A program made the position numbers and the translations under genes. A stretch of 35,246 nucleotides of DNA from Planktomarina sp. GTDB lineage: Bacteria; Pseudomonadota; Alphaproteobacteria; Rhodobacterales; Rhodobacteraceae. The stretch's first letter is position 1; each line of letters starts with the position of its first letter. The stretch is taken from contig JAHDCP010000017.1 of assembly GCA_020629775.1 (NCBI GenBank), positions 1 through 35,246 of the forward strand, in the 5' to 3' direction. Shown one piece after another: positions 1 to 35,246 of the stretch. The notes under the pieces were generated by a model that was given only the letters and a program-made list of their open reading frames with translations, was not told the origin of the DNA and did no database searches.

Positions 1-315
1 ACCATGGCCCAACTGATGGCGCCCATGACCCCGCACCTGGCGGAAGATATTTGGTCCCATTTGGGCGGCGAAGGTTTGGTGGTGAACGCCCCTTGGCCCA
101 TCGCCGATGAAACCATGATGGTGGAAGATGAAGTGACATTGCCCATCCAAATCAACGGCAAACGCCGAGGCGAAATGGTGGTGTCCAAAGACATCGCAAA
201 AGACGTGCTTGAAAAAATGGTGCTGGACCACGAAGCTGTGGTCAAAGCTTTGGACGGCGGTGCGCCCAAAAAGCTGATCGTTGTACCGGGGCGGATTGTG
301 AATGTTGTTGTCTAA
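1..315 (+). CDS. leuS: Leucyl-tRNA synthetase, C-terminal fragment (5' end outside window)
   Basis: The open frame enters from the left edge and ends with TAA at 313-315, so only about the last 104 residues are seen. The visible part fits the end of the class I synthetase that charges tRNA-Leu: the tail of the anticodon-binding helical domain ([13 protein letters not shown], then NAPWP) followed by the small C-terminal domain with the typical VQ-like strand ([11 protein letters not shown]) and the closing [14 protein letters not shown]. In alphaproteobacteria leuS is commonly followed by lptE and holA, as here, which supports the call. The stop codon lies inside lptE (14-base overlap), so the two are probably translationally coupled. 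The catalytic HIGH and KMSKS motifs lie outside the window. Confidence 0.93.
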
Positions 316-775
316 CAGACGTTGGTTTTTGGCTGGGGCTTTGGCCCTGGCAGGGTGCGGGTTTACGCCTGTATATGGCCCAGGGGCCAATACAAATTTA
401 CGCGGCCTGGTGTTGGTGCAGGCCCCCACCACCCGCGAAGAATTTGAACTGGTGCGGGCTTTGGAATTGCGTTTGGGGCAACCATCGGCAGCGCAGTATT
501 CCTTGGATTACACCCTGACCATTTCAGAGGAAGCCGTGGTGGTTGCCCAAAACCAAGTCCAGTCGCGTTTCAATGTTATTGGTGTGTTGGACTATGTCTT
601 GAAATCCAGTGACGGCGATCCCGTGACCAACGGCCAAGCCAAGGCGTTCACCAGTTATTCCAGCACGGGATCCACAGTGGCCACCGACCAATCCCAACGC
701 GACGCAAGGGATCGTTTGATGGGTTTGTTGGCAGATCAAACCCTGGCACGGCTGGCCGCCGACATGGCCCCATGA
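302..775 (+). CDS. lptE: LPS assembly lipoprotein LptE
   Basis: 157 residues. The N-terminus is a lipoprotein signal: basic start (SNRRW), hydrophobic core and lipobox LAGC with the acylated Cys at residue 19, followed by GFTPVYGPG, which is typical of LptE/RlpB proteins. LptE is the outer-membrane lipoprotein that plugs and assembles the LptD barrel for lipopolysaccharide export. The gene starts inside the end of leuS and its stop overlaps the holA start by 4 bases, the usual leuS-lptE-holA order of this group. The chosen ATG directly precedes the basic n-region. Sequence conservation in this family is low, so the call rests on the lipobox, size and gene order. Confidence 0.87.
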
Positions 776-1797
776 AAGTTCCCGCCCGGGACATTGCGGC
801 CTTTGCGGCCAAACCCCCACCCGGGCTTCCAGGTATCTTGATTTTCGGCCAGGACGCCATGCGCGTGGCGTTGCGCCGCAAAGCACTGGTGGACGCCCTG
901 ACCGGCCCCGGTGCCGAAGAAGAAATGCGCCTGACCCGCATGGCCGGCGGGGATGCCCGCAAAGACCCAGCTGCCGTTGCCGATGCAGTCAAAGCCGTGG
1001 GGTTTTTCCCCGGCCCCCGTGTGGTGCATGTGGATGAAGTCAACGACCAAGCCGCACCCGCGGTTTTGTCTGCCCTTGAACAGTGGGAAAACGGTGATGC
1101 AACCCTGGTGATTACCGCAGGGGGGCTGAAACCCACTTCAAAATTGCGCAAAGCGTTTGAAAGCCACCCCCACGCCGCCACGCTGGCAATATACAACAAC
1201 CCGCCATCCCGTGCGGAAGTGGAAGCCATTCTGAACAAAGCTGGGATAAAAGACGTTGACCGCGATGCGAGTGCAGCTTTGGACGCCATGTCACGCGACT
1301 TGGATCCCGGTGATTTTGCCCAGTTTGCAGAAAAACTGGCGCTTTACACACTGGATCAAGGGCGCCCCGTGTCTGCCACTGATGTGGACATTTGCGCCCC
1401 ACAATCCGTTGAAGCAGGCTTGGACGATGTTTTGCATTCTGTTGCAGAAGCCCGCACCAAAGATCTGATCCCATTGCTGCATCGCATGGCCGCCCAAGGG
1501 GTGTCGCCCACGGCATTGTGCATCGGGGCATTGCGCCATTTCCGCAGCTTACACGTGGCCGCCAGTGATCCAGGCGGTGCAGCCCAAGGGGTGGGCCGCT
1601 TGCGCCCACCCGTGTACGGCCCGCGCCGGGACCGTCTGGTGCGCCAAGCCCAAGGGTGGGGACGCCACAAGTTGGAAACGGCCCTTAGCATTTTGTTGGA
1701 AACAGATCTTAGCTTACGGTCCGCCGGACAGACCGCGCCGCAAATGGCCGTGGTGGAACGCAGCTTCATAAGACTTTCGATGTTAGGAGGACGGTAA
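772..1797 (+). CDS. holA: DNA polymerase III delta subunit
   Basis: 341 residues, the usual length for the delta subunit of the clamp loader, which opens the beta clamp during replication. The N-terminal third has the delta pattern: a short strand leading into the nucleotide-fold region (GILIFGQDAM), then FFPGPRVVHVDEVND and the NGDATLVITAGGLKPTSKLRKAFE stretch, whose central KPTSKLRK segment matches the family. The middle holds the helical lid (LALYTLDQG, then TDVDICAP) and the C-terminus the collar helices. A true Walker A is absent, as expected for delta. It begins in an ATGA overlap with lptE and ends one base into the next gene, so it belongs to the leuS-lptE-holA transcription unit. Confidence 0.92.
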   Translation: MKVPARDIAAFAAKPPPGLPGILIFGQDAMRVALRRKALVDALTGPGAEEEMRLTRMAGGDARKDPAAVADAVKAVGFFPGPRVVHVDEVNDQAAPAVLSALEQWENGDATLVITAGGLKPTSKLRKAFESHPHAATLAIYNNPPSRAEVEAILNKAGIKDVDRDASAALDAMSRDLDPGDFAQFAEKLALYTLDQGRPVSATDVDICAPQSVEAGLDDVLHSVAEARTKDLIPLLHRMAAQGVSPTALCIGALRHFRSLHVAASDPGGAAQGVGRLRPPVYGPRRDRLVRQAQGWGRHKLETALSILLETDLSLRSAGQTAPQMAVVERSFIRLSMLGGR

Positions 1798-2384
1798 TGT
1801 ACAAAGTGGTGGGCACAGGGCGCGACCGATCTTTGCGGGTCACCTGGACGCTGGAAGAATTGGGCCAGCCGTACGAACTGGTTTTCGCCAAGCCGGGATC
1901 TGATGAAGCCAAGGCGTTTAATCCAACGGGCAAAGTGCCCGCATTGATTGACCAAGGCAGCACCTTCACTGACAGCGTGGCGATCATGACATATCTGGCC
2001 GACCACCACGGCGCGCTGACATTTCAGGCAGGCACCCACGACCGCATGGTTCAAGATGGCCACACCAATTTTGTGTTGGAGGAAATGGACAGCGTCCTTT
2101 GGACGGCGGCAAAGCACAAATTCGTAAACCCAGAAGACCAGCGCGTGCCGGAAGTCAAACCGCCTTTGGTATGGGAATTCGATCGGGCCATGCAACGCTT
2201 AGAAGACCGTTTGCAGGGACCGTTTTTGATGGGTGAAACCATGACCATCGCGGATATTTTGGCGGTGCACTGCTTGAACTGGGGGTTTGCTGCAAAGTTC
2301 AACACCCCCAGCCAAGCGTTGCGGGATTATTCCAAACGTATGCGCGATCGGCCCGCTTACAAACGCGCGTTGCCGCCAGCGTAA
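1797..2384 (+). CDS. Glutathione S-transferase family protein
   Basis: 195 residues with the two-domain GST layout. An N-terminal thioredoxin-like half of about 75 residues carries the cis-Pro glutathione-site motif GKVPALID and the following DSVAIMTYLA (residues about 40-70). A helical C-terminal half contains the MTIADILAVHCLNW segment, matching the conserved Asp-containing N-capping box of GSTs. The ATG overlaps the holA stop (TAATG), with a strong Shine-Dalgarno AGGAGG at 1785-1790, so it is translated as the last gene of the leuS-lptE-holA group. The substrate cannot be told. Its 3' end overlaps the convergent flavoprotein gene by 28 bases. Confidence 0.85.
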   Translation: MYKVVGTGRDRSLRVTWTLEELGQPYELVFAKPGSDEAKAFNPTGKVPALIDQGSTFTDSVAIMTYLADHHGALTFQAGTHDRMVQDGHTNFVLEEMDSVLWTAAKHKFVNPEDQRVPEVKPPLVWEFDRAMQRLEDRLQGPFLMGETMTIADILAVHCLNWGFAAKFNTPSQALRDYSKRMRDRPAYKRALPPA

Positions 2385-3544
2385 GCCACTGCCCCCAAGC
2401 CCGCGGCACGCCCCGTGGCAAAACAAGTGGTCAGCAGATACCCCCCCGTTGGGGCATCCCAATCCAGCATTTCGCCTGCGCAAAAAACGCCCGGGTGGGA
2501 TTTTAACATCAACCTGTCCGTCAGCGCGCCCGGCGCAATGCCACCTGCCGTGGAAATCGCTTCGTCCATGGGGAACGGATCGCCCAGCGCCAGCGGCAGC
2601 GCCTTGATGACTTGGGCCAATTCCGATGGGTCGTTTGGCAAATCACGCACGGCTTCGCGCAGCAACGCAATTTTCAGCGGTGATAATCCCAGCGCTTTGC
2701 GCAAGTGGTTGGACAGTGATGTTTTGCCACGCGGTTTCGCCAGTTTTTGGGTCACAAAGTCCACATCGCGATCAGGCAGCAAATCAATGTTGAACGCACC
2801 ACCCTTTTGCAAAGTTGCGGCCAAAGTATAAATCCCGCCGCCTTCGATCCCGCGTTTGGTGATGATCGCCTCACCCCGCGACGCCACATCGCCTGCGGTC
2901 AAAGCGCACGCCTTCAGCGGCACACCAAAAAAACGATCCATATGGTTGGACCAGTTCACATGGAACCCACAGTTCGATGCCCGGAACGGCACGACTTGCA
3001 CACCCTGTTTGAACACGGGGTTTGCCCAGGTTCCGTCAGACCCCAGGCGTGCCCAACTGGCGCCCCCAAGGGCAAGGACCGTAACGTCAGCCTCAATTTG
3101 CACGGGTCCATCTGGCGTTTCGAATTGCCCGGGCACGGACAGATCAGGCACCCATGTGTGGCGTGTTTTGAACGTGACCCCCAACGCCGCCAACCGCTGC
3201 AGCCAAGCCCGCAACAAAGGCGACGCTTTCATTGCTTTGGGAAAGACCCGGCCCGTTGTGCCGGTGAAAATGGGTTGCCCCAAATCGGTTGCAAAGTCCT
3301 GCACCGCGGATGGCCCAAAACCCGCAACGGCGGACGCCACAGGCGTTGTCATTGCAATGGCATCGGCAAAGGTGGTTTCGGGTTCATCTTTGGTCAGGTT
3401 AAGACCGGATTTACCCGCCATCAAAAATTTGCGGCCCATCGATGGCATTTTGTCTGCCACAGTGACGTCCAGCCCCGCTTGGGCCATCACGTCAGCCGCC
3501 ATCAGCCCTGCTGGGCCGCCACCAATGACCAGTGCGCGGGTCAT
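2357..3544 (-). CDS. NAD(P)/FAD-dependent oxidoreductase, HI0933/BaiN-like (TIGR03862-type)
   Basis: 395 residues. The N-terminus is a clear FAD-binding Rossmann motif (VIGGGPAGLMAA, residues 6-17), followed by the family signature GRKFLMAGKSGLNLT near residues 37-51. The C-terminus has the second flavin motif, with AGEMLDWDAPTGGYLL and the closing CFATGRAAG. These are hallmarks of the HI0933-like flavoproteins, a widespread group of unclear physiological role, some members of which reduce bile-acid intermediates (BaiN) in gut bacteria. The start overlaps the stop of the upstream MscS-type gene by 4 bases, so the two are co-transcribed. No partner suggests a substrate. Confidence 0.87.
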   Translation of the reverse strand: MTRALVIGGGPAGLMAADVMAQAGLDVTVADKMPSMGRKFLMAGKSGLNLTKDEPETTFADAIAMTTPVASAVAGFGPSAVQDFATDLGQPIFTGTTGRVFPKAMKASPLLRAWLQRLAALGVTFKTRHTWVPDLSVPGQFETPDGPVQIEADVTVLALGGASWARLGSDGTWANPVFKQGVQVVPFRASNCGFHVNWSNHMDRFFGVPLKACALTAGDVASRGEAIITKRGIEGGGIYTLAATLQKGGAFNIDLLPDRDVDFVTQKLAKPRGKTSLSNHLRKALGLSPLKIALLREAVRDLPNDPSELAQVIKALPLALGDPFPMDEAISTAGGIAPGALTDRLMLKSHPGVFCAGEMLDWDAPTGGYLLTTCFATGRAAGLGAVAYAGGNARL

Positions 3545-4854
3545 CCTTTGATGGTTTTCACTTCGCCCTTCAGTTCCACAACACGTTGTGGGTACGGAAT
3601 GGTTATGTTGTTTTCTTTAAGCGCGTTCCAAATCAAGAACAGCACGTCCGAAGTGAACTTGTTAGGACCATCGTCCAACCCGTTGACCCAAATTTCCACA
3701 GCGAACTCTATACCACTGTCCCCGAAGGCTCGTAATTCGCAGTCCGGCGGATATGGCAGGTCCAGCACTTTAGGGTGGGTCGCCACCGCCGCTTCGACAA
3801 TGCCAGGCACCAAATTAATATCGGTGTCATAAGACACAGAAAACGGCGCTTCGTACCGGTTGGCACTGCCACTGTCAGAATAATTGATGACCCGGGTGAT
3901 GATGAAATCTTCGTTCGGGACAACGATCCATTTCCCATCAAAGGTTTCCAAGATAATCGCGCGGGACAACATCTTCACGATCTTGCCTTGTTCACCGCCA
4001 TCCAGTTCCACGTAATCCCCGACCGTGGCTTGGCCTTCCAGCAACAAGATCACGCCAGAGATGAAGTTGGACGCAATCTTTTGCAGACCAAACCCAAGCC
4101 CCACACCGATGGCACCCCCAAGCACCGTCAGGGCAGACAGGCTGATATCCATCACGTTCATCAAGACCAAGAACGCAATGCCGTAGATGGCAATCTCGGA
4201 CGTTTTGGCCGCCAACTGTCGGGTGGCCGGTTCCATTTCATCTTGTTGATTGATGTAATCGGAAGACCGCGAATTGGACCAACCGCCCAGCCAGAAAATA
4301 ATGCCGCCAAAGGCCACTAATTTCAGCAACCACAACAAATCAAACGACAGGTTCCCCAATGGAACAACGGTGCCCGCCAGGAAATCCAGAACCGGCTGCA
4401 ACATTCCAACAACGTACAGCAAACCAGCGGGGATCAAGAACACACGCCCCAGCGCCCGCAAAATTGGAACGTTAAGGATGTGCAGAACGAAAACCCGAAT
4501 GGCCAAGAAAACGAACAACCGTTTACCAAGCGCAATCACACCACTGGCGCCAAGCAGGCTGCTGCCAATCACTTCAGCCGCGGCGGTCAGGCCATAGGCC
4601 AGCAACGGCGTAATCAACGGGATGAACATCAACAAGAAAGCGCCCGTGGATTGCAACGCAGTGTGCTTGTTGGGTCCAAAGGTCAGGGCTTTGTTCAAGA
4701 TGGGCGATACCATAGCCGCCACAAGCCGCGCCAAGAAATAGGCCGCCACCACCAAGCCAAACTGAATCCAAGCTTGGGGGCTTAACAACCACGCCATCAA
4801 TTGATCTATGCCATCCCCGGCATATTTTTGGAAAAGCGCCTGAATTTGTTCCAT
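3541..4854 (-). CDS. MscS-family mechanosensitive ion channel
   Basis: 437 residues with about five or six hydrophobic segments in the first 250, for example around residues 25-50, 70-95, 105-125, 140-160 and 185-205. Next comes the pore-lining helix and MscS beta domain: SALTVLGGAIGVGLGFGLQ, then ASNFISGVILLLEG and GDYVELDGGEQGKIV, near residues 245-300. VVPNEDFI and the cytoplasmic alpha/beta vestibule follow. Such channels release solutes on hypo-osmotic shock. The extra N-terminal helices make it larger than E. coli MscS (286 aa) and similar to multi-helix MscS-like proteins. It is the first gene of a two-gene unit with the flavoprotein downstream and diverges from the DUF2125 gene. Confidence 0.9.
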   Translation of the reverse strand: MEQIQALFQKYAGDGIDQLMAWLLSPQAWIQFGLVVAAYFLARLVAAMVSPILNKALTFGPNKHTALQSTGAFLLMFIPLITPLLAYGLTAAAEVIGSSLLGASGVIALGKRLFVFLAIRVFVLHILNVPILRALGRVFLIPAGLLYVVGMLQPVLDFLAGTVVPLGNLSFDLLWLLKLVAFGGIIFWLGGWSNSRSSDYINQQDEMEPATRQLAAKTSEIAIYGIAFLVLMNVMDISLSALTVLGGAIGVGLGFGLQKIASNFISGVILLLEGQATVGDYVELDGGEQGKIVKMLSRAIILETFDGKWIVVPNEDFIITRVINYSDSGSANRYEAPFSVSYDTDINLVPGIVEAAVATHPKVLDLPYPPDCELRAFGDSGIEFAVEIWVNGLDDGPNKFTSDVLFLIWNALKENNITIPYPQRVVELKGEVKTIKG

Positions 4855-5049
4855 CGTCGATCCCCTACGATGTTATGTGCGGTATTGTGCGCACTTTGGA
4901 AACAAAAGTAAGGCCTGCCGCCCCCATAGTACAGTCGATAGTCGCATGGTTTTTGGGTCTGTGCAGTTTTTCGCCAGAAATTGGTGCGGGGGGTTTTGTT
5001 TGACGCGCCTGCGCGATAGCCTGAATTGAAATTTACCACGGAGATTTCC

Positions 5050-6534
5050 ATGAAAACCACTTTTCAAACAGGGGCAGCCATTTGCGCCCTTACCGTTTTC
5101 GCCGCGCCAGCATTCGCCCTTACAGCAGAAGAAGTCTGGGCCAAATACGAACAAATGCTAACGGCAAATCCGGACATAAAAGTGCAAGTTGCCAACGAAA
5201 CCAAAGACGGATCTGTCTTGACGGTTTCGGGTATCACCATGGACTATGAAGAAGCTAGCTTCGGCTTGAAGTACACAATTGACGCGGTACGCTTTGAAGA
5301 ATTGGGGAACGGGTCAGTTCAGATCGAAACGTCCGAAACCATCCCATTTTTCGTGTCGTTCGAAGATGCGGGCAAACCGATAAACATTGAGTTTGAATAT
5401 TCCCAAAATGACGCGACGGTCATTGTGAATGGTACCGTCGATCAAATGAACTTCGACACGAAAATTGCAGAAGCCAATCTGAAATTGACGGAAGTGGGCG
5501 ACGAAAATGGCCCTGTTGACGCAGACTTCAGTTTATCCGTGCGCGATGTGGTCGCCGGAAACTCTGTTGACGCAAACAACAAACAAAACGGAACGTTTTC
5601 ATCGAAAGCAATGGCAATTGATTTTGCTTTCAAAGACCCCGAGTCCGGCCAAGCCGCAGATGGCACGATGATTGCCAACGATTTGTCCGGCAGCTTTGCG
5701 GGCAATTTGGATGCGCTGGCGATGTTGGGGAAACCCGGGGCCATCAACCCAAACATGCGTGTGCAATACGGGTATGACACCCTTTCGGGCCAAATCAATG
5801 TTCCTGTAGGTGGCATGGCCATGAATGCGGAATTCTCCAGTGGTGCCTCCAATGTTGAATACAACTTCACCGACACTGTAATCTCCGGCGTTTCGTCGCT
5901 GAAATCGTTGGATATGAAATACAATATCCCCATGATGCCTTTCCCAATTGAAGCATCTTTGGCCGAAGCAGGTGGGTCGGTTGTAATCCCAGTAAAGCAA
6001 CACACACGCGCACCGGTGGAATATGGGTTATATATGCGGGACGTTGTCCTCAGCGATATGATCTGGGCGATGTTTGATGCCGGTGCCGCCCTGCCCCGGG
6101 ACCCGATCACTTTAGAAATGAAATTTGTCGGCGAAGCTGAATTGAGTTTCGACATTTTCAATCTTGATCCAGAAAAAATGGAAAACATTGAAGACCCTGG
6201 CAAGCTGCACACCATGAACTTGGAAACACTTCTGCTGCGGGCTGCGGGGGCGGAATTGACTGGCAGTGGCGCGTTCACGTTTGACAACATGGACCTGGAA
6301 ACATTTGGTGGGTTCCCCCGCCCCATGGGCACAGCCATGTTCAACTTGGTGGGGGCCAACGCCCTGTTGGATAAGTTGCCTGCCACAGGCTTGGTCAAAG
6401 CAGAAGACCTGTTGCCCGTGCGCATGATGATGGGGATGTTCACCCAACCCGGCGATGGCGAAGACAGCCTGAAAACCGAAGTGGAAGTGAACGCAGACGC
6501 CCACGTGCTGGTGAATGGCGTGCGGATGCGGTAA
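5050..6534 (+). CDS. DUF2125-type secreted protein
   Basis: I place the start at the second in-frame ATG (5050). It is preceded by ACGGAG at 5038-5043 and opens a Sec signal peptide (MKTTFQTG, hydrophobic core, cleavage around AFA-LT); the upstream ATG at 5026 lacks both. The mature protein, about 470 residues, is acidic and rich in beta-strand pattern, with MDYEEA near the N-terminus and a helical EDLLPVRMMMGMF segment near the end. I recognise it as resembling DUF2125 proteins of Rhodobacterales, which are presumed periplasmic or envelope proteins without known function. It lies 35 bases upstream of pmbA on the same strand. The domain name is from memory and no function is claimed. Confidence 0.68.
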   Translation: MKTTFQTGAAICALTVFAAPAFALTAEEVWAKYEQMLTANPDIKVQVANETKDGSVLTVSGITMDYEEASFGLKYTIDAVRFEELGNGSVQIETSETIPFFVSFEDAGKPINIEFEYSQNDATVIVNGTVDQMNFDTKIAEANLKLTEVGDENGPVDADFSLSVRDVVAGNSVDANNKQNGTFSSKAMAIDFAFKDPESGQAADGTMIANDLSGSFAGNLDALAMLGKPGAINPNMRVQYGYDTLSGQINVPVGGMAMNAEFSSGASNVEYNFTDTVISGVSSLKSLDMKYNIPMMPFPIEASLAEAGGSVVIPVKQHTRAPVEYGLYMRDVVLSDMIWAMFDAGAALPRDPITLEMKFVGEAELSFDIFNLDPEKMENIEDPGKLHTMNLETLLLRAAGAELTGSGAFTFDNMDLETFGGFPRPMGTAMFNLVGANALLDKLPATGLVKAEDLLPVRMMMGMFTQPGDGEDSLKTEVEVNADAHVLVNGVRMR

Positions 6535-6569
6535 CCCGCCTGCAACACATTCCAACACGGATTCCGTTT

Positions 6570-7916
6570 ATGACCCAGGACTTGGCAAACCTTACCGATC
6601 AAGCATTGGCCGCTGCCAAGTCCGCCGGGGCTGATGGCGCTGATGCGCTGGCGGTTTCTGAAACGTCCCTTTCTATTGCGGTGCGCGAAGGCGCCCTGGA
6701 CCAAGCGGACCGTTCGGAAGGCGTGCGCTTGGGACTGCGCGTTATGGTTCAGGGACGGCAGGCTTGTATCTCCACCTCTGATATCCGGGCAGAAGCTTTG
6801 GCCGAAATGTCTGAACGTGCTGTGGCCATGGCCAAAGTCGCGCCCGAAGACCCTTACATTCGCCAAGCTGAACCTGGTGCGTTTGCCACCAATGTGGATG
6901 CAACAGCATTGGATCTTTTTGATCCGTCCGACGAACCAGAAGCCGCCCAGTTGCAAGACCGGGCTTTGGCTGCGGAAACGGCCGCCATGGGTGTGGATGG
7001 GGTCAGCCAGATCCAATCCGCAGAAGCCGCCTTTGGGGCATCGCAGTTTCACTTGGCCACCAGCCAAGGGTTTTCCGCCGGATACAGCCGCACATCCCAT
7101 CACATTGCTTGCGTCGCCGTGGCGGGTGAAGGCACATCCAAGGTGCGCGATCACGATTTTGATGCGCGCATTTATAACTCAGATTTGCGCAGTGCCACCG
7201 ATATTGGAACGCGCGCAGGCGAACGCACCGTGGCCAGTTTGGCCCCCCGCAAACCGCCCACAGGCACATTCCCCGTTTTGTATGACGAACGGGTGTCGGG
7301 CACTTTGATTGGTCACTTGCTGGCCGCCAGCAACGGATCATCCGTGGCCCGTGGGGCCACTTGGTTGCGGGACAAACTGGGGCAATCTGTTTTACCCGCT
7401 GGTATGGATTTGGTGGAAGAACCCCACCGCGCCCGCGTTGGCAGTTCACTGCCCTTCGATGGTGAAGGCCTGCCCACCGCAAAACGTTCCATTGTAACCG
7501 ATGGCGTTTTGCAGGGCTGGACCATGGACATGTCCACTGCCGCACGTTTGGGATTGGAAAGCACCGCATCAGCCCGGCGCGGCACGTCCGCCCCGCCATC
7601 ACCCGGTGTGGGGAACGTACGGCTGACCCAAGGCACGCAAACCCGTGACGCATTGCTGCGCGACATGGGCACGGGTTTGCTTTTGACATCGCTTATTGGG
7701 TCGTCGATCAACGACACATCCGGCGACTATTCGCGGGGCGCGGGTGGCTTCTGGGTGGAAAACGGCGAAATCCAATATGCTGTCAGCGAATGCACCATTG
7801 CTGGGAACCTGTTGTCCATGTTGGCCACGATCGTTCCGGCCAATGACGCGCGTCAGCATATGTCGCGCCCGATCCCATCCTTGCTGGTGGAAGGATTGAC
7901 GATTGCAGGCGCATGA
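6570..7916 (+). CDS. pmbA: TldD/PmbA family protein (TldE/PmbA-like metalloprotease subunit)
   Basis: 448 residues, the usual size of PmbA/TldE. Visible family features are the N-terminal AAKSAGADGADALAV, the ADRSEGVRLGLRV segment, the mid-region VLYDERVSGTLIGHLLAA and the C-terminal GLLLTSLIGSSIND, GDYSRGAGGFWVENGEI and TIAGNLLSML. In E. coli TldD and TldE form a heterodimeric protease that matures peptides such as microcin B17; the zinc site is on TldD and TldE lacks it. I see no HExxxH here, which fits the PmbA/TldE type. No TldD is in the window. The next gene starts within its last 14 bases, so the two are coupled. Confidence 0.91.
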   Translation: MTQDLANLTDQALAAAKSAGADGADALAVSETSLSIAVREGALDQADRSEGVRLGLRVMVQGRQACISTSDIRAEALAEMSERAVAMAKVAPEDPYIRQAEPGAFATNVDATALDLFDPSDEPEAAQLQDRALAAETAAMGVDGVSQIQSAEAAFGASQFHLATSQGFSAGYSRTSHHIACVAVAGEGTSKVRDHDFDARIYNSDLRSATDIGTRAGERTVASLAPRKPPTGTFPVLYDERVSGTLIGHLLAASNGSSVARGATWLRDKLGQSVLPAGMDLVEEPHRARVGSSLPFDGEGLPTAKRSIVTDGVLQGWTMDMSTAARLGLESTASARRGTSAPPSPGVGNVRLTQGTQTRDALLRDMGTGLLLTSLIGSSINDTSGDYSRGAGGFWVENGEIQYAVSECTIAGNLLSMLATIVPANDARQHMSRPIPSLLVEGLTIAGA

Positions 7917-8685
7917 CGATCTGACCCTGTTGACGGACGCATGTTATGCCGCAGGCGAAATCGCCCAGCGGTTTTTCAAAAGCGATCCGGAAGTGTGGGA
8001 TAAGGGCGGTGACGCCGGTCCCGTAACCGAAGCAGATTTGGCCGTGGATGCCATGTTGCGCGACAAGCTGTGCACGGCGCGCCCCGACTATGGTTGGTTG
8101 TCTGAAGAAACCGAAGATGATCCAGCACGGCTGACACAAGAAAAGCTGTTCATCGCAGACCCCATCGATGGCACGCGCGCGTTCATTGAAGGAAATTCAC
8201 ACTGGGCGCATTCCATTGCCATCGCATGTGGCGGGCAAGTGACCCATGCGGCGGTGTATTTGCCGGTCAAAGACCTGATGTTTACAGCGTCCCTCGGGGC
8301 TGGGGCTTGGCTGAATGGGGATCCCATCAAACCGTCTGATCGGGAACAAACCCAAGGGGCCTGTGTTCTGGCCTCCAAAGCCAATTTCAAAGAAGAATTC
8401 TGGCCCGGTGGTTTTCCGGGCATTCGTCGCAGTTTCCGATCATCGCTTGCGTATCGCTTGTGCCTTGTGGCCCAAGGGGCATTTGATGGGATGTTGACCC
8501 TGCGGCCCACTTGGGAATGGGACATCGCCGCTGGGGTTTTGATCGTGTCCGAGGCAGGGGGCTGTGTGACCGACCAAAAGGGCAACCCAGCGGCCTTTAA
8601 CAACCCCCACCCCACGTTGAACGGCATTGTGGCCACGAACCCCCACATTCACAGTTCACTGATCCAAGGCCTGACAGGAACTTGA
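7903..8685 (+). CDS. cysQ: Inositol monophosphatase family protein, CysQ-like 3'(2'),5'-bisphosphate nucleotidase
   Basis: 260 residues with the metal-dependent phosphatase motifs of the IMPase superfamily: WLSEETEDD (metal-site Glu), DPIDGTRAFIEG (the classic DP-I/L-DGT signature) and WEWDIAAG near residue 205. CysQ enzymes hydrolyse phosphoadenosine phosphate (PAP) made during sulfate assimilation; other IMPase substrates are possible. The start is TTG at 7903, inside the end of pmbA, with a good Shine-Dalgarno (GGAAGGA, 7889-7895) seven bases before it; no ATG is available in frame near there. The location between pmbA and the DUF4170-waaA-lpxK genes is a familiar Rhodobacterales arrangement. 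Confidence 0.85.
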   Translation: MQAHDDLTLLTDACYAAGEIAQRFFKSDPEVWDKGGDAGPVTEADLAVDAMLRDKLCTARPDYGWLSEETEDDPARLTQEKLFIADPIDGTRAFIEGNSHWAHSIAIACGGQVTHAAVYLPVKDLMFTASLGAGAWLNGDPIKPSDREQTQGACVLASKANFKEEFWPGGFPGIRRSFRSSLAYRLCLVAQGAFDGMLTLRPTWEWDIAAGVLIVSEAGGCVTDQKGNPAAFNNPHPTLNGIVATNPHIHSSLIQGLTGT

Positions 8686-8743
8686 CCCACCGGGTGGATA
8701 CGCTAAGCGATATAGTACGACGTTTGCCAAAGGAGGTTTCCCC

Positions 8744-8989
8744 ATGACCCAACGCTTGCACCTTGTTTTCGGGGGGGAACTTGTTGATCCCGCCGCCAAT
8801 GTTTTCCGCGACACCGACGCCTTGGACATCGTGGGAATTTTCCCAGATTACGCCAGCGCCTATGACGCTTGGAAGAACGCGGCACACCGCACAGTGGACA
8901 ATGCCCACATGCGGTACTTTATCGCCCACCTGCACCGCTTGCGCGATGAAGAAGCGGCCGCAAGTTCAACGGAAGAACTGGGCGTATAA
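8744..8989 (+). CDS. DUF4170 family small protein
   Basis: 81 residues, probably soluble, with no signal peptide or TM segment. It opens MTQRLHLVFGGEL and contains the pattern DIVGIFPDYASAYDAWKNAA and MRYFIAHLHRL, which I recognise as the DUF4170 family, a short alphaproteobacterial protein of unknown function. The start is well supported by AAAGGAGG ending about 8 bases upstream of ATG 8744. It sits between cysQ and the waaA-like gene (22-base gap), so it is probably co-transcribed with the LPS genes, but nothing in its sequence states a role. Confidence 0.85.
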   Translation: MTQRLHLVFGGELVDPAANVFRDTDALDIVGIFPDYASAYDAWKNAAHRTVDNAHMRYFIAHLHRLRDEEAAASSTEELGV

Positions 8990-9011
8990 AACGCCCTGAA
9001 CGACCCTGGCC

Positions 9012-10106
9012 ATGACTGGTATTCCCACCATCTGGGCCCATGTGGCGGACCAGTCCGATTTGGACGGGATGGTGGAGGTCGTGGACAGGCTGCACCTGGA
9101 AAGCGTGCCGTGCGATTTGGCCATCACAGGCCCCGAAGATCTGAGCCATCCAGACTTTGACGTGGAAAACCTGCGGGACTTTGACCCAACCGCCCGCAGC
9201 ATCAAAACGCTTGTGTGGATGGACAATGCCGTGAACACCCGTGTTCTGGGGCAAAGTCATCGGTCAGGTATGCCCGTCATCTTGGCCAATATTTCCACCA
9301 ATGTGTTGGAAGGCCAGCCTTCTGTTTGGCAAAAACCCTTGGCCCAATCCACGCTGAAAACAGCAAAATTTGCCCTGGTGCAAACCCGCAAGGACAAAGA
9401 CCACCTGTTGTCTTTGGGGGTGGATCCACGGGTCGTTCAGGTGACCGGGGTTTTGCAAGGATGCGGCTTGCCCCCATCCTATGACGCCAGTGAACGTCAG
9501 GAAATTGTGAAAGCCTTGACCGGGTGTCAGATTTTCTTTGCCCGTGGTGTGCCCATGGCGGAATTGGATTTGATCCTGGACGCCTATGACCAGGCCCGGC
9601 GCAATGTGCGCAAACTGGTGTTGTTCCTGGACCCCATGGACGAAAAAGATGCCCCCGCCATGGCGGATGCCGCACGCGCGCGCAAATTATCTGTGGCGGA
9701 ACGGGCCGTCGAAGCGTTGCCCGAAGCATCGACAAATGTGTTTGTCACCGATGGCGCTTTTGAACGCGGCCTTTGGTATTCGCTGGCGGTCACCACATAT
9801 TTGGGCGGCACGTTCCGGGGCGATACTTGCGCAAACCCATTGGTCAGCGCGGCCGTGGGATCTGCCCTTATTGCCGGGCCCAATGTCCCCAAACACCACG
9901 CGGCCATGGCCCGCATGCAAGCGGCCGATGCCGTGACCCTCGTGCCCACTGAGAACGAATTGGGCCAAGAAATTGCCCGGTGCGTACGTCCTGAAACCGC
10001 CGCCCAGTATGCCCAAGCGGGCTGGACCATGGTGGCCAATGCCGCAGAAGGGATCAACCGTACCGTTGATCTGATCAAAGACATTTTACAACCGGACGCG
10101 CCCTAA
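9012..10106 (+). CDS. waaA: WaaA/KdtA-like glycosyltransferase (Kdo transferase family), divergent
   Basis: 364 residues. It resembles GT30 Kdo transferases, which attach Kdo to lipid A. The N-terminal domain has PTIWAHVADQSD where WaaA has the xxWxHxASVGE region, then LVQTRKDKDHLLSLGV and VQVTGVLQ. The C-terminal domain has KLVLFLDPMD and TTYLGGTF, ending NPLVSAAVGSALIAGPNV. It is about 60 residues shorter than typical WaaA and lacks the N-terminal membrane anchor. The glutamates usual in the SVGE, ELWP and GGHNxLE motifs are replaced (ADQS, MDNA, CANPLV). Placement directly before lpxK (TAATG overlap) supports a lipid A/Kdo role. It may be a diverged paralogue with another donor or acceptor, or an inactive partner. 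Confidence 0.74.
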   Translation: MTGIPTIWAHVADQSDLDGMVEVVDRLHLESVPCDLAITGPEDLSHPDFDVENLRDFDPTARSIKTLVWMDNAVNTRVLGQSHRSGMPVILANISTNVLEGQPSVWQKPLAQSTLKTAKFALVQTRKDKDHLLSLGVDPRVVQVTGVLQGCGLPPSYDASERQEIVKALTGCQIFFARGVPMAELDLILDAYDQARRNVRKLVLFLDPMDEKDAPAMADAARARKLSVAERAVEALPEASTNVFVTDGAFERGLWYSLAVTTYLGGTFRGDTCANPLVSAAVGSALIAGPNVPKHHAAMARMQAADAVTLVPTENELGQEIARCVRPETAAQYAQAGWTMVANAAEGINRTVDLIKDILQPDAP

Positions 10107-11089
10107 TGCGGGCCCCGGCATTCTGGTATCAAAAGCGGGGACTGCGGGCCTGGGTATTGTCCCCATTGGGTGGCCTGTATGGTTGGGCAACAGCCAGGCG
10201 CGTGCGCAAAGCAAGCAAGGGATTCCAAGCCCGGGTGCCCGTGATCAGCGTTGGAAACATCAATGCGGGCGGAACGGGCAAAACCCCAACTTGCATTGCC
10301 CTGGCAGAACGGATCCTGGCACGGGGGGGGCGCCCTGTGTTTGTCACCCGCGGGTACGGTGGGTCCGCCGAAGGCCCACTGTTGGTGGACCCCAACACCC
10401 ATGATGCAAGCCTGGTGGGGGATGAACCCCTGCTGCTGGCGGCATTTGCCCCCACCATCGTGGCCAAAGATCGTGCCGCTGGGGTGGCCATGGCCCAAGA
10501 CATGGGATCGGTCATCATCTTGGATGACGCCCACCAAAACCCTTCCGTGCGCAAAGACATATCCATCGTGGTGGTGGATGCTTACAGGGGCTTTGGGAAC
10601 GGGTTGTGCCTGCCTGCCGGGCCATTGCGCGAACCTGTCCGCGCGGGTTTGGCCAGGGCTGACCTGGTGGTCAGCATCGGGCGACCATCGGCCCAAAACA
10701 GTTTTGCGGCCCATTGGCCCCAGGCCACCACCTTGCCCCACCTGCAAGCCGCGCTGTCCCCCTTGCCCACGGGCATGCCCTGGGCCGGTCTGCCGGTTGT
10801 GGCGTTTGCGGGCATCGGACACCCGGACAAATTCTTCCAAACCCTGCGGGATATGGGCGCTGATCTGCGCGGGGCCACGGCTTTGGGGGACCATCAGCCG
10901 TTCACCCCCGCCCTGTTGCAACGCCTTAAGGCGGAAGCAGCCTCCAAACACGCCCAGCTGGTCACAACGGAAAAAGACGCCGTGCGATTGCCGGCGTCTT
11001 TCAGATCGTCCGTTTTGCCCCTTCCCGTGCGCCTGACGTCAGATGACTGGGGCGTGCTGGATGGGGCCTTGGACTTATTGGGCGTCTAG
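10106..11089 (+). CDS. lpxK: Tetraacyldisaccharide 4'-kinase
   Basis: 327 residues. LpxK phosphorylates the 4' position of the lipid A disaccharide at the inner membrane using ATP. The P-loop is unmistakable (VGNINAGGTGKTP, residues 49-61), followed by VTRGYGG (80-86) and a DD motif, LDDAHQN (139-145), which corresponds to the DDGxQH catalytic region of the family. The N-terminus (FWYQKRGLRAWVLSPLGGLYG) is the amphipathic membrane-contact segment. VTTEKDAVRLP near residue 290 is also typical. The ATG overlaps the waaA-like stop by one base. The 3' end overlaps the convergent dsbA-like gene by 15 bases. Confidence 0.95.
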   Translation: MRAPAFWYQKRGLRAWVLSPLGGLYGWATARRVRKASKGFQARVPVISVGNINAGGTGKTPTCIALAERILARGGRPVFVTRGYGGSAEGPLLVDPNTHDASLVGDEPLLLAAFAPTIVAKDRAAGVAMAQDMGSVIILDDAHQNPSVRKDISIVVVDAYRGFGNGLCLPAGPLREPVRAGLARADLVVSIGRPSAQNSFAAHWPQATTLPHLQAALSPLPTGMPWAGLPVVAFAGIGHPDKFFQTLRDMGADLRGATALGDHQPFTPALLQRLKAEAASKHAQLVTTEKDAVRLPASFRSSVLPLPVRLTSDDWGVLDGALDLLGV

Positions 11090-11761
11090 GATGGTTTTGA
11101 ACGCATCGTAAGACATGTTGGAATGCAGATTCCCGTTGATCATGAACGATGGCGTTGACCGAATATTGTCCCGGGCGGCGTTTTCTTCAAACCAAGTCAC
11201 CAGGGTTTGCGCTTTCACACCATCGGAAAAACAAGCGTCCAGATCTTCGTTCGTCAAACCCGCAGTCAGGCCGATTTTGCGCAAGTTGGCTGCAATATCT
11301 GCTGGGCTGCCTTGGGTCCATTCGGATTGGCCTTGATACAGCAAATCGCTGATTCCAAAGAACTGTGAACCATCGCCGCAACGCGCCACGATGGATCCCC
11401 ACAAACCGAAACGGTCAAAATACACCTCGCGGTAGACAAACTTTACTTTGCCGGTGTCGATGTAATCGCGCTTGATATCTTTGAACGCGCCTTCATGGAA
11501 CGAACGGCAATGTGGGCATGTATAGCTTGCGTATTCCACCACGGTGATGGGGGCGTTTTCATCCCCCAAAAACATTTCTTGGACAGTGGATGTGTCCACC
11601 TCAACATCGGCGCTTTGGGCGTTGGCCGCCCCCAAAGTGGGCCCAATATCCGTTTGTCCGGCCACCGGCGTGCCGCGCAACCCGTCAAAGGCACCCGATA
11701 CAAATCCGCCAACCCCCAGGGCTGCTGCAAATACGACGCCCAAAAAGACCTTGTTGTTCAT
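11075..11761 (-). CDS. DsbA family thiol:disulfide oxidoreductase
   Basis: 228 residues. The N-terminal hydrophobic stretch (residues 4-24) is a signal peptide or anchor, followed by a low-complexity linker to about residue 65. The thioredoxin fold then carries EYASYTCPHCRSFHE with the redox pair Cys82-Pro-His-Cys85, and the cis-Pro loop is STPSFMING near residue 207. The helical insertion contains one further Cys-containing segment (DACFSDGV) and RCGDGSQF. Such proteins introduce disulfides into periplasmic proteins. The insertion and motif match the DsbA_4 (thioredoxin_4) type common in Rhodobacterales rather than classic E. coli DsbA. The start overlaps the stop of the DciA-like gene by 4 bases. 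Confidence 0.88.
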   Translation of the reverse strand: MNNKVFLGVVFAAALGVGGFVSGAFDGLRGTPVAGQTDIGPTLGAANAQSADVEVDTSTVQEMFLGDENAPITVVEYASYTCPHCRSFHEGAFKDIKRDYIDTGKVKFVYREVYFDRFGLWGSIVARCGDGSQFFGISDLLYQGQSEWTQGSPADIAANLRKIGLTAGLTNEDLDACFSDGVKAQTLVTWFEENAARDNIRSTPSFMINGNLHSNMSYDAFKTILDAQ

Positions 11762-12267
11762 TGTTTCACTTTCTTTCCATGAAGGATGTTGTCACCAAAT
11801 TCCGCCAGCGCTGCACGCAATCCGGAATCGTTTATGTCTGCCACCGTGGCGTTTGCCTTGGCGGTGTGTTCTGGGTTTCGGGGCGCTGGCGCGGATGATG
11901 TTTGCCCAAAGATCGCTTGGCCTTCTTTGAACCCCGTTGGGGCAGTTTGGGTCAACTTGACCCGCGCGATGGCGTTGTATCCGTAACAGGCGTTCACCTT
12001 GTCACGCAGCCCAGGCAATTGCATTTCCACCATCTGGGCATGGGCCCCGCGTGTCAGCAAAATCAGCGTCGCACCAAACCCACCCTTGGCATAGCTGACC
12101 TTCACCGGTGTGGTAATCGCCGCCAAATCCGGACCCACGATGTCGGGCCAATGGGTCAACAACCGGGTCACCGCAAAGCCACGATCTTCCCCCACCGTGC
12201 GCAAACGGTTTTCCAACAGCGCGGACGCACTGCGAAAGCCTTTGTTGCGTTTGGAATCGTATGCCAT
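11758..12267 (-). CDS. DciA/DUF721 family protein
   Basis: 169 residues, soluble. The N-terminal half carries the DUF721 pattern: basic start, then RGFAVTRLLTHWPDIVGPDLAAITTPVKV, a helix ending in the conserved W-xx-IVG-xx-LA-xx-xxP, followed by the KH-like GATLILLTRGAHAQMVE and LRDKVNACYGYNAI. DciA in many bacteria helps load the replicative helicase DnaB; alphaproteobacterial DUF721 proteins are more divergent, so the same role is inferred only. The C-terminal tail (after about residue 115) is low-complexity. It is co-transcribed with the DsbA-like gene and diverges from mutY with a 74-base gap. Confidence 0.78.
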   Translation of the reverse strand: MAYDSKRNKGFRSASALLENRLRTVGEDRGFAVTRLLTHWPDIVGPDLAAITTPVKVSYAKGGFGATLILLTRGAHAQMVEMQLPGLRDKVNACYGYNAIARVKLTQTAPTGFKEGQAIFGQTSSAPAPRNPEHTAKANATVADINDSGLRAALAEFGDNILHGKKVKQ

Positions 12268-12341
12268 CAGGTGTCCATTGGTATGTCCGCACTATCTTAT
12301 CTTTTGACGGCCCTGATGCCACATGAAAAAGACGTGATCGC

Positions 12342-13391
12342 ATGAAAGACCCAAAACTGAACCAAGACTTGCTGGCTTGGTACGACCGCAATGCCCGCGC
12401 CATGCCCTGGCGCACCCCGCCCGCGGATCGGGCAGCGGGGGTGCGGCCCGATCCTTACCGGGTTTGGATGTCTGAAGTGATGCTTCAACAAACCACCGTT
12501 GCCGCTGTCAAATCATACTTCGAAAAATTCACCCAAACTTGGCCCACCGTGGTGGACTTGGCCAACGCTGAAGACGCCGATGTGATGGCCGCTTGGGCGG
12601 GTTTGGGTTATTACGCACGGGCCCGAAATCTGTTGAAATGCGCCCGTGTCGTGGCGTTTGAAATGGGCGGCACGTTCCCCCCCACCCACGACGCGTTGCT
12701 GAAATTGCCGGGGGTAGGGCCATATACCGCCGCGGCCATTGCGGCCATCGCGTATGATGAAGCGGCTGTGGTGGTGGACGGCAACGTGGAACGGGTGATG
12801 GCCCGGCTGCATGATGTGCACACCCCCCTGCCCACGGCAAAAGCGGAACTGACAACACTGGCTGCGGCCCTGACCCCCGCCAAACGCCCGGGCGATTATG
12901 CCCAAGCGGTGATGGACCTGGGCGCCACCATTTGCACCCCCCGCAACCCGGCTTGCGGGATTTGCCCTTGGAACCACGCCTGCGACGCGCGCGCCAGCGG
13001 CACCCAAACAGAATTGCCAAAGAAGCTGCCAAAAACCCCCAAACCCACACGCCGCGGCATTGCATATGTCGCGATACGTGGGGATGGGGCGGTCTTGTTG
13101 GAACAACGCCCCGACAAAGGGTTGCTGGGCGGCATGATGGGATGGCCCGGCACCGATTGGGCGGTCGATTTGCCTGCGCCCGCGCCCCCTGTGAACGCGG
13201 ACTGGCAGATGCAAAACGAACAGGTGCGCCATACGTTCACCCATTTCCATTTGGTACTGGACATCGCCGTGGCGCGCGATGTGCACACGCCCCCCACCAG
13301 AGGCGCATTCATCGAAAAAACGGCCTTCAAACCCAGCGGCTTACCCACCGTGATGCGCAAGGTTTGGGATATGATCAGCAAATCAGGCTAG
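12342..13391 (+). CDS. mutY: A/G-specific adenine glycosylase MutY
   Basis: 349 residues, typical length. MutY removes adenine mispaired with 8-oxoguanine. Motifs seen in order: PWR near residue 22; SEVMLQQT with catalytic Glu45; the helix-hairpin-helix LPGVGPYTA (122-130); VVDGNVERV with catalytic Asp146; and the iron-sulfur loop C198-X6-C205-X2-C208-X5-C214, which fits the [4Fe-4S] spacing. The C-terminal half is the NUDIX-like 8-oxoG recognition domain (VLLEQRPDKGLLGGMMGWPG, then VRHTFTHFHL). It diverges from the DciA-like gene, with alkB 85 bases downstream on the same strand. Confidence 0.96.
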   Translation: MKDPKLNQDLLAWYDRNARAMPWRTPPADRAAGVRPDPYRVWMSEVMLQQTTVAAVKSYFEKFTQTWPTVVDLANAEDADVMAAWAGLGYYARARNLLKCARVVAFEMGGTFPPTHDALLKLPGVGPYTAAAIAAIAYDEAAVVVDGNVERVMARLHDVHTPLPTAKAELTTLAAALTPAKRPGDYAQAVMDLGATICTPRNPACGICPWNHACDARASGTQTELPKKLPKTPKPTRRGIAYVAIRGDGAVLLEQRPDKGLLGGMMGWPGTDWAVDLPAPAPPVNADWQMQNEQVRHTFTHFHLVLDIAVARDVHTPPTRGAFIEKTAFKPSGLPTVMRKVWDMISKSG

Positions 13392-13476
13392 AATCGGGAC
13401 GATACGCCCCAAGCCACACCCTTGGTCTGGCGGGCAAGGGGGGCTATGTTCTGGGTAACCAAAGAAAAGGTGCCCC

Positions 13477-14622
13477 ATGGCAACCACAGAAAATCCCAGC
13501 ATGTCGATCGCGAATTGGCGCAATGCCCTGCCGTTTTGGCTGTCACTGGCGCTGATCCCCTTGGTGTGGGTCGGGGCGATTTATGGCGGATGGCTGGTTT
13601 TGTTGTTGCCCCTGTCCACGTGGTACCTGTTTTCCATCATCGATACCTTTGCCGGACTGAATGAACTGAACGAAGACCCCGGCACAGATGACAGCCAACT
13701 GTTTTGGTACAAGGCCATCACCCTGGTGTGGCCACCTTTGCAATTCTTCACGCTGTTCGGAGTTATCGCCTATGCCACGCGGGCTGATCATCTGGGCGGG
13801 TGGGAATTGTTTGGCCTGTTCATCGGGGTCGGTGTCATCACCGGCACCATCGGCATCAATTACAGCCATGAACTGATGCACCAGCGCCCCCGGATCGAAC
13901 GCTGGTTTGCGGACGGGTTGTTGGCCATGGTGCTGTATTCGCACTTCCGATCAGAACATTTGCTGGTGCACCACCGATACGTGGCCACCCCCAAGGACCC
14001 GGTAACGGCCCGGTTCAACGAAGGGTTCTGGCGTTTCTTTCCACGGGTTTTGCGGCAATGTTACCTGTCTGCCCTGGGTGCAGAAAAAGCGATGCTGGCC
14101 CGCAAGGGCCTGGGCTTCTGGCACCGATCCAATCCGTTCCTGATGTATTGGGGTTTACAGGCGGCGTGCCTGATTTTGGCCTTTGCCCTGGGGGGCATTT
14201 TGGGGGTTGTCCTGTTCATCTGGCAGGCGTTTGTCGCCATCAACCAGCTGGAATTGGTGAACTATGTCGAACACTATGGCCTGACGCGCAAACACCTGGG
14301 GGACGGCAAATACGAACACGTCAAACCCCACCATTCCTGGAACGCGGCGCACAAGGCATCCAACTGGCTGCTGATCAATTTGCAACGCCATTCAGACCAC
14401 CATTACAAACCCAACAGGCGCTTCCCGCTGCTGCAAACATACGACGATTCAGAAGCGCCGCAGCTGCCCTTCGGGTACCCGGTCATGACCTTACTGGCCC
14501 TGTCCCCCACCCTGTGGAAACGATACATGAACCCCCGCGTCCGCCGCTGGCGGGAAATGTATTACCCGGAAATCAGTGATTGGCTGCCGTATAACAAAGG
14601 CACCAATCCGCTGCCCCGTTAA
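13477..14622 (+). CDS. alkB: Alkane 1-monooxygenase (AlkB-type membrane non-heme diiron)
   Basis: 381 residues. An integral membrane hydroxylase that oxidises the terminal carbon of n-alkanes using O2 and electrons from rubredoxin. The histidine boxes are complete: HELMH (131-135), EHLLVHH (160-166), NYVEHYGL (262-269, the HYG box), HH at 285-286 and LQRHSDHH (302-309). About six hydrophobic helices lie around residues 19-54, 82-100, 110-130, 145-155, 222-248 and 248-262. There is no fused rubredoxin domain and no rubredoxin or reductase gene nearby, so electron partners must be encoded elsewhere. A later ATG at 13501 is a possible start. Its stop overlaps the convergent cupin gene by 4 bases. 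Confidence 0.95.
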   Translation: MATTENPSMSIANWRNALPFWLSLALIPLVWVGAIYGGWLVLLLPLSTWYLFSIIDTFAGLNELNEDPGTDDSQLFWYKAITLVWPPLQFFTLFGVIAYATRADHLGGWELFGLFIGVGVITGTIGINYSHELMHQRPRIERWFADGLLAMVLYSHFRSEHLLVHHRYVATPKDPVTARFNEGFWRFFPRVLRQCYLSALGAEKAMLARKGLGFWHRSNPFLMYWGLQAACLILAFALGGILGVVLFIWQAFVAINQLELVNYVEHYGLTRKHLGDGKYEHVKPHHSWNAAHKASNWLLINLQRHSDHHYKPNRRFPLLQTYDDSEAPQLPFGYPVMTLLALSPTLWKRYMNPRVRRWREMYYPEISDWLPYNKGTNPLPR

Positions 14623-15290
14623 GCCGCCAAGTCATCCGGCAACAAATGCCCGGTCTTCACATAAATCAGGCACCCGTCAGTGGAATACGGTTTATGCTGG
14701 GATAAATGCGGGCTGCGGATCCAGGTGCCCGCAGGGTATTCGCCGTGTTCATCGGCAAAGGTGCCTTCCAGAACAAATACCTCTTCACCGCCCCAATGAC
14801 TGTGGGGGGTGAATTGGGTGCCAGGGGCCCAGCGCACCAAGGCAACGTTTTCTTCGGGCCCGCTGTGTAAGGACAAGACAGACAGCCCCGGCACCAAGCC
14901 AGGCCGGAAATCCGCATTCGCAGTGTCGATTGAAAATTGCGCTGTGTCCGCCGCATCAAACTGATGCAACTTCACCAAAATGCGGCAGCCCTGGTCCGTG
15001 TGGGGTTTGTGGGATGTGCCGATGGGATTGCGCACGTAACTGCCTGCTGGGAAATCGCCGGTTTCATCGGAAAACACACCCTCCAGCACCAAGAATTCCT
15101 CGCCGCCCCCGTGGGTGTGGGCATCAAATTTTGACCCTGGTGCAAATTCCACAATGGTGGTGGCGCGCGCCACTTCATCCCCGATGCGGTCCAACATCAT
15201 GCGGCGCACACCGTTCGCGGGGCTGTCGACCCATGTGTAATCATCAGGGCGCACAATGGCGCGTTTGGAAAAATCTGCGTTCAGTTCCAT
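14619..15290 (-). CDS. Two-cupin protein, ChrR-like cupin domains
   Basis: 223 residues made of two tandem cupin modules. Module 1 (about 25-110) has the metal-binding pattern FDAHTHGGGEEFLVLEG and ends PIGTSHKPHT. Module 2 (about 125-215) has FTPHSHWGGEEVFVLEG and SPHLSQHKPY. Each module shows the His-x-His-x(4)-Glu plus distal His ligand set of cupin motif 1 and 2. The modules resemble the C-terminal cupin of the anti-sigma factor ChrR, but the zinc-binding anti-sigma domain of ChrR is missing, so it is probably a metal-dependent enzyme or sensor rather than an anti-sigma factor. It lies 14 bases after the TetR gene, likely in one transcript. Confidence 0.82.
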   Translation of the reverse strand: MELNADFSKRAIVRPDDYTWVDSPANGVRRMMLDRIGDEVARATTIVEFAPGSKFDAHTHGGGEEFLVLEGVFSDETGDFPAGSYVRNPIGTSHKPHTDQGCRILVKLHQFDAADTAQFSIDTANADFRPGLVPGLSVLSLHSGPEENVALVRWAPGTQFTPHSHWGGEEVFVLEGTFADEHGEYPAGTWIRSPHLSQHKPYSTDGCLIYVKTGHLLPDDLAA

Positions 15291-15304
15291 GGGATCCCCC
15301 GGGG

Positions 15305-15832
15305 TTATGATGAAAGTGCCCGCTGCACAGCAGCATTGGCAATGGTGTTAAACGTGGCCGTGCCTGCAAATGACCGCGCGACAAGCTGCGCCCCTTGCAA
15401 ACTGGCCAACAAATCAAGCGCCAGTTGCGGGTCATCTTGACCCAATGCGGCGTTGATCCAGTTCACCAAATCCTTGTGAAAATCATGAACTGTTTGGGTG
15501 ATATCATCCGCCAAGCTGCCGGGTGCGATGGACAAGGCCACGCACAAACACAGCTTGGATCCGTCTGCCATGGCGTCACGATACAACTCCGCCAGGGCGG
15601 CCAACTTGGCGTCAGGCGCGGCATTCTCCTGCGCGGCCAAACTGGCCCAAAACCGTTTGATATATCCGCTTAACACGGACCGCGTCAGGTCAGCCTTGGT
15701 GGGAAAGTGATAATGCACAGACGCTTTGCGAATGTCAGCTGCGGCGGCCAAATCCGCAAAGCTGAACCCGTCCGGGCCAGCCGTACGAAGCAAGTGTTCT
15801 GCAGTGTTGCTAAGGGTGGTGCGGGTATCCAT
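15305..15832 (-). CDS. TetR/AcrR family transcriptional regulator
   Basis: 175 residues. The N-terminal DNA-binding domain (about 1-50) has the TetR helix-turn-helix: FSFADLAAAADIRKASVHYHFPTKADL, with the HYHF-x-K-x-L end that defines the family. The C-terminal helical ligand and dimer domain has no assigned ligand. It is the first gene of a unit with the bicupin gene, and both converge on alkB. An imperfect palindrome directly before its start (15835-15852) is a candidate autoregulatory operator. Control of the cupin gene is likely; control of alkB is only a guess from position. Confidence 0.93.
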   Translation of the reverse strand: MDTRTTLSNTAEHLLRTAGPDGFSFADLAAAADIRKASVHYHFPTKADLTRSVLSGYIKRFWASLAAQENAAPDAKLAALAELYRDAMADGSKLCLCVALSIAPGSLADDITQTVHDFHKDLVNWINAALGQDDPQLALDLLASLQGAQLVARSFAGTATFNTIANAAVQRALSS

Positions 15833-15834
15833 AA

Positions 15835-15852
15835 CTACCTATTAGTAGATAG
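15835..15852. promoter_or_regulatory. Candidate TetR-type operator
   Basis: The 18 bases immediately upstream of the tetR start read CTACCTATTAGTAGATAG. The site is an imperfect palindrome, with 14 of 18 positions matching its own reverse complement. TetR/AcrR regulators usually bind such short palindromes overlapping their own promoter. It ends 2 bases before the start codon on the coding side, so binding would block transcription or initiation of the tetR-cupin unit. The assignment is inferred from position and symmetry. Confidence 0.42.
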
Positions 15853-15868
15853 ATTATTCATACGCAAC

Positions 15869-15895
15869 AAAAAAACCCCGGCACAAAGGCCGGGG
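15869..15895 (-). terminator. Rho-independent terminator after ccrM
   Basis: On the minus strand, a perfect 7-bp GC stem (CCCCGGC at 15876-15882 with GCCGGGG at 15889-15895) with a 6-base loop is followed by seven T residues (A-run 15869-15875 on the plus strand). It lies 58 bases beyond the ccrM stop and before the tetR promoter, so it separates the two minus-strand units. Confidence 0.88.
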
Positions 15896-15952
15896 CAAAG
15901 TTATGTGAACTGCATCAGGCATGCAGAACACGGGCGGTAACTGTAATTTCGT

Positions 15953-17098
<1,146 letters not shown>

Positions 17099-17109
17099 TT
17101 ATGAGACAG

Positions 17110-17138
17110 AAGATGAGTCATTGGTGATTCTGGGTCAA
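17110..17138 (-). promoter_or_regulatory. Candidate ccrM promoter with two GANTC sites
   Basis: On the minus strand, TTGACC (17138-17133) and CATCTT (17115-17110) are separated by 17 bases, giving a fair -35 but a weak -10. GATTC at 17126-17130 falls in the spacer and GAGTC at 17115-17119 touches the -10. Both are GANTC sites, the target of the enzyme encoded just downstream, so methylation state could tune transcription, as reported for Caulobacter ccrM. The transcription start is not known. Confidence 0.45.
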
Positions 17139-17159
17139 ATTTTTTAATCAAAAAAATTC

Positions 17160-17777
17160 TTAGGATTTTTCTTGATACAAGATGTTGTGCACGGGCTTGA
17201 AGCTGCGTCTATGGTGTGGGGTTACGCCCAAATCTGCCAGCGCTTTGCGGTGCTGTTGGGTCGGATATCCCATATTTGTTTCCCATCCGTAGCCGGGAAA
17301 CTGTTGCGCCAAATCATACATGACTAAATCCCGCCTGATTTTAGCCACGATTGATGCCGCTGAAATCGACAAAGATCGTGCATCGCCTTTGACAATCGGG
17401 GTGGCTGGCACGTTCAAATCGCGCGGCACGCGGTTTCCATCCACCAAAACATGATCCACCGGGGCCGAAAGGTTGTGAACAGCCCGCGCCATGGCCAGGT
17501 GGGACGCTTGAAGAATGTTGATTTCATCGATTTCTTCGACGGTGGCAAACCCAAAGGCCACGTCTGCCCGCAGCGAAACTTGTTCCGCCACGCTTTCGCG
17601 TTGGCGTAGGGTCAGCTTTTTGCTGTCATTCAAACCATCCGGAATATCCGCAGGGTTCAACACCACGGCTGCGGCATATACGGGACCGGCCAAGGGGCCC
17701 CGCCCCACTTCATCCACGCCGCAAATGCGGGTGACACCCCGGTCCATCAAAGCTTGTTCAAAGGAAAAATCTGGCAT
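17160..17777 (-). CDS. rnhB: Ribonuclease HII
   Basis: 205 residues, normal length. RNase HII cuts RNA in RNA-DNA hybrids and single ribonucleotides in DNA. The signature CGVDEVGRGPLAGP contains the metal-binding Asp22 and Glu23, VLVDGNRVP gives Asp113, and DARSLSISAASIVAKIRRD (131-149) gives the late Ser-rich helix and further acidic residue; the usual form there is KVxRD. The C-terminus HHRRSFKPV is also typical. It is followed on the same strand by ccrM, an arrangement common in alphaproteobacteria. Confidence 0.95.
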   Translation of the reverse strand: MPDFSFEQALMDRGVTRICGVDEVGRGPLAGPVYAAAVVLNPADIPDGLNDSKKLTLRQRESVAEQVSLRADVAFGFATVEEIDEINILQASHLAMARAVHNLSAPVDHVLVDGNRVPRDLNVPATPIVKGDARSLSISAASIVAKIRRDLVMYDLAQQFPGYGWETNMGYPTQQHRKALADLGVTPHHRRSFKPVHNILYQEKS

Positions 17778-17814
17778 GGGTGCGGCCTACGCCCCAAGCG
17801 GCAGGCGCGCAAGT

Positions 17815-17857
17815 AAAAGGGGGGAACGGTACCCATGTCCTAAAACCCGTTCCCCCC
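17815..17857 (-). terminator. Rho-independent-like terminator
   Basis: A perfect 11-bp stem (17819-17829 with 17847-17857; six G:C pairs then AACGG/CCGTT) with a 17-base loop. On the minus strand it is followed by TTTTACTT (A-run 17815-17818 on plus). It lies about 24 bases after the stop of the small secreted-protein gene at 17881 and separates it from rnhB. The long loop and short T-run make it a moderate rather than ideal terminator. Confidence 0.72.
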
Positions 17858-17880
17858 ATACCCGACTTAAGGCTGATGCC

Positions 17881-18336
17881 TTAGCGGGAACTCATCCGGT
17901 AGCCGTGGTGGCGCAGGCAGCGGGCTGAAAAGCCCCGGCGCACCTCACCACGGTCGGATTCCAAACGTGTGCGGCATTGGCGCGGCAAACTGTCGATGTG
18001 GGCATACCGGCGTTCCAAGCAGCGTTTGCCAAACAGGCCAACGCGGCCATCCCAGGTGTCCACACGCCGGAAACATGCGGCGGGCAAGACATTGCGCGGG
18101 GTGTGGATCACGGCAGGGCGGGTTGGTTGAACGGGGCGCACTGGCCGCACAGGGGTTTCCACCCGGGCCCGTTCGCGTTTGCGATCATTGCGGTCTTTGA
18201 TGGCGTAAATCGCCAAACCGCCCAACAGCAAGGGCACCCAAGCATTGTTGGTGTTGCGTTCTTCTGCCATCGCGGGGCTGACCGCCGACAAAGACAGCAG
18301 GGCCGCACAAGTGGTTCCAAGAATAATGTTCCGCAT
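17881..18336 (-). CDS. Small secreted basic protein, uncharacterised
   Basis: 151 residues. A Sec signal peptide (MRNIILGTT, core ALLSLSAVS, cleavage near AMA-EE) is followed by a short hydrophobic segment (WVPLLLGGLAIYAI, residues 33-46) that may be a membrane anchor. Next come a proline- and arginine-rich linker (RPVRPVQPTRP) and a C-terminal domain of about 65 residues with four cysteines (C88, C105, C120, C139) and many arginines: LPAACFRRV, GLFGKRCLERRY, LPRQCRTRL and FSARCLRHHGY. The regular spacing suggests two disulfides in the periplasm. I recall similar small proteins in Rhodobacterales but know no function. It is transcribed alone and followed by a hairpin terminator. Confidence 0.75.
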   Translation of the reverse strand: MRNIILGTTCAALLSLSAVSPAMAEERNTNNAWVPLLLGGLAIYAIKDRNDRKRERARVETPVRPVRPVQPTRPAVIHTPRNVLPAACFRRVDTWDGRVGLFGKRCLERRYAHIDSLPRQCRTRLESDRGEVRRGFSARCLRHHGYRMSSR

Positions 18337-18473
18337 CTGATTTCCTTTCCAGCAAAGGCGTCATGGGAAAAGAATGGGGGCGGCGGCGGCTGTCAGGCAA
18401 TTTCGGTGAAACGTTATGCGATATCAGCAGATGGGTTATTGAATAACACCCCAGTGTCAGCCACGTTGGCCCC

Positions 18474-18755
18474 ATGAAACATATACTTCTTATAACAGCG
18501 CTGTGTTTCGCTGCGGGACATGCCCAAGCGGCGTGCTTTGCGCATTACAAAGCCAAGCAGGACGATCCTTTGCAGCTTCACTATGGTGTTATGCAAATCG
18601 AGGATGGGGCCTGCACCCCTGGTGCGGCCATGGACGTTGTGAACGCACGGCTGTTGCCAAACGGGTGGACTTTACTGAATATCGTGAAAACCAGCCCCGA
18701 CACCCCAACCCCGCAGGAGCAATCGAACGCCGGTGAATACTTCCTCCGCTTCTGA
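18474..18755 (+). CDS. Small secreted protein, uncharacterised
   Basis: 93 residues. A clear Sec signal peptide (MKHILLITALCFAAGHAQA-AC) leaves a mature protein of about 74 residues with two cysteines (ACFAHYKAKQDDPLQLHYG and DGACTPGAA), able to form one disulfide. I recognise no domain. Its end overlaps the start of the next gene by 23 bases in another frame, which suggests translational coupling and a functional link with the two-TM winged-helix-like protein downstream. The periplasmic location would allow it to contact that protein's periplasmic loop; this is inference from order only. Confidence 0.75.
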   Translation: MKHILLITALCFAAGHAQAACFAHYKAKQDDPLQLHYGVMQIEDGACTPGAAMDVVNARLLPNGWTLLNIVKTSPDTPTPQEQSNAGEYFLRF

Positions 18756-19431
18756 TCTGCGCCGCAGCAGTGGCCGCATCATTACATTTGGCCTGGTGGC
18801 CATAGTGGTGATCTTGTGTGCGGCTGGGGCTTGGCTTCTGTTAACCCTGCCCGATGGCAACGCCTTTAATGCCCGGGTCGAACGCATTTTTGTTGAAAAC
18901 GACGCCCTGACCAGTGGCGGTGAAATTCGGCTTTTGGAAATCCTGGCCCAATCAGGCACGGCATTTTCAGATACCTTGGCCAGTTACCGCGTGGCGATAT
19001 TTGTTTTGCTGGTGTTCGCCACGGCTTTGCTGATTGCCGCATTGGTGTTTTTGGTGATGCTGGTCACCTTGAACCGACGCATGGCCAAGGTGGAAGCATC
19101 GGGCCTGCAGATATCTTCACTTTTGATCAGCCGTGAAGAAAAAATCGCGATTCTGAACAACCAAGAATACAAGTTGACCGATGCCGCCGTTGAAACCCTT
19201 TCCGTTTTGGCAGAAGCCCGGATGGATGGCGACATTTTATCTGGCGCAGAATTGGAAGGTGTGATTTCCGGCCGGTCCGCCGCGGACTGTGAAGAAGCCG
19301 CGGGTGCCGTGCGTATCAAACGGTTGCGTGATGCGCTGGGCAATCAATTGATCAGCCAGCTGTTGGTGAAGAACGTGGCCCGCCAAGGGTATATCCTGGC
19401 CATCGACAAAGACGTGATTGAAATGATTTGA
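18733..19431 (+). CDS. Membrane-anchored protein with C-terminal OmpR-type winged-helix-like domain
   Basis: 232 residues from a GTG start inside the preceding gene (AGGAG at 18714-18718 is rather far upstream). Topology read from the sequence: basic N-terminus, TM1 at about 16-38, a periplasmic loop of about 48 residues, TM2 at about 88-113, then a cytoplasmic part starting NRRMAKVEA. Residues about 145-224 follow the OmpR/PhoB winged-helix pattern: EYKLTDAAVETLSVLAEA, ILSGAELEGVISG, VRIKRLRDALG and VKNVARQGYIL, matching the usual LT-xx-E, LS-xx-L, hIRRLRxKLG and VRGxGYxL elements. This suggests a membrane-bound DNA-binding regulator with the reverse domain order of ToxR/CadC. DNA binding is inferred. 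Confidence 0.7.
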   Translation: MNTSSASDLRRSSGRIITFGLVAIVVILCAAGAWLLLTLPDGNAFNARVERIFVENDALTSGGEIRLLEILAQSGTAFSDTLASYRVAIFVLLVFATALLIAALVFLVMLVTLNRRMAKVEASGLQISSLLISREEKIAILNNQEYKLTDAAVETLSVLAEARMDGDILSGAELEGVISGRSAADCEEAAGAVRIKRLRDALGNQLISQLLVKNVARQGYILAIDKDVIEMI

Positions 19432-19782
19432 ACCCGATTCGCGCTGATGTGGCGCGAAAGGGTGGAAAATCCAAATGTTTCGCACGCGAAACAAATCGCT
19501 GTAACGCGTTGAACCCGCGTCCAGAATCAGCCGGAATTTCGGAAAATTAAAGGGACGTGCGGGCTTATAACGGTTTTGAAACATTTTTGATGTTGCGAGA
19601 TCAGGCCCGCGCCTGCCTGGGCTGGCGCTTGTGCTTTATTGCCAAGCCGATACATCCATCGCTTATTCTAAGCTTTCCGACAGGTGCGGACATCAGACGC
19701 GCCTGCCGGGGGGCAGGCAGGCGCGGGCCGGTCTGGCGACCGGGACTATCGTAATTTAAGCAGGAATACCCATATACCAACT
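19432..19782. other. Gene-free region with several inverted repeats
   Basis: 351 bases with no credible gene: the short open frames here lack start signals and family features. Just after the preceding stop are a 7-bp hairpin TTCGCGC/GCGCGAA (19438-19444 and 19452-19458) and a second 7-bp hairpin TGTTTCG/CGAAACA (19476-19482 and 19487-19493); neither has a T-run, so they are weak terminator candidates. Farther on is the 19604-19743 structured segment listed separately. No tRNA-like cloverleaf was seen. The stretch before 19783 (CATATACCAACTATG) could hold a -10 element for the next gene, but I see no matching -35. Confidence 0.7.
19604..19743. repeat. Long-range 16-bp inverted repeat with nested hairpins
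   Basis: GGCCCGCGCCTGCCTG at 19604-19619 is exactly complementary to 19714-19729, with 94 bases between. The right arm can instead form a local 10-bp hairpin: CGCGCCTGCC at 19698-19707 pairs with GGCAGGCGCG at 19716-19725. A third hairpin, CCGGTC/GACCGG (19728-19733 and 19738-19743), follows at once. The 9-mer GCGCCTGCC is present twice directly (19609, 19699) and once inverted. The alternatives are mutually exclusive, like an attenuator, but there is no T-run. I see no target-site duplication that would mark a mobile element. Confidence 0.72.
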
Positions 19783-20229
19783 ATGAACAGACGAGACTTC
19801 GCCAAATCTATCGCCGCCACGGCGGCCCTTCCTTTGCTGCCGACGGCGGCTGTGCCTGCGGCCCCCGCTATCAAATCCATTGATTTGATGTGGGCCAAAG
19901 CCATTGCCAAAGCGCAAAACAACGGCAGCGCATCTTTGATTGCGCAGTCGTTGAAAGTGCCGCCCCATGTGGCCGAAGCCATACAAGACAAATTGCTGTC
20001 TCAGAACGTGATCCGCGCCGGTGCGCTGCCCGGTCAAACGGTGGCGGTGAACCCCACCTTTACGGGCGCGCATATGAAAGTGGCAGCCAAGGCCGTGGCC
20101 CAAACCGCCAAAAATCAGTCCTTAGAATTGGTGAAAAAAGTCACGTCACCCGATTGCGGGCATGATATTCCGGACGATCCCAAAGACGATTGTTCAGAAC
20201 ATCATCCAGAACATCCACCGCAGCCGTGA
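19783..20229 (+). CDS. Small protein with Tat-like signal peptide, uncharacterised
   Basis: I start at ATG 19783, since it opens MNRRDFAKSIAATAALPLL, a twin-arginine pattern (RRxFxK) with hydrophobic core and a likely cleavage near VPAAPA. That gives 148 residues; an upstream in-frame start at 19684 would bury the signal. No good Shine-Dalgarno is seen at the usual distance. The mature part is Ala-rich and helical (LIAQSLKVPPHVAEAIQDKLL) and has no domain I recognise. The last 30 residues, ending CGHDIPDDPKDDCSEHH and a Pro-rich tail, are read antisense to the 3' end of kynU (89-base overlap), which is unusual. The gene is plausible but the true extent of its C-terminus is uncertain. Confidence 0.55.
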   Translation: MNRRDFAKSIAATAALPLLPTAAVPAAPAIKSIDLMWAKAIAKAQNNGSASLIAQSLKVPPHVAEAIQDKLLSQNVIRAGALPGQTVAVNPTFTGAHMKVAAKAVAQTAKNQSLELVKKVTSPDCGHDIPDDPKDDCSEHHPEHPPQP

Positions 20230-21328
20230 TATCGGCTTCGTCCAGGTAAAGGGGCGTGATGCCGAACCGCATGATGTTGGGCGCACGGAAATCCCCGATG
20301 ACCCCCCGTGCGATGACGGCCTGCATCGCGGCATATCCGTTTTCAAAAGCAAAGCTGACTTGGGATCCGCGCACGGATCCGTCGCGCGGGCTTGCCAAGG
20401 TTAACATGGGGCACCGCGCTTCGACTTGGGTGATAAACTGTTCGGACAGGTCCAAACATGCCGCCCGCACTTGGGCCATGGTCAAACCATCCCAGACCGC
20501 CAGTGCAGATTCCAAAGCCGCCAATTGAATAACGGGCGGTGTGCCCACCCGCATGCGTTCAATGGCAGGGGCTGGTCTGTAATTCAGTTCAAAAGCAAAC
20601 GGTGCTGCGTGTCCCAACCAGCCAGACAGGGCAGGTTGCAAATCATCTGCCAAGTCGGGACGGACATAAATGAACGCCGGGGCCCCTGGCCCGCCGTTCA
20701 GGTATTTATACGTGCAGCCCACAGCGAATTCGCAATTTGTGGCGGCCAGGTCCACTTCCACCGCACCGGCGGAATGGGCCAAGTCCCACACCATAACCGC
20801 CCCTGCGGCCTGGGCGGCTTTGGTCAATTCCATCATGTCATGCATGCGGCCTGTGCGGTAATCCACCTGGGTCAACATCACCACGGCAATGTCATCGCCC
20901 ATGGCATCTGTCACATCTTCCGGGGCCACGGTGCGCAGTTCATACCCCGCATCCTTCAGCCGCACCAAGCCTTCGGCCATGTACAAGTCCGATGGGAAGT
21001 TGCCGGTGTCCGATAAAATAACCTTGCGGTCTGGGCGCAGGGACAGGGCCGCATCCAAAGCTTGAAACACCTTGATCGACAGCGTGTCCCCCATGGTGAC
21101 CGAAGACGCAGGCGCCCCAATCAAGCGCCCCACCATATCCCCCACCCGACGCGGTTGGTCCATCCACTGGCACGTGTTCCAGCCTTTGATCAGCTGCGTG
21201 GCCCATTCGTTTTTCAACATGCCAGACACGGCATCGGGAACGGACACTGGCAATGGCCCCAAGGAATTCCCGTCCAGATAAATCATGCCTTCAGGAAGGT
21301 GAAACAAGTCTTTGCGGGGCAATGTCAT
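20141..21328 (-). CDS. kynU: Kynureninase
   Basis: 395 residues, typical length. A PLP-dependent enzyme that cleaves kynurenine to anthranilate and alanine in tryptophan breakdown. Motifs: YLDGNSLGPLP at the N-terminus, the PLP-phosphate region MGDTLSIKVFQAL, VMVWDLAHSAGA with Asp182 (PLP ring) and His185, the Schiff-base lysine Lys208 in CTYKYLNGGPGAPAF, and GWLGHAAPFAF and RMRVGTPPVIQLAALE for substrate and dimer contacts. It begins 11 bases after the stop of the DUF1989-GcvT fusion gene on the same strand, so they are probably co-transcribed. Tryptophan or kynurenine dioxygenase and formamidase genes are not in the window. Confidence 0.96.
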   Translation of the reverse strand: MTLPRKDLFHLPEGMIYLDGNSLGPLPVSVPDAVSGMLKNEWATQLIKGWNTCQWMDQPRRVGDMVGRLIGAPASSVTMGDTLSIKVFQALDAALSLRPDRKVILSDTGNFPSDLYMAEGLVRLKDAGYELRTVAPEDVTDAMGDDIAVVMLTQVDYRTGRMHDMMELTKAAQAAGAVMVWDLAHSAGAVEVDLAATNCEFAVGCTYKYLNGGPGAPAFIYVRPDLADDLQPALSGWLGHAAPFAFELNYRPAPAIERMRVGTPPVIQLAALESALAVWDGLTMAQVRAACLDLSEQFITQVEARCPMLTLASPRDGSVRGSQVSFAFENGYAAMQAVIARGVIGDFRAPNIMRFGITPLYLDEADITAAVDVLDDVLNNRLWDRPEYHARNRVT

Positions 21329-21339
21329 ATGGGCACCTT

Positions 21340-23673
21340 TCAGGCGCGGGCGCGCGCACGGGTTGGGTCAATGAAGGGCACGTCACACACAGTGCCGGAC
21401 AAGCGCTTCATATGCCCGTCCATTTGCCCCACTTCAAGCGCCGTTCCCACATCGGACACCCCCACAGACAGACGCACCATGGCGATGGCCCGTTCCAACA
21501 TCGGTGACCTTGTGGCCGATGTCACCACACCCACCGGGCGTTCGCCATCATACACATGCGCCCCTGGGCTGGGCACATCATCACTGTCCATCAACATCCC
21601 CTTAAGCACCCGGCGCGGCGTTTGTTTGTTACGTTCCAATGCAGCCCGACCAACAAAATCCGATTTGGCCATGTCCACGGCAAACCCCAGCCCCGCTTCC
21701 CATGCATCCACGTCAGCGGCGAATTCCGCGTTGGCGGCGGCCAGACCTGCTTCGATCCGGATGATGTCCAGCGCGTGTCCGCCCATGGGTTCGATCCCAA
21801 AGTCCTGACCCGCGTCCATGATGGCATCCCAAATGCCCACCGCATCTTCAGGGGCGCAAAATACCTCGTAGCCCAGTTCACCTGTGTATCCAGCCCGGGC
21901 CAACATGAAGGGCGCCCCTTCCCGGTGCCCCACGCGCGCCACGGTGGCCCCGAACCACCGCATATCATCCACACGCGGAACATGGGGCTGGGTAAAGGCA
22001 AGTTTGCGCATCACGTCGCGGGACTTGGGACCTTGGATCGCCAAGTTCGGCAAGGCCGACCGCATGTCGTGGATCCGCACATCCATCCCTTGGGCCAGCA
22101 CGGTCAAGTGGCGCGCGGATTCTTCAGTACCGCAACACCAGCGGAACACATCGGGGGCCAAGCGAAACAAGGTGCCGTCATCAATCACCACGCCGTGGTC
22201 ATCACACATCAACGTATAGTGCCCGCGCCAAACGGGCAGTTTGGCCACATTGCGGGTTGTGGCCTTTTGCAACAGCTTTTCGGCATCTGGCCCCAAGACA
22301 TCATATTTGCGCAAGCCTGACAGATCTTGGATCGTCACGGCATTCCGGCACGCCCAATATTCGCCCAAGGTGCCGGCCCCTGGGAACTGGCTGGGCAACC
22401 ACAAATCCCGCGCGGGCGCGTATTGTGTGGTCAACTTACTGGTGGCTGGGTGAAACGCCGAATTCTGGGACAGGGTCATGGGCGCGTCTTCCTTTTCGCG
22501 GTACGCCACGGCCCGCCGAATGGGGGCCTGTTCTTTGTAAATGCGCACATGCACATCGGTGGGGTTCCATCCGTTGATGGGGTCCACGTCATCGGGGCAC
22601 GCGGTGGTCACGCACACCAAATCATCCATGGCGCGCATGGCCACGTAATCACCTGGGCGGGACCAGGATTCCTCTGATTGAATGCGGTTATCCGCATGGT
22701 CGATCCAGGAATTGAAAAAGAAATTGATCGCAGGCCAAGCCGGGCGCGCGGCCACGCCATACGGATCCATGGCATGTGAAATATTGTCAGAACAATTCAC
22801 ATGGCCGGGAAAGCCGCGTTCTTCATACCCGCGTGCAGTACAGGCCAAGGCAAACGTATCGTGGCGACCCACGGTGTCTTGCACCACATTCAGCAAAGGC
22901 CGCATGTTTTGGTCAAAGAATTTGTCAAACAACCCAGGTCCGGGGTACGCCCCGCCCACCATGGACCGGGTCACGGTACTGTCGATCATGTGTTCCTGGC
23001 CCGCATCCAGGCCTGCTGTGCGGAAGGCCATGAAATCCGAACACTGCTGGCCCGCCACATCAATGATCTGAACGTATTCCCCTTTGTTCACGCGGTATGA
23101 CTGCGCCGTGGCCCGCGACACCGTAAATTCTTCGCGGATTTCGCCCAAGGGGTCGGGCAACAAAACAGCACTGGTGGCCGCGCGTTGAATGTGAACCCGG
23201 AATGCCCCAGTGGCAGACCCAGCCACATGGGCTGTTCGCGGGGCCGGGTTCACGACCCACACATCGCAAGTTTGCGTCGCGGACAAAACCAACACATCAT
23301 CGGGCGTGGAAATAGCCGCAGCTTGGGGCACCTTGCGCCCGCCATTTGCATCGACCCATGCCGCAAATTCGGCACTGTCAAACGCGGCCAAATCCAAATC
23401 AGCCCCTGCGGGCAATCCAAAGCTGGGCAACGCGTCTTGCCCATCGGGGGACACAGCCACCACCACGGGCGTCATGCCACTGTCCAAGGCCGTTAAGGCC
23501 AGGGTATCCCCTGCCCCCACAGACAGATGCACCGCCCTGCGGGGATCAACGAATTGAACTTGTGCGGAATGGGGTGCGCGCATGCCATGAAAGGCACGGC
23601 CTTGGGCCAAGGTGGTTCCGTTTTGGAACCCTGTCAGCAGCGATGTTTGAACCACAGCCTTCATCTCAATCAT
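21340..23673 (-). CDS. DUF1989 (urea-carboxylase-associated-like) / GcvT aminomethyltransferase-like fusion protein
   Basis: 777 residues, no signal peptide. Three parts: residues 1-180, a little-conserved N-terminal region; about 185-380, a DUF1989 domain with VQIIDVAGQQCSDFMAF, the VGRHDTFALAC core (His271, Cys278), HVNCSDN (Cys294) and VCVTTACPDDVDPINGW; about 410-775, a complete GcvT-like fold with QDLSGLRKYDVLGPDAEKLLQ, IQGPKSRDVM, FMLARAGYTGELGYEVF, IRIEAGLAAANAEF and GVVTSATRSP, the folate-binding type of T-protein and dimethylglycine-dehydrogenase C-termini. DUF1989 includes carboxyguanidine deiminase subunits, so an N-containing substrate with one-carbon transfer to tetrahydrofolate is a reasonable guess. 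Start may instead be the ATG at codon 4. Upstream lies a strong palindrome. Confidence 0.88.
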   Translation of the reverse strand: MIEMKAVVQTSLLTGFQNGTTLAQGRAFHGMRAPHSAQVQFVDPRRAVHLSVGAGDTLALTALDSGMTPVVVAVSPDGQDALPSFGLPAGADLDLAAFDSAEFAAWVDANGGRKVPQAAAISTPDDVLVLSATQTCDVWVVNPAPRTAHVAGSATGAFRVHIQRAATSAVLLPDPLGEIREEFTVSRATAQSYRVNKGEYVQIIDVAGQQCSDFMAFRTAGLDAGQEHMIDSTVTRSMVGGAYPGPGLFDKFFDQNMRPLLNVVQDTVGRHDTFALACTARGYEERGFPGHVNCSDNISHAMDPYGVAARPAWPAINFFFNSWIDHADNRIQSEESWSRPGDYVAMRAMDDLVCVTTACPDDVDPINGWNPTDVHVRIYKEQAPIRRAVAYREKEDAPMTLSQNSAFHPATSKLTTQYAPARDLWLPSQFPGAGTLGEYWACRNAVTIQDLSGLRKYDVLGPDAEKLLQKATTRNVAKLPVWRGHYTLMCDDHGVVIDDGTLFRLAPDVFRWCCGTEESARHLTVLAQGMDVRIHDMRSALPNLAIQGPKSRDVMRKLAFTQPHVPRVDDMRWFGATVARVGHREGAPFMLARAGYTGELGYEVFCAPEDAVGIWDAIMDAGQDFGIEPMGGHALDIIRIEAGLAAANAEFAADVDAWEAGLGFAVDMAKSDFVGRAALERNKQTPRRVLKGMLMDSDDVPSPGAHVYDGERPVGVVTSATRSPMLERAIAMVRLSVGVSDVGTALEVGQMDGHMKRLSGTVCDVPFIDPTRARARA

Positions 23674-23686
23674 ACCCGCGCCGTCA

Positions 23687-23717
23687 CATGACGCAGGTCC
23701 AGATGGCCTGCGTCATG
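23687..23717. promoter_or_regulatory. Perfect 11-bp-arm palindrome upstream of the DUF1989-GcvT gene
   Basis: CATGACGCAGG (23687-23697) and its exact complement CCTGCGTCATG (23707-23717) flank a 9-base spacer; arm centres are 20 bp apart, two helical turns. On the minus strand it begins 7 bases after a TTGACT -35-like box (23730-23725) and ends 13 bases before the start codon at 23673, where a repressor would sit over -10 and +1. No T-run follows on either strand, so it reads better as a protein-binding site than as a terminator; as RNA it could also form a hairpin in the leader. Confidence 0.66.
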
Positions 23718-23763
23718 GAAGGATAGTCAAGGTTTTATTGGACCTGGGCTTGGATAAAGACGG

Positions 23764-24612
23764 TTAGTCGTCTTGGAACACCACTTGGCGTTGGGTTCCC
23801 AATCCTTCGATCCCCAGTTCCATCACATCACCGGGTTTCAGGAATTGCGGGTCTGGTTTCATCCCCATGCCCACACCAGGGGGTGTGCCCGTGCTGATGA
23901 TATCGCCTGGGTGCAAGGTGAACAGTTGGGACAAATGTTCAATGATTTCCGCCACAGAAAAAATCATGGTGGAGGTATGGCCCGTTTGCATGCGTTTGCC
24001 ATTCACATCCAAATACATGGTCAGGTTTTGCGGATCGGGCACTTCATCACGGGTCACCAGGAACGGGCCGGTGGGACCGTATGTGTCGCAGGACTTGCCC
24101 TTGGTCCATTGCCCTGTCAGCTGCGTTTGAAAGTGGCGTTCTGACACGTCATTTACGATGGTGTATCCGGCCACATAATCCAGCGCGTTTTCTTTGGACA
24201 CGTATTTGGCTTCTGTGCCGATAACGACGCCCAGTTCCACTTCCCAATCTGTTTTGGTGGACCCGCGCGGCATCACCACATCGTCGTTCGCACCCACGAT
24301 GGCGGAATTGGCTTTGAAAAACAGGATCGGGTGTTCGGGGATGGCGGCCCCGGTTTCTGCCGCGTGGTCGGAATAGTTTAAGCCGATGCACAAGAACTTG
24401 CCGAACCCTGCCACAGGCACGCCCATGCGTGGTTCGTCTTCCACAGCGATCAGGGTGTCCGTGTCAAATTCCCGCAACCGATCCAGGCTTTCATCAGACA
24501 GAACATCCGGCGTGATATCTTCAACATATCCTGCCAAGCTGCGCAGAACGCCATTGTCATCGATCAGGCCCGGTTGGGCCATGCCTTGGTCGCCGTATCG
24601 TACAAGTTTCAT
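23764..24612 (-). CDS. Fumarylacetoacetate hydrolase family protein, likely 2,4-diketo-3-deoxy-aldonate hydrolase
   Basis: 282 residues. The FAH fold is clear: KFLCIGLNYSDHAAETG, PILFFKANSAIVG, the metal ligands Glu124 and Glu126 in WEVELGVVIG and Asp155 in IVNDVSER, then KSCDTYGPTGPFLVT and the final GDIISTGTPPGVGMG. The E-x-E to Asp spacing of 29 residues matches known FAH-family hydrolases. Members next to a KDF-dehydrogenase-type SDR and a sugar-acid dehydratase commonly split 2,4-diketo-3-deoxy-L-fuconate or -rhamnonate into pyruvate and a hydroxy acid, which fits this cluster. Other FAH activities such as ureidoglycolate lyase or acylpyruvase cannot be excluded. Its start lies 17 bases after the dehydratase stop. 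Confidence 0.88.
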   Translation of the reverse strand: MKLVRYGDQGMAQPGLIDDNGVLRSLAGYVEDITPDVLSDESLDRLREFDTDTLIAVEDEPRMGVPVAGFGKFLCIGLNYSDHAAETGAAIPEHPILFFKANSAIVGANDDVVMPRGSTKTDWEVELGVVIGTEAKYVSKENALDYVAGYTIVNDVSERHFQTQLTGQWTKGKSCDTYGPTGPFLVTRDEVPDPQNLTMYLDVNGKRMQTGHTSTMIFSVAEIIEHLSQLFTLHPGDIISTGTPPGVGMGMKPDPQFLKPGDVMELGIEGLGTQRQVVFQDD

Positions 24613-24629
24613 TGCAATTGCTTTCTTGG

Positions 24630-26429
24630 TTAATGGTTGTCGCGCGGCATGTGTTTGCGCGCGATATCGCGGTAATTGGGGGCGTCACGCAGGGTCATGC
24701 CCTCGTCCAGACGGCCCACCATTTCACGGAAATATTGCTGCCAAGGGGATTGGCTTTCGGGCATCTGATACCCGCCCGCCGCCAGCATATCTGCCGCACG
24801 GGTTTTCAATTCTGCATCAGACAACAACATATCGGCCGTGCATTTGTTCAAATCAATCCGCACCATGTCCCCTGTTTGCAGCAGGGACAAACCACCGCCA
24901 TCCGCCGCTTCGGGCGATGCGTTCAAAATGGACGGTGATCCGGACGTGCCTGATTGCCGCCCATCCCCGATGCACGGCAACGCCTTAACGCCCTGCTTCA
25001 ACAGATATGACGGCGCGCGCATGTTCACCACTTCCGCCCCGCCGGGATACCCTTTGGGCCCCGCGCCGCGCATGAACAAAATGCAGCTGTCATCAATGTT
25101 TTCGGCCGGATCATCGATGCGATGGTGGTAATCTTCCGGCCCGTCAAACACCACAGCCCGCCCTTCAAACGCACCCGGATCATCGGGGTTAGACAAATAT
25201 CGTTCGCGGAACGCGTCCGAAATCACCGATGTTTTCATAATCGCACTGTCGAACAGATTGCCCTTCAGGTTGATGAAACCCGCCGCATCCATCAGCGGGT
25301 TTGCCACAGGCAAGATCACGTCTTGGTTGGTGGATCGCACATCGCCACAGTTGTCGGCCATGGTTTTGCCGTTGGCTGTGATGGCCCCCGGATGCGGCAG
25401 AAGCCCTTCTGCCATCAATTCCCCAATCACCGCCGGGACACCGCCCGCGCGTTGATAATCTTCGCCCAGGTATTTGCCCGCCGGTTGCAGGTTCACCAAA
25501 AGCGGCACGTCGTGGCCAACGTTTTGCCAATCGTCATTATCCAAAGCCACGCCCAAATGTTTGGCAATCCCGTTCAAGTGAATGGGCGCGTTGGTGGACC
25601 CGCCAATGGCGGAATTCACCACCACCGCATTTTCAAACGCTTCGCGGGTCATGATATCCGAGGGGCGCAGATCTTCCCACACCATGTCCACAATCCGGCG
25701 GCCCGTTTCGTAAGACATCTGACCCCGTTCGCGATATGGCGCGGGAATGGCGGCGGACCCGGGCAGTTGCATGCCCAGTGCTTCCGCCAGGGAATTCATC
25801 GTGGTGGCCGTGCCCATGGTGTTGCAATACCCCACCGAAGGGGCCGATGCCGCGGCGATTTCCATGAAGCCCGCATCGTCAATTTCGCCCTTGGCCACCA
25901 TTTCCCTGGCTTTCCAGATCACGGTGCCGGACCCGGCCCGTTCATTGTCCCACCAGCCGTTCAGCATGGGGCCGACAGACAGGGCAATGGCAGGAATGTT
26001 CACCGTGGCCGCAGCCATCAGCAAGGCAGGGGTGGTCTTGTCACAGCCGATGGTCAGAACAACCCCATCGATGGGATACCCATACAAGCTTTCCACCAAA
26101 CCCAAGTATGCCAAATTCCGATCCAAAGACGCGGTGGGGCGTTTGCCGGTTTCCTGAATGGGGTGCACAGGCACTTCCAAGGCAATCCCGCCAGCGGCAA
26201 TGATCCCATCGCGCACGCGCTTGGCCAGTTCAATGTGGTGGCGGTTGCAAGGGGACAGATCGCTGCCCGTCTGAGCGATGGCGATGATCGGTTTGCCGCC
26301 CTGCAATTCTTCGCGCGTCAGGCCATAATTCAAGTACCGTTCCAGATACAGCGCGGTCATTTCCGGGTTGTCGGGATTGTTGAACCATTTGCGCGAGCGC
26401 AGGTCTTCGGGCTTGATTTTATGGGTCAT
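24630..26429 (-). CDS. IlvD/Edd family dehydratase, pentonate/aldonate type (L-arabonate dehydratase-like)
   Basis: 599 residues. Iron-sulfur dehydratase that converts a sugar acid to its 2-keto-3-deoxy form. Cysteines Cys61 (LSPCNRHH), Cys129 ([11 protein letters not shown]) and Cys202 (VGYCNTMGT) have the same spacing as the [2Fe-2S] ligands described for Rhizobium L-arabinonate dehydratase (C59, C127, C200). Further family motifs are [26 protein letters not shown] and [20 protein letters not shown]. The opening [22 protein letters not shown] is typical of the pentonate subgroup rather than of biosynthetic IlvD. The exact sugar acid (arabonate, fuconate, xylonate or other) is not readable. 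It is preceded by the SDR gene (59 bases) and followed by the FAH gene. Confidence 0.92.
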
Positions 26430-26488
26430 GGGACAGTCCTGTTGGTGTTGGGGCCAGTGTTAGCGACAGCACGGGCCAAGGTGAAGGG

Positions 26489-27235
26489 CTATCCCGACCA
26501 GCCCCCATCAATCACGTGCGACTGCCCTGTGGTAAACGCACTTTCATCGCTGGCCAGATACACCACCAGCGCGGCAATTTCTTCCGCCTTGGCAACGCGG
26601 CCCATGGGTTGGCGGGACACAAAGGCCTCCATCGCGGCGTCATAACTGCCCATGTCTTCGCCCAGCGCTTTGACACGGTCATGCCAACTGGGGCTTTCCA
26701 CGGTGCCTGGGCAAATGCAGTTACAGCGGATCCCTTTGGTGATGTAATCCACCGCCACGGATTTGGTCATGCCGATCACCGCCGCTTTGGTGGTGCCATA
26801 GGCAAATCGGTTCGGCGCGCCAATGATGGATGAACAGGCCGAAGACATGTTGATGATGGACCCTGCGCCCCGTTCCAACATGCCGGGCAACGCCGCTTGC
26901 ATGGTGCGGAACATGGATTTGACGTTCAGATCAAATGCGAAATCCCAGTCTTCGACGACGCAATCCAAAACAGTGCCGTGATGCACAAAGCCCGCGCAGT
27001 TGAACAAAACATCCGGCTGGGCGGCGGCCACCCCTGCATCCACGCTGGCAGTATCGCGCACATCCAAGACAAGTGTGTGCAAGAATTCACTTTTGGGCAA
27101 ATCAGCCAACAGGGTTTCATTCACATCTGTGGCCCAAACGTGCGCCCCTTCTGCGACCATGGCCAATACACTGGCGCGCCCAATGCCCTGACCCGCAGCC
27201 GTGACCAAAACCCGCTTTCCTGATAATCTGCCCAC
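26489..27235 (-). CDS. SDR dehydrogenase, DHRS6 / 2-keto-3-deoxy-L-fuconate dehydrogenase type
   Basis: 248 residues, classical short-chain dehydrogenase: cofactor motif TAAGQGIGR (12-20, with Ala replacing the first Gly), acidic ATDVN near residue 36 suggesting NAD, NCAG (79-82), INMSS with the catalytic Ser, Tyr146 and Lys150 in YGTTK. The stretch AGFVHHGTVLDC and the NR before the catalytic Tyr closely resemble human DHRS6/BDH2 as I recall it, including arginines in the CPGTV loop and the RQxxGR segment said to bind the substrate carboxylate. Bacterial relatives oxidise 2-keto-3-deoxy-L-fuconate to the 2,4-diketo acid, the step between the dehydratase and FAH hydrolase downstream. First gene of the minus-strand unit. 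Confidence 0.9.
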   Translation of the reverse strand: MGRLSGKRVLVTAAGQGIGRASVLAMVAEGAHVWATDVNETLLADLPKSEFLHTLVLDVRDTASVDAGVAAAQPDVLFNCAGFVHHGTVLDCVVEDWDFAFDLNVKSMFRTMQAALPGMLERGAGSIINMSSACSSIIGAPNRFAYGTTKAAVIGMTKSVAVDYITKGIRCNCICPGTVESPSWHDRVKALGEDMGSYDAAMEAFVSRQPMGRVAKAEEIAALVVYLASDESAFTTGQSHVIDGGWSG

Positions 27236-27276
27236 AACGGCCCCCTTTGTTACATGGGATCAGGCTACAGCCCCCC

Positions 27277-27311
27277 TTGCCCATGGCAATCAAAAAACGA
27301 TAGCGATAACA
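27277..27311. promoter_or_regulatory. Candidate regulatory elements between divergent SDR genes
   Basis: The 102-base gap between two divergent dehydrogenase genes holds TTGCCCATGGCAA (27277-27289, arms TTGCC/GGCAA around CAT) and CGATAGCGATAACA (27298-27311), a weakly symmetric sequence around CG resembling LacI/GntR-type half sites. One shared operator could control both sugar-acid units. Symmetry is modest and no -35/-10 pair is convincing, so this is only a pointer. Confidence 0.25.
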
Positions 27312-27337
27312 AAACAGCCATCACCATCGGGGACACC

Positions 27338-28093
27338 ATGTCACTTTCACTGTTTGATTTGACCGGAAAACGGGCCTTGATCACTGGATCCAGCCAGGGG
27401 ATCGGGTTTGCCCTGGCCAAAGGCATGGCCGCCGCTGGGGCCCAAGTGGTTCTGAATGGGCGGGATACAAATAAACTGACCGCCGCCGCTGGCGAAATCG
27501 AAAATGCGCAGCAATTGCCGTTTGATGTCACGGACCACAATGCCGTGCGCGATGCCGTGGATGGGTTCGAAGCGAACCATGGCCCGATTGATATTTTGGT
27601 GAACAATGCAGGCATGCAGCACCGAGCCGAGCTGCAGGATTTCCCCGCCGATGCGTTTGAAAAGTTGCTGCAAACCAATGTCGCCAGTGTGTTCCATGTG
27701 GGCCAAGCCGTGGCCCGGCACATGATCGGGCGTGGCGCAGGGCACATCATCAATATTGCCAGCGTTCAAACCGCCTTGGCCCGCCCAACGATCGCGCCGT
27801 ACACGGCCACCAAGGGCGCGGTTGCGAACTTGACCAAAGGCATGGCCACCGATTGGGCGAAGTATGGGTTGAACTGCAATGCCATCGCCCCAGGGTATTT
27901 CCTGACACCGCTGAACAAAGCGTTGTCTGATGACCCAAAATTCAACGGTTGGCTTGAAAACCGTGTGCCCGCCGGGCGGTGGGGCAACGTCGATGAATTG
28001 GTGGGGGCCGCGATATACCTGGGATCAGCTGCGTCTTCTTTTGTAAATGGCCACACGCTTTACGTGGATGGCGGCATAACAGTGAGTTTGTGA
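27338..28093 (+). CDS. SDR dehydrogenase, gluconate 5-dehydrogenase-like
   Basis: 251 residues from ATG 27338 (MSLSLFDLTGKRALITG); the upstream in-frame ATG at 27254 adds a leader without family similarity. Classical SDR: TGSSQGIG cofactor motif, NGRD after the second strand (pattern of NADP-type gluconate dehydrogenases), NNAG, the NIAS catalytic serine segment and YTATK with the catalytic Tyr and Lys. FDLTGKRALITGSSQGIG, then NGRD and the ending YVDGGITVSL closely match gluconate 5-dehydrogenases (IdnO), which interconvert D-gluconate and 5-ketogluconate. It is followed after one base by a PfkB kinase, so the two form a sugar or sugar-acid unit divergent from the dehydratase genes. Confidence 0.88.
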   Translation: MSLSLFDLTGKRALITGSSQGIGFALAKGMAAAGAQVVLNGRDTNKLTAAAGEIENAQQLPFDVTDHNAVRDAVDGFEANHGPIDILVNNAGMQHRAELQDFPADAFEKLLQTNVASVFHVGQAVARHMIGRGAGHIINIASVQTALARPTIAPYTATKGAVANLTKGMATDWAKYGLNCNAIAPGYFLTPLNKALSDDPKFNGWLENRVPAGRWGNVDELVGAAIYLGSAASSFVNGHTLYVDGGITVSL

Positions 28094-28094
28094 T

Positions 28095-29027
28095 ATGATA
28101 GTTGTTGGCGGTGATAACCTGATCGACATGCTGCAGTCTGACCGGACAGCAGATGAAATAACCTTTGCGGGCATGCGCGGCGGATCTGCATATAACACAG
28201 CGCGGGCCATTGGCCTGCAGTCCCAAAGCGTGGGGTACATCACCCCCATCTCCACCGACAGTTTGGGGGATTTCCTGGCCGACAAAATCTTGGCCGATGG
28301 CGCAGAACTGTTGTCAGACCGTTTGCCCAACCCATCCTCTTTGGCGGTGGTGACCCTGACAAACGGCCAAGCCGGTTACCAGTTTTACCGCCAAGGCACC
28401 GCAGAACGCATGGTGGACACCGCCATGCTTGCCGCCAACACACCCGGCACGATCACCGCATTTCACCTAACGTCACTTGGGATCGTGGAAGGGGCCGATG
28501 CAGATGCATGGGCGGACCACTATGAAGCCCAGCGCCAAGCCGGCGTTTTGACCACGCTGGACCCCAACGTGCGCCCGTTGCTGATTGATGGGCGCGAACA
28601 GTACCTGGCCCGGTTGAACCGCTTGTTCGCCAACACGGGGCTGCTGAAACTCAGCGATGAAGATTTGGAATGGATTTATCCAGACCTGGGGTTCGATGCC
28701 GCGTGCCAAGCCGTGCTGGCCGCAACATCCGCCGCTTTGACTGTGGTCACCAAGGGCGGTGATGGTGCCGTGGCGTTCCACAAAGATGGCCCGATCGAAA
28801 TTCCCGCCGCCCCTGTAGACACACTGGTGGACACCGTGGGCGCGGGCGATACATTTATGGGAACGCTGCTGTCCGAATTGTCCCGAAGGGGCGCATTGAA
28901 CACAAACGCAGTGGCCGCTTTGTCTTCGGATGAAGTGTTACAAATCATCACGACAGCGGCCTTTGCGGCGGCAATCAACTGCGGACGCAAGGGGTGCCAG
29001 CCCCCCACGGATGCAGAACTGAACTAA
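28095..29027 (+). CDS. PfkB-family carbohydrate kinase
   Basis: 310 residues. Ribokinase/PfkB fold: N-terminal substrate motif GMRGGSAYNTARAIG (residues 26-40), TLDPNVRPLLI in the middle and the C-terminal ATP/anion-hole signature VDTVGAGDTFMGTLL with the catalytic Asp. The kinase phosphorylates a sugar or keto-deoxy acid: fructokinase and 2-keto-3-deoxygluconate kinase both fit, and the neighbouring gluconate-5-dehydrogenase-like gene does not settle it. The ATG follows the SDR stop by one base and its own stop lies 23 bases before the next gene, so at least the first two are coupled. Confidence 0.88.
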   Translation: MIVVGGDNLIDMLQSDRTADEITFAGMRGGSAYNTARAIGLQSQSVGYITPISTDSLGDFLADKILADGAELLSDRLPNPSSLAVVTLTNGQAGYQFYRQGTAERMVDTAMLAANTPGTITAFHLTSLGIVEGADADAWADHYEAQRQAGVLTTLDPNVRPLLIDGREQYLARLNRLFANTGLLKLSDEDLEWIYPDLGFDAACQAVLAATSAALTVVTKGGDGAVAFHKDGPIEIPAAPVDTLVDTVGAGDTFMGTLLSELSRRGALNTNAVAALSSDEVLQIITTAAFAAAINCGRKGCQPPTDAELN

Positions 29028-29050
29028 GGGTCTGACGAAAGGGCGTTTCC

Positions 29051-30028
29051 ATGGGATTACTGCAAAATGGCAAATGGTTGGACCAATGGTACGACACCAA
29101 AGCCACAGGCGGCGCCTTCAAACGCCAAGACGCAGGATTTCGCAATTGGATCACCCCTGATGGCAGCCCAGGCCCCAGCGGTGTGGGCGGCTTCAAAGCT
29201 GAACCAGGCAGGTACCACCTTTATGTCTCGCTGGCCTGCCCGTGGGCCCACCGCGCCCTGATCTTTCGGGTTCTTAAGAACTTGGAAGATATGATCAGCG
29301 TATCGGCGGTGCATTGGTTGATGCTGGAAAATGGATGGACCTTCCAAGATGGCCCTGGTGTCGTGCCGGACCCCCACAAGGGGGCGGAATACATGCACCA
29401 AATCTACACGGCCGCCGACCCAAACTATTCAGGTCGGGTCACGGTGCCTGTGTTGTGGGACACCCACCAAAACACCATCGTGTCCAATGAATCGTCCGAA
29501 ATTATCCGCATGTTCAATTCAGCCTTCGATGGTGTCGGCGCGGCCGAAGGGGATTTCTATCCAGCCCCCCTGCGCACAGAAATAGATGAGGTGAACGCCC
29601 GCATCTATGACACGTTGAACAACGGTGTTTACAAATGCGGTTTTGCCACCACGCAGGCGGCCTATGACGCGGCCATTACGCCTTTGTTCGACACGTTGGA
29701 TTGGTTGGAATCCCGCCTGGAAAACAGCCGTTACCTGGTGGGCAGTGACCAAACCGAAGCGGACTGGCGGCTGTTCACAACATTGGTGCGCTTTGATCCG
29801 GTGTACGTGGGGCATTTCAAATGTAACTTGGCGCGCATTGAAGATTATCCAAATCTGTCAGGGTATTTGCGAGACTTGTACCAACATCCGGGCGTTTCAG
29901 AAACGGTCAACATGCGCCACATTAAGGCGCACTACTACGAAAGTCACCGTACCATTAACCCCACGGGCATTGTTCCCGAAGGCCCAGAAATGCACTTGGA
30001 TGCCCCACACCATCGCAGTTCACTGTAA
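29051..30028 (+). CDS. Glutathionyl-hydroquinone reductase (Xi-class GST, YqjG/ECM4 type)
   Basis: 325 residues. The start KWLDQWYDTKATGGAFKRQDAGFRNWI region and the catalytic YVSLACPWAHRALI motif, with nucleophile Cys63 in CPWAHR, define Xi-class GSTs. The C-terminal domain has the typical YKCGFATTQAAYDAA and RFDPVYVGHFKCNL, then NLSGYLRDLYQHPGV. These enzymes reduce glutathionyl-hydroquinones, releasing oxidised glutathione, in quinone or aromatic detoxification. It lies 23 bases after the PfkB kinase, so may be read through from that unit, but it is likely a housekeeping stress enzyme and not part of sugar metabolism. Confidence 0.93.
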   Translation: MGLLQNGKWLDQWYDTKATGGAFKRQDAGFRNWITPDGSPGPSGVGGFKAEPGRYHLYVSLACPWAHRALIFRVLKNLEDMISVSAVHWLMLENGWTFQDGPGVVPDPHKGAEYMHQIYTAADPNYSGRVTVPVLWDTHQNTIVSNESSEIIRMFNSAFDGVGAAEGDFYPAPLRTEIDEVNARIYDTLNNGVYKCGFATTQAAYDAAITPLFDTLDWLESRLENSRYLVGSDQTEADWRLFTTLVRFDPVYVGHFKCNLARIEDYPNLSGYLRDLYQHPGVSETVNMRHIKAHYYESHRTINPTGIVPEGPEMHLDAPHHRSSL

Positions 30029-30034
30029 CCAAAA

Positions 30035-30062
30035 AAGGGAAGATCATCCCTGACCTTCCCTT
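30035..30062 (-). terminator. Hairpin terminator candidate between converging units
   Basis: AAGGGAAG (30035-30042) pairs perfectly with CTTCCCTT (30055-30062), loop 12 bases. The A-run 30031-30036 gives a T-run on the minus strand, so it suits the regulator gene ending at 30223; its position 7 bases after the hydroquinone reductase stop means it probably also ends that plus-strand unit, though with only two T residues. Confidence 0.6.
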
Positions 30063-30167
30063 AACGAGCACAAAAGGCTTTCACCTTCTCCGCGCGCGGC
30101 CATCGGCTCCTCAGCCTGTACCGCCCAGCGACTTTCAAACAATTTAATTAACATTTTCTTTCTTTGC

Positions 30168-30217
30168 GCCAAAAATACCTTGGGGTGAAGGCCGCCAGGC
30201 CGAGGGGCAACGCCCCT
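30168..30217. repeat. Possible Rhodobacterales intergenic repeat element
   Basis: The segment GCGCCAAAAATACCTTGGGG followed by short hairpins GGCCGCCAGGCC and AGGGGCAACGCCCCT (30203-30208 with 30212-30217) resembles a palindromic element I recall near gene ends in Rhodobacterales genomes, with the same AAAATACC and GGGGC-GCCCC parts. It lies just after the stop of the minus-strand regulator gene and may act as or near a terminator. No second copy is visible in this window, so the repeat status is unproven. Confidence 0.33.
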
Positions 30218-30222
30218 GAATT

Positions 30223-30819
30223 TCAGCCCCCCCGAAACGCTTTGGCCACCAAATTGAATTTCGCCATCCGGTCATACATCGTGTTGCGCGGGATCGCTAA
30301 ACGATCGGCAGCCACGGCCACTTTACCGTCAGCCTCGGCCAGTGCTTGTTCCAAAATCGCCTTTTCATGGTCTTCCAAACGGGTGGCCAAGGGCCGATCG
30401 TCGGGCCCAGCACGCTGATCCAACTCCACCTTCAATGCGCGATTGTCCAAGACCACACGGCGATGATCCAAGGCGCGGGTAATGGAATCCACCAAGCGGT
30501 CAGGCTCAAACGGTTTTTCCAAATAATCATACGCCCCCGCCTTCATGGCCCGCATGGCAGTGGGCACATCTGAATGGCCTGTCAACAAGATCACCGGCAA
30601 TTCGGGGTCCTTGGAATTCACGAAATCCAATACCTCGAACCCGCTGTGATCAGGCATGCGAATGTCAGACAAAATGACCCCCGCGAAATTGGCCCTGATC
30701 GAACGCCGGGCCTGGGTAAACCCGTTGGTGGGAATGGGGGTCAGGTCCGCCAGTTCCACGGTCTGCGCAATGGCTGCGCGCAGGGCAGTGTCGTCTTCAA
30801 TGATCAGAACTTTGTTCAT
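30223..30819 (-). CDS. DctD-like response regulator without AAA+ domain (receiver + Fis-type HTH)
   Basis: 198 residues. Receiver domain 1-120: acidic pocket EDD (8-10), phosphoacceptor Asp52 in LSDIRMPDHSG, conserved Thr in LLTGHSD and Lys in YLEKPFEPDRLV. The receiver and the following RRVVLDNRALK look like DctD. Where DctD has its sigma-54-activating AAA+ domain of about 240 residues, this protein goes after some 25 linker residues straight to a Fis-type helix-turn-helix (LEQALAEADGKVAVAADRLAI, then NTMYDRM; about 150-190). No GAFTGA or Walker motif is present. It is thus built like RegA/ActR but of DctD lineage. It directly follows the kinase gene with no gap. It likely controls the divergent dctPQM genes. 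Confidence 0.88.
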   Translation of the reverse strand: MNKVLIIEDDTALRAAIAQTVELADLTPIPTNGFTQARRSIRANFAGVILSDIRMPDHSGFEVLDFVNSKDPELPVILLTGHSDVPTAMRAMKAGAYDYLEKPFEPDRLVDSITRALDHRRVVLDNRALKVELDQRAGPDDRPLATRLEDHEKAILEQALAEADGKVAVAADRLAIPRNTMYDRMAKFNLVAKAFRGG

Positions 30820-32442
30820 CTATGCCTCCGAATGGGCCAAGGGCAATGTCATGCAAAACTGCGCCCCGTTTTCTGTATTTTGACATGACAGTTGCCCGCC
30901 AAATTGACTGACAATCCCGAATGACAACGCCAATCCCATCCCCAATCCTTGGGAAGACCCCAAATCTTTGGTGGAATAAAACGGTTCAAAAACTTGGCTG
31001 GGATCTTCGATGCCGGTGCCGCTGTCTTGGACCGTCAATATCGCGCGGGTTGCGTCCACGGTCAGGGCGATTTCCAAACGCTTTTCCGGCACCGTTTCCA
31101 TGGCGTCCAATGCATTGGTGACCAGGTTCAAAACCACTTGTTCCAGGCGCACCTGCCCGCCCAAAACCATGACAGGGCCATTGGGCAAATCCATGGTGAC
31201 ATCCGCCCCACGTGCGGCAATATCTGGCGCTGCCATGGCCAGGGTGTTTTCCACCACCGGGCGCAAATCCAATACATCGCGCTGGGTGGCATCGCGTCGG
31301 GCAAAGGCGCGAAGGTTCCCGATGATCCGGGTGATACGCCGCACTTGATCGGCGATAAGGGACAGATTGCCATCCGCATCCTTGGGGCGATCTTTCGATA
31401 AAAACGTGCGGCCGTTTTCTGCAAATGTTTGGATGGCCGCCAAAGGTTGGTTCAACTCATGGCTGATCCCCGCTGACAACCGCCCTAACGCCGCCAGATT
31501 GGAGGCTTCCATCAACTTGGTTTGGGTTTGTTGCAGCGCTTGGGTCCGTTCCTGAACCCGTGCTTCCAGATTGGCGGAATATTCGGATTCCATGGCCAGC
31601 CGCCGCCGTTGCTGCATCAAAATCGCGCCGGCCAATCCCAGGGCCAAAACCAAGGCAGCGGTCAAACTTGCCCGCACCAAAGCCGTGTTTCGGGCCGGGG
31701 CAGTGTCCATGATGATCATCCCAGTCAATTCCAGCAAAGGCACGTCTGTGCGCACCACTTGGGCGTTTTTGGCAGTGGTCCCTTGCGCAAAAAACCAAGT
31801 GGGTTGGCCGCCGACATCCGCTTCACGGGTCAAAGGAAAGCCCCCTTCCCCAGGGGTTTTGGTCAATGACAACAACAAAAGATCAGATCTGTTGGCAGAA
31901 ATGGACAGATCATCACGGTTAAACAAAATCACCGGTTCTGGGGTGATGGGCCATTCAAATTCCAATGACCCAAATCCGGCGGACACCACCACAACCCCGC
32001 CCCCGCTGAACGTGCGGCTGAACCGCACCAAGCGTTCGCCCTGTTCAACGTCAACTTCATATCCCAAACGCCCATTGGCCGCGGCGTGGATCAACGCAGC
32101 ATCGTGAAGATACCCCACGCGGGCTTCATTGCTGGACGCCACAACGCGCCCGTTTTCGTCCGTCAGATCAATCTGCCACGCACCATAGGTCAGGCTGAAA
32201 TTGCTCAACTTTTCGGCCACGGTATCGTCGCCGACGCGGGGGTCTTGGGCCAATACGTTGGTCAGGGTGCGATACACATCCAACTGGCCGCGCAAGCGGC
32301 TGGTGGTTTCCGCCAACCGCACAGCCCCCGCAGCGCGGTCTTTGGACAATTCAGTGCGAAGGGTGTTTTGATAGGCCACAAACGTGGCCAAAACACCCAA
32401 AAGGGCGAACAATCCGAAACCGATGATTACACTGCGGCGCAC
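30820..32442 (-). CDS. dctB: DctB-like sensor histidine kinase
   Basis: 540 residues. TM1 about 5-24, a periplasmic sensing region about 25-255 of the tandem PAS-like DctB type (GAWQIDLTDENGRVVASSN, VGYLHDAALIHAAANGRLGYEV), TM2 about 256-277, a coiled-coil linker with VQERTQALQQTQ, then the HisKA domain with ALGRLSAGISHELNQPLAAI (His328) and the HATPase: VLNLVTNALDAM (N box), DSGTGIEDP (G1), FEPFYSTKD (F box) and GLGMGLALSFGIV (G2). DctB senses C4-dicarboxylates and works with DctD to control dicarboxylate uptake. Here it pairs with the short regulator immediately downstream and diverges from dctPQM. Confidence 0.92.
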   Translation of the reverse strand: MRRSVIIGFGLFALLGVLATFVAYQNTLRTELSKDRAAGAVRLAETTSRLRGQLDVYRTLTNVLAQDPRVGDDTVAEKLSNFSLTYGAWQIDLTDENGRVVASSNEARVGYLHDAALIHAAANGRLGYEVDVEQGERLVRFSRTFSGGGVVVVSAGFGSLEFEWPITPEPVILFNRDDLSISANRSDLLLLSLTKTPGEGGFPLTREADVGGQPTWFFAQGTTAKNAQVVRTDVPLLELTGMIIMDTAPARNTALVRASLTAALVLALGLAGAILMQQRRRLAMESEYSANLEARVQERTQALQQTQTKLMEASNLAALGRLSAGISHELNQPLAAIQTFAENGRTFLSKDRPKDADGNLSLIADQVRRITRIIGNLRAFARRDATQRDVLDLRPVVENTLAMAAPDIAARGADVTMDLPNGPVMVLGGQVRLEQVVLNLVTNALDAMETVPEKRLEIALTVDATRAILTVQDSGTGIEDPSQVFEPFYSTKDLGSSQGLGMGLALSFGIVSQFGGQLSCQNTENGAQFCMTLPLAHSEA

Positions 32443-32592
32443 GATTTACCTTTCGTCCCCAAGCCCGGATTTGTCCGAGATTTCGGAATTTTCGTCAACT
32501 GCGCAATTTTCAGACAGTTAAACCCTTCAAATGCGTAAGTTTTTTTCAATTTCAATAAAGTTCTTGCCTGATTGTAACCGAATCCCAGATGG

Positions 32593-32608
32593 TGGGTCAT
32601 CCGGTGCA
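32593..32608 (+). promoter_or_regulatory. Sigma-54-like promoter element upstream of dctP (weak)
   Basis: TGGGTCATCCGGTGCA has the GG and GC dinucleotides at the -24/-12 spacing of sigma-54 promoters and keeps TGG and TGCA; other consensus positions differ. A start about 12 bases after the GC (near 32619) would leave a leader of some 17 bases before dctP, with GGGAGG at 32625-32630. The partner regulator in the window lacks a sigma-54 activation domain, so the element may be chance or a relic. Confidence 0.28.
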
Positions 32609-32635
32609 AAACGTACCGATCCATGGGAGGATACA

Positions 32636-33640
32636 ATGAAAAATCTGATGAAAGCCGTCTGCGTTGCGGCCATCGCCACTGTTCCATCATTTGCCGCTGC
32701 GGCCTGTGATGACGGTGAAATCGTCGTAAAGTTCAGCCACGTCACCAACACAGACAAGCACCCCAAAGGGATTGCTGCGACGTTGCTGGAACAACGCGTT
32801 AACGACGAAATGAACGGCGTGATGTGCATGGAAGTGTTCCCAAACAGCACCCTGTACAATGACAACAAAGTTCTGGAAGCCATGCTGCAGGGCGACGTTC
32901 AATTGGCAGCCCCTTCGCTGTCCAAGTTTGAAAAGTTCACCAAGCAATTCCGCATCTTTGACTTGCCGTTCATGTTCAACGACATCAACGCAGTGGAAGC
33001 GTTCCAAGCTTCTGAGGCTGGCCAAGGCATGCTCGACAGCATGCAAAAGCGCGGCCTGCAGGGGTTGTCGTATTGGCACAATGGCATGAAGCAAATGTCG
33101 GCCAACGTGCCTTTGATCAAACCATCAGATGCAAATGGCCTGAAATTCCGGGTTCAGTCATCTGACGTGTTGGTGGCACAGATGGAAGCCATCGGTGGAT
33201 CGCCACAGAAAATGGCGTTTTCCGAAGTTTACGGCGCACTGCAGCAGGGTGTTGTGGACGGCCAGGAAAACACATGGTCCAACATCTTCGGCAAGAAGTT
33301 CTTCGAAGTCCAAGACGGCGTGACACAGACAGACCACGGCATCATCGATTACCTGTTGGTGACATCTGTTGATTGGCTGGAAGGTCTGCCTGCAGACGCC
33401 CGTGACCAGTTCTTGACCATCGTTGCCGAAGTCACTGAGACACGGAACAAAGAATCCACCGCGGTGAATGACGGCGCGAAACAAGCCATCCTGGATGCAG
33501 GTGGTGTGGTGCGCACGCTAACAGCCGAACAACGTGCTGAATGGGTGAACGTGATGAAACCTGTTTGGGCCCAGTTCGAAGGCGACGTTGGCGCAGAAAA
33601 CATCGCTGCTGCGCAAAAAATCAACATGATGTCCAACTAA
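32636..33640 (+). CDS. dctP: TRAP transporter solute-binding protein DctP
   Basis: 334 residues from ATG 32636, chosen because it follows GGGAGG at good distance and opens the Sec signal peptide (MKNLMKAVCVAAIA, cleavage near FAAAA-CDD); the upstream in-frame ATG at 32531 adds a non-signal leader. The mature protein has DctP features: EIVVKFSHVTNTDKHPKG, VFPNSTLYNDN, DLPFMFND, GLKFRVQSSD with the Arg that binds the substrate carboxylate, and MAFSEVYGALQQGVVDGQENTWSN as the P-type signature. It binds an organic acid in the periplasm; the similarity to Rhodobacter DctP and the DctB neighbour suggest C4-dicarboxylates. A hairpin separates it from dctQ. Confidence 0.94.
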   Translation: MKNLMKAVCVAAIATVPSFAAAACDDGEIVVKFSHVTNTDKHPKGIAATLLEQRVNDEMNGVMCMEVFPNSTLYNDNKVLEAMLQGDVQLAAPSLSKFEKFTKQFRIFDLPFMFNDINAVEAFQASEAGQGMLDSMQKRGLQGLSYWHNGMKQMSANVPLIKPSDANGLKFRVQSSDVLVAQMEAIGGSPQKMAFSEVYGALQQGVVDGQENTWSNIFGKKFFEVQDGVTQTDHGIIDYLLVTSVDWLEGLPADARDQFLTIVAEVTETRNKESTAVNDGAKQAILDAGGVVRTLTAEQRAEWVNVMKPVWAQFEGDVGAENIAAAQKINMMSN

Positions 33641-33657
33641 GCATCATGTCTCCCGGG

Positions 33658-33680
33658 GGGTGGCGGCACGTTCGCCACCC
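33658..33680 (+). terminator. Hairpin between dctP and dctQ (partial terminator or mRNA stabiliser)
   Basis: GGGTGGCG (33658-33665) pairs perfectly with CGCCACCC (33673-33680), loop 7 bases, followed by TTCCCTTAGTTT. It lies 17 bases after the dctP stop. Such hairpins after binding-protein genes commonly lower expression of the membrane genes or protect the upstream mRNA. The T-run is interrupted, so read-through into dctQ is expected. Confidence 0.62.
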
Positions 33681-33764
33681 TTCCCTTAGTTTCCAAAAAT
33701 TTCCGCGCTTTTCGCCAGCCCCGTGCGGGGTTGCCGTAAACCGCTGACTGACAGGAGGCCCGCC

Positions 33765-34436
33765 ATGGCCCAATCCACCCCCCCCACCGGGACGGACCGG
33801 ATCGAAGAAACCCTGATCGCCGCCATCCTGGGGATCATGACGTTAATGACCTTCGCCAATGTTGTGGCGCGGTATGTGTTCAATTCCAACATTTTTTATG
33901 CCCTGGAACTGACAGTCTTTTTGTTCGCCTGGCTGGTGTTGCTGGGGGCGTCATACGCAGTGAAAAAGACCCTGCACTTGGGAGTTGATGCCATTGTGAA
34001 TACAGCGCCTGCCCCCGTGCGGCGCATTATGGGATTGTTCGTGGTGGCCATTTGTTTGGCATACGCGCTGCTTTTGTTGAAAGGGTCCTGGGATTACTGG
34101 GCCCCGTTCGCCAACCTGCCCCCGACCGAAGGGCGCTGGTTTCCAACAGGGTTTGTAGAAAAATACCGGGGCCAAGGGTGGTATGAAACCCAAGACATTC
34201 CCGTGCCGTTTTTCATGACCTGGCTGGAAGGCGTTTTTAACGACGGCGATGCTTACGAGAAAATGCCCAAAGTTGTGCCCTATCTGGTGATGCCGCTGTC
34301 CATGGCGTTGCTGGTGTTTCGCTTTGCCCAAGTGGCCGTGAAAGTATGGCGCGGCGAACAAGACTTACTGATCGTCAGCCACGAGGCTGAAGACGACGTG
34401 GCCGAAGCCGCCGCCAAATTGAAGGATTTGAACTAA
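33765..34436 (+). CDS. dctQ: TRAP transporter small permease DctQ
   Basis: 223 residues from ATG 33765, with CAGGAGG at 33752-33758; an upstream in-frame start at 33723 lacks this. Four hydrophobic helices are visible: about 16-40 (TLIAAILGIMTLMTFANVVARYV, shortened), 45-65, 88-110 and 175-195. FANVVARYVFN and ELTVFLFAWLVLLGASYAVKKTLHLGV parts are the DctQ family signature. The helix 3-4 loop (about 112-170) is longer than usual and contains EGRWFPTGF and WYETQDIPVPFFMTW. DctQ is the small membrane subunit that couples to DctM. It overlaps the dctM start by one base (TAATG). Confidence 0.92.
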   Translation: MAQSTPPTGTDRIEETLIAAILGIMTLMTFANVVARYVFNSNIFYALELTVFLFAWLVLLGASYAVKKTLHLGVDAIVNTAPAPVRRIMGLFVVAICLAYALLLLKGSWDYWAPFANLPPTEGRWFPTGFVEKYRGQGWYETQDIPVPFFMTWLEGVFNDGDAYEKMPKVVPYLVMPLSMALLVFRFAQVAVKVWRGEQDLLIVSHEAEDDVAEAAAKLKDLN

Positions 34437-35246
34437 TGGAAATCGCACTTCTTTTCGGCATGGTGATTGGCCTAATGTTGGTGGGCGTGCCCATCGCAGT
34501 CTCGCTTGGCTTTTCGTCCATCGTTTTCCTGCTGGCGTTTTCTGACAGTTCGCTGGCGTCAGTGGCCCAAACCTTGTTCGAAGCCTTTGAAGGCCATTCC
34601 ACTTTGTTGGCGATCCCGTTCTTTGTTTTGGCATCCAGCTTCATGTCCACTGGCGGTGTGGCCCAGCGGATCATCCGGTTTTCCATCGCGTTGGTGGGTC
34701 ACTTCCGGGGTGGTTTGGCCATCGCGGGCGTCTTGGCCTGCATGATCTTTGCGGCATTGTCCGGATCATCCCCTGCCACTGTTGTGGCCATCGGGACCAT
34801 CGTGATCGCGGCCATGCGCCAAGTGGGGTACACCAAGGAATTCGCCGCGGGCGTTATCGCCAATGCGGGCACCCTTGGCATCCTGATCCCACCGTCCATC
34901 GTTATGGTGGTGTACGCCGCCGCGGTGGAGGTTTCCGTGGGCCGCATGTTCTTGGCTGGGGTCATTCCTGGGCTGTTGGCAGGGACAATGTTGATGATCG
35001 GGATTTATATCATGGCCCGCATCAAAGACATGCCCGCCGGGGAATTCGCCGGGATGGGTGAAATTTTGGCCAGCTTCAAAGATGCCATTTGGGGGCTGCT
35101 GCTGATCGTTATCATTATGGTGGGGATTTACGGTGTGCCTGGTGTCACCGGCGCGATTTTCACCCCGACAGAAGCTGCCGCTGTGGCGTCCATTTACGCA
35201 TTCTTTGTGGCATGCTTTGTGTACCGGGACATGGGGCCTTTGGCGG
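34436..35246 (+). CDS. dctM: TRAP transporter large permease DctM, truncated by window end
   Basis: The frame opens with ATG 34436, overlapping the dctQ stop (TAATG), and stays open to the right edge: about 270 residues of a family of roughly 430-460. Helices and motifs fit DctM: MVIGLMLVGVPIAVSLGF, IPFFVLASSFMSTGGVAQRI, CMIFAALSGSSPATVVAIG (the conserved SGSSxAT loop binding Na+ in the family), ANAGTLGILIPPSIVMVVY, AGVIPGLLAG and TPTEAAAVA. DctM is the ion-coupled membrane domain that moves the solute delivered by DctP. The 3' part is outside the window. Confidence 0.94.
   Translation, partial: MEIALLFGMVIGLMLVGVPIAVSLGFSSIVFLLAFSDSSLASVAQTLFEAFEGHSTLLAIPFFVLASSFMSTGGVAQRIIRFSIALVGHFRGGLAIAGVLACMIFAALSGSSPATVVAIGTIVIAAMRQVGYTKEFAAGVIANAGTLGILIPPSIVMVVYAAAVEVSVGRMFLAGVIPGLLAGTMLMIGIYIMARIKDMPAGEFAGMGEILASFKDAIWGLLLIVIIMVGIYGVPGVTGAIFTPTEAAAVASIYAFFVACFVYRDMGPLA

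Follow-up and report, generated by a model that had tools for sequence, protein, structure and literature searches.

TdmL, a sister clade of trimethylamine N-oxide demethylase with its own recurrent operon, and its possible role on another N-oxide or onium compound

The closest described system is trimethylamine N-oxide demethylase (Tdm), represented by the enzyme of Methylocella silvestris BL2. According to the available text of PMC12560246, Tdm converts trimethylamine N-oxide (TMAO) to dimethylamine and formaldehyde in a 1:1 ratio, with or without O2, and its metals are Zn and Fe. It is composed of a DUF1989 domain, a GcvT-like domain and, at the N-terminus, a DUF1989-like domain lacking the Zn cysteines (PMC12560246). 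The Zn cysteines of the M. silvestris enzyme are C263, C279 and C343, to which D198, H276 and D346 are added, and two folate positions are also named for Tdm in the same text (PMC12560246).

The window analyzed here is a 35,246-nucleotide stretch of DNA from Planktomarina sp. In line with the preliminary description, it possesses a single unbroken frame of 777 codons at 21340-23673 on the minus strand. The product is a fusion protein of the Tdm family, named TdmL after the clade to which it belongs. Both domains named earlier were confirmed by Pfam in the 777-residue protein, DUF1989 in residues 184-353 (22615-23124, minus strand; E 2e-42) and the GcvT-type folate-binding domain GCV_T in residues 412-665 (21679-22440, minus strand; E 4.9e-59), followed by the GcvT C-terminal barrel domain GCV_T_C in residues 688-769 (21367-21612, minus strand; E 1.4e-13). 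In a full-length model of the protein (pLDDT 83.2, pTM 0.74), residues 177-382 resemble DUF1989 structures (Z 21-22), and residues about 401-777 resemble T-protein and dimethylglycine oxidase (Z about 45). The N-terminal 180 or so residues had been left unassigned, and they are indeed missed by Pfam; structure comparison now points to a second DUF1989-like domain at residues about 36-171 (23161-23568, minus strand). Residues 1-180 were modelled separately from a 37-row alignment (pLDDT 84), and the top three entries in VIA-align were all DUF1989 (Z 9.8, 9.4 and 8.8; rmsd 3.5-4.6 over 129-133 residues), the next row standing at Z 7.4. Foldseek likewise had a DUF1989 entry on top, but the match is weak (E 3.8e-4) and cupin-like folds with no relation to it reach comparable E-values. 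The predicted fold fits the third domain that the available text of PMC12560246 gives for Tdm. An assembly error at the junction of the two halves was considered and rejected because relatives are encoded at 69 further loci, with 49-85% identity mostly over nearly the whole length, and because dN/dS between the window gene and its orthologue in another genus genome (G007) is 0.10 at dS 1.06. The window gene is under purifying selection.

The best match among NCBIfam models, and the sole one covering nearly the whole chain, was NF053776 (trimethylamine N-oxide demethylase) with 1047.2 bits over residues 30-777. The score is below the equivalog cut-off of 1100 bits; this cut-off is no clean divider, because a row of the canonical side (L145) likewise falls under it with 1078 bits. 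The PDB entries of trimethylamine N-oxide demethylase were matched by sequence over the full length, 9q59 and 9q5l at E 4.3e-181 and 9q5a at E 7e-179. Their absence among the fold-search matches listed is no argument against family membership. As aligned, 9q5a has Ala where 9q59 has Asp in the motifs CTDF and ACPDD, and the window protein has Asp in both (D213 and D361). The protein shares with Tdm the three domains in the same order, the mapped metal residues and the full-length alignment, and on this domain order, homology and set of residues it is assigned to the Tdm family in the wide sense.

Other relatives share only parts of this organization. GcvT and dimethylglycine oxidase have the fold of residues about 401-777 but no DUF1989 part, and the score against the GcvT model TIGR00528 was 167.8 bits, under its cut-off of 235.85. 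Unlike them, the window protein is of the Tdm type at both folate positions (PMC12560246); placed by motif, these are F503, nearly invariant, and L635, invariant. The stand-alone DUF1989 proteins (3siy, 3oru, 3di4 and UAAP1/UAAP2) resemble residues 177-382 and, more weakly, residues 36-171 in fold but are not fused to GcvT. Carboxyguanidine deiminase subunit function is found within the DUF1989-related family, and the preliminary description hinted at a link to it for the window protein. This link goes no further than the common DUF1989 domain, as the scores against UAAP2 and UAAP1 (TIGR03424 and TIGR03425) were 87.5 and 55 bits, far below the cut-offs of 284.7 and 205.95. The preliminary description also knew of no characterized activity for the fusion and held that a published one would overturn its proposal; Tdm has the same architecture and, by the available text of PMC12560246, just such an activity. 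Its idea that a single chain could release one carbon from a small nitrogen compound, next to a domain of the folate type, is in accord with the Tdm reaction published there.

The genome of the window possesses a second fusion on another contig (C122; L001:910-3291). It scores 1183 bits against NF053776, over the cut-off, and about 7 kb from it lies a binding protein matching the TmoX structure, 4xz6, with 629.6 bits. The two paralogues have the same architecture and 46% identity over the matched part, whereas only the copy on C122 passes the cut-off and has TmoX on its contig. The window gene is not the canonical Tdm of its genome. A third DUF1989 protein of this genome is unfused (contig C29; L003:1333-2271, minus strand), and its divergent neighbor (L003:2301-3335, plus strand) resembles a PLP-dependent ammonia-lyase, the family being judged by eye. 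Within the genus, the window-type gene was found in three of 20 genomes, namely that of the window, G007 (85% identity) and G008 (65%), all of which carry a canonical copy as well. A named locus, L017, from a Planktomarina metagenome-assembled genome, has exactly the G007 sequence.

A family survey of 394 genomes with residues 1-382 separated window-type genes, at 375 bits or more, from canonical ones, at 286 bits or less, and found the former in 18 family genomes besides that of the window. In a FastTree phylogram of 124 rows, prepared without L085, a short row, and without nine rows that duplicated others exactly, 42 canonical rows and 82 window-type rows were divided by a long branch with support of 100; the phylogram comes from FastTree alone, has flagged long branches (L070 among the canonical rows) and is built of rows that include no biochemically characterized Tdm sequence. 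The window protein was placed in the sister clade, outside the canonical Tdm clade, and is 40-43% identical to the 16 canonical sequences aligned in A1. At the level of sequence, the window-type rows are thus shown as a sister clade, TdmL, distinct from canonical Tdm. TdmL is found on named contigs of marine Rhodobacterales, of Granulosicoccaceae and other gammaproteobacteria, and of symbionts of Olavius and Bugula; the relative at L050 is that of Roseovarius nubinhibens ISM. The three-domain architecture is already known; the TdmL sister clade with its own recurrent operon is new, and no published clade of this kind was recognized in the literature searched, which was largely open-access text and included the available parts of PMC13390433, PMC5520151 and PMC12661815.

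The metal residues of the M. silvestris enzyme were mapped onto the window protein by identical spacing, giving C278, C294 and C359 for the Zn cysteines and D213, H291 and D362 for D198, H276 and D346. Residue conservation analysis showed that all six, and also H271, are invariant in the 82 TdmL and 42 canonical rows, while D361, likewise counted among the metal-site residues, is Asp in all 82 TdmL rows and in 37 of the 42 canonical ones. Against this conserved background, the canonical and TdmL rows differ in 27 columns, two of them by gaps, when the canonical state is defined on 38 core rows and the four deepest canonical rows are kept apart. Three of the fixed changes are near the metal ligands in sequence, between or just after them. 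At position 282, all 82 TdmL rows have Gly where 36 of the 38 core canonical rows have Tyr (Y282G), and at position 288 Phe, in 80 of 82, replaces the Tyr of all 38 (Y288F); both positions are within the stretch from C278 to C294 (22792-22842, minus strand). Position 366 is Ala in all 38 and Ile in all 82 (A366I), and it belongs to a segment, residues 364-368, modelled at pLDDT below 50. The loss of a bulky Tyr between two ligands could widen the pocket. Position 268, which is Val in the window protein and Cys in 32/42 canonical rows, was considered as a lost metal cysteine; this was dismissed, as each clade has both residues and the position is outside the mapped ligands.

The canonical and TdmL genes also differ in operon partners in about half of the loci. 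Among 70 TdmL loci (the window and 69 contigs with relatives), a complete ABC transporter was found within 5 kb in 33, a LacI regulator in 34 and both in 28, while 30 loci, the window and 29 others, have neither binding protein nor ATPase nearby. The usual gene order is a divergent LacI, TdmL, and then either binding protein-ATPase-permease or ATPase-permease-binding protein; the representative parts are an OpuAC binding protein and ProV/ChoV-like and ProW/ChoW-like proteins. In a comparison within 6 kb, made with profiles built from TdmL loci and so biased toward TdmL, the binding protein was found in 34/70 TdmL versus 0/23 canonical loci, the ATPase in 37/70 versus 3/23, LacI in 35/70 versus 1/23 and TmoX in 0/70 versus 3/23; three of the 23 canonical loci (L156, L159 and L164) are truncated at a contig end or by a short contig. 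When the 52 of 70 TdmL loci with at least about 4 kb on both sides are taken, the binding protein is present in 29 and LacI in 32. A recurrent partnership of TdmL with a betaine/choline-type importer and a LacI regulator is thereby shown in the relatives.

The binding protein of the TdmL operon has little similarity to TmoX (29.9 bits) and somewhat more to ProX (42.9 bits). Seven Trp residues, including 37, 87, 156 and 162, are invariant in 34/34 sequences; with them, an aromatic cage around a methylated onium group would be possible. The two transporter layouts (L018-L084), with the binding protein first or last, have different permease clusters, which may reflect more than one event of transporter recruitment or rearrangement. 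A full arrangement of LacI, TdmL, glycine-betaine binding protein, ATPase and permease is present on plasmid p599725 of Paracoccus seriniphilus. The TdmL gene there (L177:7676-9923) is annotated as two overlapping coding sequences, a hypothetical protein and an aminomethyltransferase family protein, and may therefore be broken or mis-sequenced.

The window gene itself has no transporter or LacI nearby and is situated among sugar-acid genes and kynureninase. No TdmL-type transporter was found elsewhere in its genome, where the best match to the binding protein, 22% identical, is the TmoX locus. The gap of 11 bases between the end of TdmL and kynU (20141-21328, minus strand) was given correctly in the preliminary description, and kynU is a kynureninase by NCBIfam (282.6 bits against a cut-off of 246.4). 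The adjacency had been taken as a pointer to amino-acid or nitrogen-compound catabolism, and as such it fails, kynU being beside the gene in one of 70 loci; a tblastn search across the TdmL loci found kynU in the window's own locus only. The G007 copy (L017) is flanked on either side by the same genes as the window copy, with no kynU between. In the genus, kynU is present in 18/20 genomes, and in G007 and G008 it is on contigs other than that of TdmL. The neighbor survey and these positions reject a kynurenine link; the adjacency looks local to the window genome, and kynU was judged to be outside the system. On the other side of TdmL, at 23764-29027, is a sugar-acid catabolic neighborhood with a 2,4-didehydro-3-deoxy-L-rhamnonate hydrolase-like protein, a member of the dihydroxy-acid dehydratase family, two SDR proteins and a PfkB kinase. 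In G008, TdmL adjoins a gene for a 1067-residue protein (L013:5410-8610, minus strand, the same sequence as L029:4007-7210, plus strand) which contains a reductive-dehalogenase part (TIGR02486, 199.6 bits, over the cut-off) along with ferredoxin and NADH-oxidoreductase parts.

The distribution of TMAO-pathway genes was analyzed in the 393 family genomes besides that of the window. Taking as TdmL only those in which no further match reached E 1e-60, and with at most four candidates scored per genome, 12 had TdmL only, six had both types, 80 had canonical Tdm only and 295 had neither. A Dmm-type subunit (PF11927 at 206 bits or more) was found in 0/12, 2/6, 48/80 and 3/295 of these, respectively; Fisher's test of TdmL-only against canonical-only genomes gave p 5.8e-5, which is a rough guide only as the genomes are related. 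The threshold was set after the scores had been seen, and any cut between 180 and 215 bits gives 0/12 because the best TdmL-only genome reaches 179.1 bits. TmoX at 53% identity or more was present in 0/12 TdmL-only genomes, 5/6 with both types and 11 of 20 canonical-only genomes hand-picked from the survey, and TmoX-like proteins of 34-38% identity occur in 6/12 TdmL-only genomes. The TdmL-type binding protein (E 1e-40 or better) was found in 10/12, 6/6 and 6/20 of the same groups, at 37-50% identity in the last. The genome of the window has both TmoX and a Dmm-type subunit. Absence of Dmm does not exclude TMAO as substrate, because SAR11 bacteria have Tdm and lack Dmm according to the available text of PMC5520151.

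On sequence evidence, the reading preferred here, with a probability of roughly 0.6, is that TdmL is a three-domain metal-dependent demethylase (aldolase) in a sister clade of Tdm, for another, perhaps bulkier, N-oxide or onium compound. By analogy, a Tdm-type demethylation is very probable, and metals and chemistry are expected to be as in Tdm. The DUF1989 site, with three Cys together with Asp and His, would hold Zn plus Fe as in Tdm, and an N-oxide-type substrate would be converted there to an amine and formaldehyde with O2 not needed, as published for Tdm (available text of PMC12560246). Release of the methyl as formaldehyde would be metal-assisted and redox-neutral, and the GcvT domain beside the formaldehyde may hand it to tetrahydrofolate. 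It is less certain, though still probable, that the main substrate is other than TMAO, perhaps a bulkier N-methylated compound, and such a substrate might be imported by the betaine-type transporter. Chances appear even for the wider proposal of an operon under LacI control that brings in an N-oxide or onium compound resembling betaine, from which TdmL, as a second, ecologically separate Tdm-type demethylase, frees a methyl as formaldehyde without O2. Candidate substrates include N-oxides derived from choline or an amino acid, and oxidized sulfonium osmolytes.

TdmL could also be a second TMAO demethylase with the same substrate, perhaps differing in affinity, transporter or regulation. Such an enzyme would fit the full-length homology and the invariance of the metal residues. 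Canonical copies too can lack a nearby transporter (TmoX within 6 kb in 3/23), and with TmoX and a Dmm-type subunit in the window genome TMAO could reach both enzymes; yet the fixed differences near the metal residues, an operon of its own without TmoX, and TdmL-only genomes without close TmoX or Dmm-type subunits make a second TMAO demethylase rather doubtful. It is very improbable that the DUF1989 domain does other chemistry, such as hydrolyzing or deiminating a compound akin to guanidine or urea: a relation to UAAP2 is seen at 87.5 bits, but the UAAP scores are far under their cut-offs, identity to canonical Tdm is 40-47% across the chain and every Tdm metal residue is kept. Hardly more credible is the view of the window gene as a relic which has lost its operon and is disappearing from the lineage. 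It would explain a gene present in just three of 20 genus genomes, with no transporter or LacI nearby and no TdmL-type binding protein found in its genome, but the 777-codon frame is intact, and comparison with the G007 orthologue, likewise without the operon, gave a dN/dS of 0.10. A Tdm-type demethylase for another compound is retained as the main reading. The window gene, whose genome has no such transporter, would not be the first choice among TdmL members for further study. The ligand of the operon binding protein should equal the TdmL substrate or be close to it.

The gene tdm is used as a marker for marine TMAO turnover, and one survey counted it by BLASTP at e-50 with the R. pomeroyi protein (available text of PMC5520151). 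The two paralogues of the window genome match each other at E 1e-186, so TdmL would probably pass such a cut-off. If the substrate of TdmL differs, tdm counts mix two functions and there is a further substrate to find. If the operon reading is true, TdmL would belong to an undescribed marine osmolyte pathway whose genes are presently counted as tdm.
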